Notes under the pieces: model-generated
Database searches by the model: none
What the model was told of the DNA's origin: nothing
The model's input: only the letters and a program-made list of their open reading frames with translations
In this document: in pieces, positions 1 through 62,755 of the stretch
Numbering within the stretch: position 1 is the first letter of the stretch
Layout of the letters: every line of letters starts with the position of its first letter
Program-made: the position numbers and the translations under genes
IMG/VR virus record: IMGVR_UViG_3300009408_000004
Location: 1-62,755 of that record
DNA length: 62,755 nucleotides
Strand: one strand, 5' to 3'
DNA from: a virus

Positions 1-238
1 GTGGCAATGGATCGAGCAGTACATCGGTGACCATCATCGCTGCCCCTCCAAGACCGTGTTCCGATCTCGATGGCCGGACTTCAAGATCGTCACCAGTGAC
101 GACATCGACTACTGCCTCGGCCAGCTCAGGGATAGCCACGTCCGACACTCGCTAGGGGTCGCTATCGAAACAACCATTGGGCAGATGAAGGACCTAACAC
201 CGGGCGATCAAATGCTCGACTCGATTGCCTCGTCGGTT
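1..238. repeat. Left copy of terminal direct repeat (circular junction)
   Basis: These 238 bases are identical to 62518-62755 at the other end of the window. The overlap closes the sequence into a circle of 62,517 bp. It lies inside the helicase coding sequence, which becomes full length only when the ends are joined. Either it is an assembly overlap of a circularly permuted genome, or it is a true terminal redundancy; the sequence alone cannot decide. Confidence 0.97.
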
Positions 239-1192
239 ATGGAGCTGAGGCTCGCTGTGTCCGGGGGTGCGCACGAGATGGAGCTGGTGTCAGAATGGGA
301 AGACATCTTCGACACGGTAACTCAACGGTGGCAGCGGTCACGATCACGGGGGATGGCTGGCATAGCGACAGGGTTCAAGTCACTGGACCTATGGACAGGT
401 GGCCCACAACCGGGCGACTATTGGGTCGTAGCAGCTCGACTCGGGCAAGGCAAAACTTGGTCGATGATCCGTATGGCGTGCGCTGCAATGGCTCAAGGCT
501 ACACAGTCCAGTACGACTCTCTGGAGCAGTCAAAGGCGCAGGTCGGGATGCGAGCACACGCCTTCCTCTCGCGGGAGTATGGCAATACACAGTTTCCAGC
601 GATGTCACTCATGCAAGGCCATGAGAGCCTTGACTTGGTAGCGTACTCCAAGTGGATCAAAGGCTTGATCGAGCAGGTGCCGGGGAAGCTCATCATCAAC
701 GACACTGGCAGGAGCCGAGTGACTCCAAGTGTCATTGCTGCCCAGATCGAACGCAACCATCCCGACATCCTCTTCATCGACTACCTCACACTGATGAATG
801 CCGGGGGGGCAGCAGGCACCAACAACCGCGATTGGCAAGTCGTAGCTGACCTGAGCGCTGAGATCAAAGGCATCGCCATGCACTACGAGTTGCCTGTCAT
901 CGTGGCCGCTCAAATCAACCGTATGGGTAGCGGCAAAGAAGTACCCGGAGCAGAGCACCTCAGCGCCTCAGACGCCATTGGGCAAGATGCCGATGCAGTG
1001 GTGACCATGGTGCAGCAATCCAAACGTGTCGTGAAGCATAAGCTGGCCAAGTACCGCCATGGTGCTGACGGTGGGACTTGGTACTCCGAGTTTGCGCCCA
1101 ACACTGGAGTCTTCCGTGAGATCAGCGGCACAGAGGCCAAGGACCTGATCGACGAGGATCTCGTTGATGCTGGCAAGTCAGCGTTCGACTGA
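1..1192 (+). CDS. dnaB: Replicative DnaB-type helicase (3' part; gene continues from 62405)
   Basis: This is the main part of a RecA-fold hexameric helicase that unwinds DNA at the phage replication fork. With the 5' part at 62405-62517 the protein is 434 residues, close to the usual size of DnaB helicases. Walker A is ARLGQGKT (about residues 183-190), a typical DnaB form; the Walker B region ends in DILFIDYL, and an H4-like segment holds the AAQINR motif. The first 150 residues form the N-terminal primase-interacting domain. The primase gene starts 5 nt after the stop, so the two are probably co-translated and work as a primosome. An internal GTG at 56 is not the start; the real start at 62405 has a perfect ribosome binding site. 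Confidence 0.93.
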   Translation, partial: WQWIEQYIGDHHRCPSKTVFRSRWPDFKIVTSDDIDYCLGQLRDSHVRHSLGVAIETTIGQMKDLTPGDQMLDSIASSVMELRLAVSGGAHEMELVSEWEDIFDTVTQRWQRSRSRGMAGIATGFKSLDLWTGGPQPGDYWVVAARLGQGKTWSMIRMACAAMAQGYTVQYDSLEQSKAQVGMRAHAFLSREYGNTQFPAMSLMQGHESLDLVAYSKWIKGLIEQVPGKLIINDTGRSRVTPSVIAAQIERNHPDILFIDYLTLMNAGGAAGTNNRDWQVVADLSAEIKGIAMHYELPVIVAAQINRMGSGKEVPGAEHLSASDAIGQDADAVVTMVQQSKRVVKHKLAKYRHGADGGTWYSEFAPNTGVFREISGTEAKDLIDEDLVDAGKSAFD

Positions 1193-1197
1193 CAGCT

Positions 1198-2130
1198 ATG
1201 TCCAGCAGTGCTACCACCATTGACCAAATCAATGAGGCATTCGCTCGGGAGCACCTCGATGTGCGCTCCACCTCGGGCGACGAGCTGATATGCCTCTGCC
1301 CCTACCATGGCGACACTCACCCTAGCTTCTGGGTCAATATCGCCAAAGGGCTTTTCCTCTGCTATGCCTGTGGAGCGAAGGGCACCATTGAGCAGCTAGC
1401 TAACCACCTAGAGGCAGAGCTGGACACTTCAGGCGTCCAAGAACGTGAGCGCCAATGGGGCACCGAGCTAGCAATGGCATTGGCAGGTGCTCGGGCGTTG
1501 GAGCACAAGCCAATGGTTGGTAACGGCCTCACAGAGCGCTCTGAGAGCGAGCTAGCGGTCTTCCGGGGCAATGGGGCGCACAGGTACTGGACAGACATCA
1601 GGGGCTTCTCAGCGGCAACCTGTGAGCGCTACGAGCTTGGATACGACCCAGTAACTAACCGGGTCACTATCCCACTGCGGTCGATTGGTGGCCAGTACCT
1701 CGGAGCAATCAAACGAGCAATCACTGCTGACAACATGCCAAGGTACAAGTACCCATACAAGGTGCCAGTCAGCAAGGTGCTCTGGGGTGCCAACCTCGTA
1801 ATTGACCAGCGACGAGTCGTGTTAGTGGAGGGGTCTATCGACGCCATCAAATGCTGGAGCGCCGGGGTCCCGGCAGTAGCCATGCTCGGCTCGTGGGCCA
1901 GCCCAGAGAAGCTCCACTTGCTGCGGACCATCGGTGCCGACTCATGGGTGGTGATGACTGACAGGGACAAGGCTGGCCGAGAGCTTGAGGCCCAGCTCCT
2001 TGGCGAGCTTGGCCATCGAGCCAGCAAAGCCTTGTGGCTCCCAGAAGAAGAATCCAATGGCAGCGACCCAGACATGCTCAGTTCTGACCGGCTGAGGCTG
2101 GCGACTGGCTTTGGCCAGCAGCTAGCATGA
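1198..2130 (+). CDS. DnaG-like primase (zinc finger + Toprim)
   Basis: This protein synthesises RNA primers for phage DNA replication. The N-terminus (about residues 30-65) is a CHC2-type zinc-binding domain with the ligand pattern CPYH and CYAC. The Toprim core follows at about residues 200-265, with VLVEGSIDAI supplying the catalytic Glu and TDRDKAG the metal-binding Asp residues. At 310 aa it is about half the size of bacterial DnaG and lacks the C-terminal helicase-binding domain, as is common in phage primases. It starts 5 nt after the helicase stop and has no strong ribosome binding site of its own, which points to translational coupling. Confidence 0.92.
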   Translation: MSSSATTIDQINEAFAREHLDVRSTSGDELICLCPYHGDTHPSFWVNIAKGLFLCYACGAKGTIEQLANHLEAELDTSGVQERERQWGTELAMALAGARALEHKPMVGNGLTERSESELAVFRGNGAHRYWTDIRGFSAATCERYELGYDPVTNRVTIPLRSIGGQYLGAIKRAITADNMPRYKYPYKVPVSKVLWGANLVIDQRRVVLVEGSIDAIKCWSAGVPAVAMLGSWASPEKLHLLRTIGADSWVVMTDRDKAGRELEAQLLGELGHRASKALWLPEEESNGSDPDMLSSDRLRLATGFGQQLA

Positions 2131-2134
2131 CTAC

Positions 2135-2413
2135 GTGGAGCCACCCTCACCTGTCAGCCGCACAGACACGCAGCAACTCAGCCGTTTGCTGCTCAATGCT
2201 TTCGTGGCCATGGCCAGAGGCAAGCGACCTCGCAGCAACCATGCACTGGAAGCTCGATACATCGAGCTAACTGATCGGGTGCCCAGCCTGACATATCAAG
2301 CCTGTCTGGCATGGGCAGCCGAGCAGTCACAGCTCGTGCGGGACAACCCGGACTACTTGCCCTTGGAAGAGCCGCTCTTCTTGGACGAGCCTGATGGCTT
2401 CTTCGCAGACTGA
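2135..2413 (+). CDS. Small protein of unknown function downstream of primase
   Basis: This is a 92-residue reading frame starting with GTG 4 nt after the primase stop. I do not recognise it. It is mostly alpha-helical in character, with an acidic C-terminus (residues 72-92). Its last 61 bases overlap the 3' end of the convergent membrane protein gene, so the two main transcription directions of the genome meet here. No clear ribosome binding site is visible; coupling to the primase is the likely route. Support is position and an intact frame only. Confidence 0.5.
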   Translation: MEPPSPVSRTDTQQLSRLLLNAFVAMARGKRPRSNHALEARYIELTDRVPSLTYQACLAWAAEQSQLVRDNPDYLPLEEPLFLDEPDGFFAD

Positions 2414-2778
2414 CGCTTTTTGACTTTGGCGGCAGGCTTAGCAGGTGGCTGCGGGTCATAGCTTGGCTGACGTGATAGGCCCAAAGGTCGGAGCCATGGC
2501 CACCGCTTTTCAATGGAGCGGGCCATGCTGTAGTAAGCAAATAGCACCGCTGAAGTCAGAAAGGACACCACTGCTGGAGACTGCATGTTGATGTCAATGG
2601 GTGTGCCCAGCAAAGACTGGGTATCAATGAGCCGCTCAAGCCACTGCCACCATAGCGCTAGCTGCATGGTGAGGGCTGACACAAAAGCAGCAACCCCAAT
2701 ACGGACGAAGGCAATGAGTCTGCCTTGTCCTAGTCTGTCAGCGACCGCTTGAACGATCTTGGCCTTGAAGCTAGCCAT
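2353..2778 (-). CDS. Two-TM membrane protein with Lys-rich tail, holin candidate
   Basis: The 141-residue protein has two predicted membrane spans, at about residues 23-45 and 70-92, and a very basic Ser/Lys/Pro-rich tail from about residue 105 to the end. This layout is shared by many two-span phage holins, which open the inner membrane for the endolysin, but other small virion-operon membrane proteins look alike. I chose ATG at 2778 rather than the longer frame because an AGGAG lies 5-6 nt upstream of it. It is the last gene of the leftward virion operon, just after the tail hub gene, and its 3' end overlaps the opposing small gene. A second holin candidate sits next to the endolysin at 38732. 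Confidence 0.6.
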   Translation of the reverse strand: MASFKAKIVQAVADRLGQGRLIAFVRIGVAAFVSALTMQLALWWQWLERLIDTQSLLGTPIDINMQSPAVVSFLTSAVLFAYYSMARSIEKRWPWLRPLGLSRQPSYDPQPPAKPAAKVKKRQSAKKPSGSSKKSGSSKGK

Positions 2779-2812
2779 GTATGCTCCTGTCGTAGATGGC
2801 AAGTGTTAGATG

Positions 2813-4141
2813 CTAGATGCCAAGAGTAGCAGTGCCAATGGTGCCAGTGCCAATGCGACCAGTGTCAGAGGGGAAAGCCCACGAAGGCGACAGCTTAAAG
2901 GTGATGAGGTCTTGGCCACCCGGTCTGAGCGAAAAAGCGATCTGGTCAACAGCGCATAGCTCGTCGACAGTCCCAGTCCCTTGAGGGTTCCACTTGACTT
3001 GTACCACGCTAGCAATGTCAAGCGCCAGCACTAGCCTTTGGTTGGCGTAACTCAGTGCGTTGAGCGCCACCTTCACTTCTGTTGGCTTCGCTGTATGCCG
3101 ATACCATTGGTCACGCCAATACGCTGCCAAAGCTTGCGTTTGCAGGGTCCCTGCTGAATTGGTCAAGTTCAACAGCCCGCGACGGCTGAACTCTCGAATG
3201 CCATACACCTGCTGACTGTCGGTGCTCTCGGCAGTTTCAGCAACACCGCCCAGTACACCATCTGGGTCTTCCCGTTCCAAGGTGATCTGGTTCCAGACGT
3301 AGCGCTTGTCGGTCAATAGTTTGAGCTGCCGATATTGGATGTCAGAACCCGAGTCGCTAACTGTGTCCACTAGCACTGCCATTGTAGATGGCGTGTAGCC
3401 AGTGCGACGGGTGAAGCGTAGCCGCCCAGACGGATCTATAAAAAGCCCCGGTGACCATTCAGTTTCAGCGAGCCGCTGCAACTCCCGCCAGACATTGCCA
3501 GTCACTTCCATGGCTTGCACAGCAGAGTCACCCAAATCAATGTTCCAATGGGTGGAATCGAGCACTACCTTGCCAGAGGCTATATTCTTGCATTGGAGAA
3601 TTGCCTTGATTCGATCCCCGGACTGCTGAGCGGGGAAGGTAGGCGGGGTGTTGCCACTGGCATCCTCCATCACCCCCTCTTTGAGTGAAATCGTACTCAG
3701 CCGTGAGATAGTATCAACTACTCTGATCTCGATGATGTTGGTGTTCTGCCCATCGCTCACTGTGTTCAGGGAGTCGATGTACCCAGTGAACATGGTGATG
3801 GTTGCGCCCAAGTTACGTGGGCGAGCTGTCACCTGTACCAATGAACCGATGATGCTGTCTTGGTACCCGACAGGCAGAGAAGTGTTTTCAAACCACTGTG
3901 TCCCAGCGACATACTTCCGGTCTGGGTCGTTGAGTTGAATAGTCACAGTCCCAGCCGACACGGCATTAAGCGGCCCATTGCGACCGCGGCGCATCGACAA
4001 CCCCATCAGGTCAGGGCTAACGTCCAAATCCCCAAATGGCCCCCAGTATTCAGCGCCCAAAGCTCCATGAGCGGCAACTGATGCCGCCGTTTGTGTCAGT
4101 CCCCCTATCAGGACTGCCCATTTGATTCGGATGTCAGCCAT
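2813..4141 (-). CDS. Minor tail protein (tail hub / tail-tip)
   Basis: The 442-residue protein directly follows the tape measure gene, the usual place for distal tail or tail-associated hub proteins of siphophages. Its start ATG overlaps the tape measure stop as TAATG. The sequence is beta-rich, with segments on tail position such as SRRGLLNLTNSAGTLQTQAL, and ends in a Gly/Thr-rich stretch (GTGTIGTATLGI). No lysin motif is visible. I assign it by position and composition; which of Dit or Tal it corresponds to cannot be told without structure prediction. Receptor-binding fibres are not encoded after it, unlike in most siphophages, but near 35-41 kb. Confidence 0.75.
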   Translation of the reverse strand: MADIRIKWAVLIGGLTQTAASVAAHGALGAEYWGPFGDLDVSPDLMGLSMRRGRNGPLNAVSAGTVTIQLNDPDRKYVAGTQWFENTSLPVGYQDSIIGSLVQVTARPRNLGATITMFTGYIDSLNTVSDGQNTNIIEIRVVDTISRLSTISLKEGVMEDASGNTPPTFPAQQSGDRIKAILQCKNIASGKVVLDSTHWNIDLGDSAVQAMEVTGNVWRELQRLAETEWSPGLFIDPSGRLRFTRRTGYTPSTMAVLVDTVSDSGSDIQYRQLKLLTDKRYVWNQITLEREDPDGVLGGVAETAESTDSQQVYGIREFSRRGLLNLTNSAGTLQTQALAAYWRDQWYRHTAKPTEVKVALNALSYANQRLVLALDIASVVQVKWNPQGTGTVDELCAVDQIAFSLRPGGQDLITFKLSPSWAFPSDTGRIGTGTIGTATLGI

Positions 4142-7100
4142 TATTGCACGACCCCTCCTCCGCTAACGTATGACCCACTCACTGATATGGGCAGTGGCCC
4201 TGAGTCAGACTCATAGGCTTGCAGAAGCTCCACGATGGTGTGCCCTATAGCTTCACCGTCAGCACCGATGCCAGCGTTGATGGTGATGTTGTTGGTCATG
4301 CGCTTGCCGCCACCCATGGCCAGCGCTCCACCATCCGAGAACAGCTCGAACTGGTGGCCACTGCTTGGAGTGATTGGGGGCGTTGCACTAGCTCCGAATA
4401 TGCTGCCAGAGCCACCGCCTTGGCTGGCAAGGAGGCCCGCAATGATCTGATCTGGAGTCATACCGGCTGCTACCCAATCAGCCACAAGCGAGCCGTTGGG
4501 CACCACTGGGGTGTAAGCCTCTTGCACAGCAATAGCATTGGCAATTGCTGCGTCAAACTCAGCTTGTATGTCACTAGCGCCCATGATGTTGGACCAGTCA
4601 ATGTTGCCAATGGCCTCGGCAACCAAATCGACGTTGCCAGCAACATTCTCGAAGGCCGCTGCCAGCTGGGCCTGAGCAGAAATCTGATCCAGAGCGTTTT
4701 GATGGAGCTGCTTGTCGATGTCAAGTACTTCTTGCTTGGCAGTTGCCAACGCTGCCTCGGCGCTCTCCAGCTCTCCAGTCGGAGCTGTGGCAGCATCCTT
4801 GGCAGCTGCCAACTTCTCTTCGGCAGCTTGCACTGCTGCTGCCGTAACAATGCCAGCTCGCTCACGCCTCTTGGCAGCGGCCAGCTCGTGCTGAGCCTTC
4901 TCGATACCGAGCTGCTCAGTGCCAGTGATGGCATCAGCCTCAGCTTGTAGTAGTGCCACTCTCCGCTCAAGGTCAGGGATACCCTCTTGCTGCAAGGTGT
5001 TACGGCGCTCGGTGAGGGTGGTTGTGGCCTCGATAAGCTGGTGATACCTGTCTTGAGCGCTCACCAAACCAGTGATAGCACCTGAGCCAGCCGAGAAGTC
5101 TTGTACCACTTGCGCATAATGGCCTTCAATCTCTTCAATCAGGCCAGCGATGGCTTCCCACTCAGCTTGCGTTAGGCCACCAAAAGTAGGTTCAGCCGAG
5201 CTGCCCCCACCTCCGCCGCTGGAGGAGCTGCCAATATCAGCTACTGCGGCATCAGCTGCCTCGGCAATTAGCAGCATCCCTCGAAGCACTTCGACCATGG
5301 CCCTCAGCTCTGGGTCCAGCCCAGCTGCTCTCGTAGACAGGTCAAGGACTGCCGCTAGCTTGGCTTTGATGAGGTCGATGTCCATGTTGGTTTCGAGGCT
5401 GAGCCTCAAGAACATCTCTGATCGGCGGCCATCCAAGTCAGCCAACATACGAGCAAGGGCCTCTAGCTGGCTTGTGTCGAAGTTGGCAGCTTTGCCATTG
5501 GCAACCATCACTGCGATTTGGTTCTCCAGCTCGGCGCTGAACTTGGCAGCTGCCTCCTCACCCGTGATGGAGACGTGCGCTGCTATAGCCCATGACTCAG
5601 CCAATTGAGCGGCTCTATCCACAAGGGCAGGCATCTCGTTGACGAGTTGAGACAACGCTTGCTGATAGGTCTTGGTACCAGCAGTGACCTCCCCCATCAC
5701 ATCCTTGTAGTGCTTGTTGGTCTTGGCAGCCTGATTGGTGTTATCAATGATGGTCCGTAGAGACTTACCCGCGATCCCAAGCCGCTCCTGCAAGCCCTTG
5801 AAAGATACATTCACACCTGCCACGGACTTCTCGAACTCCGCAAACTTGGTGCCAGCCTCGATGCTGCCAAGCCCCAAGGCTTCAATCCTTATCTGGTTCT
5901 CCTCGTAGTCACGGCGTGCTTGGTCTGCGAGGGCAGCAGCTTCAGCGTCGGTTGCAGCCTTCGCATCCATGACTTCAATGACAGCAAGCAATGCAGCTTG
6001 CTGGTCCGCCAATGGCAGTTCACTAGCTGAGATAGCCTCGTTGAACTTGGCTACTGCATCTGCTTCGGACATCATCGAGCCAGTGATGGATGGGTTAGCG
6101 CCAAAGTCAACAAGGGGTTTGACGTCAAACATCTCAGCCAGCAGGGCACGAACTTCAGGGGCTTTCGCAGCCAAGTCTTGCAGCTGTGCGTTTACTCCCC
6201 CAGCTATGTCTACGCCCAGCTTCTCAGGAGACGACATAATCCCAGTGTTGCCCTCATAATGGTCACTAATTGCGACGCCTTGCTTCGCCCATTTGGGCAC
6301 CCAGCCGGGCAAAGTTACAGCTCCTCCAAAAGCCTTATCTGACTGAACACGATCGCCAGTCTTGACGTAACTAATCTCCTCAGCCTTAACCAGTAAGTCA
6401 ATCCACTGTTGCTGTGACTTGCTGCCATCGGCCACCGCAATTATGTAGTCTTCAACGTACTTGGTGGACGTGCCCAGCGTTTCGGCGATTCGCTTGATGT
6501 CATTGACCTGATTCTCTTCCACGAAGACACTGGAATTGGATGTCGACAAGTAGCTAGCCAACGCCGCCTCGTAGTCCTCCATAGTGTGTATACCCACAGC
6601 GAGCGCATCATTGAGGTCAGACTGCGCTGATGCTGCATCGTGGCCCTTGTCGGAGAAGGCAGCGAAGAGCTTGGTGACCACCTCGACTGCCACCATGGCA
6701 GCCAGCAGGGGCAGCATCGACGCCATAGCGGCCTTGACTGAATTGATGGCAACTCTGAGTCCGACCATGCCTGCGCTCGCAGTGGTGGTACTAGTCAGCA
6801 GAGCGCCGCTCATGGTTGGCCCAGCCAGAGCAACCTCTCCCATTTGGAGCCTGACCTTGGACGTAGCGACAGCGAACCGCTTCATGGAGAGTGACGACAA
6901 ATTGATTGACTTGCCAAACCTGTTCCACATGTGCAGCGCCATCATGCCACGTAGCAAAGGTGCCAAAGGCTTGACAACAGCTGCCAATACCTTCATGGCT
7001 TCAGCCGCACCTTGGAGGAGGGTTGTCAGCACATTAGTGTCAGCAAGCACCTTGCCAAGCACTGAGAAGGAGGAGAACACCTCTTTTGTGCTCTTGGCAA

Positions 7101-8073
7101 GCTCGGCCATTGCTTGGCCACCATCGCCTTTCAAAAACTCAATGAACACGGCGAGGTCGTCTGCTAGCGTTTGCCCGAAGCCGTCGAGCATCGCTCGGAG
7201 CCTCGTGCCCTCTTCGGTGCTCTTGGCTAGCCACTTCCAAAATGGCATCAGACCCTTCAAGACCATCACTTGAAACGCTGGGAACATGGTCTTGCCGAGG
7301 TTGTTCGCCACCTGTGTCTGGACGCGCTTCATGGAGCCGAGAACCTTGAGCGGGTTTTTCATCGACTCCTCGTAAGCGCCATTCATCTTGGCACCTTCAG
7401 CCAGCACACCGTTTAGCACGGCTTGAGTGCGTTGGCTGGAGGTCATAGCACTGGCAGCGATATGGTTGGATTGCGCATACTTTTCGATCGCTTGGCCAGC
7501 CATGACCTGTACCCCAGCATTGCGGAGCAGCATCGAGTTTTGTGTGCTGATGCCGTAGATCAGCCGGTCTAGCGTCTCTGACGAGTTGCTGTTGGACATG
7601 ACAGCAGCATCCTGCGCCACCCGAGCCAAATTGCTCGCTTGCGCTAGGTCCAAGTTGTACTGAAGGAAGTTCTGCACAGTGCGCTGAGCCACAGAGGTTT
7701 CAATGCCGTTGGCGACGATGGCAGCCGTCATCTTCTCGACTTCATCACTCGTGTAGCCGACCTGCGTGCCCAGCTTGTTCAGGACCAAGTTCATCTGGTC
7801 GATGCGAGCAGCCCCCATGACAGCCTCTTTGCCGAGGTTGCGTAGGTTGGCTGCGCCTCTGAGGATGGCAGTGCCAAGCCCAATGCCCACAGCCGCTTTG
7901 AGCGCTGTGCCAGCGAACTTGGTCAGCTTGTCAATGGCTGTAGAAGCGTGGTCAGCCGACCGTGCCATCTCACGGCCAGCTTTCTCCATGCTCACAGAGG
8001 CGTTGTTTACGTCTCGCATGAACTGGCTGACTTTGATGCCCAGCTCGGCCTCGACTGTGGCGACAGTAGCCAT
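4141..8073 (-). CDS. Tail tape measure protein
   Basis: At 1310 residues this is the longest tail gene. It lies directly after the tail assembly chaperone pair and before the tail hub, the fixed place of the tape measure in siphophages. It is Ala-rich and mainly helical with long coiled-coil stretches, has hydrophobic segments around residues 50-70 and 420-470, and a Gly/Ser hinge (SSSSGGGGGSS) near residue 970. About 0.15 nm of tail per residue, a rule of thumb for such proteins, would give a tail near 195 nm. No lysozyme or peptidase motif is evident. The gene starts 17 nt after the stop of the frameshifted chaperone. Confidence 0.95.
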   Translation of the reverse strand: MATVATVEAELGIKVSQFMRDVNNASVSMEKAGREMARSADHASTAIDKLTKFAGTALKAAVGIGLGTAILRGAANLRNLGKEAVMGAARIDQMNLVLNKLGTQVGYTSDEVEKMTAAIVANGIETSVAQRTVQNFLQYNLDLAQASNLARVAQDAAVMSNSNSSETLDRLIYGISTQNSMLLRNAGVQVMAGQAIEKYAQSNHIAASAMTSSQRTQAVLNGVLAEGAKMNGAYEESMKNPLKVLGSMKRVQTQVANNLGKTMFPAFQVMVLKGLMPFWKWLAKSTEEGTRLRAMLDGFGQTLADDLAVFIEFLKGDGGQAMAELAKSTKEVFSSFSVLGKVLADTNVLTTLLQGAAEAMKVLAAVVKPLAPLLRGMMALHMWNRFGKSINLSSLSMKRFAVATSKVRLQMGEVALAGPTMSGALLTSTTTASAGMVGLRVAINSVKAAMASMLPLLAAMVAVEVVTKLFAAFSDKGHDAASAQSDLNDALAVGIHTMEDYEAALASYLSTSNSSVFVEENQVNDIKRIAETLGTSTKYVEDYIIAVADGSKSQQQWIDLLVKAEEISYVKTGDRVQSDKAFGGAVTLPGWVPKWAKQGVAISDHYEGNTGIMSSPEKLGVDIAGGVNAQLQDLAAKAPEVRALLAEMFDVKPLVDFGANPSITGSMMSEADAVAKFNEAISASELPLADQQAALLAVIEVMDAKAATDAEAAALADQARRDYEENQIRIEALGLGSIEAGTKFAEFEKSVAGVNVSFKGLQERLGIAGKSLRTIIDNTNQAAKTNKHYKDVMGEVTAGTKTYQQALSQLVNEMPALVDRAAQLAESWAIAAHVSITGEEAAAKFSAELENQIAVMVANGKAANFDTSQLEALARMLADLDGRRSEMFLRLSLETNMDIDLIKAKLAAVLDLSTRAAGLDPELRAMVEVLRGMLLIAEAADAAVADIGSSSSGGGGGSSAEPTFGGLTQAEWEAIAGLIEEIEGHYAQVVQDFSAGSGAITGLVSAQDRYHQLIEATTTLTERRNTLQQEGIPDLERRVALLQAEADAITGTEQLGIEKAQHELAAAKRRERAGIVTAAAVQAAEEKLAAAKDAATAPTGELESAEAALATAKQEVLDIDKQLHQNALDQISAQAQLAAAFENVAGNVDLVAEAIGNIDWSNIMGASDIQAEFDAAIANAIAVQEAYTPVVPNGSLVADWVAAGMTPDQIIAGLLASQGGGSGSIFGASATPPITPSSGHQFELFSDGGALAMGGGKRMTNNITINAGIGADGEAIGHTIVELLQAYESDSGPLPISVSGSYVSGGGVVQ

Positions 8074-8089
8074 CAGGTAGCCATCTCAG

Positions 8090-8634
8090 TCAGTTGTTTC
8101 TTGCTCGCTTGGTGGCTTGCTTGCGTTCCCATGCTTGGATCTTGTCGTACCCGGCCCAAGCAGTCAGCTCGTCGGCCATGAGTGGCTTGTGAACAGCCGA
8201 CCCAAATACCAGCTCCTCGACAGTCCGCCCCAGCCTCTCGGCCAGAACGAACAGGTAGCGATACTCTGGGTCCGCTAGGACACTTTTCCCTCTGCATCGA
8301 CTGCCTCACTGGTCATGCCGCTCATCTCCATGGCCTTCTGCCCGACTCGCTCAACAGCCGCTGCCGACTTGCCCTGCAAAGCAGTGATGTCGTCGGCCTC
8401 AAATACTTGCTCCCCTGTCTCGGGGTCAAAGCAGGACCCGATGATGAGCATGGGGAACAGCGTGGTGGTGTCGAGCGTCCCCTCATCGGTCAAAGCAGAC
8501 CGGATCATCTTGGAGCGTTCGCCAGCAGTCACAGTGCGGACTTCTAGCTCACACCCCCATTCGGGGACCTCAATGGTGGTTCGGCCAATATCATCGGCCG
8601 ACAAGATTCGATCACGCAGGGACACAGTGGTCAC
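8090..8634 (-). CDS. Tail assembly chaperone GT fusion made by -1 frameshift
   Basis: This entry is the long product of the chaperone gene, about 181 residues. Ribosomes read 117 codons from 8634, slip one base back on the GGGAAAA heptamer at 8290-8284, and continue in the -1 frame to TGA at 8092-8090. The added 64 residues begin SVLADPEYRYLFVLAERLG and end in a basic tail, and have the look of the T domain of lambda gpGT. Such chaperones coat the tape measure and recruit tail tube subunits. The new frame is open only across this extension, has protein-like composition, and ends just before the tape measure start. Confidence 0.9.
8275..8634 (-). CDS. Tail assembly chaperone G (unshifted product)
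   Basis: The 119-residue product made when no frameshift occurs. It lies between the tail tube genes and the tape measure, as does lambda gene G. It contains the segments EVRTVTAGERSKMIRSAL and FEADDITALQGKSAAAVERV and ends in a TAG three codons after the slippery site. The short product is normally made in large excess over the fusion. Confidence 0.88.
   Translation of the reverse strand: MTTVSLRDRILSADDIGRTTIEVPEWGCELEVRTVTAGERSKMIRSALTDEGTLDTTTLFPMLIIGSCFDPETGEQVFEADDITALQGKSAAAVERVGQKAMEMSGMTSEAVDAEGKVS
8284..8290 (-). promoter_or_regulatory. Programmed -1 frameshift slippery site GGGAAAA
   Basis: In the zero frame the codons are GAG GGA AAA, which fits the X XXY YYZ rule for simultaneous slippage (G GGA AAA). 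The zero-frame stop is at 8277-8275, only two sense codons further on. The -1 frame continues for 64 codons. Confidence 0.9.
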
Positions 8635-8669
8635 TCCTTCTGTTGGTTATCGCGGTGGGTGTGATGCTA

Positions 8670-9077
8670 TCAGGCTCTGGTGATGGTGCCTGTGACTTGG
8701 AAGTCAGCGGAGAAAGTGATCTTGTCGCTGACACTGGTCTGCATGTCGTAAGACGTGCAGAGAGCTTCCATCGTGTAGCTAGGCGTGGTGCCAGTGCCCT
8801 TCGGCTCGTAGAGAATGGTGCCAGCAGCTCCGCCCACAATGCCGCCAAGAACGATGTCGTTGCCGGTGGCAGCAGTGTCGTCCCAAGTCCCAGAGACGGA
8901 CACCTTGCCGTCCTTGAGGCCAGCGAGAAACGCCTTGCTGGCGTCACCAAGTGCGGTGACCTCAGCCGGGTTACCGGATTGGGTGAGCTGCACAGAGTCG
9001 ACCCCTGTGATTGCTCGTGCTGTGCCACCGCTGTCGTCGATGGTAACTAGTGAACCTTTGCCGTGTACAAAAGTCAT
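8670..9077 (-). CDS. Major tail tube protein candidate (short paralog)
   Basis: The 135-residue protein begins with FVHGKGSLVTIDD and contains KAFLAGLKDGKVSVSG near residue 50, a pattern typical of tail tube subunits with the fold of lambda gpV. It lies immediately before the tail assembly chaperone, the usual place of the tube gene. The next gene upstream starts with the same pattern and is a paralog twice as long. Which of the two is the main tube subunit is not certain; size and position favour this one. Confidence 0.78.
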   Translation of the reverse strand: MTFVHGKGSLVTIDDSGGTARAITGVDSVQLTQSGNPAEVTALGDASKAFLAGLKDGKVSVSGTWDDTAATGNDIVLGGIVGGAAGTILYEPKGTGTTPSYTMEALCTSYDMQTSVSDKITFSADFQVTGTITRA

Positions 9078-9092
9078 GTGGTTCTTCCTTCC

Positions 9093-9914
9093 TTACTGAG
9101 TGGGTGAGAGAATGGCGATCGATGCCGTGATAGCGATATCGCCCGTCGTGTATCCAGCTTGCGTTGGGACACGTAGCCGGAACTGCGCATCCACTGAGGT
9201 TTGGCTAGACACGCACATGTTGCCAAGGGTGCCAGCTGCCAGCTTGCCTCCAACTGGCCAGATATCCATGTAGTCAGCCCACGAGGTGCCATCTGGAGAG
9301 TCTTGAACTCGGATCTCCAACGCAGCGTCGGCGGTGTTGGTGGTGACGTGAGCGACACACACTGCGCCGCTTGTCTGGGCATCAGCTTCGCCAGTATCCA
9401 CCCCAGTGGAAGTGATGTTGCCAGCGGCCAGCCCAGCTAGCGCCATAGTGCCAGTGTGAATGAGATAGCCGCTCAAAGGAGCGCCAGCCTGCATGGCTCC
9501 TGAGTCACTGGAGCCGTCCAAAGCCAGCGAGACTTTCACGACATCAGCAACCGGGGAGCTGATGTCGTAGTTCTTGACTCGCCCCTGCATGATCTTGACT
9601 CGCTCGCCTGTAGCTGCCAGCCCCTTGGGAGCAATGGTCACCGCTGAGTCAGCTGTAGCAGACACCAGAGATGAGAACAGCCCATCAGCGGTCTGCGTGC
9701 CAGCGCCAGTGTCAATATCAGTGTCACCCTCGAATAGCCCATCGACATTGATCGAGCCAGAGCGCAGCCCAGCCAAAAAGGTCTTGCTGGTGTTGGTAAA
9801 CACTGTCGTTTCGGCCGGGTCCATGGTCGTGGTGATCTGTGCCTGACTGAGTACAGTGCTCAAGTCATAGTCATCCACGAGTACTTTGGCACCTTTGCCA
9901 TGCAGGAATGCCAT
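9093..9914 (-). CDS. Tail tube paralog with extra C-terminal domain
   Basis: The 273-residue protein shares its N-terminal pattern with the next gene: FLHGKGAKVLVDD at the start and KTFLAGLRSGSINVDG around residue 45. After residue 150 it carries an added beta-rich domain (GTMALAGLAAGNITSTG onwards) that the short paralog lacks. It may be the tube protein with a surface-exposed decorating domain, or a minor tube or terminator-proximal subunit. Its start ATG at 9914 overlaps the previous gene's stop. Confidence 0.7.
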   Translation of the reverse strand: MAFLHGKGAKVLVDDYDLSTVLSQAQITTTMDPAETTVFTNTSKTFLAGLRSGSINVDGLFEGDTDIDTGAGTQTADGLFSSLVSATADSAVTIAPKGLAATGERVKIMQGRVKNYDISSPVADVVKVSLALDGSSDSGAMQAGAPLSGYLIHTGTMALAGLAAGNITSTGVDTGEADAQTSGAVCVAHVTTNTADAALEIRVQDSPDGTSWADYMDIWPVGGKLAAGTLGNMCVSSQTSVDAQFRLRVPTQAGYTTGDIAITASIAILSPTQ

Positions 9915-10123
9915 CAGTTTACCTCCTCAATAATGCCTCTTGGCAGCCATGCGGCAACAGCCTTGCCCGGTATCGGGCAGGTGATTTCATCGCCCGGCTC
10001 GAAGCGCACTTCACCTTCGGGGGTGAGCAGATTCACACCACGGCAAGCTCGGTAGCGTTTCTTGGCAGGGCGCTTCGCCGCTAGCTGCTTGGCTGGTGCT
10101 GAGCTGCTCTGTTGTGCTGCCAT
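9914..10123 (-). CDS. Small basic virion-region protein, unknown
   Basis: A 69-residue protein with a basic, Ala/Lys-rich N-terminal half and a C-terminal half reading EGEVRFEPGDEITCPIPGKA, which resembles the short SH3-like proteins found between tail terminator and tail tube genes of actinophages. I chose ATG at 10123 because the longer frame starts in the upstream gap without a ribosome binding site; an AAGGA lies about 10 nt upstream of 10123. Its stop overlaps the start of the next tail gene. Function unknown. Confidence 0.6.
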   Translation of the reverse strand: MAAQQSSSAPAKQLAAKRPAKKRYRACRGVNLLTPEGEVRFEPGDEITCPIPGKAVAAWLPRGIIEEVN

Positions 10124-10236
10124 CAGGGAGAAGTCCTTGGTATGGATACGTGCATACCGCTGGCCAACCCGAGGGGGCACTACTGGCCACGAGCGTCAGT
10201 CAGCGGGGGCACAAGGTCACGGTCGCTGTTAGCACC
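10124..10236. other. Intergenic gap between Com-like gene and tail gene
   Basis: This 113-bp gap contains a short inverted repeat on the minus strand (GTATG...CATAC, 10139-10156) just upstream of the next gene. No convincing promoter was seen. Confidence 0.4.
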
Positions 10237-10446
10237 CTACACAGCCTTTGGTGGAATGTGAAGCATTTCCTCAGCATTTGGTGGTATGTCACCTTGCTTA
10301 GTTACTGCTTTGCATCTACTGCACTTGGCACGCCATGGCCGAGTACAATACTCAATCAGTAGCTTGTTGCACCGCCAACAGCGTGGCCTCACATCCCCAA
10401 GCGGAGCCTCCCCGTAAGCCGACACGTAATCAGCCGTCCCAGCCAT
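10237..10446 (-). CDS. Com-like small zinc-ribbon protein
   Basis: The 69-residue protein has two CxxC knuckles, RCWRCNKLL and KCSRCKAVT, spaced about 15 residues apart, the pattern of the phage Mu Com family. Mu Com is an RNA-binding regulator of mom translation; relatives with unknown targets occur among tail genes of many phages. ATG at 10446 is 4 nt after the stop of the tail terminator gene and is preferred to the longer upstream GTG/ATG frame. No mom-like modification gene was recognised here, so the target is unknown. Confidence 0.65.
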   Translation of the reverse strand: MAGTADYVSAYGEAPLGDVRPRCWRCNKLLIEYCTRPWRAKCSRCKAVTKQGDIPPNAEEMLHIPPKAV

Positions 10447-10450
10447 GCAG

Positions 10451-10849
10451 CTAGGCTCCCGGAGCCTTGTATGTCTCAAAGTTCATTGTGAACATCAGAC
10501 GGGTGTTGGTGTCCCTCGTGAAAAACACAGGGGAGTCAATGGCGTGCAAGCGAAGGTACAGCACTCCGCTAAGAGACACATTCTCGACCTTGCTTAGTGC
10601 TGTCCAGATGTCTTGTGCCAACGACTTGCCAGTGGCATAAGCAGTATGGCGTACATGCACTTGCAACCGCGGTGACTCAAGCGTTGCCGAGCCATCGCCG
10701 CCTAGCATAAACACTGGCGGCGACGAGGCGCTCTCGTACATGGCAACACACACATCTGGTGACTCAGGCATCAGCCCCAGAAACAGGTTGGTGCCAAGTG
10801 CCAGTGATGGCATTTCGCCCACGAGGTAGGTCCCGATCTCAGGCAGCAT
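10451..10849 (-). CDS. Tail terminator protein candidate
   Basis: The 132-residue protein lies between the neck protein and the tail tube genes. Its sequence (LPEIGTYLVGEM at the start, then RLQVHVRHTAYATGKSLAQ and ending FTMNFETYK) matches the general pattern of siphophage tail terminators of the gpU and minor-capsid type, which cap the tube and join it to the head. The ATG at 10849 overlaps the upstream stop as TGATG, so this start is preferred to the GTG just before it. Confidence 0.72.
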   Translation of the reverse strand: MLPEIGTYLVGEMPSLALGTNLFLGLMPESPDVCVAMYESASSPPVFMLGGDGSATLESPRLQVHVRHTAYATGKSLAQDIWTALSKVENVSLSGVLYLRLHAIDSPVFFTRDTNTRLMFTMNFETYKAPGA

Positions 10850-11343
10850 CACTCACCGCCATAGTCCTGCCGGAAAGCTCGCCACGCCTCAGCTGGGATC
10901 TGCTGGCCTGCTGCCACAGAGTTGATAATGGTTCTGAGCCTCGCTGCAAGGTTCCGCATCACCATTGGCCGAGCAGCCTCGAAGGGCTTCTCTAGGTACT
11001 TGTTCTTGCCTTGTCCGACAGTAGGCGGGCGCTCGTGGACAGCTAGAGCGTATGGGGCAGTGTGGTTGCCATAGGCCAGCACCACCCGCACCTTGCCAGC
11101 GCCCATTTGCCCGCTACCCATAAACGGCGGCAGCACAGTCCCAGAGCGTGCCAAATTGCCAGTTACGTAAGGCACAAAGTCGAGCTTGGAAGCCGTCATA
11201 ATCTTCTCAGCCTCGATATACAGGGCCATGGCCACCCCGTGCAAAATGGATGGCCCGGCCAACCCAACCAGCCGGTCAGTGTCTACATTCACTGCCCATT
11301 TGAAGTTGGAGTTAGAAGCTGACTTGCTTGTGAAGCTAGCCAT
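10849..11343 (-). CDS. HK97 gp10-like neck / tail completion protein
   Basis: The 164-residue protein has features of the HK97 gp10-like family: an N-terminal helix around EAEKIMTASKLDFVPYVTG followed by LARSGTV, a conserved NxxAPYALAVHE motif near residue 95, then a basic helical region. These proteins join the head connector to the tail. The start ATG at 11343 overlaps the stop of the 57-residue gene upstream as TGATG. The gene lies between the head-tail stopper and tail terminator, as expected. Confidence 0.78.
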   Translation of the reverse strand: MASFTSKSASNSNFKWAVNVDTDRLVGLAGPSILHGVAMALYIEAEKIMTASKLDFVPYVTGNLARSGTVLPPFMGSGQMGAGKVRVVLAYGNHTAPYALAVHERPPTVGQGKNKYLEKPFEAARPMVMRNLAARLRTIINSVAAGQQIPAEAWRAFRQDYGGE

Positions 11344-11516
11344 CACGGCATCCGATCAAAGCACTCAGCCAGCGTCTGGTCTGTGATGTAGCGAGCCTCC
11401 CCAGACTCATCTGTAGCGACCCAGTGAGGGACTGCCCCACCATAGTGGTGGACCAGCTTCACGACTTCGCCTGAGTCTCGGTCTTTTACATTGAGGCTAT
11501 AGCGGCGTCCGCTCAT
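11343..11516 (-). CDS. 57-residue protein in connector operon, unknown
   Basis: A short gene (MSGRRYSLNVKDRDSGEVV at the N-terminus, ending CFDRMP). It is bracketed on both sides by overlaps: its ATG overlaps the stop of the stopper gene as ATGA, and its TGA overlaps the start of the gp10-like gene as TGATG. That tight packing is the main evidence that it is real. The sequence suggests a small beta-rich domain with a short C-terminal helix. Function unknown; it may be a small neck component. Confidence 0.72.
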   Translation of the reverse strand: MSGRRYSLNVKDRDSGEVVKLVHHYGGAVPHWVATDESGEARYITDQTLAECFDRMP

Positions 11517-11830
11517 GTGAAGGTCACAATCGTATGCTCCAGCCCATCGACGGCCGTGTGGACAGCCACGCTAGAGATGTCAGGGGTCGCTCCGTCCGGC
11601 AGCGTGATGCGGTCTTTGATGGTGATAGCAGTGTCAGCGATGTATGCCCGCATTGGATGGTGCTGCTCGTCGATCTGGTCGCCCTGCTGAAAGCCTGTAT
11701 CCGGCTCGACATAGGCGCTAGCAGTGCGGGTGGTACCAGTAGTGACCTCCCCATAGTCGTTCACAGCGCTGTAGGGGGCAATGGTGACAGTGTGAGGCAT
11801 GAAGCCCGCTAGTTGGTCGTCGAGCGCCAC
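11513..11830 (-). CDS. Head-tail stopper / adaptor protein
   Basis: The 105-residue beta-rich protein contains the pattern GFMPHTVTIAPY near the N-terminus, followed by DRITLPDGATPDISSVAV and an end in HTIVTF. This is the pattern of siphophage head-tail joining proteins of the SPP1 gp16 / HK97 gp7 type, which close the connector after DNA packaging. It follows the gp15-like adaptor gene, the usual order. Confidence 0.75.
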   Translation of the reverse strand: MALDDQLAGFMPHTVTIAPYSAVNDYGEVTTGTTRTASAYVEPDTGFQQGDQIDEQHHPMRAYIADTAITIKDRITLPDGATPDISSVAVHTAVDGLEHTIVTFT

Positions 11831-11839
11831 AGCAGGCTC

Positions 11840-12292
11840 CTAGTACGTTCTTGAAGGGAGGTACTGGCTGTCGTTGACCGGGCCAACCCGTGGGTTGTCG
11901 GTGACGCCCTTCCGGCCAATGATTGGCTCGCGGTCCTCGTTGTCGTCCTGAGTCTGCTTCTGGCTCTTGAGGTAGCCCGAAGCATATGGTGACACTGGGG
12001 TGAGCTGCTCGTTGGTGTCGATGCTCTCAGCCAGCTGGAGATACTGCCGGTACTTGGCCGAGAAGTCGGCTTGTAGGCCACCAATGGACCGGCTCATGTT
12101 GCGGGCAAACATGGCGGCGATAGCACGGCACGATTCAGACGCTGCACGCTGCACCGAGCCATGCTCGTCGATGAAGAATTGGATCTCCTCGTCGAGCAGA
12201 AGCTGGTCGTCGGTGTCAGTGTCACCTATGACAAGGCGCACTTTGTCTTTGTCGGTGGGGAGGCTGACTTCGTATGACCACGTACCGGCCAT
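11840..12292 (-). CDS. Head-tail connector (adaptor, gp15/HK97 gp6 type)
   Basis: The 150-residue protein begins with a beta segment and then DKDKVRLVIGDTDTDDQLL, a hallmark of actinophage head-tail connector proteins, followed by a helix DEEIQFFIDEHGSVQRAA. These adaptors form a ring below the portal. The C-terminal third is polar and probably flexible. It is the first connector gene after the capsid genes and is followed by the stopper. Confidence 0.82.
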   Translation of the reverse strand: MAGTWSYEVSLPTDKDKVRLVIGDTDTDDQLLLDEEIQFFIDEHGSVQRAASESCRAIAAMFARNMSRSIGGLQADFSAKYRQYLQLAESIDTNEQLTPVSPYASGYLKSQKQTQDDNEDREPIIGRKGVTDNPRVGPVNDSQYLPSRTY

Positions 12293-12295
12293 TGG

Positions 12296-12625
12296 CTACC
12301 CCTTCGCTGGCGTCTTTTTGGTTGGCTTCTTGGCTGGCTTGCGCCGAGCTGCTGCCTTGGCGTCTATCGCATCAGCAGGCAGCATCATGCGCTCATACCC
12401 ATCGTCGCACTTCTGCGCAGCAGGGGGCTTCAAGCCGTAGGGCAGCTGGAAGACCATCCGGCGAGCGGCCAGCATGGCTAGCCGGTCAGAACGCCAGCCA
12501 GCTGTGTCGATCACTTCGCCTCGCTCACGAGGCTGCCCACCAAGTGTGCAGCGCTTGAGCACTACGTAGTAGGGTTGCTTGCCTGTGAGGGCTTCGATCA
12601 AGGGGTCGGCCACTGTCATGGACAC
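12296..12625 (-). CDS. Structural-region protein with Lys/Pro-rich tail, unknown
   Basis: The 109-residue protein lies between the putative decoration protein and the connector. Residues 15-60 form a small mixed domain (YYVVLKRCTLGGQPRERGEV) and the last 20 residues are Lys/Pro/Thr-rich and basic. A similar small protein occurs before the connector in many actinophages, but I know no defined role. The end of its basic tail resembles the tail of the 69-residue tail-region protein at 9914. Confidence 0.6.
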   Translation of the reverse strand: MSMTVADPLIEALTGKQPYYVVLKRCTLGGQPRERGEVIDTAGWRSDRLAMLAARRMVFQLPYGLKPPAAQKCDDGYERMMLPADAIDAKAAARRKPAKKPTKKTPAKG

Positions 12626-12658
12626 TTGCTCCTTGGGTTGTTGTCGGGTAGCGAGCTA

Positions 12659-13102
12659 TCAGGCCATCGAAGCAGGCACATAGGTGATATATGCAGTGCC
12701 TGCGAAGCTGCCAATGGTGCCAGTGATTGAGCCAGTCACATACTGCCCAGCAGCACACCTCTGGCCAAGCCGACCATTGGTGCCCTGCCCTGACCCAATC
12801 GAGTTGACCGATGCCGTGGTCTGGCCATCAATGAGCGTGTCAGAGGTGCCAGTGCCATCAGCGTCAATGCCAACGTCGATCGTGGTAGTGGCACCAGACG
12901 CTGTGGTTACAGCGACGATGCACGACAGGATCTCGATAGCCCCGCCTGTGGGGTTGGGCCATGCAAATGCCCCAGCTGCGCCAGTGGCAGCAGTCATGGC
13001 GACAACCTCGGTTGCCGGGGTCAGAGCGCTCACACCGTTGCCGGTCTGAACGAGTGACCCTACAAGGGCCTTGCCTGCGGTGAGCTGATTACCTGCGGTC
13101 AT
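12659..13102 (-). CDS. Putative capsid decoration or minor head protein
   Basis: The 147-residue protein follows the major capsid gene by 19 nt. It is rich in Gly, Ala, Thr and Ser, strongly beta in character and lacks basic residues, as seen in capsid-surface proteins. It contains EILSCIVAVTTASGATTTID and a C-terminal YITYVPASMA. No specific family was recognised. Role inferred from position and composition only. Confidence 0.6.
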   Translation of the reverse strand: MTAGNQLTAGKALVGSLVQTGNGVSALTPATEVVAMTAATGAAGAFAWPNPTGGAIEILSCIVAVTTASGATTTIDVGIDADGTGTSDTLIDGQTTASVNSIGSGQGTNGRLGQRCAAGQYVTGSITGTIGSFAGTAYITYVPASMA

Positions 13103-13121
13103 GGTGACTGCCTTTCAAGGG

Positions 13122-14096
13122 TCAGGCAACAGCGCCGGAGAAGAAGTAGCCAAGATCGGTAGCGACAACCTTGTTGTCCCATGCCATCTGGGCCTCGACT
13201 CGATCGCAGCGCAAGTGCGGCATACGGAAGCGGGTGATACCCACATTCTTGTTCAGCCCATCGCTGACTCCACGCCATGTGAAGCTGTAACCAGCGCTCG
13301 GGGTGAGCAAAGAAGGAGTGGGAGGCACGTAGAAGAGGGCTGCGTTCTTGCCAGCGATGCTGGCGAAGGCGGCAGTGGCACCTTCAACGGCGGTGTTCGT
13401 GACACCCTGTGACACGAGGTAGCGGCTCACCCCGAAGTACTCGGCAATGGTGGAGCTGGAAAGCGGCCCGCCAGCGGTGTACTTCACCCGGTCAATGATG
13501 TCCGGGTGGTTGCGGAGCTGGCGATGCACGTCGTAGCCCACGACCATGGTGTTTGGCAGCATGCCAGTCGTCGAGAGGATGGTGGCCTTGCCAGTCTCCA
13601 CGTCGTCGATTGGGTCCGAAGTCGCATCGTTCCACTGAAGGAACTGAGCGCCAGCGGGAGCCGCTGCCACGCCAGCCATGTCGGTGTCCCAGACACCAGT
13701 TGTGAAGTACTTGCTCATCCAGTCGATCTCCTGACGCAGCAACATGCGCTGAGTCACGAACTGAGTGGCATCACGATCTGGGTTGAGTGGGCTGTCGGCG
13801 TTGGCCCTCGTCTGATCGTCAACATCCTTGTGAAAGGCATAGACGAGAGCCGAGTAGTTGTCTGTCGACAGGTTGTAGCCAGAGCCGACCGATTCGGTGG
13901 AAGGTGCTCGCTGAGCGGCTTCGTCGCGGAACCAATCTTCCTTGGTGTATTTGAAATACTTGTCGCTCTGCTTCTCGACCGGCAGCACGGGGAACACCTG
14001 AGAGGCAACGAAGTTCGCCTGACTCTGGATGTATGCCACCGAGATGTTGGTGAGGATCGCATCAACATGTACGTCACTCTGTGTTGGCTGAGGCAT
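13122..14096 (-). CDS. Major capsid protein (HK97 fold)
   Basis: The 324-residue protein follows the scaffold and decoration genes, the expected place for the major capsid. Features typical of the gpE/HK97-fold family are FVASQVFPVLPVEKQSDKYF near residue 30, a region of the E-loop type (residues 60-100), TMVVGYDVHRQLRNHPDI near residue 205 and the C-terminal FRMPHLRCDRVEAQMAWDN. It forms the icosahedral shell. No delta-domain scaffold is fused to it; a separate scaffold gene lies upstream at 14490. Confidence 0.92.
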   Translation of the reverse strand: MPQPTQSDVHVDAILTNISVAYIQSQANFVASQVFPVLPVEKQSDKYFKYTKEDWFRDEAAQRAPSTESVGSGYNLSTDNYSALVYAFHKDVDDQTRANADSPLNPDRDATQFVTQRMLLRQEIDWMSKYFTTGVWDTDMAGVAAAPAGAQFLQWNDATSDPIDDVETGKATILSTTGMLPNTMVVGYDVHRQLRNHPDIIDRVKYTAGGPLSSSTIAEYFGVSRYLVSQGVTNTAVEGATAAFASIAGKNAALFYVPPTPSLLTPSAGYSFTWRGVSDGLNKNVGITRFRMPHLRCDRVEAQMAWDNKVVATDLGYFFSGAVA

Positions 14097-14110
14097 GGGT
14101 CAGATTCCTT

Positions 14111-14488
14111 TCACGCCTTGATCGTGTGGGCGATGTTCACGAACACGCTGACGATCTCGTCGGCAGCCGAAGCTGCCTCAAGCGCCATGCCACAGACGTG
14201 CTGTGTCGCCACAGCGGCCTGAGCTTGGCCGTCAACAGATGTCGAGAGCTGGGCACCAACGGCGAAGGCTGCATCGGCGCTGATCTTGGTTCTACCAAAG
14301 ACCACCACTTCAGCCGACTGCCCGCTGGTTGGGTTGTTCTGCAACACACCGATCACGTTGTCCGTGATGGCGTTCGCAATGGTGACTGTGTTGGCAGCCG
14401 ACAGCTCCACGAAGCGGTACTGTCCTGCGCTGAGATCAGCACCTGCTACCAGCCCGGTCACCCGTAGCTGACCACCTTCTGTTGCCAT
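14111..14488 (-). CDS. Capsid decoration protein (DUF2190-like)
   Basis: The 125-residue protein begins ATEGGQLRVTGLVAGADL and continues QYRFVELSAANTVTIANA and DNVIGVLQNNPTSGQSA, the recurring pattern of small beta-tulip-like head decoration proteins placed before major capsid genes. I chose ATG at 14488 because GAGAGGAG lies upstream at about 7-12 nt and the longer frame overlaps the scaffold gene. It stabilises the expanded capsid if the assignment is right. Confidence 0.75.
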   Translation of the reverse strand: MATEGGQLRVTGLVAGADLSAGQYRFVELSAANTVTIANAITDNVIGVLQNNPTSGQSAEVVVFGRTKISADAAFAVGAQLSTSVDGQAQAAVATQHVCGMALEAASAADEIVSVFVNIAHTIKA

Positions 14489-14489
14489 T

Positions 14490-15284
14490 TCAGCGCTCCT
14501 CTCGATTGTAAGCGTCGTAGAGCTTGGGGTCTGCCATGACTGCCTTCTCAATGGCCTGCTCACGAGTGAGTGTCGGCTCATTGACAAGTACTGCCTCAGC
14601 AGCTTGGTCGATCTTGGAAATGACGGTGCTGGCTCCAACGCCGGACTTGCCGACCTCTTCGAGCATCTCGCCAGTTGAAATCATGTGGTCAGCCTTGTCG
14701 AGCACCGCTGTGAAGTCAGCGAAGCTGCCTTCGTCAAGGTGGTCGGCTGCCGACTTGAGAATTGAGCCAAGGGCCTCGGCCGTGGCCGGGAGGTGCTCAT
14801 AATCAGTGGCTGCCTTGTCGATGAAGGCACGCTCACGCCTGCGCTCCTGCTCGGCCTTGGCAACCTCTTCAGCTGCATTGGCTCGGGCCTCGGCAGACTT
14901 GAGAAGCTCGACAATGCGAGGGTCAGCTGACTTGAGCAGCTTGCCGACTTCCTTGTCGTCTTCGTCGCCGTCGTCCTCCTTCTCGTCTTTGTCAGCCTCT
15001 TCATCACGGCCAAAGGGAGGCTTGTGATTGGCCTTTTCAAGAGCCTCGAACAGCTCTTCATTGGCCTTCTCCAAAGTCTCGATGTACTCATCCACATCGG
15101 TGCTCATGTTGCCATCCTTACGCATCTCCCTGATGGAGCGCATACGTTTGCCGGTTGCGAGGGCTTTGTGGCCTTCAGCAGTGTCGGCCTTGAAGAGCAC
15201 AACCTTGCTGAGCTGATTTGCTGGGCGTGTAACGAGACTTACCTCGTCATACTCCATGTCTGTCAGCCGGTAGCCATTTGCCAT
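14490..15284 (-). CDS. Scaffold protein with protease-tail-like N-terminus
   Basis: The 264-residue protein is highly charged and helical from residue 60 on, with an acidic stretch of Asp/Glu/Lys at residues 94-112, as expected for a capsid scaffold. Its first 35 residues (DEVSLVTRPANQLSKVVLF) match the motif that usually ends prohead proteases, so the N-terminus looks like a detached protease tail. An internal in-frame ATG at 15107 has a good AAGGA 7-8 nt upstream and would give a shorter scaffold of about 205 residues starting STDVDEYIETLEKANEE, like the nested lambda Nu3. The true protease lies 9 kb upstream in transcription, separated by the effector genes. Confidence 0.75.
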   Translation of the reverse strand: MANGYRLTDMEYDEVSLVTRPANQLSKVVLFKADTAEGHKALATGKRMRSIREMRKDGNMSTDVDEYIETLEKANEELFEALEKANHKPPFGRDEEADKDEKEDDGDEDDKEVGKLLKSADPRIVELLKSAEARANAAEEVAKAEQERRRERAFIDKAATDYEHLPATAEALGSILKSAADHLDEGSFADFTAVLDKADHMISTGEMLEEVGKSGVGASTVISKIDQAAEAVLVNEPTLTREQAIEKAVMADPKLYDAYNREER

Positions 15285-15337
15285 AGCGAACAGACTGGCA
15301 CCCTTTCACTTCAGTTGCAACCACAGCTGGCATATTT

Positions 15338-18300
15338 TCATCTAGAAGCGCTAATGGCATCAGCAAATGCCCTATTAGCAGCAGCACTACCTAGCTGCGA
15401 AACAGCGGCGTACACAACCCCACGTTTGGCCTTCTTGCCCACTACCGAACGGTCCAACCGGCCTTCGTCTTCCAGCCATGGGTAGTACTTACCATCCGGG
15501 CCGGGCTTGTCACGCCTCCACTCCACGAAGGTAGCGAGGTCGAAGAATGCAATCTGGTCAGCTGCTCGGCTCATGTCAGCTGCTTCAGCGCTACTAAACA
15601 TCACAGCAGAAGCATCCAAGTACACCGTATTGGTGTCGGTATCCACCCAGCCACCGAGATGGGCGGCAGGTCGAGCTAGGACCCCAGCATTGTCTTTGAG
15701 GTAGCGCTCGATTAGCTGCGGCCCGTGGTCTTCCCAGTCAGCCATAGAGAACTCTGCCTCAGCACTGTCTGCCACAGCCACTGCGTACCCAGAGTCCCGG
15801 AAGGTCTTGGTCTTGGCGTCAAATGTGGTCCCACCCATGTGGACCAGAGCAGCAAGGTGGCCACTCGACCCCTTCGACTTCTCTGGTAGCCCTACGATCG
15901 AGTGAGCGTTGCCAGCCCGAGTGAAGCGACCAAGCTCGTCGTGGTAAGGGTTGGCTTTGGCCACTTTGGCTTTGTCCAGCTCGGCTCGACTTGGGAGCAG
16001 TGGTGACACAGCATCCACCAACTCAATGGGTACAGGAGGATTACTTGGGCCAGTCTTGATATACGAGTCGTAGCCGTCGCCTCCCATAATGGTGGGATCG
16101 TTTCTGAAGCGTACAATTCGTGCTGGGCCTGTGGATGGGTAGTAGAACATGCCAGTGCTGTCGGCGCTAAACACAGTGCCTTCGTCTGACAAGTTCATGC
16201 TTTGGTCACTCTGAAAGTACCCGCGTTGCTGCGCTTGCTGATACTCAGCCTCAGCCATCATACGATAGACATATTTCCCCGGCCGCTCTGAGCCTTCAAC
16301 ACGCACCATTGCTAGCCCGTACCCAGTTACTAGTTTGCGATCTGACAGTTTTTCACCTTTGGGCAAGTGCTCGATGTCATACAATTGATACCCACCGTTT
16401 GGCCCTGCCTCTCTGTGCGTTTCAGTCTTGCCATCGAGCAAGCGCCCTTTTACGTGCCCACCATTAGGCAGCGTGCGAGTCGGGCCGTAGTTCTCTGGGT
16501 GCGCATCTCGGGGGTTCAAGTCAGCCACAGTGTCTGGGTGCAAGATGTCTTGCCACGCTGCGTAAATTGGGTTCCGCCTGCGGCGCTCACCTTCAGAAGC
16601 AGCATTCCACGGCACGCCACTCTCATCGGCAGTAGCAAACCGACCTAGCTCATCATGGTTGGAATTGAACTTGGCTAGCCTTTGCCTAACACTGTAGGCT
16701 TTGGCTTGCCAGTAAGTGCCAGCGCTTTTGCCCAAATCCAGTGCTTGCTGCTCTTTGTCGGTGCCGTCAAATATCTTGCCATCGCCATCACCGTCACGAG
16801 GTGTTGACTTGCCTGCCACTCGTTGCACCTTCTTGGTCCCGTGCCAAGCGAGTGAACGGTTGTTGCCCCCTTGCTTCAAAAACTCGTCGAAGTCATCGCT
16901 TCCCCATACTCGGTCAGCAATTTCCCGAAGCTCGACTGGGTTGGCAGCATGAGAGACTTCAGCTCTGGTCCACAAGTCATGCGGCTGTGTGCCGCTCTTT
17001 AGCTTGGGGGTAGTCTTGTGGTGGTAGCTAGTGTAGCTAGCCCAAAGCCCCAGCGCATCGTGGTTATTTGAGAAGTCGTAGCCTTGCTTCATCCACGTGT
17101 AAGCGCCGTTCATGTAAGCATTCGATGTAGCGCTAACTTCCATCGTCTTGTAGCCAGCGCGAGCGAACTGGTCTTCCCAATGGCGTACCAGCGAAGACCC
17201 TAGCCCCTTCCGCTGGAACGCTGATTCCAGCGTGAACAGCGACATGTATACAGAGCTGTTGTGCGGCCGCAGCTCACGACTGAAACGGCCAGCATACTCC
17301 TTGTCACCTGTGGTGCCGTCAATCACATGTATTTGCCCCACAACCCGAGTGGCTCCATTGAATGAGCTGTGGCTAGCGTTTGTGACGGAAGCACGCACTA
17401 TGTCACCTTGTGGAGTCACAATGGTGGCGTTGAACAGCTCCATTGCGGCTTGTTCGCTGTTGGCCTGCGTGACCTCGCCAGCCATAATCGTTGGTGCCGA
17501 GCGGTCAACAAGTGTGCCGCCCTTAGTCTCGTAGACGGTCTGTGAGACTAGCTCTAGCCCATCACTCAGCGAGCGCCATTGCTTGGCCGATGCAGCCGAC
17601 TGGGCAGCAGCATGAGCAGCATCATCAAAGTTGAAGTCTGGGCTTCTGACCGTGCTAGCTACCCGATCCCAATTGACAGTGCTTTGCACATCGTGATCGT
17701 CCAGCCCGTAGCCAGTCACGCCAGCATCGGCAGCCAGCTGCTTCATGTCATGCCCTGACAAGTTCTCGTCGCCCCTAACGGCGGCGATTACACTGCGCCA
17801 CTTATGCCGATCATGGCTATTGGTACTGCCAGCATCATCGGCAGCATCCAAAGCGTAGGTAATAGCATTCTCAGCGTAGCTTGGTGGAGAGCTGCTGGTA
17901 AGCCCAGAAGGCGGCTGAACAGTTGAGGAAGCGTCAAGCGCTCTAGCTAGTCTAGCTAGCTGGGCATCAAAGTCAGCCACCTGCACAATTGCTTGGTCAA
18001 GTGAGCCGCTATTACTGTCAAGCTCAGCGTTAGTAGGGGCAAGGCGACCATCTCGGGCATCACTGTTGTCACTCAAGTCAGCGCTATTAATAGCCCTCGC
18101 CCAGCTAGCTAAATATGCCTCTGGTGTGCTGTAACGAGGTGGGCCTCCCCAGTCTCTAGTCTGGGAAGTAATACGAGCTTGCACTTCAGCAGCGTCTAGC
18201 CCGTCTGTCTGCATCAAATAGTCGCTGATGGTGTTGAAATTAGCTTTGGCCTCTACTTCTGCCATACTATCGCTAAAATTGCGATCCATCTTCTCATTAA

Positions 18301-21052
18301 GTAGCCCTCTTAGTGTCTCGCGTACTGCTGCCGTACTGCCAGAGCGAGCTGCTTCAATTCGGCTTCCAGTTGCTCGCCCTTGTGCGATTAGTTCATCTAT
18401 TAGCCTCTCTCGCAAGTCTTCGTCGCTAGCGTTCATCAAATCGCTACGCATACCGGCACGCCGCTCTCGCTCAGCTGCTATGAGCCGAGTGCTAGCTGAT
18501 TTTCCGTCACCCCCAACCGAAGCCAGTTTGCCATCCTCTTGAGTGCTCGTGAACTGGCCATTCTCGTCTGAATGCCACGGGTTGCCTTGAGTGTTGGCGC
18601 TCTTGCTTTTGGCAAGGTCTTTGGTTTTGGGCTTGGGGTTTTTGGAGGGCGAAGTCTTGCCTCCATCAGTGCTGTTGCAGTGAGAACACGCTGCTTGCAA
18701 ATTGCTCCGCCCGTAGAAACTGCCCCCACTATGGGGTGACTGCTTGTGGTTCACCGTTGTTGCCTTGCCAGTGCAGCCTTCATTCTTCATTTGACACTGG
18801 CCATTGCCAGCCAAAACCTTTAGCCGGAGTTGCTGCCACTGGTAAGTCTTGTACCGCTGGTCCCGATCAAACGATGCCTTGGCTAGCCTCCGGCGTAGAT
18901 GAAGGGCCTTGACCCGCCAATACACATTGTTGCTTTTATCAACAGACGTTGATGCAGCTTGTTCTTGGTCGGTCCCATCCAGCACTCTGCCGTCGCCATC
19001 GCCGTCACGAGGTAGCATTGTCTTGTTGGCAAGTGGCCGGACCTGTTTGACACCATTCCACTCAACGTAGGAAGGGAAAGCGCCTTCAGACTTGAGGTAC
19101 TGGTCGAAGTCTCGGCTTCCCCATATCTGTGTAGCAATTTCCCGAAGCTCAATTGGGCTGCGTGACGATGCGACAGCTGTGTCCAGCTCTGAAGCTGAAA
19201 AGCCAGCACTGTGGCGAGCGCCATCAATGCTGACATGAGTGCTTGCGTAGCTACTCCACAACTTGTTGGCCTCGCCGCCACCGTCATCTGGGAACTCGTA
19301 ACCTTGGTGCATCCAAGTGTAAGCCCCGTTCAGCCTGCCGTTAGAAACAGCGTGGACTTGCATTTCTGAGAAACCCGCCCGAGCAAACTGGTCCTCCCAG
19401 TGACGCACTAACGAAGTGCCAATCCCGTGCCCTTGGATGTCAGGGTCCAAGGCAAAGTAGTCCATCTTCACCACGCCGTCTTGTGGGCGCAGCTCTCGAC
19501 TGAATGAGCCAACATCCCGGACAAACCTGCTGCCGTCGTCCATTGTGACCCTGCCGTCCACATAGACGATCGTATGGTGCATCGCCTCAAAGGTCGCAGA
19601 CTCGACAACAGCTTTGATGACTGTGCCATTGGGGGTGGTGATTGTTGCATTGAACAGCTCTTCAGCAACTTGGCGGGCTGTGTGGCTGTTGTAGTTTGAC
19701 AATGGGATGGAGGGGTCGGTGTGGTCAACCAGCACCCCAGCCTTGGTTTCGTACTGTGAAGCCAGAGAACTGTCTACGCTAGGCACAGCGGCCGCAGTAG
19801 CTGGGCTATCCAGAAGGGAGGCATTCAAGCCGCTGCTCCAGTTTACGAGGCCATTCTCCTCGGCATGATACTCATTGGTGCGCTGAGCCAGAGCTTCCCA
19901 GTCCACCCAAGCATCCCCCGGCCAGCCACCGACACGGAACTGCATATACATGCTGTTGAGCTGCTCACCTGATACTGGGCCTCGCAGCTGGAGATGCTCT
20001 TGAATACGGTTGTAAAGCCCAAAGTCATTCTCTAAGAGCAGCTCTACCTCGTGAGTGTCAGCAGCATCAAAGTCGCTGCTGGTTTCATCGTTTTGAGCAC
20101 TTGTAAACTGCCCACTCTCGTCTGAGTGCCACGGGTTGCCTTGCGTGTTGGCACTCTTGCTTTTGGCAAGCTGCTCTTGGTTGGTACCGTCAAGCACTTT
20201 GCCGTCGCCGTCGCCGTCCACTGGCTCACCGTCAAGTGACAAATACCGTGGAGGGATGTCTTGAATCACGATAACCGTGGCTGGGTCCATGCCTGTGCCA
20301 GCGAACTCGTCATACGGATCAAAGTCGGGTTCATCGAACTCCCAAGCAATTCCGCTAAGGGCATCTGCTCGGTTGTAGCCCGGCTCTCGTCTGAGGCTGT
20401 CAATACTGACTGCCCCGTCTGCCAAAGCTCTAGGCAGATCGACCCTTATGACTGTCCCTGACCCTCCAGAGTATGACTCAGCCAGCATGTCATCTGTGGA
20501 GGTGAACACTGCTGGGCCTACGCCACGGTTACCCACTCCACGCGTCTTGTTAGTTCGGGTCAGCCCGTCAGCCCTGATTGAATCAAGGTTGTTAGAGGGA
20601 GTGCCGTGGAAAACGATTGATCGAGCTGTATCTTCCTGCCAACACTTGAAAGCATCAGCCTCTTGGCTTGACGTGTCAAGGTCCCAAGCGAAGTCATAGA
20701 AGCTGCCTTCCTGAGTGACCTCGGTTTCCCCACCACCATCACCATTGAGCAGCAGGTATGCGCCCCCGTCGGCTGTAGACGCCACCACTGCCCCACTCTC
20801 AAGAAGCGGCTTGCTATCCGGTACGAACAGGCCATAACGCTCCACGATCTCGTCAGGCGTAGCGTCAGTGTACCCAGCCTCTACCAGCGCCTCCAGTGTG
20901 TCTGGGAGACTGCTGCCTGAGTCAGCACTTGTGAAGCGACCTGTCTCATCGTGATGCCATGGGTTGCCTTGGGTGTTGGCGCTCTTGCTCTTGGCAAGCC
21001 TCTCCTCAACCGCAGCCGCCTTAGCGGCCCAGTAAGAGCGGCTGTTAAGCAT
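15338..21052 (-). CDS. Giant effector-like polyprotein: ART-like, GNAT, HNH, GNAT, ART-like modules
   Basis: A protein of about 1904 residues from ATG 21052, whose start overlaps the previous stop as TGATG; ATG 21073 and GTG 21127 are alternative starts. Modules in order: a PARP/Tpt1-like ART (FHGT at about residue 149, VFTS near 184); GNAT acetyltransferase with QGHGIGTSLV near 542; HNH nuclease with CQMKNEGC, VNHKQ near 768 and CSHC near 790; a helical region; a second GNAT with QRKGLGSSLV near 1280; a possible ART-like module (VYRMMAEAEY, near 1600); and an unrecognised C-terminal domain (HLGGWVDTDTNTVYLDAS). Modules are joined by DGDGDG loops (three), YWxxK...RLAK helices and HDExGRF motifs (five). 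The two GNAT modules are paralogs sharing SLVRHWEDQFARAG. I infer a virion-carried effector precursor; enzyme activities are predicted from motifs only. Confidence 0.85.
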   Translation of the reverse strand: MLNSRSYWAAKAAAVEERLAKSKSANTQGNPWHHDETGRFTSADSGSSLPDTLEALVEAGYTDATPDEIVERYGLFVPDSKPLLESGAVVASTADGGAYLLLNGDGGGETEVTQEGSFYDFAWDLDTSSQEADAFKCWQEDTARSIVFHGTPSNNLDSIRADGLTRTNKTRGVGNRGVGPAVFTSTDDMLAESYSGGSGTVIRVDLPRALADGAVSIDSLRREPGYNRADALSGIAWEFDEPDFDPYDEFAGTGMDPATVIVIQDIPPRYLSLDGEPVDGDGDGKVLDGTNQEQLAKSKSANTQGNPWHSDESGQFTSAQNDETSSDFDAADTHEVELLLENDFGLYNRIQEHLQLRGPVSGEQLNSMYMQFRVGGWPGDAWVDWEALAQRTNEYHAEENGLVNWSSGLNASLLDSPATAAAVPSVDSSLASQYETKAGVLVDHTDPSIPLSNYNSHTARQVAEELFNATITTPNGTVIKAVVESATFEAMHHTIVYVDGRVTMDDGSRFVRDVGSFSRELRPQDGVVKMDYFALDPDIQGHGIGTSLVRHWEDQFARAGFSEMQVHAVSNGRLNGAYTWMHQGYEFPDDGGGEANKLWSSYASTHVSIDGARHSAGFSASELDTAVASSRSPIELREIATQIWGSRDFDQYLKSEGAFPSYVEWNGVKQVRPLANKTMLPRDGDGDGRVLDGTDQEQAASTSVDKSNNVYWRVKALHLRRRLAKASFDRDQRYKTYQWQQLRLKVLAGNGQCQMKNEGCTGKATTVNHKQSPHSGGSFYGRSNLQAACSHCNSTDGGKTSPSKNPKPKTKDLAKSKSANTQGNPWHSDENGQFTSTQEDGKLASVGGDGKSASTRLIAAERERRAGMRSDLMNASDEDLRERLIDELIAQGRATGSRIEAARSGSTAAVRETLRGLLNEKMDRNFSDSMAEVEAKANFNTISDYLMQTDGLDAAEVQARITSQTRDWGGPPRYSTPEAYLASWARAINSADLSDNSDARDGRLAPTNAELDSNSGSLDQAIVQVADFDAQLARLARALDASSTVQPPSGLTSSSPPSYAENAITYALDAADDAGSTNSHDRHKWRSVIAAVRGDENLSGHDMKQLAADAGVTGYGLDDHDVQSTVNWDRVASTVRSPDFNFDDAAHAAAQSAASAKQWRSLSDGLELVSQTVYETKGGTLVDRSAPTIMAGEVTQANSEQAAMELFNATIVTPQGDIVRASVTNASHSSFNGATRVVGQIHVIDGTTGDKEYAGRFSRELRPHNSSVYMSLFTLESAFQRKGLGSSLVRHWEDQFARAGYKTMEVSATSNAYMNGAYTWMKQGYDFSNNHDALGLWASYTSYHHKTTPKLKSGTQPHDLWTRAEVSHAANPVELREIADRVWGSDDFDEFLKQGGNNRSLAWHGTKKVQRVAGKSTPRDGDGDGKIFDGTDKEQQALDLGKSAGTYWQAKAYSVRQRLAKFNSNHDELGRFATADESGVPWNAASEGERRRRNPIYAAWQDILHPDTVADLNPRDAHPENYGPTRTLPNGGHVKGRLLDGKTETHREAGPNGGYQLYDIEHLPKGEKLSDRKLVTGYGLAMVRVEGSERPGKYVYRMMAEAEYQQAQQRGYFQSDQSMNLSDEGTVFSADSTGMFYYPSTGPARIVRFRNDPTIMGGDGYDSYIKTGPSNPPVPIELVDAVSPLLPSRAELDKAKVAKANPYHDELGRFTRAGNAHSIVGLPEKSKGSSGHLAALVHMGGTTFDAKTKTFRDSGYAVAVADSAEAEFSMADWEDHGPQLIERYLKDNAGVLARPAAHLGGWVDTDTNTVYLDASAVMFSSAEAADMSRAADQIAFFDLATFVEWRRDKPGPDGKYYPWLEDEGRLDRSVVGKKAKRGVVYAAVSQLGSAAANRAFADAISASR
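18543..18616 (-). repeat. Linker DNA repeat copy
   Basis: One of several copies encoding AKSKSANTQGNPWHSDENGQ. The core 18575-18616 is nearly identical in DNA to the copies at 20097, 20923, 27480, 29218 and 31265. It joins the HNH module to the following helical module. Confidence 0.85.
20097..20170 (-). repeat. Linker DNA repeat copy
   Basis: Copy of the AKSKSANTQGNPWHSDESGQ linker between the first ART-like module and the first GNAT region. A DGDGDG-encoding stretch follows directly on its 5' side (20171-20225). Confidence 0.85.
20923..20998 (-). repeat. Linker DNA repeat copy
   Basis: N-terminal copy of the linker in the 1904-residue protein, encoding AKSKSANTQGNPWHHDETGR. It precedes the first module, so the motif is not only an inter-domain spacer. 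Confidence 0.85.
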
Positions 21053-23970
21053 CACCGCGTTGCTGGCCACCATGGCACCCTTGGACCTCTCCGGCTCGCT
21101 GTAGAGCCTCCCAACACACCTCCGCACCCAATACAGTTCGGGGTTGCGCTTTTGTCCACTGGCCCGCTAGCGCTCTTTGGGGCTATGCCAAAAGAGGCAG
21201 CCCAAGCATTGGCCTCGTGGAGCACTGCTGTGATCGGCATATCCACCACCACGACTTCCATAGTTAAGTCTCCCAGCGAGCCACTGTTGGCATCTCTGCC
21301 TACTTGTGATGCCCAACGGTGGTGGCCATCAATCACGTAGCCGTCACGGCTCACAAAGATTGCTTCACCAGCTGGGTCAAAAGTCTTGCTGCTCATCATG
21401 CCAGCGACCTTCGCCCCGACCAGCTCATTCTGGCTGGCCTTTAGTGACGATGCTTTCACTGTGCGTCTGGTAGACGACACCTCCATCGCTTTCAGGTGCT
21501 CAGTGAACGCTGCTCGGCCATCAACTTCGCCCTTCTTTGACTTGGGCAGCTTGTCTGCCTTCGACCCCTTCACTGGCATCCCACCCAGCTGAGGCATGTC
21601 AGCTCGCTTGACGCCCTTTGATTCGGCACAGAACAGCGAAGTCCCTTTGACTGTCACTTTGCACAAGTTGAAGTTTGGGGCTTTGTCACCTTTGGCTGTC
21701 ATGTCCTGCACGACAGCATGGAGCTTCTCCAGCAAAGTGTGGACATCCTTGACTGTCTCTAGCTCAACGTCTTTGCCCTCTGCTATCAAGCGCACAGCCT
21801 CGTCGATATCCTTGGTGCGGATGACCTTTTTGGGGTCATAGCCAGTCAAGCTCTTGCCAGCGTCACCTAAATCTAGCTGAGTTTGCTTGCTTGAGCTTGC
21901 GCCCGTGCCCCTATGGGCTGAGGCCCGGTGCCCATTGCCGCTGCCAGACGAGCCATCTGTGAACTGGCCGTTGGCTTTGTCGTGGTTCCTGTTGTACTTG
22001 GCAACAATAGCTCGCCGCTCTTCCAATGACTGCTTACGTTCAGCCCAGCTCTTGTTCACTTTTCGCTGCTCCTTGTCTGTGCCCTCGTAGATTACCCCAT
22101 CACCGTCAGCATCTCTAGGCTGGGAGAGCGGCTTTCTAACTAGAGGCTTCATGTCAACTGCATCCCGGCCCGAGTAGTGGTCGTTGCTCAAGCGCTGTAT
22201 CGCCTTCGTGCCGTCCCAATGTATCTCATCACCTGCGCTGCCTTTTAGCCACGACTCCCACGCATCACTGGTGAACTCTCGAAGGTGTTGCCCAACATCA
22301 GAGGCATCAATGGTCACTTGGTATGGAAGGCTCAGTGGTGTCTTGCTGATCCCGAACTCGATCTTCACAGCACCGTCAAAATCTTCACTGCCTGAGAACT
22401 CAGGGGCGTTGTACTCAAGATTATGCCCTATATCCAGCGGGTTGTAGCCATACGAACCGGCCTCGTAGATCACTTCTTTGAGGTCGTTTAACGGTTCCTC
22501 TGCTTGAGAATAGGCTTCGTCGGCTATGGTGCTTCCGCCTTCAAACGAGGTGATCGCTCTTGCCAAGCTCTCGCTCAGTTGTTGGTCGTTGCCCACATTG
22601 GTTTGCCCAGCAGATGCAAGCTGCTCGCGAGCAACCTCTGTGATGTTTGCGTGAACCGCCGCACTACCATCAGCCGATGTGGTGAAGAAGTAGTCATCAA
22701 GCGCCGCTTCTAGTTTGACTCTGTACGCCATGTGGAAGCTATCTAGATCAGACTCAGGAATATAGTCTTGCACTAACCCCTCTGGGTAGTCAGCGTCGTA
22801 GCCATAGGTTGCCCACGTATAGGCACCGTTCATGTAGCGGCCTGTTGTAGCACTGACTTCCATCTGCTCATACCCGGCTGCGCCTAGCTGATCTTCCCAG
22901 TGGCGCATGAGGGTGGTACCAACCCCCTGCCCTTGGATAGATTTGTCCAGCTTGAAAAGCGAGTTGGAAACTGTTAGAGGCTCCTGAATGCTGTCAAGCC
23001 CACGCTCAAACACACCCTTCTTCACCCCGTCAACCATGACGATACCTGTCACGCCGTAATTGTCGGCTCGTTGGACTTCGGCCACTATTTTAGTGCCGTC
23101 GTCAGCCACTAGCCCTACATCAAAAATGGCCTTGCCTTGCTCGAAGCGGCTGCGTTTCCGCATATCCGCCCAGCTGCCAGCTATAGCTTCTGGCTGGGCG
23201 AAATCAACAACTTGGTACGGTCCCGACCTGTACCCTTTTGGCCCGCCGCTACTAGTGAGGTACACCAACGGAGTGTCGTCTTCGCTCCCGAGTAGCCCTA
23301 GCTGGACAGCCCCGGTGGTATTGCCGTCAGCACTCGTGAAGCGCCCAATATCATCGTGGTATGGGTTGCCACTGCCAGCAGCCTTGCTTACTGGGCCTAC
23401 CCACTCAAGTTCATATACGGGCCACTCACCGCCCCAGCCGCTAAAGTAGTCGTACTTGTCTGTAACGACAAAGGTACCACCTGTGATGCCTTCATCATCT
23501 CCAGACCAAGTGCTGCCATCAATATATGGCGAGCTAGCTGCAATGTGCAGAACTGCCCCTTTCTGGCGGTCCGGGTTAAACCCGCCAGCATAATCGTTAG
23601 CAAGAGCTTCGTTTGGTGTCACCGCAATTAGTGGAAACGATTGTTTACTCCCAACGCTCCAATTTGGGTCGTGTGTCAGCCCACGGTACAAAGGTGCAGG
23701 TGTTTTAGGCGACCTGCTAAGCATCTCTTGTAGCAGCTGTGAATCTTCGGTTGCTTCAGTGCTAGCGTTCGAGCGGCCCAGAGCGGCTGCCCGCACCTTC
23801 TCTGCCCAAGCCATTGTCGGGCCTTCAGAGTAGCCAGTCCAGCGAGCCAGAGCATCTTCTTGCTTGTCAGCCTTTGATGGGCCACTCGTGAAGCGCCCAA
23901 TATCATCGTGGTATGGGTTGCCACTGCCAGCAGCCTTGCGCAGCTCCAACCACTTGCGGACATGCTCCAT
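21052..23970 (-). CDS. Effector-like polyprotein: ART, GNAT, ParB-like modules
   Basis: The 972-residue protein begins EHVRKWLELRKAAGSGNPYH, i.e. with the HDxxGRF linker. Module one (residues 25-195) is an R-S-E-type ADP-ribosyltransferase: LYRG with Arg near 96 and an E-L-E triad at 187-189. A second identical linker follows. Module two (about 215-600) contains a GNAT fold with QGQGVGTTLMRHWEDQ near 345. A DADGDG loop near 622 and a RNHDKANGQF linker lead to module three (about 680-960), which ends in a ParB/sulfiredoxin-like domain with FVSRDGYVIDGHHRWAS near 880. The GNAT region shares the MRHWEDQ and MNGAYTW motifs with those in the neighbouring polyprotein. The substrate of none of these domains is known. 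The C-terminal 35 residues (CIGCGGVLGG...) are unusual and may reflect a frame change before the next gene. Confidence 0.85.
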   Translation of the reverse strand: MEHVRKWLELRKAAGSGNPYHDDIGRFTSGPSKADKQEDALARWTGYSEGPTMAWAEKVRAAALGRSNASTEATEDSQLLQEMLSRSPKTPAPLYRGLTHDPNWSVGSKQSFPLIAVTPNEALANDYAGGFNPDRQKGAVLHIAASSPYIDGSTWSGDDEGITGGTFVVTDKYDYFSGWGGEWPVYELEWVGPVSKAAGSGNPYHDDIGRFTSADGNTTGAVQLGLLGSEDDTPLVYLTSSGGPKGYRSGPYQVVDFAQPEAIAGSWADMRKRSRFEQGKAIFDVGLVADDGTKIVAEVQRADNYGVTGIVMVDGVKKGVFERGLDSIQEPLTVSNSLFKLDKSIQGQGVGTTLMRHWEDQLGAAGYEQMEVSATTGRYMNGAYTWATYGYDADYPEGLVQDYIPESDLDSFHMAYRVKLEAALDDYFFTTSADGSAAVHANITEVAREQLASAGQTNVGNDQQLSESLARAITSFEGGSTIADEAYSQAEEPLNDLKEVIYEAGSYGYNPLDIGHNLEYNAPEFSGSEDFDGAVKIEFGISKTPLSLPYQVTIDASDVGQHLREFTSDAWESWLKGSAGDEIHWDGTKAIQRLSNDHYSGRDAVDMKPLVRKPLSQPRDADGDGVIYEGTDKEQRKVNKSWAERKQSLEERRAIVAKYNRNHDKANGQFTDGSSGSGNGHRASAHRGTGASSSKQTQLDLGDAGKSLTGYDPKKVIRTKDIDEAVRLIAEGKDVELETVKDVHTLLEKLHAVVQDMTAKGDKAPNFNLCKVTVKGTSLFCAESKGVKRADMPQLGGMPVKGSKADKLPKSKKGEVDGRAAFTEHLKAMEVSSTRRTVKASSLKASQNELVGAKVAGMMSSKTFDPAGEAIFVSRDGYVIDGHHRWASQVGRDANSGSLGDLTMEVVVVDMPITAVLHEANAWAASFGIAPKSASGPVDKSATPNCIGCGGVLGGSTASRRGPRVPWWPATR
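23331..23386 (-). repeat. 56-bp exact direct repeat, copy 1 (inter-module linker)
   Basis: Exactly identical to 23883-23938, 552 bp away in the same gene. It encodes KAAGSGNPYHDDIGRFTS and flanks the ART module on its C-terminal side. Perfect identity including third codon positions indicates recent duplication or gene conversion. Confidence 0.97.
23883..23938 (-). repeat. 56-bp exact direct repeat, copy 2 (N-terminal linker)
   Basis: Partner of 23331-23386. The two copies enclose a single ART module of about 165 residues. Recombination between them would delete the module cleanly and in frame, because the distance of 552 bp is a multiple of three. Confidence 0.97.
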
Positions 23971-23973
23971 ACG

Positions 23974-24132
23974 TCACGCCTTGGCACGAGCTGCAATAGC
24001 TGCTTTCGCTGCTGCTGAAAAAGATTCACTAACCGCAGGGACATCCTGCTCCAGACCAGCAGGGTCATTGTCCATCCACCAGTCAGAAACTTCCCTGACC
24101 GTCATATTCTCAGGGTGCTTTGGGCCAGCCAT
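23974..24132 (-). CDS. 52-residue protein between protease and effector genes
   Basis: A small gene whose ATG overlaps the protease stop as TGATG and whose stop lies 3 nt before the start of the 972-residue polyprotein. The protein reads MAGPKHPENMTVREVSDWWM at its start and ends in an Ala/Lys-rich helix. I do not recognise it. Tight coupling on both sides supports its reality; it may be a chaperone, inhibitor or spacer of the neighbouring proteins, but nothing in the sequence shows which. Confidence 0.7.
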   Translation of the reverse strand: MAGPKHPENMTVREVSDWWMDNDPAGLEQDVPAVSESFSAAAKAAIAARAKA

Positions 24133-25331
24133 CACTTAGCCTTTTTGGTATTACGCTTACGGCGACGCTTAATCAAGCTAAGTGCCCTTTCAACAGCTGT
24201 ATGTTCATAGCGGAAATTTTCAGCCAGCATCCAATCCATATCAGCTTCGGTAAATTTGTCGGCTTCAGCTGGGTGCTCAGTGAAATAGCTTTCAACAGCA
24301 TGGTTTACAGCATCTTCGTCAACAAGAGATTCATTCCAGCCGTTTCTGCGCAACTTCTCCGGCAAATCCATGTTTATGATCTTGTCAACATGCTTTGATG
24401 GGTCAGCAGAGTGAGGGCCGTTAGCGTTGTAATAGTCACCTCTTCTATGCCGTTTACCATCTCCGCTGAGAATCGAACGCGAAGAACCACCAGACCCATC
24501 AGTGAAGCGCCCGTTGGCTTTATCGTGACTCATGTTGTACTTAGCAAGCGCAACTCGTGCTCGTAGAGCTGCGGTTTTGGCTTGGTAGCTAGAAGGTTTG
24601 GACATAGTAGCTTCTTTTTTGAGTGGTGCTGGGGTGGGTTGGTCAGGGCACACTTCCTGCCACGTCTTGTGCAAAGTGGAGCGAGCCTCTTCAGCTGCCT
24701 TCGGAGACATCTTGGCAGATGACCGTTCAAAGGCCAGCACAGCCATCCCCACAGACCGAGGGGTGGCTTGTTTCTCGATGCTCTCCCACACACGGAAGCG
24801 CCAAGTCGAAGGCTTGCTCAACTCACCGCGGTAAGCATACGCAGCCGCAGGCCACGAAGAGCCAGCGTCTCGCTTGGAAACCTTGTCTATCGAGTACAGC
24901 GCTGGGTCAAGCTCCTGTGCCTGCCGTCGCCCTGTGCCATGCACCGAGAACCCAACGTACCCGCCCTTTTTGACTTCGTTCCAAACCCCTTCATCTGTGA
25001 CCTTGAATCCGATCCACCAACCCACAGGCATAGTGCCGGGGGTGATCCCGAGAGCTTGCTGCTTCTCGACCGAGAACACCATTGATTCCACCAATGTGGC
25101 AACGCCCTTGCGAATGTGCATCTCTCCACCGTCCCGAGAGTGCAGTACGTAGTCGTAAGCTGCCTTCTCCATCTCGGAATCAGAGTCGATGTAGTCGCCT
25201 TGCCGATCGAGCAAGGTGCGCCCGTCGTGGTCAGCGATGACTGATGCCCAGCCAAAGACCAGCTGCTGGTCTGTGTCAACCTTCACGATCTCAGCTGTCG
25301 CCATCTCACCCTCTGCTGTCTCGTTGCTCAT
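24132..25331 (-). CDS. Prohead protease, XkdF / S78_2-like, with HDKANGRF linker
   Basis: Residues 10-160 match the XkdF-type putative phage serine protease pattern: QLVFGWASVIADHDG, GDYIDSDSEMEKAAYDYVL, GGEMHIRKGVATLVESMVF and GWWIGFKVTDEGVWNEVKKG. His in GGEMH and Ser in LVESM are candidate catalytic residues. Such proteases mature the capsid by cutting scaffold and minor head proteins. From about residue 220 the protein has a poorly conserved helical tail, and near residue 265 the motif NMSHDKANGRFTDG, the same linker that divides the neighbouring polyproteins. The usual SLVxxPAN tail is missing and appears at the start of the scaffold gene. Start uncertain: ATG 25331 is used; a TTG at 25349 is also in frame. 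Confidence 0.78.
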   Translation of the reverse strand: MSNETAEGEMATAEIVKVDTDQQLVFGWASVIADHDGRTLLDRQGDYIDSDSEMEKAAYDYVLHSRDGGEMHIRKGVATLVESMVFSVEKQQALGITPGTMPVGWWIGFKVTDEGVWNEVKKGGYVGFSVHGTGRRQAQELDPALYSIDKVSKRDAGSSWPAAAYAYRGELSKPSTWRFRVWESIEKQATPRSVGMAVLAFERSSAKMSPKAAEEARSTLHKTWQEVCPDQPTPAPLKKEATMSKPSSYQAKTAALRARVALAKYNMSHDKANGRFTDGSGGSSRSILSGDGKRHRRGDYYNANGPHSADPSKHVDKIINMDLPEKLRRNGWNESLVDEDAVNHAVESYFTEHPAEADKFTEADMDWMLAENFRYEHTAVERALSLIKRRRKRNTKKAK

Positions 25332-25367
25332 GCAGCCATGATGCCACAAAGCATTGATGAATGCTAC

Positions 25368-28300
25368 TCAGTCGGGCACTTCTTCCCAGTACCCACGAGC
25401 CAGTATCGACTGCCAGTTGTATGGGCCAGACAGCTCAGAACCGTCAGGTCTGCCGAGCATGACTTCAGCGGTGCCGTCTCCGGGTACGTCTGGGTTGCCA
25501 GAGGTGTTAGCGCTTTTGCTTTTGGCTAGTTCACTTTCTTCATTGTCCCAAGGAGCTTCTGGAGGCAGCCAATTTAGCAAGCGGGCAAAACCAAAATTGC
25601 CCTGCGCTTTGGCTACAGCTACTTGCTCTTGGTCAGTGCCATCAAATATTCTACCATCCCCGTCACCGTCACGAGGCGATGAAGCTCCTAAATAAGCATC
25701 CATGTCAGAAGCAAGATCCTTCGTTCTCGTATTGAATGAATAACCAAGAGAAACTGGCCCCTGTGTATCAAAGGAAATGAACTCGGACTCGTTAAATGCC
25801 CCCGGACCAGTCAAAGAAGTAGACCAGATTGATGCGGCAGGAACAAAAGCGCCCTGCACAACGCTCAAATGGCCATAGTTATGGCCCCTAGCAAATGCCT
25901 TGGCAGTGTCGATATTTGTAGTCCACGAGCTGAGTGGTTGCCTGTCTAGCTGACCACCATCAACGTCTACGGTGTACTTCCTGTACCTATGCCCAATGTT
26001 GTCAGGGTCGTAGTTAGCCATACTCTCAACATCCTCAGAGCGTTTACTGGCTGGTATAAACCCTGCCTCCTCATAAGGTATTCTAGTGCCACGATGTAGC
26101 TTCATCTTTTCGTAGCCCAAAGCTTCCAGCAAGCCCTGAGTCTCAGAGTACACAGCTTTACCAAAACGATCAACAAAGTCAGAATCAGCAGGCAGCGCAT
26201 GATCACGGTTAAAGCTGGCTACAGGGTCAGAAAAGACATGTTCTCTATCTGCGAAACCAGAATAAGAACCTTTGTCATTTATGAACTCTCCACCCCACTT
26301 CTGCAAAGCTTGTGAGCTAGGTGATGCCGCTGACTTTGCCCATCCTCTGACTAGCTCATTGACCATGCTTTTGACTGAGTATACGGCGCTGTCACCATGC
26401 CCTTCAAAGCCGCTATCACTAACCCTATCGGTAATACGATTCACAATCGACTGCTTCATTGCTGGCCGAAACCAGCCAGACACTATCCCCTGAGCATTCA
26501 CGTACTCACGCAGGCCATAACTCAGACTGCCCCCACTGTACCCCTCAATAGCATGGGCAGTTGTAAATGGTTGCCCACCTTCATAGTGCCCATGAGACAA
26601 GCCTTGCTTTACACTAGAACCATCACCTTTGCTGCCACCAAAGCTACGCACTTCAGCAGTAAGCACATCAGCGTAAACACTTAGCCCGTGGTGGAACGTA
26701 TCAGGCATAAAGTCGCCCCATATCCCACCATATGCGTCCTTGTAGCTCTTTACAGGATAGTTGCCCGCCAAAGACTCAATCTTGAACAAAGTTAGAACGT
26801 CCTCTACAGCACCAAGTTTTGCGTCACTATTAAGAGCGGCAATTTCTTTAGCTGTGGTTACAGAGTGGCTAGCCTGAAACTCCTGCAACCGAGTCTGTAC
26901 TTCGATTACTCGGCTAACTCGGTCAAGGCTCTTGCTGCGCTCAACAGTAGCCCGGCTTATTGCCGCCACAATTTGGTACCTAAGTTCGTCCGCAAGTGAT
27001 GTCTGCTCTGCCTCTATCAGCTGCCTAAAGGGAGAAGCTTCTATCTCTGCTTGCCGCTCATCAGTGTGAACAGCTTTGTAGTCAGATACAATAGTCTCGT
27101 AGTCACCAGCATCCATAACTTCTTTTGCTATGGCTTCCAGCTCGGCATCGTCTACCAGCTCGATAGTTTTGGCAGCGTTGTGGATTCTATGCCTGAACTT
27201 CAATCCTCTTCTTGTAAGTGCTTTAAGCGTGATTAGGTCTGCTGGACTAAGGACTTGCAGCCCGAGCACTTTGTCTAGCTCGGCCGTATCCTTCGCAGCC
27301 AAAGCACCCAATAAAGCAATCTTACTGTCAACGTCCTCAGCTTTGCTCACAGCGTGTGCATACAAGTCCATAAACTCAGAGCCACTAACTGCTTTGCCAC
27401 TATCGAGTAATTGCAATGCCAAATCAGGCCCAAAGATTTGGGTAACCTGCCCAATGGCATCTCTGCCGCCCCCCTCGTCGGCACTTGTGAAGCGACCTGT
27501 CTCGTCATTATGCCATGGGTTACCAGAGGTATTGGCGCTCTTGCTTTTGGCTATGTCACCACCCTCGGCAGTAGCAAATATGCCTAACTCATCGTGGTAC
27601 GTGTTGAACTTGGCCACAAAAGCTCTCAGATATTCAGGGAGCGGTGGAGGTACAAAAGCTGGGGTAGAAGGAACAGCTGGCGATGTTTGTTCCACTGTGA
27701 TTACTGTGACCTCTGAAGACCCCCACGGCTGGATATCCACAACTTTGAACTCGCCTCCACCAACAGCTTCCCGAAGTGTTCCTTCTTGCCATCGGCTCGG
27801 GTCCATTACAATAAACTGCTTGCGATCCTTCGGCTCAATCTTGTAGAGCACTTCGTGTTCTTCGCCATATTGAGACGCCCAGCCAGCGAAACGAGCTGCG
27901 TCCCCAGCTGAGCCTCCCCAAGACCGTGGTTTCATGCTGACGGTATCCCCCACCTTCGGCAAAACACTCTCGGCAGTGCCACGATAGAAAGGGTACCGCT
28001 CTTTAGCCATGCCATCGGCTTGAGCCAAGCTCAAACGTATGTGCGCCGCTGCTTGGCTGTGTGCAGTTTCTTCTACTGCCCCTCCTGCGCCCTGTTTGTC
28101 GAACTCGTCCAAGATTGGGCCGATGTTGTGATGTCCTGCCCACAGGTAAAAGACTCCAGCTCTAGCTGACCGGCGTCTAATTTCATGGCCATCAACTGCC
28201 CCTAGATACGGGCGAGGGTCGTAGTCATCCGGGTTAGCAACGACACCACTATCAGCACTGGCAAACCGTCCCAGCTCGTCGTGGTTTGCATTGAACTTCT

Positions 28301-31300
28301 CAACTGCCCCAGCAGGGCGCTCCATCGAGCCGCTGAGAAGCTCCCACACCCATTCTGGCATCTCAGCTGGGGGAGCGAACGCCTTGGAGACAGAGCGCTC
28401 CTGAGAGGTGCCATCGAGCACCTTACCGTCACCGTCACCGTCGATCGGTAGCCAGCCTGATACTGGGTCGAACACATGTGTCTGGCGAATCGTGATGGTG
28501 TGCAGAGTCCCGTGCTCTTGAGCTGCATCGTCCCAGCTATTGCGCTCGTGCGATACAACCTCGAAAGCACCTTGAGTCACATACTCAGAGATCCGCTCTG
28601 ACGGATATATCTCAGTGGGGCTTTTCAGTGCCCTGTGCGGGCCAACCAGCTTGAATATCACATCGGGTTGCGGACCGCGGTCGAACAGCGAATCATAGGT
28701 ACCTTCGGCCTCAAACCCCGGATCAGGGCGAGCATGATTCTCTGCCACTTTGTAACCATTAGTCCACGCTGACAGTGGAGCAGTCCACGAGTCTCCGGGT
28801 CTAAGCCTAAGTATTGGGCTGCCCGGCCAGCGGTCCGTGTACCCGCCTCCTTCTCGAAGGTTGGCGAGGCCTCGATACAGAGGCTCGTCACCGTTCCTGA
28901 GAGTTGAGGGGTCGGCCGCAATTGCACGAAGCATCGAAGCAGATTGCTCGATGTCCACATGGCTCCGGTACAGCACGGGGTCCACGTTCTCGTGCGTCAC
29001 AGCGTTGTTAAGCCCCATCAACCGAGCCGACACCGCTCGTAGATCAGACGAGCCTTGGTAGTAAGCCCACTTGTCAGAGTAGAGCTTGCCCCAGTCAAAC
29101 CTGCCTTGACTGTCCCACTCACCAGCTTCACCTGCCATTGAAAAGCGGTGCGGTTGGTCAGCGCTAAGGGGGTGCCAGTTGGCAGCATCGGCAATGCTCA
29201 AAGGAGACTCAGGCCCAGTGAACCTGCCTGTCTCATCTGAGTGCCAAGGGTTGCCTTGAGTGTTGGCACTCTTGCTTTTGGCAAGCTCGTCATCTTCCCA
29301 CCAAGGAGTTTCTGGGGGCAGCCAATTGAGCAACTGATCCATAGCGCTCAAGCCACTTGCTTTGGCCACAGCAGCTTGCTCTTGGTCAGTTCCGTCAAAG
29401 ACCTTGCCGTCACCATCGCCATCACGAGGAGCACGAGTGGCAGCGATCAAGTCACGAGCTTCTTGAGCATTAGTCTGCGCAACTAGTTCATCAAGCCTCT
29501 GGGTGTCCTGCCATGTCCAATCATACCCAGTAGGGGCTGTGATATCAAACTGCACAGCAGCTGTGCCGGGAGTATCGAAAGCAATCACTTCACTTTCAAT
29601 TGAAGCGCCCGGACCAGTCAACGCAGTTGACCAAATTGCTGCGCTAGGAATACGAGCTGTCTGTATAGCAGCTACATAACCTGTCCCGCCCCAGCCCCCG
29701 TAGGCAAACTCTGATGCTGTATCAAAGTCAATACTCCACGAGCTAAGTGGTTGGCGGTCTAAAGCGTCAGCCTTTACATCCACAGAAAAGGTGTCGTGAT
29801 AGTAGCTGTTCTTGTTATTAGTTTTGAGGTTCTGGTCATAGATATCAGTAATCTCAGCTAGAACTTCGACAGCTGCTTGGTTCGGCATAAGAGAAATGCT
29901 GTCGTCCCACTTCAAGTGTGTCCCACGGCTAGCAAGCAAAGTGTCAATGCCAGCCCCATTTAGCAAGGCTTGTGTCTCTTCGTACACGGCCTGCCCAAAC
30001 GCCTGCACAAAAGTGGAGTCACTAACAACGCCATTGTTGCGGTTGAAGTCAGCAATTGGGTCGGCCAAAGCCCCTTGCCTCTGCGCAAACCCATCCCAAC
30101 TACTTGGGTCACCAGTAAACTCAGATGCCCACCACTGAAGAGCTTGGGACTGGAAGCTAGCTGATGAGCTAGCCCACCCCCTAATTAGCTTGTCAGCAAG
30201 TTGCTTTGTGCGAGACAAGTCGTTTCGGTATGCGCTGTAGCCAATCTTGCCAATGCGCTCCGACAGTCGATCGACAATTGACATCTTTAGCGCTGAACGA
30301 AAATCGTCAGCTGCAAAGTTGCCGCTAGACAGCCAATTACTTTCGGCCATGGTGTTCAAAAACTTAGAGCTAGCAGCCAAAGTGTCAACTATTTGACTTG
30401 TGCCGGATAAAGTCCTGCCCACATCAGCAGCTTCAGAGCGAGTTGGGTGCTGGCTAAGGTCGACGCTAGTCACTTCACCATGCTCTGACGACAAGCCTCT
30501 AACAGCTCTAGTAATTAGATTGGCATATACCTGCTTGAGTGTAACCTCTGGGGAGCTAAGCAGCTTCTGCTCTACACTTGTGTCTCTGTGGTGGTATAAA
30601 GCCCCAATCACTTCAGCAGCACTATCCAGAGGTATGCTGTTGCCACTAGTGTCATTGACAGCATCAATATACGACCCAGTAGGAATAGCTTCGGCCAGCA
30701 CTCTGGCAAGCTCAACATTGGCTCGCACGTCATACCCGGCGCTACCTCCGCCCTCTCGTTGGTTTTCGTAAATGTGCTGTTTTTTCATGGACCTTAAATG
30801 GCCCAAGGCAATTATCCCGACACCGCGATTGCTACCGTGCCCCGCCTCCAACATTTCGGCCACTGAAGCAAAGCCCAAGGAGCGTTTGACACTGTGCAGC
30901 TCTTCTCTACCGCCCAGTTGAGCCTCGACAAAAGCATCAATGGCTCTCCGTGCTTTTGCCCTAGCTTCTGGCACCGCTGTAAGCTCTTGGCCGGGGTACT
31001 CTTCAGTTTCAGAAATCAATTCTCCCAGTACCACAGCAGTGGTGTTAAGCTGAGCACGAGCAGCCACATACTCAGCCTCTAACTCGCTAAGTCTAGCAAC
31101 TGTATCTCTGTCACTAATAACAAGTGCATCTAGTATAGAGACTGCCTCACGAGGAGCGCTTGCAGCCAGCTGCTGGTACTCCTGCACTAATTCATCCATG
31201 CGGAGAGAGGTGTTTCCGTACTCAGCAATCCTAGCTTCAACCCCAGCTAGGTACAGCTCGTCTGCGCTAGTGAACCTGCCTGTCTCATTTGAGTGCCATG

Positions 31301-32297
31301 GATTGCCCTGAGTATTGGTGCTTTTGGACTTGGAAAGCTCGGCGGTAGCTGACAGCGCAGCCACAAGAGGGAGGTGCAAGTTTGGCTGCCACTTGTCCAC
31401 TTTGCCCAACTCATCATGAAAAATTAGCCCTGTGGTACAACGACAGTGGGGGTGAGACTCAGGCGGTACCAGCACCTGCTTGCCGTTGTCGAGCAGCCAC
31501 GGGCTGCCCAAATCAACAGGCACACCTTGCATTGGCCCACACACAGGGCACACCAACTCGTCTTGAGCCGTGATCCAAATGCGCTGAGTGCGTTGCGGGA
31601 GCCAACCTTTGGTCTGCATCCCCCGCCAGAAGGTCAACTGGCCTCGACTAACTGCCTGTGCCACCTCTGTACGGGCAATCATGTTCCCACGGTAGGTACG
31701 CAACCGGCCTGCGTACCCATTGGACAGTTGCGTAGCTCGGGCAGGGGTCGTGCCGCCAAGCACCAACGTGTCGTGGTAACGGTTCACTGCTTGCACGTGG
31801 GCCGGGAGCAGCCCCACTTGTGCCCTGATCTCTCTGGCTAACCGCTCTTTGCGCCACGAAGCGTCAATAGCTTCTTGAATCACAGCCAGCACACCATTGT
31901 TGGTGGCTTGCGTAACCCCAACCAAGTTCATTTGGATTGCATCGAAAGCGGCCAGCACTTCAGGGTTCTCAGCTGAAAAGTCAATCGCCATTTCGATGTC
32001 ACTCAGACCCACCGCTCCAGCGGTCACAGTGTGGCCACCATGAAAAGCCTCTATGAGCAGCTGCTCTATGCCTGCGGTGTCATATTCCAGCAGTGAGCTT
32101 TGGTGGTACAGCTCGGTGATTGAAATATCCCCTTGAATGTATTCAGCGATCAAGTCCGACAGCTCGCCGTCGTTGGCCGAGTCCACAACTGTCCCTAGCC
32201 ACAACATGGCAGCAGTTGGTTCCAACCCAGCAATATAAGCCACTACCCGGTCAAGGATTTCAGTCCCTGAGTAGAGCAGCTCAGATGAAGCAGGCAT
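25368..32297 (-). CDS. MuF minor capsid protein fused to four ART-like effector modules
   Basis: A 2309-residue protein. Residues 1-300 are a MuF/SPP1 gp7 head morphogenesis domain with MIARTEVAQAVSRGQ near 206, CPVC near 248 and HPHCRC near 283. Four R-S-E-type ADP-ribosyltransferase-like modules follow: (1) Arg near 791, LSSWS near 852, ESE near 900-902; (2) YRG near 1142, LSAWT near 1177, SEY...FE near 1237-1246; (3) YRG near 1439, SWGGS near 1463, Glu near 1509-1516; (4) HRGT near 2069, LSSWTT near 2123, ESE near 2170-2172. Modules 1 and 4 are paralogs with long helical N-terminal parts. HDExGRF linkers lie near 325-345, 1005-1027, 1333-1350, 1562-1579 and 1582-1606, and three DGDGDG loops close modules 1, 2 and 4. 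The protein ends in a linker remnant. The ATG overlaps the portal stop as TAATG. MuF proteins enter the capsid, so the ART modules are likely injected; targets unknown. Confidence 0.88.
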   Translation of the reverse strand: MPASSELLYSGTEILDRVVAYIAGLEPTAAMLWLGTVVDSANDGELSDLIAEYIQGDISITELYHQSSLLEYDTAGIEQLLIEAFHGGHTVTAGAVGLSDIEMAIDFSAENPEVLAAFDAIQMNLVGVTQATNNGVLAVIQEAIDASWRKERLAREIRAQVGLLPAHVQAVNRYHDTLVLGGTTPARATQLSNGYAGRLRTYRGNMIARTEVAQAVSRGQLTFWRGMQTKGWLPQRTQRIWITAQDELVCPVCGPMQGVPVDLGSPWLLDNGKQVLVPPESHPHCRCTTGLIFHDELGKVDKWQPNLHLPLVAALSATAELSKSKSTNTQGNPWHSNETGRFTSADELYLAGVEARIAEYGNTSLRMDELVQEYQQLAASAPREAVSILDALVISDRDTVARLSELEAEYVAARAQLNTTAVVLGELISETEEYPGQELTAVPEARAKARRAIDAFVEAQLGGREELHSVKRSLGFASVAEMLEAGHGSNRGVGIIALGHLRSMKKQHIYENQREGGGSAGYDVRANVELARVLAEAIPTGSYIDAVNDTSGNSIPLDSAAEVIGALYHHRDTSVEQKLLSSPEVTLKQVYANLITRAVRGLSSEHGEVTSVDLSQHPTRSEAADVGRTLSGTSQIVDTLAASSKFLNTMAESNWLSSGNFAADDFRSALKMSIVDRLSERIGKIGYSAYRNDLSRTKQLADKLIRGWASSSASFQSQALQWWASEFTGDPSSWDGFAQRQGALADPIADFNRNNGVVSDSTFVQAFGQAVYEETQALLNGAGIDTLLASRGTHLKWDDSISLMPNQAAVEVLAEITDIYDQNLKTNNKNSYYHDTFSVDVKADALDRQPLSSWSIDFDTASEFAYGGWGGTGYVAAIQTARIPSAAIWSTALTGPGASIESEVIAFDTPGTAAVQFDITAPTGYDWTWQDTQRLDELVAQTNAQEARDLIAATRAPRDGDGDGKVFDGTDQEQAAVAKASGLSAMDQLLNWLPPETPWWEDDELAKSKSANTQGNPWHSDETGRFTGPESPLSIADAANWHPLSADQPHRFSMAGEAGEWDSQGRFDWGKLYSDKWAYYQGSSDLRAVSARLMGLNNAVTHENVDPVLYRSHVDIEQSASMLRAIAADPSTLRNGDEPLYRGLANLREGGGYTDRWPGSPILRLRPGDSWTAPLSAWTNGYKVAENHARPDPGFEAEGTYDSLFDRGPQPDVIFKLVGPHRALKSPTEIYPSERISEYVTQGAFEVVSHERNSWDDAAQEHGTLHTITIRQTHVFDPVSGWLPIDGDGDGKVLDGTSQERSVSKAFAPPAEMPEWVWELLSGSMERPAGAVEKFNANHDELGRFASADSGVVANPDDYDPRPYLGAVDGHEIRRRSARAGVFYLWAGHHNIGPILDEFDKQGAGGAVEETAHSQAAAHIRLSLAQADGMAKERYPFYRGTAESVLPKVGDTVSMKPRSWGGSAGDAARFAGWASQYGEEHEVLYKIEPKDRKQFIVMDPSRWQEGTLREAVGGGEFKVVDIQPWGSSEVTVITVEQTSPAVPSTPAFVPPPLPEYLRAFVAKFNTYHDELGIFATAEGGDIAKSKSANTSGNPWHNDETGRFTSADEGGGRDAIGQVTQIFGPDLALQLLDSGKAVSGSEFMDLYAHAVSKAEDVDSKIALLGALAAKDTAELDKVLGLQVLSPADLITLKALTRRGLKFRHRIHNAAKTIELVDDAELEAIAKEVMDAGDYETIVSDYKAVHTDERQAEIEASPFRQLIEAEQTSLADELRYQIVAAISRATVERSKSLDRVSRVIEVQTRLQEFQASHSVTTAKEIAALNSDAKLGAVEDVLTLFKIESLAGNYPVKSYKDAYGGIWGDFMPDTFHHGLSVYADVLTAEVRSFGGSKGDGSSVKQGLSHGHYEGGQPFTTAHAIEGYSGGSLSYGLREYVNAQGIVSGWFRPAMKQSIVNRITDRVSDSGFEGHGDSAVYSVKSMVNELVRGWAKSAASPSSQALQKWGGEFINDKGSYSGFADREHVFSDPVASFNRDHALPADSDFVDRFGKAVYSETQGLLEALGYEKMKLHRGTRIPYEEAGFIPASKRSEDVESMANYDPDNIGHRYRKYTVDVDGGQLDRQPLSSWTTNIDTAKAFARGHNYGHLSVVQGAFVPAASIWSTSLTGPGAFNESEFISFDTQGPVSLGYSFNTRTKDLASDMDAYLGASSPRDGDGDGRIFDGTDQEQVAVAKAQGNFGFARLLNWLPPEAPWDNEESELAKSKSANTSGNPDVPGDGTAEVMLGRPDGSELSGPYNWQSILARGYWEEVPD
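25489..25530 (-). repeat. Truncated linker repeat at C-terminus of MuF polyprotein
   Basis: Encodes AKSKSANTSGNPDVPGDG, i.e. the front half of the linker without the WHxDExGRF part. It looks like a broken copy left by loss of a further module. Confidence 0.75.
27480..27552 (-). repeat. Linker DNA repeat copy
   Basis: Encodes AKSKSANTSGNPWHNDETGR before ART module 4. A second, different HDELGIF linker stands directly upstream, giving two linkers in tandem without a module between them. Confidence 0.85.
29218..29285 (-). repeat. Linker DNA repeat copy
   Basis: Encodes AKSKSANTQGNPWHSDETGR between ART modules 1 and 2. DNA is nearly identical to copies in the separate 1904-residue gene, 8 kb or more away. 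Confidence 0.85.
31265..31337 (-). repeat. Linker DNA repeat copy
   Basis: Encodes SKSKSTNTQGNPWHSNETGR at the border between the MuF domain and ART module 1. It is the most diverged of the long copies. Confidence 0.85.
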
Positions 32298-33892
32298 TAG
32301 TAGGCGTCACCTTTGCGGGCGTTTTTGCGTAGGGGCGCAGCTGAGAATGGGGCTGGCACTGTTGGCGCTTTGGTGTTTTGAGTCTTTGTTGTCTTGGCGC
32401 CTAGAGCTGTCTTGGTTGGTTTCTTTTTGGCAGCACTTGCGACAGCCTTGGCTGGAATACTGACTGGTGGCTGTGGCGCAGCACTGGCACCATTGGTGGC
32501 AGGGTTGGCGTTCCCGCCTGCTGGGTTTGCGACCGGCTGTGCGTCGTTGGGGTTGGCTCCTTGTTCCTCTCGCAAAGGCAAGCCTGCTGCTTCTCTGAGG
32601 TAGCTCTCCAGAGCGTTGTCCGGGAATAGCGGGACACCAGCCCCAGCCAGCACTTGGATGTAGTTGCCGAGCGCTCCGAGGTCAGGCGTCTCGATGTCAC
32701 CCGGTACCAGCTTGGGTAGCCGGGTCATGTCAAAGTTGTTGAGGTTGAACAGCCGAGGGATGGCGTGGTTGTTGAAAACGCTGGCGATGCTAGTCAGGTA
32801 GCTCCATAGCGTTGTTGCAAACATGTCGGTCTTGTCAGCCGACATCGCAAACGAGCCATGGGTCTGCTGCCCGAGCAAGATGAAGTCAGCCAGAACTGAG
32901 GTGGCAATCCGCTGGTCGTACCTCGTGATGATTGAGTTGGTGTCAAAGTCTCGGGAGCCGCCAGACGACAGCAGCTCCAGCTTGTAAATCTGGTGCCCTT
33001 GGTCGTCGTACACAGAAGGCATGACAACACCTTCTTGCTCGTCGCGGCGAATATTCGTAATCATCATCTGGTAGTCCTCGAACACAGCCTTTTGCGCAGC
33101 TGTAGCAGTGTCCCGCATGATGGCTGGGTCAACATAGATCACCGGGAAGCCAGCAAGGTCACGCTCAACGCCTATTGCTTCGATTTCCTCCATGCGCTTC
33201 TTGAAATGGTACGACCTGTAAGCATTGCGCAGGATGGACCGGCCCTCTGGGTTGTTCTTGTGGGTGAGGGTACGAAACAGCAGTGCTTTCTCGATGCCAA
33301 TGTCGATACGTTCATAAGTCGGTGGAGCCGATTGCCGCATTCCTTTGATCCCGCCTTTGACATCAAAGATCCAGTCGAGCTTGCTTTCTTGTGCCCTAAT
33401 GGGCATCTTCCGCCACCCAATCTTACCGTCGTCAAACTTCGAGCGTAACTTCGGGTTCTTCTGCTTGGGTCCCTTTCTGATCTTGTAAACCACCTCGTGG
33501 AACGACCACCCATACACCAGCATCGACAAGATTTCAGAGATCAGGTCTTCCCACGAGGTCGACATGTCGTGCAAGCACTCATCGACAAAAGCTGCCATCT
33601 CCTCGTCTTTTTTGTCCTTCGAGTATGGGTCCACTCGCCACGTCACACCACGTAGCAGCTTGTCAATGGCGTAGAGAATCGCACCAATGACCGGGTCGTT
33701 GTCTCGCATCTCCCGGTACATCTGGATCGCCCTGTAGCCACTGAGCTGTGGCAGGAACTCCTCATCGACATAGCCCGTGTGCCTTCGTAGGCCAGTGAGG
33801 CCAGACTCTAGGTACGGGTTGTTGTTGGGATCGAAGTCGGAGAACTCGCCCTCAAGAGGGGCATTTGATGTAGCCGAGCTATCAGTTGGCAT
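32297..33892 (-). CDS. Portal protein (DUF935-like)
   Basis: The 531-residue protein forms the dodecameric ring through which DNA is packaged. It begins with a typical portal region: LRRHTGYVDEEFLPQLSG, MYREMRDNDPVIGAILYA and LLRGVTWRVDP, then YGWSFHEVVYKIR and later GSFAMSADKTDMFATTLW. The last 110 residues are Pro/Ala/Lys-rich and probably disordered. The start ATG has GAGAGG about 5 nt upstream. The gene lies between the large terminase and MuF genes, the standard order, and is the first gene behind a strong putative promoter. Confidence 0.92.
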   Translation of the reverse strand: MPTDSSATSNAPLEGEFSDFDPNNNPYLESGLTGLRRHTGYVDEEFLPQLSGYRAIQMYREMRDNDPVIGAILYAIDKLLRGVTWRVDPYSKDKKDEEMAAFVDECLHDMSTSWEDLISEILSMLVYGWSFHEVVYKIRKGPKQKNPKLRSKFDDGKIGWRKMPIRAQESKLDWIFDVKGGIKGMRQSAPPTYERIDIGIEKALLFRTLTHKNNPEGRSILRNAYRSYHFKKRMEEIEAIGVERDLAGFPVIYVDPAIMRDTATAAQKAVFEDYQMMITNIRRDEQEGVVMPSVYDDQGHQIYKLELLSSGGSRDFDTNSIITRYDQRIATSVLADFILLGQQTHGSFAMSADKTDMFATTLWSYLTSIASVFNNHAIPRLFNLNNFDMTRLPKLVPGDIETPDLGALGNYIQVLAGAGVPLFPDNALESYLREAAGLPLREEQGANPNDAQPVANPAGGNANPATNGASAAPQPPVSIPAKAVASAAKKKPTKTALGAKTTKTQNTKAPTVPAPFSAAPLRKNARKGDAY

Positions 33893-33951
33893 TGCGCCCT
33901 CTCGTCATTGGTGCAGGATGCAAGTGGTGCAAGTCCACTCAACGCACCAAT

Positions 33952-33980
33952 AAGCTAGGTTACAGGAGTGAAGGTGTCAA
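33952..33980 (-). promoter_or_regulatory. Putative sigma70-type promoter for portal/capsid operon
   Basis: On the minus strand the -35 box is a perfect TTGACA (33980-33975) and the -10 is TAGCTT (33957-33952), spaced by exactly 17 nt. The portal start lies about 60 nt downstream. It is the best promoter-like sequence in the window and would start the transcript for portal, MuF and all capsid and tail genes. Confidence 0.7.
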
Positions 33981-34025
33981 TGGGAACGGCTCAGCCCTCC
34001 AATTACCAAAAACCAGCCCGGTGCA

Positions 34026-35390
34026 TCACATGTTCCAGTAGCTTCTTTTGGTAACCAACACAGGCGACACCAATGGTGACTGGTGCCTACGCTCACTCCA
34101 AGCCAACGCCCCGGCGATGAAAGAGTCAGGGGGGTGGCCAGAGCCAAAGAGATCGTTGGCTGTGGCGTAACGGTGCTCATCGTGAACAAACTTGATCCGA
34201 GGTGCTTGCACGGCCCGCTGTTCAATACCTGAGATGTACTCGTTGAAGCAGCCTTCACGTTGCCGACCCCTCAACACGAAGTCTTTGACTTTCATGCGGT
34301 CATAGTCAATCAAGTCGTCGAGCACGTCGCCCAGCCCTGTGGCATCGTGCACTAGCCGCCCACCGTACATCTGTACTCGCTGTTCCACGTCGGCCACCAT
34401 CTGTGGCCACGGTTTCCGGCCTGTGCGGAGAAATGCCACCATTTGCCACGGCTCCACGTCAACTCGATAAGTGGCGACAATCGTCCAGTCTCGCTCTTTG
34501 GCCCAGTCCACCCCAGTTACGTACTCGCCCATCGGGTCAGGCTGAGCAATAATGATCCTCTCGTCGGCGCTGCCCTCGTAGCTGCCAAGCTCAGGAGCAA
34601 AGGCCCAATCGACTGCCTCAGTGTTGATAGCTCGCCCGGCGAAGCTCGGTTCTTGCAAGTCATATTCCGTGTCCCACATCATGTTGGACACCTCAGTGCG
34701 CTTGCGATCCACCATTGACTGAGTGAGCCAGCCGTGCGGTTCGAGCGACTCCCGCCAGCACCACTCGTTGATCGGCCAGCCTTTCTCTTTGGCACGTTTG
34801 AGCAGCGTCGTCATTGTCCCATTGGGGTACTGGTGTGTCGAAGAAATCACAGTCTGAGACATCAAGCCACGAGCATCCATTGGCTGGCCCTGAGCAGCCT
34901 CGAATATCTCAAGCTCCATTTCGTCCACTTCGTCGAGCCTCAGCCGCTGAGGGTGCGGGCCGCGAACTGATTTCTGAGAAGCCATCAAAGCTACAATCCA
35001 AGCCCCGTTTTGGAGCTTGGTTTTGAATTGAGTCGGATCGTCTTTGAGCAGCTTCACTGGCGCTCGTGGAGCATCCCACATCTCATGCGTTACCTCATGG
35101 ACTCGCTGAGACTGTGACGCCGAGCCACCCAGCACAGTGACTTGCGCCCCCAAGCTGACAGATTCCGTCAGTGTCAGAACCCCCATCATCGTAGATTTGC
35201 CCCCAAAGCCTCTAGAAGCCTTCCAGAGCGTCACGGGGTATCGAGCGAAGTACGCATCGGCAAACGCAGTGAAAGGCGCTACATGGCCTTCACAGACGGC
35301 TTTGCGGGGGATCTCGTAGCCCCACATAGCTTTGACAAGCCACCATAGTTCATCATCATCTTGCGGAGGCCGAGCGAGGAACAGGCTCAT
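34026..35390 (-). CDS. terL: Terminase large subunit
   Basis: The 454-residue protein is the packaging motor and genome-cutting nuclease. ATPase motifs: Walker A SRGFGGKST near residue 60, Walker B LRLDEVDEME near 150, with a coupling motif ISSTH near 182. The nuclease domain shows GVDWAKERDWTI near 293 (first catalytic Asp), VHDATGLGD near 345 and PPDSFIAGALAW near 425. It is followed by an intergenic region with the portal promoter. The small subunit candidate is encoded about 2.2 kb upstream in transcription, with fibre-like genes in between. Confidence 0.93.
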   Translation of the reverse strand: MSLFLARPPQDDDELWWLVKAMWGYEIPRKAVCEGHVAPFTAFADAYFARYPVTLWKASRGFGGKSTMMGVLTLTESVSLGAQVTVLGGSASQSQRVHEVTHEMWDAPRAPVKLLKDDPTQFKTKLQNGAWIVALMASQKSVRGPHPQRLRLDEVDEMELEIFEAAQGQPMDARGLMSQTVISSTHQYPNGTMTTLLKRAKEKGWPINEWCWRESLEPHGWLTQSMVDRKRTEVSNMMWDTEYDLQEPSFAGRAINTEAVDWAFAPELGSYEGSADERIIIAQPDPMGEYVTGVDWAKERDWTIVATYRVDVEPWQMVAFLRTGRKPWPQMVADVEQRVQMYGGRLVHDATGLGDVLDDLIDYDRMKVKDFVLRGRQREGCFNEYISGIEQRAVQAPRIKFVHDEHRYATANDLFGSGHPPDSFIAGALAWSERRHQSPLVSPVLVTKRSYWNM

Positions 35391-35714
35391 TCACGGACCT
35401 TTGACGACAATCTCAAGGTCTGAATCACTCGGGAAAGTTTGTATTTGCCCGCTGGCAAACACCACTTTGAAGCGCCCATAATACACTCCTGCCGCAGAAA
35501 AAGTGGGTGACACCGTAACCACACCATTGGCAGCGTCGGAGAGGGCGACGCTGACGGAGCTATCCGCACCTAGTCCGTACAGCTCTAGTGTGACAGTCGA
35601 GCTAGTCAGGTCGACAACAGCCCCAGCTCCATCCTTGAGGGTGGCTGTCATCACAGCTGCCGTATCGCCAGCTCTTGTGTACCAGTCAGCCGTCACTGCG
35701 AGTCGGTTGCCCAC
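35391..35714 (-). CDS. Small beta-sandwich virion protein (BppU N-domain-like)
   Basis: The 107-residue protein has the pattern RAGDTAAVMTATLKDGAGAV followed by VDLTSSTVTLELYG and ends ASGQIQTFPSDSDLEIVV. This resembles the N-terminal domain of baseplate upper proteins and other short Ig-like domains common in phage adsorption apparatus. It lies between fibre-like genes and the large terminase. I infer an adsorption role; a head role cannot be ruled out. Confidence 0.65.
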   Translation of the reverse strand: MGNRLAVTADWYTRAGDTAAVMTATLKDGAGAVVDLTSSTVTLELYGLGADSSVSVALSDAANGVVTVSPTFSAAGVYYGRFKVVFASGQIQTFPSDSDLEIVVKGP

Positions 35715-35737
35715 TGCCGTAGCTCCTTCTGTGCAAG

Positions 35738-36598
35738 TTATGTCACTGAGACACTAGCAGCATTGGTGTCGCTGAGCGCTACAGCAGTGCGATTCGCACC
35801 AAGCGGTAGCGCTGTGGACCGGCCAGAGTCACTTAGCCCCACAGTCGTTGGAAGCACCAAGTAGGGACTCGCTAGCCCTGTGACAGCGACGGTGCCGCCA
35901 AGAGCTACGGCAGCAACCCCAGTCGTGTTGACTTCCGATGTAGCATCTAGCGTAACCCCGTCACCAAACGACATATCAGTGCCAGCAACCCCAGTGCCAA
36001 CATTGAATGGGTGCCCGGATGTGCCAGCCGTGTAATTGTAGACACCGACGCCAGCGCCCGACCTGTCAACCACCCCAGTGTCTGATGCTGCCGCCACAGC
36101 GACAAAGCCTGAGCCAGTGTCAAGCCATGCTGTGACGATAATCAAGTCGGGGATTATGGAAACACTGATCGTGATTCCAAGCCTGTCACTTGAGGCTGGA
36201 GTCCACGGGGCTGATGACCCAATTGTAGTGATAGTCGGTGCCGGGAGATCAGCCGACATCTTCCGAATAACGACACGCCCAGTCACTGAGTTATACATCG
36301 CCATGTAACCACTAGCTGATGCAGCACTTGCGTCGGTGCCAGCGCACACGCCAAACCAACCGCCCGAAGCTAGTTGGCCAACCTTGACCCACGCCCATGT
36401 ACCTGACCCCGGTACTGCGTTGCCCACAGCGCTGGCGTACATCGAAAAGCGTGCCAAACCTGCCGCTGATGGGTTACCGACCCCAACCACCCGCCCAGAA
36501 GCAATGTTGATGCCTTTGGCGGTAGTCCCCCAATTGGTCCACGGTGCTGGCAGTGCACCGTCAGCCTCGCTAGAGAAGTCAAGGTTGGTGATACCCAT
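35738..36598 (-). CDS. Virion protein with concanavalin-like domain
   Basis: The 286-residue protein has an N-terminal domain (residues 1-200) in the style of LamG/concanavalin-like jelly rolls: NLDFSSEADGALPAPWTNWG, GYMAMYNSVTGRVVIRKM, LGITISVSIIPDLIIVTAWL and VDRSGAGVGVYNY. The C-terminal 80 residues are Ala/Val/Thr-rich beta repeats. Such domains bind glycans, so a receptor-recognition role is likely. It belongs to a run of four small fibre-type genes upstream of the large terminase. Confidence 0.68.
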   Translation of the reverse strand: MGITNLDFSSEADGALPAPWTNWGTTAKGINIASGRVVGVGNPSAAGLARFSMYASAVGNAVPGSGTWAWVKVGQLASGGWFGVCAGTDASAASASGYMAMYNSVTGRVVIRKMSADLPAPTITTIGSSAPWTPASSDRLGITISVSIIPDLIIVTAWLDTGSGFVAVAAASDTGVVDRSGAGVGVYNYTAGTSGHPFNVGTGVAGTDMSFGDGVTLDATSEVNTTGVAAVALGGTVAVTGLASPYLVLPTTVGLSDSGRSTALPLGANRTAVALSDTNAASVSVT

Positions 36599-36599
36599 G

Positions 36600-36980
36600 T
36601 CAGGCAGCTACAAAATGAGACACTGAGACGCCGCCAGCCAAAATCGAAAAAGTGTTGAGGGTTGCATTCACTGCCGACGCTGTGACAATCCCAGTAATGC
36701 CGCAGCTACCACCGCTTGCCGCGGTCCAAAAAGAGCAGTGAGTGTACGTTTCTGCTGTGTCCACTTCGGCATCAGTCCAGTCGACTTGCACGTCAGACAG
36801 TGCTACCCCACCGGATGACGGGGCAAAGGCAGCTGAAAAATCTTTCCGTGTGGCATTGCCAGCTACAGCTGTAGTCCCAGCAGCACCCGGATCAGCAACG
36901 TGGAGCTGTAGCCACGGGTAAGTGGCTATCAAAGTGTCGTTTTGTGTATCTGCTACCGATGCAATGTATCCGACAGCCAT
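36600..36980 (-). CDS. Tail fibre-type protein (LHxADPG family)
   Basis: The 126-residue protein contains LQLHVADPGAAGTTAVAG and then ATRKDFSAAFAPSS, DVQVDWTDAEVDTAETYTH and FSILAGGVSVSHF. This series is shared by a family of small actinophage tail fibre or minor tail proteins that begin with a LHTADPG motif. Its role is probably on the outer adsorption apparatus. Confidence 0.7.
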   Translation of the reverse strand: MAVGYIASVADTQNDTLIATYPWLQLHVADPGAAGTTAVAGNATRKDFSAAFAPSSGGVALSDVQVDWTDAEVDTAETYTHCSFWTAASGGSCGITGIVTASAVNATLNTFSILAGGVSVSHFVAA

Positions 36981-36993
36981 GCTTCACCTTTGG

Positions 36994-37605
36994 TCATCTA
37001 ATGCGCAGGATTTCAAGAGTTGCGCCAGTCAGTGATTTGGTAGATCCACTACCATGCTGCACATCACAATATATAACGTCTGTAGCAGCAGCATAAACAC
37101 AGGCCACGCTAACTGACCCAGCTAGCGAAACTGTTGTGTCACCGGGCGAGTAGTACGCTGTTGTATTAACCACAACTCTAGCTGTAATGCCAGTTGTGCC
37201 ACTAGCGAAGGTGTACCTGAAAGCGATTGCGTACCAGCCAGACGATGGCACAGCATAGGTAGTTGCTCCAGCAGCGTGCCCATTTTTGGTGTCAGTGATC
37301 TCAGTGCCCCAAGGTACCGTAGTCAGCGTTGCAGTGAGCACTGACAAGGAACCATTGGACGCTCGAAAAGAAGTGTCGTCAAGCCAAGTGCTGGCGTATG
37401 TGACCCAAGCGCTACCGTCATACACCTCCAACATGCCAGTGTCAGACAGGTATGACACCATGCCTTCAGTCGGGGTGGAGATTGCAGTGGTACGAGCAGC
37501 GGCAGAAGCGAAGAACATCACACTTTGGTCTTGCAAATATGACTGCACATTGCCCTGAGATATCGTTTCACCTAGCACCCATGTGCGGTAGCCCGAGCCA
37601 GTCAT
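36994..37605 (-). CDS. Tail fibre-type protein with jelly-roll (C1q-like) domain
   Basis: The 203-residue protein has an N-terminal attachment segment (TWVLGETISQGNVQSYLQDQ, then TEGMVSYLSDTGMLEVYDGS) found in many phage virion proteins, and a C-terminal domain (about residues 95-203) whose pattern YAVPSSGWYAIAFRYTFASG and ACVYAAATDVIYCDV is typical of C1q/TNF-like jelly rolls. A trimeric receptor-binding tip is plausible. Its start overlaps the stop of the small terminase gene. Confidence 0.68.
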   Translation of the reverse strand: MTGSGYRTWVLGETISQGNVQSYLQDQSVMFFASAAARTTAISTPTEGMVSYLSDTGMLEVYDGSAWVTYASTWLDDTSFRASNGSLSVLTATLTTVPWGTEITDTKNGHAAGATTYAVPSSGWYAIAFRYTFASGTTGITARVVVNTTAYYSPGDTTVSLAGSVSVACVYAAATDVIYCDVQHGSGSTKSLTGATLEILRIR

Positions 37606-38246
37606 TGAGAAGCCCCTTCTTCTGAATCACTCACGACCTCGGCGTCAACCACTTCGTCGATAGCGCTAGCTGCCTCTTGTAGCGCTCGCAAGTAGTTGTC
37701 GCGGTCACCATCAGCCACGATAATTGTCTCTCTTACACCGTGGTTCACGTCAATTTTCTGAGGCGCAGCCAGACCGTACAGCCGCTCCATCCGATCCATG
37801 ATTGTCAAGGCTGTCTGGATTGAGGACTGGTCGCCTGTGTTGACTCGTGGCCATACCAGCATCAGCATGTGCTCTAGCCGACCGTAATGAATCTTGCGTA
37901 ACTCTTTGGCATTCTCTTGTAGTGAGGCATCCAAGCCTTTGGTGATTATCGAGCGAGCGGTTTCAGTGCTGGCGTAGCCGAGCTTTGCTGCAATCTGAAC
38001 ATACGATGCACCGGCCAGTTTGAGCGCTATTGCTTGCCGCTGGCGCTCTTTGGAACTCAAGCGTCTTGGCACATGAGTCGGGTTGCGAACTTCAATTTCA
38101 CTGCCGTCAAGCCCGTCATGCAGGATTTCGCCCCACTCGCCTGTATCAGATACAAGCGTTGCGCATGAGCTGTCCGATACTGGCACATCAGAATTGGCGG
38201 GCTTGTCCATTGGCGCAACTTTACAAGCTGTGCTCTTGCAATGCAA
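37602..38246 (-). CDS. Terminase small subunit candidate
   Basis: The 214-residue protein has a helix-turn-helix region at about residues 65-100 (RQRQAIALKLAGASYVQIAA), with the pattern of small terminases that recognise the packaging site. A coiled-coil helical section follows and the C-terminus is acidic (residues 180-214). The frame opens with TTG directly after the upstream stop (TGA at 38249-38247); an ATG at 38210 is an alternative start, and neither has a strong ribosome binding site. It is separated from the large subunit by four fibre-type genes, which is unusual. Confidence 0.68.
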   Translation of the reverse strand: MHCKSTACKVAPMDKPANSDVPVSDSSCATLVSDTGEWGEILHDGLDGSEIEVRNPTHVPRRLSSKERQRQAIALKLAGASYVQIAAKLGYASTETARSIITKGLDASLQENAKELRKIHYGRLEHMLMLVWPRVNTGDQSSIQTALTIMDRMERLYGLAAPQKIDVNHGVRETIIVADGDRDNYLRALQEAASAIDEVVDAEVVSDSEEGASQ

Positions 38247-38735
38247 TCACTGGCTTATTGGGAACATAAAGGCTGCTGACTCCCAGCCAACCACAGTGCC
38301 ACGCTCGCCATCCTTTAGCGGTGTGTCAGCCCCAACAATACGCCACTCTGCTCCGGGTAGATCAAGTTCCCGAACAATCGAAGGCACTGTGTTTGTGAAA
38401 ATTGTCGTCCGGCACCCAGACTCTGCATCGAAGCGAAGCGTGTAAACTGAAGTCCCCGCTTGATACACCGCTCCGGGTGGATGTGTCCTGATCCACGTCA
38501 CTGTCGTCTCTATCAGTACCTCTTCAGCAGTAGAGCACCGAGTGCCCTCAATGGTGATTTGGTCCCGGTTTACGTTGAGCACTTGCTGCTCTGGGTAATC
38601 GTGCAAAGGGGCATACGGGGTTGTGTCTTTGTCAACTGCCCACAGCGCAGCATTGGTCAATGACGACAACAGCATCGCAACACCAGCAACAAGAATCAAG
38701 AACATCACTCGCCCTTGAGAAGTGCGCAGAGTCAT
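38247..38735 (-). CDS. Single-span membrane protein of lysis region
   Basis: The 162-residue protein has one N-terminal membrane span (about residues 10-32) after a short basic start, and an extracytoplasmic domain with two Cys residues (near 67 and 108). Its start overlaps the stop of the holin candidate as ATGA. The lysis cassette context suggests a spanin-like or holin-regulating role, but no lipobox or family motif supports that. Confidence 0.6.
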   Translation of the reverse strand: MTLRTSQGRVMFLILVAGVAMLLSSLTNAALWAVDKDTTPYAPLHDYPEQQVLNVNRDQITIEGTRCSTAEEVLIETTVTWIRTHPPGAVYQAGTSVYTLRFDAESGCRTTIFTNTVPSIVRELDLPGAEWRIVGADTPLKDGERGTVVGWESAAFMFPISQ

Positions 38736-38989
38736 GCCTCATCACTCCTGTTCATCCGTGATTTCACAAACTCGTGGTACACATCACCACGCTCATTTGC
38801 CTCTTCAAGCGCCACAGTAGCACGGTCTAGCATCTCTGCTGTGTCACGCCACACGAGGGTGCCATCTGCGACCTTCTTCACGAAGAAAATCAAAGCGGCA
38901 CCTGCCCCACCTTGTGTCACTGTCTGAATCCAGACGGCCGCTGAGGTGTTGGTTTGCTCCATTGCAAACAGCCCAAAGTTGATGGTCAC
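38732..38989 (-). CDS. Small membrane protein, holin candidate next to endolysin
   Basis: The 85-residue protein has one likely span at about residues 20-40 (VTQGGAGAALIFFVKKV) and a charged C-terminal half. It follows the amidase gene by 25 nt and overlaps the next membrane protein gene, so it belongs to the lysis cassette. The GTG start at 38989 has AGGGG about 6 nt upstream; an inner ATG at 38962 lacks a site. Single-span holins exist but the span here is weakly hydrophobic. Confidence 0.55.
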   Translation of the reverse strand: MTINFGLFAMEQTNTSAAVWIQTVTQGGAGAALIFFVKKVADGTLVWRDTAEMLDRATVALEEANERGDVYHEFVKSRMNRSDEA

Positions 38990-39014
38990 GATAGCCCCTG
39001 CTGCTCAACCGCTG

Positions 39015-39956
39015 CTACTGGGCAGCAGTGATGCTGATGGTGCCTGTGAACTCAGTGATTGGAGGAACTTGCGCCGGGAAGTCAGGCAGCTGAATGTTCG
39101 GAGCGGGCAGCTGAGTTGTGTCGCCGTAGGGGTCGTGGATGCCAGCGGCCGTGGTCTGCACGACGGTCCACGGTGCGGTCGATTCATCGAGGCGGTGCGC
39201 TCGGGCGAGGCGGGCACGAAGCCCATCTGCCTCGTCAGCCAGCAACTCAAAGTTGAGATGACCTTCGGCAATAAACCGCTCACCAGTCGCTGATGTCAAT
39301 GCTGACCATTCGCCCGCCGTACTCAGCCAGTAGAAAGCCAAGTACCCAGACTTAAAGAAGTAGACCATGTTGTCTCCAGACGTTTGGGGTATCTTGACCC
39401 GATCGAGCTTACCAAGGAATTGGGCTATGGCGCTAGCATCGGCGTCAACGATCTGGTCAGTGTGGTCCCACATCCAGTTTTCTTCGCTGACGGTTGTGGC
39501 GAAGCCGTGCTCAATCAAGAAAGCTGAGTCAAAGCGGGCCTTCTTCCACCACCACCGACGGAGGCCACCGAAGGCGTAGTACCAGTGCAACCCGATCGTG
39601 TAGTTGTCGGGCCGGAAGCCGTTGGGCCAGCCCGCCATCGTGTAGCGAGCTTTCCAAATCTTCGCCAGTGTTTCACCGTCGCCATGCACTGGGTATCCAA
39701 CAGAGGCACCGCGGGCGCTTGGTGAGGGTGAGCCGTCTTGGTGCAAGGCAAGGAAGACTGAAGCTGATGGGCGCTTGTCATCTGCCCCTATCAAGGCGCA
39801 TGTCAAGCCGTAGCTGATGAGTTGAGCTTGTATCTTTGGGCCAATGACCTTCACAAAATCTTGTTCCGAGCCTCGGTGCCCGGTCGTGCCAGTCCCGCCT
39901 TTCTTGCGGGCAACATGACCCATTTGCAAGCACACGTCGTATTCTCTAGTTGTCAC
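39015..39956 (-). CDS. Endolysin, N-acetylmuramoyl-L-alanine amidase (Amidase_3)
   Basis: The 313-residue lysin cuts the bond between muramic acid and the peptide in peptidoglycan. The amidase_3 pattern is clear: MGH with zinc-binding His 14, GSEQDF with Glu 31, ASVFLALHQDGSPSPSARG with the second His near 72, and FLIEHGFAT with the catalytic Glu near 150. After about residue 190 the protein carries a separate C-terminal region, probably for wall binding, ending in a Pro-rich stretch. No signal peptide is seen, so it needs a holin. The GTG start overlaps the upstream stop as GTGA. Confidence 0.9.
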   Translation of the reverse strand: MTTREYDVCLQMGHVARKKGGTGTTGHRGSEQDFVKVIGPKIQAQLISYGLTCALIGADDKRPSASVFLALHQDGSPSPSARGASVGYPVHGDGETLAKIWKARYTMAGWPNGFRPDNYTIGLHWYYAFGGLRRWWWKKARFDSAFLIEHGFATTVSEENWMWDHTDQIVDADASAIAQFLGKLDRVKIPQTSGDNMVYFFKSGYLAFYWLSTAGEWSALTSATGERFIAEGHLNFELLADEADGLRARLARAHRLDESTAPWTVVQTTAAGIHDPYGDTTQLPAPNIQLPDFPAQVPPITEFTGTISITAAQ

Positions 39957-40096
39957 AACGACAACCCTTCGTTGACCTCAGCTTGCGTCAAAGAGACAAG
40001 CTCAGCCGAGTTGATCTTGCGTGGCGAGCCAGTCAACTCATCGTGGTCGCCAGACAGACGGTGAACCCACTGGCGAAATCGGTAGAGGGAACTCAT
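39953..40096 (-). CDS. 47-residue protein upstream of endolysin
   Basis: A short frame from ATG 40096 whose TGA overlaps the endolysin GTG start as GTGA, which suggests translational coupling. The protein (SSLYRFRQWVHRLSGDHDEL at the start) is basic then polar, with no membrane span. I do not recognise it. No strong ribosome binding site is visible, so support is moderate. Confidence 0.5.
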   Translation of the reverse strand: MSSLYRFRQWVHRLSGDHDELTGSPRKINSAELVSLTQAEVNEGLSL

Positions 40097-40104
40097 AGCA
40101 ATCA

Positions 40105-40899
40105 TCAAACTACCCTGTAGCTAGCTGCTGGTAAAGCGCGGATCTTGAGCGAACCGCTCGGGACACCATTGAGGGCTGCATCGGCCACTACGATCTGTTT
40201 CCCAGCGTCGAGCTGAATTGCATCGCCAGCCAGACTGGTAGTGGATACATCAAGGTTGACAACAACAGGCTTGGCCTGCACACCATCCAACCCAGCTACC
40301 AGCACCCCCGGATGGCCAGCGTTTGAATTGTTCAGGTCGATGGTGACCAGATGTATGTCTCTCACATTGCCAAGCACAGACACAAGCGCCCCATCTCCGG
40401 CTCGGTCTTGTGGCCCGTGGAATTGCCCGCCAATTACCCGGAACTTACGCATTGGCCGAGAGCGTGAGCTGCTCAACTTGAGCAAGTCGGTGTCCACCCA
40501 CGAAAAGTGTGGGGCACTAATGTCAATCTGGTTGTGCACATCACCAACAGACCCAGCACCATCAAAGATGATGCCAGCTCCACAGTCTGAGATGTTTGGT
40601 CTGACGATCCAAGACTCCCTGACCACCGAGCCATCACTGGCCAGTATTGCAGTCGCACAGCCTTCAATGTCGAGATCAATCAGCCTAGCACGGTCAGCTT
40701 TGCCCTCAAACTGGACTCCCACCTCAAAGCCCCTCATCTTGATACCACTAGCAGCTGCATATCCGCCAGTTACTTTCCATGCATCCTTGATGATTATTGC
40801 AGGGCCAGAATAGCCAGCTGCCGCCTTGAGCTGCCTGCTCCCGCCGTAAATGCTGTTTGGGCCAAGGACTATGGGGGAGCTAATTGTTTCAGTAGACAC
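40105..40899 (-). CDS. Beta-helix tail spike or fibre-like protein
   Basis: The 264-residue protein has the alternating short-strand pattern of a right-handed parallel beta-helix: GPAIIIKDAWKVTGG, GIKMRGFEVGVQFEG, RLIDLDIEGCATAILAS and DIHLVTIDLNNSNAGHPGV. Such folds are used by tail spikes, often as carbohydrate-binding or -cleaving enzymes, but no catalytic residues can be named here and the length is short for a spike. I chose GTG at 40899 because GAGGTG lies 5 nt upstream. It is the first gene after a putative promoter and leads the lysis and adsorption genes. Confidence 0.65.
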   Translation of the reverse strand: MSTETISSPIVLGPNSIYGGSRQLKAAAGYSGPAIIIKDAWKVTGGYAAASGIKMRGFEVGVQFEGKADRARLIDLDIEGCATAILASDGSVVRESWIVRPNISDCGAGIIFDGAGSVGDVHNQIDISAPHFSWVDTDLLKLSSSRSRPMRKFRVIGGQFHGPQDRAGDGALVSVLGNVRDIHLVTIDLNNSNAGHPGVLVAGLDGVQAKPVVVNLDVSTTSLAGDAIQLDAGKQIVVADAALNGVPSGSLKIRALPAASYRVV

Positions 40900-40936
40900 T
40901 TGGCACCTCGTGCAGTTTGGTTTTTTGAGCTTAGCC

Positions 40937-40942
40937 TTTATA
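40937..40942 (-). promoter_or_regulatory. Putative -10 box upstream of beta-helix/lysis operon
   Basis: On the minus strand TATAAA lies 37 nt upstream of the GTG start. The -35 region is weak (TAGTGG at 17-nt spacing). It stands in a 140-bp gene-free gap (40900-41039) that otherwise shows nothing. Confidence 0.45.
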
Positions 40943-41039
40943 CCACAGGGATGCCAGCCCACTAGCTATCACCGTACTGCCATGTCACCTTTGGTAGCTC
41001 TGCCTTCACAGGCAAGCAGCCGGGCTATAGCTACACCAC

Positions 41040-41300
41040 TCATCGCAGTTTGTTGACTTGGGTTCGCCATGCGTCCTCCATTCTGCGGAACTCAGCATTT
41101 TTGGCATCGAGCGCTGCCCTCAGCCGTCCGATCTCGTCGGTGAGGGCTGCCTTCTCATCGTCACACGATGAGCATTTCCCACCAGCCCCACACTTGTTGC
41201 AGAACCACGTATGGCCGTTGCACGCTGCCGAGTACCTGCACCCCTCTCGGTGGTTCACATGGTGGTACTCGTGGATATTCAGGTCGAGGTCGTCACTCAT
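41040..41300 (-). CDS. Small zinc-finger / coiled-coil protein, unknown
   Basis: The 86-residue protein starts with a His/Cys-rich part (NIHEYHHVNHREGCRYSAAC, then WFCNKCGAGGKCSSC) likely to bind zinc, followed by a coiled coil (residues 50-86). Its second half shares DEIGRLRAALD with the next protein upstream, so the two may be partly duplicated. Start overlaps the upstream stop as ATGA. Confidence 0.7.
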   Translation of the reverse strand: MSDDLDLNIHEYHHVNHREGCRYSAACNGHTWFCNKCGAGGKCSSCDDEKAALTDEIGRLRAALDAKNAEFRRMEDAWRTQVNKLR

Positions 41301-41713
41301 CGTCGGCCTCCTTCAAGCAGGTGTCTGGCGGTGTCTACGGCGGGCTGCCTCACCCCGAACCGGACCCACGCCTCAGGCGAACTATCAAGTCGTTCACCGT
41401 CCATGACACCCACCATGAATCCGTCCAACGCTGCCCGTAGCCGTCCGATCTCGTCGGCTTTAGCTTCTCGGTCCCGTAGAATGTCTTCGATGTCTGCTTC
41501 TCCGAGCCTTCTATGGTCCCACCCGTCTCTGTTGGGCGCAGACCCTTCAAGAATGTAGTAGCTGGCGTCGCTGTAGCCTGCTTCCCAGCAATGGTTGACT
41601 CCTGTGGCCGAGGTGCGGACCTCTAGCCCTTTCTGGTAGGCGTGGAGTCTGTCCAGCCATTCGATCATTGTCTCACGGTCAGTCCCCTTGGATTCTTCTG
41701 TGTCTTTCGTCAT
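41297..41713 (-). CDS. Unknown protein sharing DEIGRLRAALD motif with neighbour
   Basis: A 138-residue protein from ATG 41713, chosen because AAAGGT lies 6-7 nt upstream and the ATG overlaps the stop of the pentapeptide-repeat gene. It has a Trp-containing helical start (MIEWLDRLHAYQKG), a middle part with HCWEAGYSDASYYI and the motif ADEIGRLRAALDGF near residue 95, which recurs in the following zinc-finger protein. Function unknown. Confidence 0.7.
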   Translation of the reverse strand: MTKDTEESKGTDRETMIEWLDRLHAYQKGLEVRTSATGVNHCWEAGYSDASYYILEGSAPNRDGWDHRRLGEADIEDILRDREAKADEIGRLRAALDGFMVGVMDGERLDSSPEAWVRFGVRQPAVDTARHLLEGGRR

Positions 41714-42462
41714 GGTGTGACCTTTCGACGTGCGTAACCATCCGGGCCACGCTCCCAATCACCGAGATTCGCATAGGTGAGGTGCGCCTCGGTGAGGTCC
41801 GCACAGGTCAGGTCCGCATAGGTCAGGTCCGCATAGGTCAAGTCCGCACAGGTCAGGTCCACCCCTGCGAGGTCCGCCCCGGTGAGGTGCGCCCCGGTGA
41901 GGTGCGCCCCGTAGAGATCCGCATTGCGGAGGTCCACATTGTAGAGGTCCACATTGTAGAGGTCCACATTGTAGAGGTGCGCCCCTGCGAGGTGCGCCCC
42001 TGCGAGGTGCGCACCTGCGAGGTGCGCCCCGGTGAGGTGCGCCCTGTAGAGGTCCGCCTCCGAGAGGTCCGCACCTCGGAGGTCCGCACCGTAGAGATCC
42101 GCATTGCGGAGGTCCGCACCTCGGCCGCATCCCCTGCGGAGCAGACCGGGAGCATCGAACCACTCGCCGACGGTGACGGCCCGCACCCTGACCATATCGT
42201 CGTCCTCAGCGAGCACGTCGGCAGGGTCGATCTCGACAGTGCAACACCGGCCCGTGGGGAATCCGGCTTGAGCGGCCCCCTTCCATGTCTTGGCGACACT
42301 GATGCCGTCACCCTCACGGCGTGAGCACACCGACCCGTGGTCGACTTCGGCGACGTTGTGGTCGGCACGGACCACTGTACCGATGGGCACGTTCCAGTCG
42401 AGTCCGTTACGGGTCGTGCCGTCCGGACGCACGGCCTTAAATAACCCCTCGGTCCTCATCAT
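41710..42462 (-). CDS. Pentapeptide-repeat protein
   Basis: Residues 1-105 form a mixed N-terminal domain (DVLAEDDDMVRVRAVTVGEW at its end). Then about 24 tandem pentapeptides of the A(D/H/N)LxX type run to near residue 235, which fold as a right-handed quadrilateral beta-helix. Some such proteins (MfpA, Qnr) mimic DNA and bind gyrase; many others have no known target. At the DNA level the region 41745-42130 is a 15-bp tandem repeat with near-identical units, so copy number probably varies. GC content is high here (43 of 60 bases in 42121-42180). Confidence 0.88.
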   Translation of the reverse strand: MMRTEGLFKAVRPDGTTRNGLDWNVPIGTVVRADHNVAEVDHGSVCSRREGDGISVAKTWKGAAQAGFPTGRCCTVEIDPADVLAEDDDMVRVRAVTVGEWFDAPGLLRRGCGRGADLRNADLYGADLRGADLSEADLYRAHLTGAHLAGAHLAGAHLAGAHLYNVDLYNVDLYNVDLRNADLYGAHLTGAHLTGADLAGVDLTCADLTYADLTYADLTCADLTEAHLTYANLGDWERGPDGYARRKVTP

Positions 42463-42644
42463 GACAGCACCTTCGTTTCGTCGTCGTCAAGAAACACACG
42501 GATCGACCGGCCGGTCGGGGACACGGACACTTCGACCCGTTTCTTTGGGCCGTGATCCGGGTAGATGTGGACGACCGTTTGGATGTACGGGCCGACGTCC
42601 CGTTCCCGTAGCCGGAACGGGTAGCGATAACCTTCAACTTTCAT
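42459..42644 (-). CDS. 61-residue protein, unknown
   Basis: A small beta-rich protein (KVEGYRYPFRLRERDVGPYI, then a C-terminal FLDDDETKVLS). Its ATG overlaps the previous stop as ATGA and its own stop overlaps the start of the pentapeptide-repeat gene. No family recognised. Confidence 0.7.
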   Translation of the reverse strand: MKVEGYRYPFRLRERDVGPYIQTVVHIYPDHGPKKRVEVSVSPTGRSIRVFLDDDETKVLS

Positions 42645-42799
42645 GCTTCGTCCTCAAGCTGTTCTCGGATCTCATCCCATTGTGGGTTGTCTTGATCAAG
42701 GTCCTGACCCTCAGCTTCCATCTGTGCCGTCACCGCATCATCGAGCAGGTCCTCTCTCAATGTTGTCGGACAGTCCATGCCCTCACCACGTCGAGTCAC
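42641..42799 (-). CDS. 52-residue acidic protein, unknown
   Basis: A short gene starting with GTG at 42799, preceded by GGAGGTG 5 nt upstream; the GTG overlaps the previous stop as GTGA and its TGA overlaps the next ATG as ATGA. The product is very acidic (TAQMEAEGQDLDQDNPQWDE in the middle). Function unknown; acidic small proteins of this sort can be inhibitors or DNA mimics, but nothing shows that here. Confidence 0.72.
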   Translation of the reverse strand: MTRRGEGMDCPTTLREDLLDDAVTAQMEAEGQDLDQDNPQWDEIREQLEDEA

Positions 42800-42984
42800 G
42801 GTGCCACCTCCATGTAGCGGACGAACTCATAGAAAACGCAATCGGGGTGCCTGTTGAACAGTGCATTGCAGTCTGGGCACCGCAACGTGAGATCGTCGTC
42901 GTCTCTGACATCCACCAGTTCCACCTTGCAATTGCTGCACTGCGGCTCGTGGTGTATCGCGTATGGACGGTCGGTGGCGGTCAC
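42796..42984 (-). CDS. 62-residue zinc-ribbon protein
   Basis: Starts with GTG at 42984 after AGGTGG, overlapping the previous stop as GTGA. Two CxxC pairs (CSNCKVELVDV and LRCPDCNALFN), 17 residues apart, make a zinc ribbon. It ends VAP like the protein before it, because the two junctions share nearly identical DNA (GGTGGCACCGTGAC). Confidence 0.72.
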   Translation of the reverse strand: MTATDRPYAIHHEPQCSNCKVELVDVRDDDDLTLRCPDCNALFNRHPDCVFYEFVRYMEVAP

Positions 42985-43130
42985 GGTGCCACCTGACAAG
43001 GCCGGTAGGCATCCAGATCCGGCCGGTAACAGCCCTCCGGTTTCGGGATGAGCAACACTGCGGTCGCTACGATTATCGCCAGCACGACAGCAAGCAGCCA
43101 CGCATCAAAAGTGAACTGTTGGTTGGTCAT
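42981..43130 (-). CDS. 49-residue single-span membrane protein
   Basis: ATG at 43130 overlaps the upstream stop as ATGA and has GGGAG about 9 nt upstream. A strong span at about residues 9-27 (AWLLAVVLAIIVATAVLLI) is followed by a short tail with two Cys. Unknown role at the membrane, perhaps superinfection or lysis control. Confidence 0.68.
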   Translation of the reverse strand: MTNQQFTFDAWLLAVVLAIIVATAVLLIPKPEGCYRPDLDAYRPCQVAP

Positions 43131-43243
43131 GGGGCTGTGCTCCCAATTGTGTGGGCAATGAAGTACACATCCCCCACCACAAACAAAAGCAGCCCGACCA
43201 CCAGATACAGCCTTCGGTTTTTCAACTTGCTCAGTAGCCCCAT
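43127..43243 (-). CDS. 38-residue single-span membrane protein
   Basis: A very small gene with GGGAGG 8 nt before its ATG. The product has a basic start (LLSKLKNRR) and one span (LYLVVGLLLFVVGDVYFIA). It overlaps the lipoprotein stop upstream and the next membrane gene downstream. Together with that gene it makes a pair of tiny inner-membrane proteins. Confidence 0.68.
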   Translation of the reverse strand: MGLLSKLKNRRLYLVVGLLLFVVGDVYFIAHTIGSTAP

Positions 43244-43647
43244 GCTGTTGCCTCCCAGTCACAATAAGCAAACACTGCTGTGGCAGCTAACTCGAATGCT
43301 TCGACTTTTGTCAGATCGACCCCTTCACGACCCATCTCGATGTTGAAAGCAAAGTCAATGAAATTACTTGACTGAGCAGCGACATCGCAGAACGCCGCCC
43401 CGGCGCTATCAACTTCTTGGTCGGAGAGCTTCACAACGAGGTAGCTGTAGCCGTCATCAGCGAGCAACAGCCGCATCGTCGAAGCGTTGGACGGGGTTGA
43501 GTTAGAGACAATGTTGGGAGTAGAGCTAACCCTGCTAGCCGGGCCACTAGTAGCCGGGCCACTAGTAGCCGGGCCACACGCCGAAGCGAACAGCAGTACA
43601 GCCATGGCCGCTACCGCCCTTTGCACCTTTCTTGTTTGGCACCTCAT
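43231..43647 (-). CDS. Predicted lipoprotein
   Basis: The 138-residue protein has a signal peptide of the lipoprotein class: basic start, hydrophobic core AAMAVLLFA and a lipobox ending in Cys near residue 24 (FASAC). A short tandem GPATS repeat follows. The mature domain is acidic with Cys residues near 87 and 129. Phage lipoproteins often act in superinfection exclusion or as outer-surface receptor blockers; that role is inferred. Its ATG overlaps the upstream stop. Confidence 0.75.
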   Translation of the reverse strand: MRCQTRKVQRAVAAMAVLLFASACGPATSGPATSGPASRVSSTPNIVSNSTPSNASTMRLLLADDGYSYLVVKLSDQEVDSAGAAFCDVAAQSSNFIDFAFNIEMGREGVDLTKVEAFELAATAVFAYCDWEATAWGY

Positions 43648-44330
43648 AGTTTTGCCTCATCAGCATCACTGGAGGCAGGGGCAACAGCAGTTTCGCCAGA
43701 CAGCCCGCCGAACACATCCTTGACTTTGGTATTCAGGCTCAACCCGAGTAGCTTCAGCCCTTGATCGGCCAGCATCAAAGCTGCTGAAAGTGCCGGGAGC
43801 AGCTCACTGTCGCTGGCGGTTGGGTCGAGCAGACGGCTGGTTGTGAAGTCACCAGCTGGCAGCAAGGCCATAGCAGCCATGTTGCCAGTGTTGGCTTTCT
43901 TGAGCGCCACTAGCATCCTCTCGATGTACTCGATGCCGTCTTCGTAGAGCAGGACTCGAATAAACAGCTCCCCAAGAGTTTCTGCCTGCGCCATCAAGCT
44001 GCTGAGAGTGAGGCTTTGTTCGCCGTACTTCGCCGCTATGTCAGGCCCAGCAGCGCTGTTCTCACAGGTGGCCCAGCTAGCAACGTGGCTGCCGGTCGGG
44101 GTCATGAGTACCCCTGCCGAGTTTCCTTGTGAAGTCTGCCAAACCATGTCGGCCAGCACCGACTCCACTTTGTCCCGGTCAGTGCGAAGCACGCCGTCTT
44201 CGTCTGCCGTGAGAAATGCTTCGTGACGGTAGCGCAGCTCGAACGTGAGCCATTGGTGCTTCTCGTGCTCTGCCTCAACACTTTCGGTGTCTGCTGGGTC
44301 TGTGGTTTCTATGGTTTCGCTTGTGCTCAT
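43644..44330 (-). CDS. Unknown 228-residue protein
   Basis: Starts at ATG 44330, with AAAGGAG 7 nt upstream. The first 30 residues are acidic and disordered; the remainder is mainly helical, with FELRYRHEAFLTADEDG near residue 30 and a Leu/Ala-rich helical region (LLPALSAALMLADQGLKLLG) near 190. No family recognised. It is first in a run of overlapping small genes that continues through the lipoprotein and membrane proteins to the pentapeptide-repeat gene. Confidence 0.72.
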   Translation of the reverse strand: MSTSETIETTDPADTESVEAEHEKHQWLTFELRYRHEAFLTADEDGVLRTDRDKVESVLADMVWQTSQGNSAGVLMTPTGSHVASWATCENSAAGPDIAAKYGEQSLTLSSLMAQAETLGELFIRVLLYEDGIEYIERMLVALKKANTGNMAAMALLPAGDFTTSRLLDPTASDSELLPALSAALMLADQGLKLLGLSLNTKVKDVFGGLSGETAVAPASSDADEAKL

Positions 44331-44457
44331 CGGCACGCTCCTTTTACTTGGCGATTCTGGTTGAGAACTTGTGTGGTGAGAAAGAGGGGGGCAGGAGCTA
44401 GCAAGTGCGGGTGCTGGAGCCGGGGTTAGCTCCCTCGCTGCTCAACTGCCCCCCAGA

Positions 44458-44485
44458 CTGGCAGCCGGATCAGAACAGCTGCCAG
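44458..44485 (-). terminator. Hairpin downstream of 44501 gene
   Basis: A perfect 8-bp stem (CTGGCAGC / GCTGCCAG) with a 12-nt loop lies 15 nt after the stop of the upstream gene. There is no T-tract, so it may be a weak or factor-assisted terminator. The surrounding gap 44331-44500 shows no other clear signal. Confidence 0.5.
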
Positions 44486-44500
44486 AACTTGATTGTCCGA

Positions 44501-44914
44501 TCAGTCGGAGAGGTCCACGACAAGACCTTCGACATCGGTATCAACATCATCGTCGCCATTGGCAGCAATGAACGATTCCACAACCTCTCCAAGTGCCGTG
44601 GTTGATGTTTGGTTTGTAGCGTCAACCAGCTCGTTGCCAGCTTCGCTCTTGGTCTTGCCGAGAACCCAGACCGTGAAGGTTGTGCCATTGTCAACATCGC
44701 TATCGGAGACAATGACAACCTTCTCTGCGATCTTCTTGTTGTAGACCGAAGTCCGCAAAGACTTGGCATTGGCCTCTGACAGCGGGCCAATCCTGAGCCA
44801 GCAGTTGTCGGCCGTAGCAAGTATCGCCTCGTGTATCACTGACCACCGGCCTCTACGGCTCCTGTGCGTAACAGGAGGGCCTTCCTGTGAGACTTCGATT
44901 TCGATGTCGTTCAT
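44501..44914 (-). CDS. Unknown 137-residue acidic protein behind strong promoter
   Basis: From ATG 44914 the protein reads NDIEIEVSQEGPPVTHRSRR, then a beta-rich domain with KKIAEKVVIVSDSDVDNG and WVLGKTKSEAGN, and ends in a very acidic tail (GDDDVDTDVEGLVVDLSD). A longer frame opens with TTG at 44974, but that codon lies within the putative -10 box, so it is unlikely to be the start. It is the only gene between the promoter and a hairpin, so it may be expressed strongly as a single unit. Function unknown; the acidic tail recalls small early takeover proteins and ssDNA-binding proteins. Confidence 0.7.
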   Translation of the reverse strand: MNDIEIEVSQEGPPVTHRSRRGRWSVIHEAILATADNCWLRIGPLSEANAKSLRTSVYNKKIAEKVVIVSDSDVDNGTTFTVWVLGKTKSEAGNELVDATNQTSTTALGEVVESFIAANGDDDVDTDVEGLVVDLSD

Positions 44915-44972
44915 ACTGACTGGTTCCACTTTGTGTACCTTTTCCGGGTTGGTTGGAAGTGATTGAGATATC

Positions 44973-45001
44973 AATGTACCAAAGATCCCACGACTTGTCT
45001 A
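44973..45001 (-). promoter_or_regulatory. Putative sigma70-type promoter
   Basis: Minus-strand -35 TAGACA (45001-44996) and -10 TACATT (44978-44973) with exactly 17 nt between. It would transcribe the single gene 44501-44914 from the border of the large non-coding region. Confidence 0.6.
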
Positions 45002-45284
45002 CAGCAAGCAAAAGATTCCCTGCCCAGTAGGTCAGCTAGAGCTAGAGCTGGCAACTAGTTCTCAGACATAGCTATGGCCCTCTTCTTACTTCAGCACTTA
45101 CCGGCTTGCTTTTAGCACTCTGTCATCTATTCACTAGTAGATCAGTAATGAGCTGATTATTCAATGTCAGCAATACTGCCTAAAAAAACAGATTTTGTTT
45201 AGCTGGTGAGCGACGGGCCTATTTCGACCTTTTTTCCAACTTTGGAGGGGGGGTGGGTCCCTCTTTACCCCTATTTCCTGATCC

Positions 45285-45308
45285 CCCACTACAAGCGTTT
45301 GTAGTGGG
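45285..45308. repeat. Perfect 10-bp inverted repeat
   Basis: Arms CCCACTACAA and TTGTAGTGGG with a 4-nt loop GCGT. It can form a very stable hairpin on either strand. No T-tract follows on either side, so it is not a typical intrinsic terminator. Confidence 0.85.
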
Positions 45309-45730
45309 AGCCGTCCCTGATAGGGGAGTTAATGAGGAGTGAGCTAGAGTCATTCCTTTGGGCCTTCGTTCCTCACGCCAATCCTTGGCCCGTGGACCCC
45401 GTGCCCGCTTCGCTGGGTTCAGCTTAGCACACCGTGTCAAGCTGTCAAGGGATTCTTTATGAGCCGTCGACAGGCTCTGTATTCGTTGATATGACAGGGC
45501 AAACAGCAGGTCGACATAGGGCTATATGCAATGACATCAATGCTCTAATTGATTGATATGTAACTGGATTGTCATGTGTGGGAGGGGCTGAGAGCCACCC
45601 ACGCCTAGTCATAGACGCCCTACAGGGTAGCTTCTCACTCCACATCAATTACTCTACTGGGCAGCTAAGCACCCCCTCATAGCACGCATACACACAACTG
45701 CTGGCACGCACATAGCTGCTGACATACAAC

Positions 45731-45775
45731 ATACGAGAGGCCCGCTAGCTGTGCTGCTAGTCAAGCCTCTCGTAT
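45731..45775. repeat. Perfect 11-bp inverted repeat with nested dyad
   Basis: Arms ATACGAGAGGC and GCCTCTCGTAT enclose 23 nt that contain a smaller CTAGC...GCTAG dyad. It lies about 50 bp after the stop of the 45828 gene and could end its transcript, or be part of an origin-like structure. Confidence 0.8.
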
Positions 45776-45827
45776 ACTGTGCTGTATGTTGTGCTGTGCT
45801 TGTTGTGTATGAGCTAACCCTGCGAAG

Positions 45828-46121
45828 CTAGAACAACCTGAGCTGTACCACACGTTGCTCAAGCGCTACACCAAACAGAACTAGCTGCTCTGTGTGCATC
45901 CCTATGTGCCAGCGTCCCGTGTCAGGGTCACGAGGCTGCTCTGGGTTCTTGAGTAGCCAGCTGTCGTACTCCCGCTGTGCCCTCGTTATACGGCCTCTCA
46001 CTGCCCCTTGTGCCTGTGCTCGCATTCGCTCTCGTGAGAACATCCCCACTTCGTGGTCGTGTGCGTGTAGCTGAGTTGCTGCGTGTAGCTGAGTTGCTGC
46101 GTGTAGCTGAGTGTCACTCAT
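45828..46121 (-). CDS. Unknown 97-residue protein with QLHAAT repeats
   Basis: ATG at 46121 has AGGAG 9 nt upstream and lies just after the WhiB-like stop. The N-terminus has nearly three tandem QLHAAT units, encoded by an 18-bp DNA repeat (46065-46112). A basic helical middle (RERMRAQAQGAVRGRITRAQ) and a C-terminal part with DPDTGRWHIGMHTEQLVLFG follow. Function unknown; its coupling to WhiB suggests a shared regulatory unit. Confidence 0.65.
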   Translation of the reverse strand: MSDTQLHAATQLHAATQLHAHDHEVGMFSRERMRAQAQGAVRGRITRAQREYDSWLLKNPEQPRDPDTGRWHIGMHTEQLVLFGVALEQRVVQLRLF

Positions 46122-46125
46122 CTGG

Positions 46126-46539
46126 TCATTCTCCTGCTGGGTTGTCTTGCGATCTCTGTAGTAGCCGCCTTTGCTCACGTAGCGCCTTGAGAGCCTTCCT
46201 GTGCCGCATGTCAGCTAACATGACCAGCTTCGGAGTCACTCTTCGCCTCACCGTTATGGCGCTCACCCGCTGTGCCTCTGTAAGCCCTCCTGAGATCCCG
46301 TACTGCTCCGAGGTGCTCAGTGCCCATTCCCGGCATTCGAGCTTCACTGAGCAGCTCTCACACACCATGAGCGCCCTTCTGGCCGTGTAGCTCCGCATAC
46401 ACGCTTCACCATGGCTGCTGTAGCACTTGGCCTGACAGCGATGGCGGTAGAACATCATTGTGTTGCCTCTGCAAGCCGCTTTGGCAGCCCATGAGCGGCC
46501 CATGGTGCAATCACTGCCAAGCAGCTCTGCGAAGCTCAT
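46126..46539 (-). CDS. WhiB-like transcription factor
   Basis: The 137-residue protein has the Wbl signature: Cys 23, then Cys 60-x2-Cys 63-x5-Cys 69, binding a 4Fe-4S cluster, followed by EQYGISGGLTEAQR, the G(I/V)xGG turn that contacts the host primary sigma factor. The C-terminal third is basic and probably binds DNA. An extra pair of Cys (35, 39, 47) lies in an insertion between the first two ligands, longer than usual. Wbl proteins occur only in Actinobacteria and their phages, where they alter host transcription. The ATG overlaps the RuvC-like stop. Confidence 0.88.
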   Translation of the reverse strand: MSFAELLGSDCTMGRSWAAKAACRGNTMMFYRHRCQAKCYSSHGEACMRSYTARRALMVCESCSVKLECREWALSTSEQYGISGGLTEAQRVSAITVRRRVTPKLVMLADMRHRKALKALREQRRLLQRSQDNPAGE

Positions 46540-47180
46540 GTGAGCCTTACAGCCTCAATAGCGGCCTCTGTGATGAGGTCCATGGCTACCTCGTCCATGC
46601 CATAGAGCGCTATCGCAGCGGCATCGTTGAGGTCGTCATCCGTGCCTGCTCGCTCAGAGAAGTGTGGCCAGCGCCGAGCGATCATGGCGTGGACATCAGC
46701 CTTGACTGCGTTCCCCATGCCGACGACAACCTTCTTCCAATGGCTCACATTGGCCATGCGCACCTCGATACCTGCCTCGTGGAGTGTAGCCTGCACTGCT
46801 CCCGAGGTAAAGGCTTGCGCCATGGTGGACCTGACTCCTCCACGACCGACCACTGGAGACTCCACGTAGGCGACCACTGGCAGCTTGTCATCCCTGTTAG
46901 TTCTGTCCTCTTTGTCATGGTGTCTTGGCTTGCACTCTGGCCACTTAGCCCATACAGCTTCGATGAAGTGCCTCGTCACCTTGGCACCATTGGCACACGC
47001 CTCTGGGCCGCTCTTCTTGCTCAGCTTCACAGCCTTGTAGGCCAGATATTCGTTGGAGTCACCATGGCCGGGAGCAGCAACCCCACGAGCCACGAAGGCT
47101 AGCCTCTTGCTTGCTGGATCAATGCCGATGACCACTGCCCCTACCATGGTGCTGCTCGCGGTTGTGCTCGTGTCGCTCAT
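46536..47180 (-). CDS. RuvC-like Holliday junction resolvase
   Basis: The 214-residue protein has the RNase H fold pattern of RuvC-type nucleases: VVIGIDPASKRLAFVA (first Asp near 21), VVAYVESPVVGRGGVRSTMA (Glu near 105), VSHWKKVVVGMGNAVKADV, and GTDDDLNDAAAIALYGM with the last acidic pair. It would cut branched DNA before packaging. ATG 47180 has GGGAG 6 nt upstream. The gene lies in an operon with WhiB downstream and unknown genes upstream. Confidence 0.85.
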   Translation of the reverse strand: MSDTSTTASSTMVGAVVIGIDPASKRLAFVARGVAAPGHGDSNEYLAYKAVKLSKKSGPEACANGAKVTRHFIEAVWAKWPECKPRHHDKEDRTNRDDKLPVVAYVESPVVGRGGVRSTMAQAFTSGAVQATLHEAGIEVRMANVSHWKKVVVGMGNAVKADVHAMIARRWPHFSERAGTDDDLNDAAAIALYGMDEVAMDLITEAAIEAVRLT

Positions 47181-47182
47181 GG

Positions 47183-47413
47183 TCACTCCCAGTATCCATT
47201 TCTGTGTTGGGGCACAATCTTCCAGCGGTACGCCAGCATCACTGCCCCTGTCAGGTGCAGCGCCACGTCAAGCCATACAAGCGGCCCATCGCTTAGGTTG
47301 TGGCCGGGGTCAGCCAGAGGCCAAAGCCCAGAGGCCAGAATGAACGCTGCGAACGCATCGACTACGGTCCAGTTGCTTCTAAGTCTGGGACCTGCTCGGA
47401 GATCGTCATTCAT
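47183..47413 (-). CDS. Two-span membrane protein, unknown
   Basis: A 76-residue protein with spans at about residues 15-32 (VVDAFAAFILASGLWPL) and 45-62 (VWLDVALHLTGAVMLAY). ATG 47413 overlaps the upstream gene's end. The 120-codon open frame further upstream overlaps the neighbour and is not used. Function unknown. Confidence 0.68.
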   Translation of the reverse strand: MNDDLRAGPRLRSNWTVVDAFAAFILASGLWPLADPGHNLSDGPLVWLDVALHLTGAVMLAYRWKIVPQHRNGYWE

Positions 47414-47801
47414 TGTGAGCCTCCAAGCTGTCCACGGTGCTCCGGCCACAGATACACTCACGAGGGTCATCGGCGTAATCACACCAGCTGGCATGGCCCT
47501 CATGCTCGTCGTCGTCCCATGAGCCGTCACCCCACCAGTTGCCAATGGCGTTCACTAGCTCCGTGTTGGCTGTCCGTAGCCGCTTGATTTCACCATCAGC
47601 CCAACCAACGATACTTGCCCCAAGCGGGCAGCCATGGTCTTTGCCGAGCGCCTGCAAGCGCTGGACGCTACTGCTGGTGTCACTTTCCAGTCGCTCGATC
47701 TCGTCGCAGAGGTCGTCGATGGTGTTCCAGAGCGTGCCGACGTCCACGGCGGCGATCTCGGTCTTCGTCATGTTGCGCCAGCGATCCACGGTGTCATTCA
47801 T
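47406..47801 (-). CDS. Unknown 131-residue protein
   Basis: Begins NDTVDRWRNMTKTEIAAVDV and has a coiled coil at about 25-50, then a Trp/Asp-rich part with HASWCDYADDPRECICG that may bind metal through Cys and His. The start overlaps the upstream stop as ATGA. No family recognised. Confidence 0.68.
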   Translation of the reverse strand: MNDTVDRWRNMTKTEIAAVDVGTLWNTIDDLCDEIERLESDTSSSVQRLQALGKDHGCPLGASIVGWADGEIKRLRTANTELVNAIGNWWGDGSWDDDEHEGHASWCDYADDPRECICGRSTVDSLEAHNE

Positions 47802-48171
47802 TGTCGCCTCCTGTGCCCGTCATCATCATGGTGAAGAACGCCTGCTGAGTGAGGCTCATGGCTTGCTCCTCGTTAAACCCGGCGTCGACGAACCCCAACC
47901 ATAGGTCCCTGAGCCTGCTCCCGACGGAGCGGGCACCTGCTGATGCCTCTTCGGTGACGTGCCGGTTTGTTCTGGCTGCCTCCAGCTCGAAGGCTTCCAT
48001 GGTCACCTCGCTGGCCACTTCGCTTGAGCCGGTGAGGGCCAAGCCAGCGTTCGCAGCGTTCAGGCTGGTGAGCAAGCTCTTCAGCACCTGCTCGGTCATC
48101 GATGGTGAGCTGTTGCTCTCGTCAAGGCCATCACCGCCAATGTCGTTGTCGTTGCTTTCTGTGTCGCCCAT
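47794..48171 (-). CDS. Unknown 125-residue acidic protein
   Basis: Strong ribosome binding site AAAGGAGG about 9 nt before ATG 48171. The first 25 residues are acidic and Ser/Asn-rich; the rest is helical (TEQVLKSLLTSLNAANAGLA, and a Met-rich end TQQAFFTMMMTGTGG). No family recognised. It leads a group of five overlapping genes that ends with WhiB and its neighbour. Confidence 0.68.
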   Translation of the reverse strand: MGDTESNDNDIGGDGLDESNSSPSMTEQVLKSLLTSLNAANAGLALTGSSEVASEVTMEAFELEAARTNRHVTEEASAGARSVGSRLRDLWLGFVDAGFNEEQAMSLTQQAFFTMMMTGTGGDNE

Positions 48172-48242
48172 GGTGTCGGGCCTCCTTTGTGGTGGTGCCC
48201 ATGCTGGGCATCCTAGTCGATGTGTGCAGTGGTCAGTACCGG

Positions 48243-48677
48243 TCAGCCATGGCGTAGCGTGTAGGCTGTCTGTGCTTGCGTGAGCCTCCGTGAGCCAAGG
48301 TCGGACGCCTTAGCGGCTAGCTCCATGAAGGTCCTCAACTCACCGGTGCGGAAGCGGTAGATGCGGCTCCCCTTGGCCAGCTTGTTGTCACTCTCCCCTC
48401 GCAGAATGAGCATGGTCAGCTCGGCTGCTCGTGAGTACACAGCATTGGCGTACTCTTGCAGGGTGAGCACCCCGTTGTCGATGGGTGGCGGTTTGCGGCC
48501 CATGAGCACATTGAGATAGCCGTCCAGCTCCTCCCGTAACTCGTCCACGGAGCCGAGTCCTTCGCCCATGGTGAGTTTGCGGAGCCGCTCGTAGGGCAGC
48601 CCCAGCCCATGGGCATCCTCACCCATAAACTCCTCGGCCTCTTCGAGTGCTCGCAAAGTAGTGTCAGTCAAGGTCAT
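48243..48677 (-). CDS. Unknown 144-residue protein coupled to Cas4-like nuclease
   Basis: Start overlaps the stop of the nuclease gene. The protein is helical, with LRALEEAEEFMGEDAHG at the start and a C-terminal region RFRTGELRTFMELAAKASDL. It has a charged surface pattern but no recognised motif. The tight coupling suggests that it works with the nuclease. Confidence 0.7.
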   Translation of the reverse strand: MTLTDTTLRALEEAEEFMGEDAHGLGLPYERLRKLTMGEGLGSVDELREELDGYLNVLMGRKPPPIDNGVLTLQEYANAVYSRAAELTMLILRGESDNKLAKGSRIYRFRTGELRTFMELAAKASDLGSRRLTQAQTAYTLRHG

Positions 48678-49446
48678 GGGTCACGCCTCCACCTTCAGCC
48701 GAGCACTGAGCTGCCCATCGACAGTCATGGCCATAGGCATCACTGAAGTCACCGCGAGCGCATGGCTCCAGCATGGGAGGCTTGGTGTCTCGCTCCAGAT
48801 GGGCGTTGAGTAGCTTCAATTTCGCTTCAATGCGATCGCTCGTGGAGGGGTCGAGATGCACGACCACCTCACTCCACTCTTGAGAAGCTTTGTTTTCGTA
48901 GACGATCACGGCCTTGGGTATCCCGGTCGCCCAGAGGTACACGCTCACCTGTTCGATGTGTTGAGGCATAGCCCCGTCTCGCTCGATGGCAGACAGCGAC
49001 TTGCTCGTGCCCTTCAACTCGAACATCCAGCGGTCGCCTCCCTCGTCCAGCCCCTCGCCATCCATGTGGCCAGTGAGGTTGTGCTCGGGCAAGCGCACGG
49101 GCACCTCCACCGCTTCAAGGAGGCCAGCCTTCATCAGCATGAGCTGCCACCTCATGTGTCGCCATGTACCATCATTGAAGATGTTTTGGAGCCTCGCCCG
49201 ATTCATTGATGGTGTATCGTCGGTGAAGTCGTACAGCTGCTTGCGAGGGCACCCCATCAGAGCCGATGCGTGGAACGCTCGGGAGCGACTGCCTTGAGAC
49301 TTGGCTAGCTCCAGCAACAGCTGAGCATCCTCCACTGTCTCAACAACCACTCCCTCTGGGTGCTGTGTGAGCCACCTCATCAGCTGTGGCGTAATCACCA
49401 TGGACGAAGTGGCCAGCTTCGTGATGCGCTTCAGTTCACCTGCCAT
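48664..49446 (-). CDS. Cas4/RecB-like PD-(D/E)XK nuclease
   Basis: The 260-residue protein has the core of a RecB-family nuclease: GHMDGEG with Asp near 130, WMFELKGTSKS with the E-x-K pair near 143-145, and QHIEQVSVYLWATG as motif QhxxY. One Cys near residue 65 (MGCPRKQLYDF) and three near the C-terminus (EPCARGD, HDCRWAAQC) would hold a 4Fe-4S cluster as in Cas4 and AddB. It is a likely exonuclease for recombination or host DNA breakdown. AAGGAGG stands about 10 nt before ATG 49446. Confidence 0.85.
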   Translation of the reverse strand: MAGELKRITKLATSSMVITPQLMRWLTQHPEGVVVETVEDAQLLLELAKSQGSRSRAFHASALMGCPRKQLYDFTDDTPSMNRARLQNIFNDGTWRHMRWQLMLMKAGLLEAVEVPVRLPEHNLTGHMDGEGLDEGGDRWMFELKGTSKSLSAIERDGAMPQHIEQVSVYLWATGIPKAVIVYENKASQEWSEVVVHLDPSTSDRIEAKLKLLNAHLERDTKPPMLEPCARGDFSDAYGHDCRWAAQCSAEGGGVTHDLD

Positions 49447-49463
49447 GGGGCAAGCCTCCTTGT

Positions 49464-49492
49464 GGTATACGAGTCAATGCGTTCAATGTTAA
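49464..49492 (-). promoter_or_regulatory. Putative promoter before Cas4-like gene
   Basis: Minus strand -35 TTAACA (49492-49487), 17 nt, -10 TATACC (49469-49464). The expected start site would fall at or inside the ribosome binding site at 49462-49456, so transcription might give a very short leader; this weakens the call. Confidence 0.5.
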
Positions 49493-49572
49493 CAGCTGCT
49501 GAGGGCTGACGCTGAGAAAAGGAGGAAACCCAGCGCCAGCCCATGAGCATGTGGCAGCACCTCTGCCGACCA

Positions 49573-52278
49573 TCATAGTGGAGTTACCCCCAGCGAGCGC
49601 AACGCTCCTGCCTGTTGGAGCTTGCCCAGCACGCCGTTGAGTGTTTGGTCCTTGCGCCATGATTTGCCGCCCGTGACAGCTCGGGCTGGGCAGCGCTCAA
49701 TGAGGTCCGCCATGGAGGTGAACGGGGCTGCTTCTGCAATGGGGACAGCTGCCTTGGCACCCACTCCTTTGATTGAGGTTAGCCCTCGACGGATGGCCTG
49801 CTTGTCAGCGTCCATGGTCCACGACACACCAGACAGATTCACGTCGGCTCGCAGAATGCGCTGCTTACAGCGCCGGGCCTCGTCCACGTAGCCCTTCTCT
49901 TTGGGAGTGCCTGCCGTGGTGGCCAGCAGTGCAGCATGGAACTCCAGCGGGTAGTGGACCTTCAAGTAGGCGATCTGGTAGCCCAACAGCCCATAGGCTG
50001 TGGCGTGGGCCTTGTTGAAGCCATAGGCAGCGAAACCCTCTACAAGCGACCACGCCTCGCTGATCTGCTCTGGTGTCATGGCGGCAGCTGAGCACAAGTC
50101 ATCGAAGGTGCCATGGGCAGCAGCGAAGATGCGATCGGATGTCTCTGAGTAGCCACCCTTGGCGTGCTTGCCCTTCACCGCTTTGAGGAACCCGTTTAGC
50201 TCAGCCGGTGGCATCCCCAGATCACGAAGGATGGCCAGCACTTGCTCTTGAAACACAGGCACCCCATGGGTGGCCTTGAGGTGGCGTTTAAACACTGGGC
50301 CGGGATAGGTGACGATGGAGGGGTCGAGCTTGCCCTTGAGATATGCCGCCGTGTAGCCATGGTCAATTGTGGCCGGTCGATACAGAGCGTTCACAAGGAT
50401 CAGGTCAGCCACTGTGCGGACCTTCATTTCCTTGCACCCCTTGGATGCGGTCCAACCTTCCAGCTGGAACACGCCTGTGCCTGCCCGGCCACGTCGTAGC
50501 ATGGTCATGGTCTTGCGGTCATCGAGCGGTATCCACTCCAGCCCTTGCTTGCCAATCAGCTCCAATGTCATGGCGATGGTGCTCAGTGAGCGCAGACCGA
50601 GAATGTCGATCTTGACCAGCCCTGCATCCTCTACGTCGTCCATGGTCATCTGAGTCACGGTGGTGTCCGATGAGGCTATGAGCATGGTCGGAATCCAGTC
50701 GGTCACCTCCAACTCGGGCTGTGACAGCACGAAACCAGCCGCATGGGCACCCGGTGCGCTGCGAATTGGCAGCTTGGCCATGGCTGCGAGTTTGGCAGCA
50801 TCCTCTGGATACACCATGGCGAGGTCCTCCAGAGTGTCCACCCGTCCCAAAGTGGCAGCGAACTGGTCACCCAAAGTGCGCCGCTTGCTAGCGAGGTACT
50901 TCACGAACACACTGCCACGACCTGTTTCTTCGTCTAGCCCCATGCGACCATAAGTGCCAATGCCCACGAGCTTGTAGCGCTTGCTGAGCCACTCGATCAA
51001 GTCGCCTCTGCGCCGGTCCTCAATATCAAGGTCAATATCCGGTGGGCGCTCACGGTCAGGTGTCAGAAAACGATCGAAGGTCAGGTCCCAATAGATCGGG
51101 TCAGCCTGAGAGAAGCCAAGCAGGTAGCACACCAACGAGCCAGTGGCCGAGCCTCTGGCCATGACTTGGATGCCTTCGCTTTTGCACCATGCTACATAAT
51201 CGAGCACTAGCAGGAAGTAGCTCTCCATACCGCCTTGCTCGATCACGCCCAGCTCATAGCGGAGCGCATCAATGTACTGCCTGCCAGTGAGGCCACGATC
51301 AGCCATGGCCTCCCAGCACAGCCCGGCAAGTGAGGTGCCCTCGGAATCGTGCGCTCGCGGCACGTAATAGCTGTACTTGTCCAGTGGTGGAATGGTGAGG
51401 GTGTGTTTGCTTAGCAGGTCAGCGCTGCCTTCCAACCCGGCTTCCCACACTCGCTCCAGTTCAGCAGCCCCAACGAAGTGCGATTTCACCCATGGCTCAC
51501 TGGCGAGGTGGTACGAGTCACCCGGAAAGCCCACGTCACTGGGGTCAGCGCCATAGGCCAGAGCTTTCATGGTGGTGTGCAGCGGGCCATGAGCCTTGTC
51601 TGTGTAGTGACAGTCTTGAGTGACCATGAGTGGGAGCGACAGGTGCTGTGCCACTTTGTGCAGCTCCACTGCTAGCAAGTCATCGGTCCACGAGGCTGCT
51701 GAGGTGCCACTACCATGGTCAGTGTGGTGGTGCTGAACCTCTACATAAGTCGAGCCGGGGAACCAGCCCGCCAACATCTCAGTGAGCCGGGTAGCGTTGT
51801 TGAGGCCCTCTACCCCATCAGTCACCATGGCTTGCTGGACAAGCCCAAAGTAGCACCCAGTCAAACAAGCGATGCCATTGGTGCGACCTTCCGCTGCCAT
51901 TGATGCTAGATCGCTCAAAGCGATCCGGGGCTTGCGGTAGAAGTGGTCCCTGCGGTGGCTCAAAGAGGCCAGCTTCACCAACGCCTGATAGCCCTTGGTG
52001 GTGTACGCCATGAGGGTGATGTGGTAGCGCTTGGCATCCTTGGCAGGCTCATCCAAATCGAGCACGAGGTACGCCTCGATGCCGGGGAATGGCTTGAGGC
52101 CAGCTGCTCTACAGACGCGGTACAGCTCGAAGCTGCCAGCCATAGATCCATGGTCAGTGAGGGCTAGCGCTGGCTGCCCCATGTAAGCGGCTTTGGTTGC
52201 CAAGTCAGAGATGCTCGCCATGCTGTCAAGGCACGAGTACTCACTATGTACGTGAGCGTGCCACCAGTTGCTCCCCAT
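49573..52278 (-). CDS. dnaE: DNA polymerase III alpha subunit (DnaE-type)
   Basis: The 901-residue protein is a C-family replicative polymerase. The PHP domain opens with HAHVHSEYSCLDSMASISDL and continues ALALTDHGSMAGSFELY and GIEAYL. The palm holds the catalytic Asp residues in PPDIDLDIEDRRRG near residue 412. Fingers follow, with LVNALYRPATIDHG and GYVDEARRCK, and a helix-hairpin-helix (TSIKGVGAKAAVPIAEAAPF) near 840. It ends soon after, without the OB-fold and tau-binding domain of host DnaE (about 1100-1200 aa). With the phage helicase and primase it could form a self-sufficient fork, yet no clamp or clamp loader was recognised. Confidence 0.93.
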   Translation of the reverse strand: MGSNWWHAHVHSEYSCLDSMASISDLATKAAYMGQPALALTDHGSMAGSFELYRVCRAAGLKPFPGIEAYLVLDLDEPAKDAKRYHITLMAYTTKGYQALVKLASLSHRRDHFYRKPRIALSDLASMAAEGRTNGIACLTGCYFGLVQQAMVTDGVEGLNNATRLTEMLAGWFPGSTYVEVQHHHTDHGSGTSAASWTDDLLAVELHKVAQHLSLPLMVTQDCHYTDKAHGPLHTTMKALAYGADPSDVGFPGDSYHLASEPWVKSHFVGAAELERVWEAGLEGSADLLSKHTLTIPPLDKYSYYVPRAHDSEGTSLAGLCWEAMADRGLTGRQYIDALRYELGVIEQGGMESYFLLVLDYVAWCKSEGIQVMARGSATGSLVCYLLGFSQADPIYWDLTFDRFLTPDRERPPDIDLDIEDRRRGDLIEWLSKRYKLVGIGTYGRMGLDEETGRGSVFVKYLASKRRTLGDQFAATLGRVDTLEDLAMVYPEDAAKLAAMAKLPIRSAPGAHAAGFVLSQPELEVTDWIPTMLIASSDTTVTQMTMDDVEDAGLVKIDILGLRSLSTIAMTLELIGKQGLEWIPLDDRKTMTMLRRGRAGTGVFQLEGWTASKGCKEMKVRTVADLILVNALYRPATIDHGYTAAYLKGKLDPSIVTYPGPVFKRHLKATHGVPVFQEQVLAILRDLGMPPAELNGFLKAVKGKHAKGGYSETSDRIFAAAHGTFDDLCSAAAMTPEQISEAWSLVEGFAAYGFNKAHATAYGLLGYQIAYLKVHYPLEFHAALLATTAGTPKEKGYVDEARRCKQRILRADVNLSGVSWTMDADKQAIRRGLTSIKGVGAKAAVPIAEAAPFTSMADLIERCPARAVTGGKSWRKDQTLNGVLGKLQQAGALRSLGVTPL

Positions 52279-52284
52279 GGTGGA

Positions 52285-52728
52285 TCACCACTCCCTAGTG
52301 GACGCCACTGCCAGCGGTTTCTTGGCCTTGTTGTCGTAGGCGACCGTCTCCCACTGCGTGGGTAGCTTGCCGAGCATGTCATGGCGAGCCAACGCTGCCT
52401 TGAGCACTGCTTCGAGCATGGTGTCGAAACGGCCTGTTTCAATGTCCTGTACCAGTTGCTCCAGCATCGACTTGCGGGAATACAAAGGGCGAGGCGGCTT
52501 GGCTGCGGTAGGGGTCGAGATCCGCTTTGGCTTTGGCTTCGGCTTGACCGTGGGGGGTATGGCAGCCCCCGCCGCCTCTTTATCCAGCCGCTCAAACAGC
52601 TGCTTGCCTGCTGCTACAGCTGCGTTCTTCTCCAGCTCGGTGGCATAGCTACCGACTGAGTAGTCGACACCATGGTGGCGAAACTTGGCTCTCCAGCGAT
52701 GGAGTGAGGATGATGTGGTCTTGGTCAT
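52285..52728 (-). CDS. Unknown protein with small DNA-binding-like N-domain
   Basis: The 147-residue protein begins RWRAKFRHHGVDYSVGSYA, a three-stranded pattern like the arm-binding domains of integrases and AP2-like domains, then a Lys/Pro-rich linker (residues 60-75) and a helical C-terminal part. No catalytic motifs of an integrase are present. It precedes the polymerase gene by 6 nt. A DNA-binding accessory role is possible but unproven. Confidence 0.6.
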   Translation of the reverse strand: MTKTTSSSLHRWRAKFRHHGVDYSVGSYATELEKNAAVAAGKQLFERLDKEAAGAAIPPTVKPKPKPKRISTPTAAKPPRPLYSRKSMLEQLVQDIETGRFDTMLEAVLKAALARHDMLGKLPTQWETVAYDNKAKKPLAVASTREW

Positions 52729-53072
52729 GGGTCAGGCTTCGATCTGGTAATGAGGTCGTCATATTCATACGCCTCGTCTGGATAGTAGAAGGGGGTGAGC
52801 AAAGAGCCAGTTGGCGGGTGCGCCTTGGCATACTCAGCAGCAAGCCGCTTCCAGCGAAAGTTGGCCTTGCTCCTTTCCAGCTTGGCCACCCGCATGGTCC
52901 ACACCGTGATGTGGCGAGGGCACCTCGTAGTGCGGATGTTGGTCGCTGGGTCATAGCCGACAAGCCACCATTCAGCAGCTTCGTCTGTCGGGGCAGTCCA
53001 AACACCGCATTCATCGCACACCAACGGGGTGCCCTCTACTCGTGGGCCTCTACCCTTTCTAGGGAAGCTCAT
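52725..53072 (-). CDS. Unknown zinc-finger-like protein
   Basis: A 115-residue protein from ATG 53072, which overlaps the end of the upstream gene; ATG 53108 is an alternative. A CDEC...CPRH pair (LVCDECGVWTAP and RTTRCPRHITVW) may bind zinc. The C-terminus is acidic and Tyr-rich (PDEAYEYDDL). No family recognised. Confidence 0.6.
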   Translation of the reverse strand: MSFPRKGRGPRVEGTPLVCDECGVWTAPTDEAAEWWLVGYDPATNIRTTRCPRHITVWTMRVAKLERSKANFRWKRLAAEYAKAHPPTGSLLTPFYYPDEAYEYDDLITRSKPDP

Positions 53073-53694
53073 CAGCTGATGGTGAGTGGGGCACTGGGCC
53101 TTCACCATCGTCGTCAACATCGGCATCAGAGAACACCATGGCCGTAGGGTCATTGGCGAAATCCGACAGCAGGGCGTCAAGGTCGGCGTTGGCTGGCATG
53201 TCCGCCAGCACGTCGATCAATGGTTGCCCCACAGTAGGAGGTTTCACCTCTGGCTCTTGGCCTGCTGCCTCAGCCTCAGCGATGGCTCGCCTGCTGCCGG
53301 GGACTGGCTCTGGCAGTAGCGGCGGTGCCTCGCCCTCTTCGACCATGGGCAGTGATGAGGGGCGCTCACCAGTGCCTTGGCCAAGGTGGCGCTTGCCGTC
53401 AGGCCCAGTTGCTCGGCTGAGCCGGTAGTGGTCGTCGTATGGCACGCTGGCGTCGTAGCGGTAGAGCGTGCCGTACTCAGGATCTCTCATCTTGAGAATA
53501 CTGACATGCTGATGTGACTCCAGCTCTCGCAGGATGAAAGCGAAGGTCCTCGGGGAGAGCCTCCCCCCTGCGCTATCACGCAGCTCGTCCCATGAGACAG
53601 TGCTGCCTGAGAGCAGCAAGGCACACACATTGTGGCGTTTTGGGTCCCTGAGCTTGTCATACGGGTTGTGTGGGGTAGCAGCTTCCTCAGTCAT
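53059..53694 (-). CDS. Putative winged-helix protein
   Basis: Residues 10-80 have the pattern of a winged helix (SWDELRDSAGGRLSPRTFAF, then ILRELESHQHVSIL). The rest is Pro/Glu-rich and acidic, probably disordered. ATG 53694 has GAGGT 6 nt upstream. It may be a regulator or replication accessory; the acidic tail is common in phage regulators. No target can be named. Confidence 0.6.
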   Translation of the reverse strand: MTEEAATPHNPYDKLRDPKRHNVCALLLSGSTVSWDELRDSAGGRLSPRTFAFILRELESHQHVSILKMRDPEYGTLYRYDASVPYDDHYRLSRATGPDGKRHLGQGTGERPSSLPMVEEGEAPPLLPEPVPGSRRAIAEAEAAGQEPEVKPPTVGQPLIDVLADMPANADLDALLSDFANDPTAMVFSDADVDDDGEGPVPHSPSADELP

Positions 53695-53754
53695 GGGGCA
53701 CCTCGCTCAGAACGACTCGTATTCGTCCTCTAGTTGGTTCCGGTGGCGTGCTCT

Positions 53755-54483
53755 TCAACGCTCGACTGCCTCTACGAGCAGTGACATCAGCTCACCGCGC
53801 TTGGCACCCTCGCTGAATGCAATGCCCATGCCCTTGGCTGCCGCCTCCAGCTCATCCCGGTCCATGGTGAGCACCTGTTCCATGGTGGGCGCAGTGACTT
53901 CAGCTGGGGCAGCGGGAGCTGCTTCGTCGTCTTCAGTGTCGGTGTCATCGGCGCTGAAGGGGTCGGGGTTGGACAGCCCAAGCGCATCATTGCGAGCAGT
54001 GACGAGCGTCTCGATGAGGTCGAGCGTCTCATATTTGTCAAGGTTGCGCTCAGTGGGAGCGTCCGCCAGTGCTTTGTAGGTGGTGTCCTTCATTGTGGTG
54101 CCGAGACGCACGAGGTTGAAGTCCCGGTCGGTGATGGTGCCAGTGATTGAGGCGATCTCCAGCAGATCATTGGCCAGCGACTTGACGATGCGGAGTGGGA
54201 CCACTTCGTCGGAATCAATGTCTACGGCAGCAGCGAGGTAGCGCTTCTTGGCAAACACGCCATCAGGAAGCACCTCGCCATTCTCCATGGGCACCATGCG
54301 CTGGATGTCCTGCGCCCAATACTCGCTGAAGCCAACCCACTCTTCTGGGCCATGCAAGAAGCGCACCTTGATGCCGTCGGCATTGACATTCTTGATCCAC
54401 GCTGCCGAGCCGGGTGGCCGAGCTTTGAGGTCTTTCTTGAAGTTCTCGATTGAGCCGAGTTTCTCGGCAGCTATCTTGCCCAT
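53755..54483 (-). CDS. Putative ssDNA-binding or replication accessory protein
   Basis: The 242-residue protein has ATG 54483 with AAGGAGG about 9 nt upstream. A beta-rich core (AWIKNVNADGIKVRFLHGPE, EWVGFSEYWAQ, RYLAAAVDIDSDEVVPLRIV, TDRDFNLVRLGTTMKDTTY) is followed by an acidic region near residues 180-195 and a helical end. This layout, OB-like core plus acidic tail, is that of phage ssDNA-binding proteins, and the position next to the polymerase fits. Family assignment is uncertain. Confidence 0.55.
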   Translation of the reverse strand: MGKIAAEKLGSIENFKKDLKARPPGSAAWIKNVNADGIKVRFLHGPEEWVGFSEYWAQDIQRMVPMENGEVLPDGVFAKKRYLAAAVDIDSDEVVPLRIVKSLANDLLEIASITGTITDRDFNLVRLGTTMKDTTYKALADAPTERNLDKYETLDLIETLVTARNDALGLSNPDPFSADDTDTEDDEAAPAAPAEVTAPTMEQVLTMDRDELEAAAKGMGIAFSEGAKRGELMSLLVEAVER

Positions 54484-54523
54484 GTGGTGGGCCTCCTTGT
54501 TTGGTTGGTGGGGAGTGGGGAGT

Positions 54524-54552
54524 ACGTTACTTGCTCGTTGATGCCATTGCAA
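54524..54552 (-). promoter_or_regulatory. Putative promoter before 53755 gene
   Basis: Minus strand -35 TTGCAA (54552-54547), 17 nt, -10 TAACGT (54529-54524). The start codon is about 40 nt downstream. Confidence 0.5.
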
Positions 54553-54564
54553 GTCATTGCTGGA

Positions 54565-54978
54565 TCAATCGCCAGTGATGGGGACCACGGGCAGAGGCGC
54601 AGGCACGTTTGCCCAGTACGTCTCAATGGCTGAGATCAACTCGGCACCATAGCTGTCGTCCACAGGCATGGTCTTCACTTTGCCATTCGCCATGACAGCG
54701 TTGTCGTACAAGACACCGCGCTCGATGAGCACCGAGCGACCAGTCTCGGGGCAATGGACATACAAGCTGGTCCCACAGTCAGGCCCTGTGTATTGGTCCA
54801 TCATTCGGTGGTGAACCTGAACCGTGGTCAGGTTCATTCCCTCTTCGGCTTCGGGCTGGCAAGCGCTGTGGATTGGGCGCAGCACACCGCTATGGGCGAC
54901 TGCCCATGGTGACAGCGGATCAACAGCCTCACTGCACACTCCACAGCTGCTGTAGTAACTGAAGGTCACAATGCTCAT
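54565..54978 (-). CDS. Unknown 137-residue Cys-containing protein
   Basis: ATG 54978 lies just after the previous stop, with AGGAG about 9 nt upstream. It starts SIVTFSYYSSCGVCSEAVDP and includes IHSACQPEAEEG, which together may bind zinc, then QYTGPDCGTSLYVHCPETGR and a helical end. No family recognised. Confidence 0.65.
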   Translation of the reverse strand: MSIVTFSYYSSCGVCSEAVDPLSPWAVAHSGVLRPIHSACQPEAEEGMNLTTVQVHHRMMDQYTGPDCGTSLYVHCPETGRSVLIERGVLYDNAVMANGKVKTMPVDDSYGAELISAIETYWANVPAPLPVVPITGD

Positions 54979-54980
54979 GG

Positions 54981-55421
54981 TCAGTGCTCTCCTGTGGTCG
55001 TGTCGATGTCGTCGTCGTCTTGGTAAGCGTTTGGCTCGAATCGAATGTGCCCAACTCGACCTTCTTTGGCCGTGATGCACTCAGCCACCATGGAGGCGTC
55101 GATGAGGCCCAGCTCGATAGCTGCTTCCAGCTTGCCAAGGTCTGGTGTTTCCACCACCACCATAGCTCGCTGGTCAGGTGTCAGCTGGCTGAGCAGCGCC
55201 TTCCAGTCGAGCACCTCTTTGGTACCCGGAGCGACAAGGGTGATTATGCCATGGTCGCCTTGCCATACCTTGGCGTCGGTTTCTTCCATTTCGTTCTTGG
55301 TGTTGCTGCGCCAGCGGTCGTAGTTGGCCTTGGTTGTGTCGGCAGTTTCTTTGGCGAGCTTGCCAATTTTGATGATTGACTCGATCACCGCTTGGCTCGG
55401 CTGCTCTTTTGCATTTGTCAC
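54981..55421 (-). CDS. Unknown 146-residue protein
   Basis: The first 60 residues form a long helix (VIESIIKIGKLAKETADTTK), followed by a mixed domain (GIITLVAPGTKEVLDWKALL) and an acidic end (NAYQDDDDIDTTTGEH). The ATG overlaps the stop of the deacetylase-like gene. No family recognised. Confidence 0.68.
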   Translation of the reverse strand: MTNAKEQPSQAVIESIIKIGKLAKETADTTKANYDRWRSNTKNEMEETDAKVWQGDHGIITLVAPGTKEVLDWKALLSQLTPDQRAMVVVETPDLGKLEAAIELGLIDASMVAECITAKEGRVGHIRFEPNAYQDDDDIDTTTGEH

Positions 55422-56383
55422 TTTTTCTCCTTTGTTGGCTGGTTGGCTGCGTCGATGGTGGCCATGTGTAGCTCCACGATGTCATCCATGGTGGCAGCTC
55501 CCCCTTGGTACCCGCCAGCCAAGACGAAGGAAACTGGCACTTTGTGTTGCCCTGCTCGTGCAAAGACACGGCGCTCACGCTCTTTAATGGTGGCCTTCTC
55601 CAGCTCGGGGTAGGAATCCACCCCGGCATTGTAGAGCACCACCAGAGCGTCGTCCCATGGCACTAAGTCGAGCGCTTGGTCGATGGTGTCCAGATAGATG
55701 GCATTGGCATTGGGGCGCAATTGGAAGCTCTTGTCATCCCATAGCTGAGGCAGCAGTAGCGACGAGCTAGGATGAGCGGGGGCGTAGTGGTCATAGCTCT
55801 CGGTGCTCACATCGACCATCACCACATGGTTGTGGAGGGCTTTGTCCTCGGCAAGAAACGAGTTGGTGCCCCCTCCGCAATGGGCATCGAAGTCGAGAAT
55901 GACGATTTTCTTGCGAGCCAACTTCGCCTCAAACGTGAGTGACCGAGCAGCGCAAGCTAGCCCATTGATTGTGCAGAAGCCTGCTCCCCGATCCCGGCGA
56001 GCATGGTGTAGGCCGGATGATAGTGACCCAGTGTTGCGCCGCCCAATCGCTGCCAAGCGAGCAGCCATGGTTGTGCCGGTGGTGGATGCTACCGCCATGG
56101 TCCAAATGCCCCGGTCCCACGGGAACCCCTGAGACTGAGCCAGCTCGAACGGCTCACCAGTTTGGAGAGCCAGCAGGTAGGCAGGGTCATGGAGGTCCTC
56201 GATCAGCTTTTCAACTGCCCACTTGTATGTGTTGGTAACACCACGCAACTGGTAGCCAGCCAACTCGGCCTCGGCTGCTACCAAGGCCGACTTGCGAGTG
56301 GTGTCGAAACTGTGGCCTGCTGCCACGTACTGCTCCGTCCAGTAGAGAGGCAACGAATGGTTGGCAGTTTGTGTGTTTGTCAT
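55418..56383 (-). CDS. Histone-deacetylase-fold amidohydrolase
   Basis: The 321-residue protein has the signature series of the HDAC / acetylpolyamine amidohydrolase family: SGLHHARRDRGAGFCTINGL with the His pair 126-127, VILDFDAHCGGGT with zinc ligands Asp 166 and His 168, LYNAGVDSYPE with the third ligand Asp, and FVLAGGYQGG with the catalytic Tyr. These enzymes remove acetyl groups from lysine side chains, polyamines or related amides. ATG 56383 has GAGAGG 6 nt upstream. It lies among DNA-metabolism genes, in the same genome as three GNAT acetyltransferase domains. Confidence 0.87.
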   Translation of the reverse strand: MTNTQTANHSLPLYWTEQYVAAGHSFDTTRKSALVAAEAELAGYQLRGVTNTYKWAVEKLIEDLHDPAYLLALQTGEPFELAQSQGFPWDRGIWTMAVASTTGTTMAARLAAIGRRNTGSLSSGLHHARRDRGAGFCTINGLACAARSLTFEAKLARKKIVILDFDAHCGGGTNSFLAEDKALHNHVVMVDVSTESYDHYAPAHPSSSLLLPQLWDDKSFQLRPNANAIYLDTIDQALDLVPWDDALVVLYNAGVDSYPELEKATIKERERRVFARAGQHKVPVSFVLAGGYQGGAATMDDIVELHMATIDAANQPTKEKK

Positions 56384-57063
56384 GCTTGCCTCTCTGCGGA
56401 TTGCCAATTGATGGTGCTGCCAGCTGGGGCGGGCTTGAAGCAAGCCCACACTGAGATCACACCATCAGCAGTGCGCTGGCGGGTGGTGACCTTGTGGTAG
56501 GTGAGTGCATTCCGAGCACGGTTCACGGCCGGGCGCTCAGCAGAAGTGAGCACGATGGCCCATCGGCCGGGGTTGGCCTTGAGGGCCTCAGCGATGGTTA
56601 CCCACGACTCACGCTCTTGCATGGGCGGAGTAGTGTCCTGCCAGTCCAGCTCGACACTGGCCACAACAGGTGCTGGAGCTTCAACAACAGGTGCTGGAGC
56701 TTCAACAACAGGTGCTGGAGCTTCAACAACAGGTGCTGGAGCTTCAACAACAGGTGCTGGAGCTTCAACAACAGGTGCTGGAGCTTCAGTAGCGGCCTCT
56801 AGGGGCGTTGCTACTGCGACTGGAGCTTCTGGGTGGTGTGACGATGCCATGGCGGCAGCCACGCTCACTACCGGGGCTGTTGGAGCCAGCTCTAGGCCAG
56901 CTGCCACTCGACAGCCACCAACATGGCAGTTGCCATGGCTACCGCGGTCGTGGTCGTCGAGAATGCGTGACCCGGTTGGGTCCTTGACTGTGCTGTGGCC
57001 GTCACACTCTCTGAGTGTCTTGCCACAGGCTGGACATCCGATATTTACTTGGGTGAGGTTCAT
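56380..57063 (-). CDS. Unknown protein with zinc finger and EAPAPVV repeats
   Basis: A 227-residue protein from ATG 57063 (AAAGGAGG 6 nt upstream). The N-terminal part has CPACGKTLREC plus NCHVGGC, a likely zinc site. Residues near 93-134 are six exact EAPAPVV repeats, forming a stiff Pro-rich linker. The C-terminal domain (about 150-225: SWVTIAEALKANPGRWAIVL, then RNALTYHKVTTRQRTADGVI) is a small conserved actinophage-type domain of unknown function. Its stop overlaps the deacetylase start. Confidence 0.7.
   Translation of the reverse strand: MNLTQVNIGCPACGKTLRECDGHSTVKDPTGSRILDDHDRGSHGNCHVGGCRVAAGLELAPTAPVVSVAAAMASSHHPEAPVAVATPLEAATEAPAPVVEAPAPVVEAPAPVVEAPAPVVEAPAPVVEAPAPVVASVELDWQDTTPPMQERESWVTIAEALKANPGRWAIVLTSAERPAVNRARNALTYHKVTTRQRTADGVISVWACFKPAPAGSTINWQSAERQA
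56663..56788 (-). repeat. 21-bp tandem repeat (six units)
   Basis: Six exact units of 21 bp encode EAPAPVV. The identity at third positions shows recent expansion; unit number is likely to vary between isolates or be miscounted in assembly. Confidence 0.95.
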
Positions 57064-57101
57064 AGCGCCCTCCTTTGAGCGATGTGATGGTGTGGTGGTG
57101 A

Positions 57102-59198
57102 TCATGTAAACAGAGCTTCTTCTTGGAGCGCTTGCTCTAGCTCACCGGCGATGAAGCCGAATGCGGTAGCTGGTGAGCCAGTGATGCCCACTGCATGATG
57201 GTGCCGTCGGTCAGCCTTTAGCTGGGTTATCTTGCCTTCAGTGAAGGTGGTGGGCCCGTAGGAAGACTGGCTACTCCCTTGGAGGAATAGCAGGTAGCTC
57301 TTAACGCCCATGCGATTCATCAGCTCGATGTTTTGGTGGCACACAGTTGTGTTCGTGCGATCCCATTCACCGTCGGTGAGGGTGAACAGTAGTTTGTGTT
57401 TCGCAGTGCTGGCCTGAAAGATCAGCAATGCCGCCTCAATCGCCGCAACCGGGTTGGTGCCGCCAGTGGTTGTCAGCAGCCTTGGGGTAAGCATTGGCTC
57501 CATCGGTAGAGCTACCGTGTAGCTGCTGGTGTTGTACCCAATAGCTGTGCATGGGATGTCGTTGTCGCAGCAGGCTGTATGGATAGTCCATAGCCCATCG
57601 GATGTCGGGCCAGCCAAGCGATGGGACATGGACGACGAGCCATCGCACAAGATGACGACTTCAACAGTTGCTGCATCTTCGCCGTTGTCATTCCACTGCT
57701 CAAACACGTCAAGTCCAGCGCCTCTAGACTCCATGAGGGCCGTTATGTCCAGCCGTCCCATGGACTGGTCAGGGACCCACTGCGGCTCTTGCGCTCCAAT
57801 CAAGGTGCCCATGACTTCACTGAGCCTCCGCCTCGACCCTTCCACCTTCAAGCTCGCATCGTAAGAGCAGTTAAACGCTAGCTCTTCAACAGTCAGAGCG
57901 TGCCCGATGGTCGAATGTTTGCAAGCAGCTTCCAGCGTTTGCACGTCGTCGATTGCTGAGGCGGCTACATCGCTGTTGGCCTCCGCCATGGCGTCAGCTA
58001 GCAGGTCTTCCCACTCAGCCAGCAAGCCACTGCCAGCGCCAGCGCCATTAGCGCCGCCAGCATCAGTGCCAGCATCAGTGCCAGCATCAGTGCCAGCATC
58101 AGTGCCAGCATCACTGCCAGCGCCAGCGCCATTAGCGCCGCCAGCATCAGTGCCAGCATCAGTGCCAGCATCAGTGCCAGCATCAGTGCCAGCATCAGTG
58201 CCAGCATCAGTGCCAGCATCAGCATCAGCATCAGCGCCAGCATCAGCATCAGCGCCAGCGTCAGCATCAGCGCCAGCGTTGCTCTGAGCGTCCTTTTGCA
58301 TTGACTTGTCGCTGCGGCCAGTGACCATGGTCCCTTGGTCGTCGAGCAAGTGCCCGGTGCCGACCTGCGTCCCTGACATTCCAGTGCGGTAGACGATTTG
58401 GCTAAACTGGCAAACCAGTTCGAGCGCCCGAGCACCGTCCTTAGGGAAACTCAAGGTGAGGTACTCGTCGATGATGGCGGCTGCCTCGTCAGTGATAGGG
58501 ACCCCATGAGTGGTGGCGAATACTGAGCGAGCCAGCTGCCGCACCTTGGCGGGGACATGGTGACGACCGTGGATCAGCAGCCAGCTCGTAGTGCTAGCTT
58601 GCGGTGTCGGTACGAGTGGGTTGCCCTCAAAAGTCTGCACTCTGACTAGGTGCTTCATCGCTACGAGCTGTAGCTCCACCTTGGCGGACGGCCAAGTGGC
58701 GATAAAGAGCCGCTCAATCCTCTGGTCCTCAAGGATGTTGTAGGCGTCCCAGAGCCGCGGCCATAGGCCCGAGCCAGAGATTTCCTTCAAGATCAGAGAA
58801 GTTGGCTTCTGGGCCCGGCGAGGGGTGAACAGCACATGAGCCAGCTCATGGTAGACCAACCCTCTTGTGGTGCCAACAGCACCGATCATGCCAGAGGAAT
58901 GGCTGAGGTACACGGAGTCGTAGAGTGCGTTGTCGATGATGGCGTTGTCGATGACGATGGTCTGGCCATCAGTCTCAGCAGTTTGGTGGCTTGTAGTTCC
59001 GAACTTAACAGCGACATCGTGCTTGCTGACGACCCGAGCGACCTTGCCAAAGATGCGGGCCAGCATCAGCTTGCGCTGGAGGCAAGCCCGGTCCTTCGTG
59101 CTGCCTTCAACCGAAGCGATTTGGCGGAAGCCATCATTGCTGGAGTTTGAGCCGGGGGCTTCCCTGCCGTCTTTGCGCCTTGCGCTTCTTCTAGCCAT
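57102..59198 (-). CDS. VWA-domain protein with HExxH motif (CobT-like)
   Basis: The 698-residue protein has an N-terminal domain with GLVYHELAHVLFTP near residue 115, a zinc metallopeptidase-like HExxH, then a long low-complexity acidic linker of DAGTDAG and DADAGA repeats (about 305-395), and a C-terminal von Willebrand A domain whose MIDAS reads LCDGSSSMS near residue 525 (DxSxS), with TGGTNP and TDGEWD completing the site. Together with the AAA+ ATPase encoded directly upstream it forms a MoxR/CobS-VWA pair, in which the ATPase remodels a target with the VWA partner as adaptor. ATG overlaps the ATPase stop. Confidence 0.83.
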   Translation of the reverse strand: MARRSARRKDGREAPGSNSSNDGFRQIASVEGSTKDRACLQRKLMLARIFGKVARVVSKHDVAVKFGTTSHQTAETDGQTIVIDNAIIDNALYDSVYLSHSSGMIGAVGTTRGLVYHELAHVLFTPRRAQKPTSLILKEISGSGLWPRLWDAYNILEDQRIERLFIATWPSAKVELQLVAMKHLVRVQTFEGNPLVPTPQASTTSWLLIHGRHHVPAKVRQLARSVFATTHGVPITDEAAAIIDEYLTLSFPKDGARALELVCQFSQIVYRTGMSGTQVGTGHLLDDQGTMVTGRSDKSMQKDAQSNAGADADAGADADAGADADADAGTDAGTDAGTDAGTDAGTDAGTDAGGANGAGAGSDAGTDAGTDAGTDAGTDAGGANGAGAGSGLLAEWEDLLADAMAEANSDVAASAIDDVQTLEAACKHSTIGHALTVEELAFNCSYDASLKVEGSRRRLSEVMGTLIGAQEPQWVPDQSMGRLDITALMESRGAGLDVFEQWNDNGEDAATVEVVILCDGSSSMSHRLAGPTSDGLWTIHTACCDNDIPCTAIGYNTSSYTVALPMEPMLTPRLLTTTGGTNPVAAIEAALLIFQASTAKHKLLFTLTDGEWDRTNTTVCHQNIELMNRMGVKSYLLFLQGSSQSSYGPTTFTEGKITQLKADRRHHHAVGITGSPATAFGFIAGELEQALQEEALFT
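58019..58280 (-). repeat. Short tandem repeats encoding DAG/TDAG tract
   Basis: Runs of 12-bp and 6-bp units (GCATCAGTGCCA-type on the plus strand) encode the acidic linker of the VWA protein. It includes a larger duplication: the GGANGAGAGS block occurs twice. Length is likely unstable. Confidence 0.9.
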
Positions 59199-60100
59199 CA
59201 GGAAGCCTCCTTGTCAGTGTTGGTGCTCAGTTTTGCCTCGACAAGCCCGAGGTCCTTCTTGATGTTGCTCTCGTGGAGCGTTACCAGCTCACGGATCACA
59301 GCTTGTTCCTCGCCCTCGAATCTGCGGACGAGGTTTGCCGCAGCGAAGCTCCAGCCCAGCTGAGGGTGGACGGCGAAGCGCTCGAACTCCATGAGAGCGT
59401 TGGTGCTCAGGCTAGAGCTAGTCAGGTCGCCAAGTTTGATGCGGTCCCGGATGTCGCCTGCCAGTTTGCCAAGGCTACGACTGAGCAGCAGCTTGCGCTC
59501 AACAACCGGATCGTAGTCCATGTCGATGGTGATAGCCCACCGGTTACGGAAGGCTTGATTGAGGGGTCGAGTACCGATGTAGCCGGGGTTGTAGGCGGCG
59601 ATGACTTGGCACTCAGGGTGAGCCGGGATGGACGTGGGAAATGTCGAGCCAGCGGCTTCAGGCACCGAGACGATGCGGCGACCGTCGAGCAGCCCATGGA
59701 GGTACACGGCGATACGAGCCGGGAGCATGTTGACCTCATCGAGATAGATGATGCCACCATGCTGCACTGCCTTGAGCATGTCGCCGGGCACGAAATCGAA
59801 GGTGCCATCAGGGCGAGGCGTCCAGCCGCCAATGAACAGGCGGGGATCGGCAGAGCCGTTGCATGGGATGTTGACCAGTGGGAGGTTGTCGATGGCAGCG
59901 GCGGCATAGACCAACGAGGTCTTGCCTGTGCCAGTGGGAGCCTTGAGCAGCACGTTGTCGCCCATCTCACGAGCGATGCGGATAAGGTCGATGTCGCTGG
60001 GTCCATCAATGCTGCGGCTGACGTAGCGGCTGGCGTAGCTGGCGCTTGGCACCATGTGCTGAAGTGGATGGGCAGCGACGGTGGTAGCTGAGGTGTTCAA
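59198..60100 (-). CDS. MoxR/CobS-type AAA+ ATPase
   Basis: The 300-residue protein has Walker A LLKAPTGTGKTSLVYA near residue 50, Walker B GGIIYLDEVNM near 120, sensor 1 VIAAYNPGYIGTRPL near 170 and arginine-finger region AFRNRWAITID. The region between ends with RLFIGGWTPRPDGTFDFVPG, typical of MoxR and CobS. I chose TTG at 60100 as start because AAAAGGAGG lies 6 nt upstream; the longer frame runs into the promoter. It works with the VWA partner downstream; the target is unknown. Confidence 0.88.
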   Translation of the reverse strand: MNTSATTVAAHPLQHMVPSASYASRYVSRSIDGPSDIDLIRIAREMGDNVLLKAPTGTGKTSLVYAAAAIDNLPLVNIPCNGSADPRLFIGGWTPRPDGTFDFVPGDMLKAVQHGGIIYLDEVNMLPARIAVYLHGLLDGRRIVSVPEAAGSTFPTSIPAHPECQVIAAYNPGYIGTRPLNQAFRNRWAITIDMDYDPVVERKLLLSRSLGKLAGDIRDRIKLGDLTSSSLSTNALMEFERFAVHPQLGWSFAAANLVRRFEGEEQAVIRELVTLHESNIKKDLGLVEAKLSTNTDKEAS

Positions 60101-60128
60101 CGGAGTCCTCCTTTTGGACTGGGTAATG

Positions 60129-60157
60129 ATGGTATCACAGATTTGGCATTGGTGCAA
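60129..60157 (-). promoter_or_regulatory. Putative promoter before AAA+/VWA operon
   Basis: Minus strand -35 TTGCAC (60157-60152), 17 nt, -10 TACCAT (60134-60129). The same -10 sequence and spacing occur in the promoter at 62176. The gap 60101-60198 holds nothing else clear. Confidence 0.55.
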
Positions 60158-60198
60158 TTCGTGCAGCAATGGTGATTGGCACGTTGGCAACCTGCCAG

Positions 60199-60447
60199 TT
60201 AGCGGCTGCGCCATAGCGGGGTGATGCGCCGGTAGATCCATGTGCCGCCTCCGTCTTGGCGTTCCCGCTCGTAAGTGATGGTGTCGTATGACATGGCGGC
60301 TGCCGGGTCAGTGTGTTCGGTGATGGGTGCGGATGGTCTGAATCTGGTGGCTGCGAGATGTACGTATTGCGGCGGCGGGTTGGGGGCTGCGAGGTCGTGG
60401 CGCACCACCCGGCCTTCGAGGTCGAGCAGCCGGATGATGCACGCCAT
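60199..60447 (-). CDS. Unknown 82-residue protein
   Basis: ATG 60447 lies 2 nt after the upstream stop. The protein begins ACIIRLLDLEGRVVRHDLAA and ends GGTWIYRRITPLWRSR. It is a small beta-rich basic protein of unknown function, last of a group of four early genes. Confidence 0.65.
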   Translation of the reverse strand: MACIIRLLDLEGRVVRHDLAAPNPPPQYVHLAATRFRPSAPITEHTDPAAAMSYDTITYERERQDGGGTWIYRRITPLWRSR

Positions 60448-60449
60448 GG

Positions 60450-60821
60450 TCAGTGCCCCTGACCATACGGGGTGACGTAGCGAGGCTGGCCACTCCACAG
60501 CTGGGCAGTGCCGAAGTCCACCTTGACGAGCGGCACCGGGTGGTCACCACGAGCGCTGTAGTCCACCCAGCGGATACGCTTGGTGATCGTCTGGTCGCGA
60601 TCGTTGGAGTCTTCGTGGGCGGAGAAGAAGGTGCCCGGTTCCGGCACGACATGGCAATCATCGAGCCAACGCTGATGCACCTCACGGAGCCGAACACTCT
60701 TGCCGGATGGGGTGAAGCCAACGACCTCGTAGAAGTCGATGTTGGTCTGGTCGTAGCCCCATGAGGCGACGAAGTGATCGCCCACCTTGATGGCCGGGGT
60801 AGGGGTGACGGTGTTGCTCAT
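60450..60821 (-). CDS. Unknown 123-residue beta-rich protein
   Basis: The protein has an SH3-like start (KVGDHFVASWGYDQTNIDFY, then EVVGFTPSGKSVRLREV) and a C-terminal RWVDYSARGDHPVPLVKVD. This type, with the AS[WS]GYDQTNxxFY motif, recurs in early regions of actinophages; no role is known. The start overlaps the upstream stop. Confidence 0.7.
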   Translation of the reverse strand: MSNTVTPTPAIKVGDHFVASWGYDQTNIDFYEVVGFTPSGKSVRLREVHQRWLDDCHVVPEPGTFFSAHEDSNDRDQTITKRIRWVDYSARGDHPVPLVKVDFGTAQLWSGQPRYVTPYGQGH

Positions 60822-61750
60822 GCTGTCTCCTTGCTGGTGTCATGGGTAGTGTCGGCCTCAGCCGTGACAAGCGTGGCGCTGGTCGGGCGGCTGAAGAAGC
60901 CGAAGCTCTCATCGTCGTCGCTGATCTTGATGGCGGCGGCGAAGGTGACTCGACTACCGCGGTCCACGTCGTCGATGATGGCTCGGGGGCAGGTGCCCCA
61001 AACCTTGAAGTTGTGGTCGTCGAGCACAAGCATCTTGGTGACTGGGCCGAAGTCGTTGTAGGTGTCCTTGAGGCTGAGCACGGTGCCAGTGATGGTGGCA
61101 CGAGTGTTACTGAACAGCTCAGGGATGGGGCGCTTGATGGCTGCCCATTCAGCAGCTTGTGTCTCCCGACTCTCAGCACGTTCTACGTCTTTGGCCATGT
61201 TGCGCTCTACAGCTGCAAGCTGGCCCTCAGTGAGTGACCCGTATTGCGTGAGTTTGCGGAGCAAGTCAGCGTAAAAGCTGTTGGTGGGAGCGAAGCGCTC
61301 AAGGTGAGCAAGCGCTTCCGGGTGCTCAACTTGCCATGCCTCAGCTTCGGCCTTGGTCTTGGCAGTCTTGCGAGCAGCAGCCGCCGTCCGCTCAGCACGC
61401 TTGCGGAGCAGAGCTGCCCGTGTCGGGGTGCCGAAGGTGTTGTTGGCGCAGGTGTGGCCTACAGCGATCACTCGACCGGTCGGCACATGGAGGTAGTAGA
61501 CACCATGGCAGAAGCCTGCGCCGCAATGATCGCAGGAGTATTTGGCCGAGAAGTTGCCGCTGGGTTCCAAGCGGTCCTTTATGCTCGCAGTCTTGTCGTC
61601 GAGCAACCGGCGTAGTGCGCCGATGGGATCGGCCGACATGTAACCCTCAGCCATGTACTGCGAGGCACCTTGGTAGAAGCCATCAAGCTCGATGTAGTCG
61701 GCTGGATCGACGGCGCTTGGGCGGTGGATGTCAGTGCGGGTGTCAGTCAT
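60818..61750 (-). CDS. Unknown 310-residue protein with zinc and OB-like parts
   Basis: Contains a zinc-binding segment (YSCDHCGAGFCHGVYYLHVP, then VIAVGHTCANNTFG), a long basic helix (residues 110-145), and a C-terminal beta domain (ATITGTVLSLKDTYNDFGPV, KMLVLDDHNFKVWGTCPRAI) with OB-like pattern. Relatives are found in many actinophage early regions; a nucleic-acid-binding role is likely but unproven. AAGGAGG precedes ATG 61750 by about 9 nt. Confidence 0.7.
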   Translation of the reverse strand: MTDTRTDIHRPSAVDPADYIELDGFYQGASQYMAEGYMSADPIGALRRLLDDKTASIKDRLEPSGNFSAKYSCDHCGAGFCHGVYYLHVPTGRVIAVGHTCANNTFGTPTRAALLRKRAERTAAAARKTAKTKAEAEAWQVEHPEALAHLERFAPTNSFYADLLRKLTQYGSLTEGQLAAVERNMAKDVERAESRETQAAEWAAIKRPIPELFSNTRATITGTVLSLKDTYNDFGPVTKMLVLDDHNFKVWGTCPRAIIDDVDRGSRVTFAAAIKISDDDESFGFFSRPTSATLVTAEADTTHDTSKETA

Positions 61751-61783
61751 TTGTGAGTCCCTCCTTGGGGGGTGATGTAATCG

Positions 61784-61808
61784 TGGCCGAGGCAGGAGTC
61801 GAACCTGC
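61784..61808 (-). other. tRNA 3'-end-like element (T arm plus acceptor strand)
   Basis: On the minus strand GCAGG-TTCGACT-CCTGC forms a perfect T arm with a canonical TTCGAxT loop, followed by CTCGGCC-A, a 7-nt acceptor strand and discriminator base, then CGA in place of CCA. Upstream there is no proper anticodon or D arm and the 5' strand does not pair fully, so it is not a whole tRNA. Such 3' halves of tRNA genes are the usual core of phage attachment sites, yet no integrase was found. It could be a relic attP or a tRNA remnant. Confidence 0.5.
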
Positions 61809-61844
61809 CATCAGCGCTCAGCCCGAGCAGCCGTGGTGTGGTGG

Positions 61845-62135
61845 TCACTCGCCGGTGTTGCCACGTCGGCGGGTGGTCCGATGGATGGTGCCGACCTTGG
61901 CGGCAGGGATGGAGCGGAGCCGACCACGAGGATCGGTGCAGTCCACCCACTCGTCCCCGGCGTACTTGCCAGCGACGACGGTAACGTGACGCAGAAAGAG
62001 CCAGCGGCCACGGTGGCCAGTGACTCGGAACTCCTTGCCGGGAGTCAGCTTGCGCCGACCATCAGCCCAGCTGTCAGTGACAGCCCAGTTAGCAGAGTGA
62101 GGTTGGGTGGGGAGTGAGTTTTTGGTGCGGATCAC
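61845..62135 (-). CDS. Unknown 96-residue basic protein
   Basis: GTG start at 62135 with AAGGAGG 4-5 nt upstream. The protein has SH3/KOW-like strands (KLTPGKEFRVTGHRGRWLFL, HVTVVAGKYAGDEWVDCTDP) and a basic C-terminal tail (RTTRRRGNTGE), as in small RNA- or DNA-binding proteins. First gene of the leftward early region. Confidence 0.7.
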   Translation of the reverse strand: MIRTKNSLPTQPHSANWAVTDSWADGRRKLTPGKEFRVTGHRGRWLFLRHVTVVAGKYAGDEWVDCTDPRGRLRSIPAAKVGTIHRTTRRRGNTGE

Positions 62136-62173
62136 GGAGCCTCCTTGGGGCTTAAGCGAATGTGGGGTACCCC

Positions 62174-62204
62174 CTATGGTACCATAGATTCACCAATGGC
62201 GCAA
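62174..62204 (-). promoter_or_regulatory. Putative early leftward promoter with palindromic operator
   Basis: Minus strand -35 TTGCGC (62204-62199), 17 nt, -10 TACCAT (62181-62176). The -10 lies inside a perfect 14-bp palindrome CTATGGTACCATAG (62174-62187), and a second palindrome GGGGTACCCC (62164-62173) abuts it. This looks like a repressor or activator site at the first early promoter. Confidence 0.6.
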
Positions 62205-62404
62205 ATCGAGCCAATGCGCCAACCCCTTATGGCTCTTGGGATTCAGGCGTTTCTGCACCCTGTTGCAAGTGGCCTCAGCTATTGGTGCATCAATGCCATG
62301 GTGGTGGCAAGGCCAGCCAAAGTGCGCTATGGTCACCAGTCCCGACTCAGTGTGACAAGCGGCTGCCACAACAAGTGAGTACGGTCTACACAAGGAGGTC
62401 ACCT
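62205..62404. other. Divergent intergenic region before helicase
   Basis: About 200 bp between the divergent early units. A weak plus-strand promoter is possible (TGGCAA, 17 nt, TATGGT at 62305-62333). Several copies of a short ATTGGTGCA / CAATGGCGCA-like word occur here and in the gap near 60150 and 33908. A perfect ribosome binding site (AAGGAGGT, 62393-62400) ends the region. Confidence 0.45.
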
Positions 62405-62755
62405 GTGGCAGGCAAAGACGAAGTGCTGTTCATCTCAGCAATTTTGCGGCAGCAAGATCACAAGACAGCGGCGCTGCATGGGGTAGCGCCAGAATGGTTT
62501 CACAGCTACCCAACTGAGTGGCAATGGATCGAGCAGTACATCGGTGACCATCATCGCTGCCCCTCCAAGACCGTGTTCCGATCTCGATGGCCGGACTTCA
62601 AGATCGTCACCAGTGACGACATCGACTACTGCCTCGGCCAGCTCAGGGATAGCCACGTCCGACACTCGCTAGGGGTCGCTATCGAAACAACCATTGGGCA
62701 GATGAAGGACCTAACACCGGGCGATCAAATGCTCGACTCGATTGCCTCGTCGGTT
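62405..62755 (+). CDS. dnaB: Replicative DnaB-type helicase (5' part; continues at 1)
   Basis: GTG at 62405 is the start of the helicase; AAGGAGGT ends 4 nt before it. The N-terminal residues read AGKDEVLFISAILRQQDHKT. Bases 62518-62755 duplicate 1-238, so the frame continues without break at position 1. The N-terminal domain binds primase in this family. Confidence 0.92.
   Translation, partial: MAGKDEVLFISAILRQQDHKTAALHGVAPEWFHSYPTEWQWIEQYIGDHHRCPSKTVFRSRWPDFKIVTSDDIDYCLGQLRDSHVRHSLGVAIETTIGQMKDLTPGDQMLDSIASSV
62518..62755. repeat. Right copy of terminal direct repeat
   Basis: Exact match to 1-238; see that entry. It should be counted once in the circular genome. Confidence 0.97.

Follow-up and report, generated by a model that had tools for sequence, protein, structure and literature searches.

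Most of what is known about where packaging starts comes from cultured phages. The pac sites known from headful phages often lie inside the TerS gene. The cos site of lambda-like phages is described as a region of approximately 200 bp that comprises the subsites cosQ, cosN and cosB (PMC4669245). For Microbacterium phage Appa, a circularly permuted genome is recorded (PMC7302621); Appa is among the distant TerS relatives of the phage analysed here. A packaging site containing a C-tract was not met among the titles and abstract beginnings of the literature searched. The locus compared with these systems is a gene-free stretch in a viral genome record of 62,755 bases (the window, i.e. the whole stretch of DNA analysed). 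On balance, this stretch is likely to carry a packaging-initiation site (pac or cos) at 45259-45178, as judged from comparisons with related phages.

A junction between two operons

The first 238 bases of the window are repeated exactly as its last 238 (1-238 and 62518-62755). The 62,755-base record is thus a complete circular map of 62,517 bp, and the gene-free stretch at 45002-45827 genuinely separates the replication block from the late block. Nearly all long open reading frames (ORFs) are located on the minus strand. In the sense of transcription, the stretch is preceded by genes for a DNA polymerase, a Cas4-like exonuclease, a small protein common to relatives, a RuvC-like resolvase and WhiB and by another small gene, and it is followed by small genes and those for an amidase endolysin, TerS, TerL and the portal. 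In this gene order, the stretch marks the point where the replication operon gives way to the late operon, in agreement with the preliminary description, which had it separate the replication genes from another block. The small gene that closes the upstream block (45828-46178, minus strand) and the first gene downstream of the junction (44501-44914, minus strand), whose homologue occupies the matching place in the relative L003, are of unknown function. The start of the latter is very probably the ATG at 44914, from which the predicted protein begins MNDIEIEVSQEGPP..., resembling MSVEIELSHEGPP... of L003; with this start, the gene-free stretch extends over 44915-45827 (913 bp).

The region had been described as gene-free, with AT-rich and C-rich parts, and as the only long one of its kind. 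ORFs of at least 74 aa were indeed absent from 45002-45827. Two short minus-strand ORFs of 73 and 63 aa within it are regarded as unused, and comparison of the DNA with that of the corresponding stretches in three relatives revealed no common reading frame in their area. The G+C content of 44975-45830 is 49.9%, compared with 56.6% for the genome. The stretch is the longest gene-free region but not the sole one, as a crude gene caller listed ten gaps of at least 250 bp, some of which contain short genes that it missed. Tandem repeats were seen at several places in the window: an 18-bp perfect repeat of 2.8 copies at 46062-46112, in the small gene right of the junction (protein repeat TQLHAA); 15-bp repeats at 41776-42124 in the ORF 41710-42462, read as pentapeptide repeats; six units of 21 bp with 100% matches at 56663-56788; and a 12/24-bp array at 58018-58277 inside a 698-aa ORF.

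Relatives were collected with several queries. The DNA polymerase retrieved seven contigs with 53-61% identity and 43 in all by alignment, and searches with TerL yielded 10 and then 80 loci. A matching gene-free stretch was found in L003 and in L004/L005. The DNA of 44000-47000 had no match among isolated phages, and the genes at 43644 and 46536, used as single queries, retrieved no relatives. In the genome collection, the TerS alignment gave no match; TerL matched eight contigs of metagenome bins, in which neither a TerS relative nor a match to the profile described below was found.

The AT-rich and C-rich parts of the stretch, together with its dyads, could constitute a replication origin, for which the position beside the replication genes and the A/T tracts speak. 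The cumulative GC skew, proposed as a check, has its detrended minimum at 49.4 kb, with 46.6-52.0 kb as the bootstrap range; this is within about 4-6 kb of the stretch, on its right, but lies outside it. Moreover, no direct-repeat family of at least three copies was found in the gene-free stretch. The replication block is common to many relatives, and in several of them another gene follows directly after WhiB without such a stretch; the element common to the relatives instead accompanies TerS (see below). An origin in this place is thus very unlikely. At about 49-52 kb of the window, the GC skew changes sign without a change of gene orientation.

The small terminase and a two-part element

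The protein encoded at 37602-38246 (minus strand) is, as judged from its predicted structure and its similarity to annotated TerS proteins, a small terminase with a helix-turn-helix (HTH) and a helical region, and would be expected to bind the packaging site. An 18-sequence alignment belongs to the evidence for this identity, and the AF2 model of the protein (pLDDT 76) has as its best match among viral structures a 'Terminase small subunit' (E 3e-8), and proteins of isolated phages recorded as terminase small subunit match it as well. Comparisons with the PDB, by sequence and by Foldseek, gave no significant match. PHROG 645 bears the label 'Rnase E', and the phage records matching TerS use this label beside 'terminase small subunit'. 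The large terminase gene (34026-35390, minus strand) matched PHROG 9 (E 1e-7); Pfam provided no name for TerL or most of the small genes. In L047, on the contig of L003, the TerL frame is broken into two pieces, with stop codons in the translation.

In several relatives, intergenic C-tracts of 6 to 10 nucleotides lie around TerL, just behind TerS. A C-tract at most 600 nt 3' of TerS and on the TerS strand was detected at 13 of 22 distinct loci, a set from which duplicate contigs were dropped and the window, L003 and L004 were left out, their site being upstream of TerS; with these three counted as misses, the fraction is 13/25. Elsewhere, the 257,368 remaining sense bases contained 12 tracts of this class (binomial probability 2e-15, with relatedness ignored), and an opposite-strand tract was present at only one of 23 loci. 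When TerS proteins were grouped at 80% identity, the tract was found in 10 of the 18 resulting clusters, a count that takes in L148, found by its motif and belonging to the cluster of L065. The tract was missing in L057, L058, L062 and six more distant loci, and an intergenic tract was found in none of eight isolated phages whose TerS is roughly 28-34% identical. In L073, L074, L075 and L077, TerS and TerL are separated by about 8 kb, and TerS is followed by the site after about 380 nt, which indicates, at the level of gene arrangement, that the site is linked with TerS rather than with TerL.

The corresponding element of the window (45178-45259, minus strand, i.e. the gene strand, like TerS) consists of a C-tract (45257-45247) followed by AAAGTTGG (45243-45236), then TCACC(A) (45209-45204) and a T7 tract (45188-45182). 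This arrangement follows the layout of the family, in which a TCACC/TAGCC-like box, accompanied by an A/T tract, succeeds the C-tract after about 35-50 nt. When the sites are aligned, the second box appears some 45-50 nt further along, and A/T tracts come next; it reads TAGCCA in one group, while the window, L058 and L073 have TCACC. Over 78 columns, the window and L003 share the C-tract and T-tract at the same spacing, and L004 has a C10 tract with T-runs further on. The length of the C-tract varies between near-identical relatives, so that it does not represent a fixed cut sequence; the contigs L004 and L005, for instance, are 99.99% identical over 8.6 kb and carry tracts of 10 nucleotides (L004 15128) and 9 nucleotides (L005 20157), respectively.

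A profile of 16 sites from other phages, built without the window, had its top match in the window genome at 45259-45178 (E 1.7e-4; next match, E 35), although its training sites were chosen by their C-tract and the family is thus partly built on the feature noticed first. Of 80 control profiles derived from C-tracts elsewhere, half taken without restriction (40) and half chosen to include a T-run (40), none yielded a value below 0.52. With only one profile match below E 1, the element is present as a single copy in the window genome. Leave-one-out profiles recovered the site as the top match in 7/11 genomes, with failures for L004, L003, L073 and G004, so that the motif family is loose. When a 17-site profile was run over 166 loci (1.96 Mb), matches below E 1 were confined to the TerS strand and lay no more than 1.6 kb from the 3' end of TerS, most of them being training sites or copies thereof; the best match that was neither (E 0.1) was situated in a gene-free region upstream of TerS in L062. 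When all viral contigs were scanned for a two-part pattern, three were returned, two of which had served to write the pattern. In the new one, L148, TerS ends about 270 nt before the site and TerL starts about 570 nt after it; in all three, both terminase genes are located beside the site. On this basis, membership of 45259-45178 in the motif family is well supported by sequence comparison.

Other comparisons were less telling, and a clear signal was obtained only from the TerS-anchored count and from the profile. The 78-nt alignment of the window with L003 by itself reached E 1.2, a 40-nt match between the window and L058 was equalled by one of 60 random pieces, and a C-tract alone is expected by chance in the window's stretch with a probability of 0.065. 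A loose first pattern (a C-tract with T5 anywhere) was discarded; it matched in 12/85 loci and gave 14 reverse-strand matches in the 80 loci so checked, and is thus not strand-specific. On the minus strand at 44391, between the two genes left of the junction, there is another intergenic C6 tract, after which TCTTTCTC follows; it was not listed by the profile.

Hairpins, folding and promoter-like elements

The two perfect hairpins reported for the region were confirmed at 45285-45308 (10 bp, beside the C-tract) and 45731-45775 (11 bp). Perfect hairpins with a stem of at least 10 bp occur three times in the whole genome, two of them in this region, and in 300 dinucleotide shuffles of the region one such hairpin arose in three cases and two in none. 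The second hairpin, with its stem at 45731-45741/45765-45775, is part of a large dyad with a nested dyad (45726-45795, minus strand) directly behind the 3' end of the replication block's final gene. With a folding z-score of -5.7 for 45690-45830 on the minus strand, it is a strong dyad at which early transcription may end. Counterparts of the hairpins and the dyad were not found in L003, L004, L058 and L062.

The stretch could also encode a large structured non-coding RNA transcribed from the plus strand and closed by the perfect long-range pairing of two 11-bp arms (45020-45030/45654-45664). The plus strand of 45010-45680 folds better than shuffled sequences, with z -5.3 for the 671-nt fold and none of 20 shuffles as good. 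However, 200-nt segments within 45000-45574 reached only z -2.4 on either strand, no lower than values also found among 40 control places (minima -3.5 and -3.7), and those that stand out cover the large dyad (45600-45874), more or less on both strands. Rfam 15 gave no match for the region at the gathering threshold, and at E values up to 10 it returned only chance-level matches to eukaryotic snoRNAs, miRNAs and lncRNAs, which were rejected. The four relatives mentioned above lack the hairpins, and no relative is close enough for an alignment deep enough for covariation. Such an RNA appears improbable.

A promoter reading outward on the left side had also been claimed, probably TAGACA-17-TACATT at 45001-44973. 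This single match does not rise above the level of shuffled sequences (mean 1.1). A different promoter-like element, CTTGACAGCTTGACACGGTGTGCTA (45425-45449, minus strand), is 84% identical over 25 nt to the matching place of L003. A degenerate pattern of it had one match in the viral contigs, in the L003 contig, and no counterpart was found in L004, L053, L057, L058, L059 and L062 with up to 5 mismatches allowed.

The junction joins two operons of the same sense, and the two-part element, like its relatives, always lies upstream of a same-sense gene. This finding speaks against packaging insofar as a promoter or leader element would give the same pattern. Together with the 25-nt element common to the window and L003, it agrees with a late-gene promoter or leader region in which the common element would serve to transcribe the late operon and the dyad would act as an early terminator. 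Against this interpretation, the element is present in a single copy per genome, goes with TerS rather than with any given downstream gene, and had no sigma-70-like match in the scan. We consider it rather unlikely that the two-part element acts in this manner.

The proposed packaging start and known systems

Of the functions initially put forward for the region (origin, packaging site or non-coding RNA), packaging is the one that gained support, through the two-part element of a motif family linked with TerS, whereas an origin did not. We infer from sequence that this element functions as the packaging start, given its occurrence on the TerS strand near TerS in relatives, the profile match and its single copy per genome. 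TerS would bind the A/T tract together with the second part, the initial cut by TerL would fall in or close to the C-tract, and packaging would proceed into the late genes. The large dyad could end or protect the early transcript, and the late transcript could start at the promoter-like element 45449-45425. The main irregularity is the distance between the site and TerS in the window, where TerS follows 7 kb downstream, with lysis and other genes in between; this distance exceeds the about 1.6 kb seen in relatives, a value that describes the matches there and need not be a requirement.

None of the contigs was seen to end at the C-tract. G005, like the window, has overlapping ends (266 bp, 98.5% identical in G005); these overlaps and a G004 contig that stops between TerS and TerL are compatible with either mode, cos or pac. 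By analogy with the circularly permuted Appa, the evidence leans towards headful packaging. The element could tentatively be assigned, with nearly even chances, to an undescribed class of packaging starts that combines a C-tract of freely drifting length with a TCACC/TAGCC box and an A/T tract, travels with TerS apart from TerL and has here been left 7 kb from TerS. A sequence signal legible in uncultured genomes by themselves would make genome ends, packaging mode and transduction potential predictable for an environmental phage group without a close cultured relative in the collection searched.

Among described small terminases, the TerS model, with its HTH and long helices, aligns with those of G20c and P74-26 (Z 7.0 and 6.2), a weak match given Z values under 8, an rmsd of about 8 A and a sequence identity of 10-13%. 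Like lambda cos, in which the cutting and TerS-binding parts are separate, the element would be a compact multi-part site at the start of packaging. It differs from lambda cos in that the C-tract varies in length within the window's group and that the site, known here from sequence alone, follows the 3' end of TerS in most relatives, whereas in the window it precedes TerS by 7 kb. Unlike known pac sites, the element is intergenic, and Appa has no C-tract at this place. With the pac sites of headful phages, it shares the use of a single start site, for which recognition by TerS is proposed in the window.
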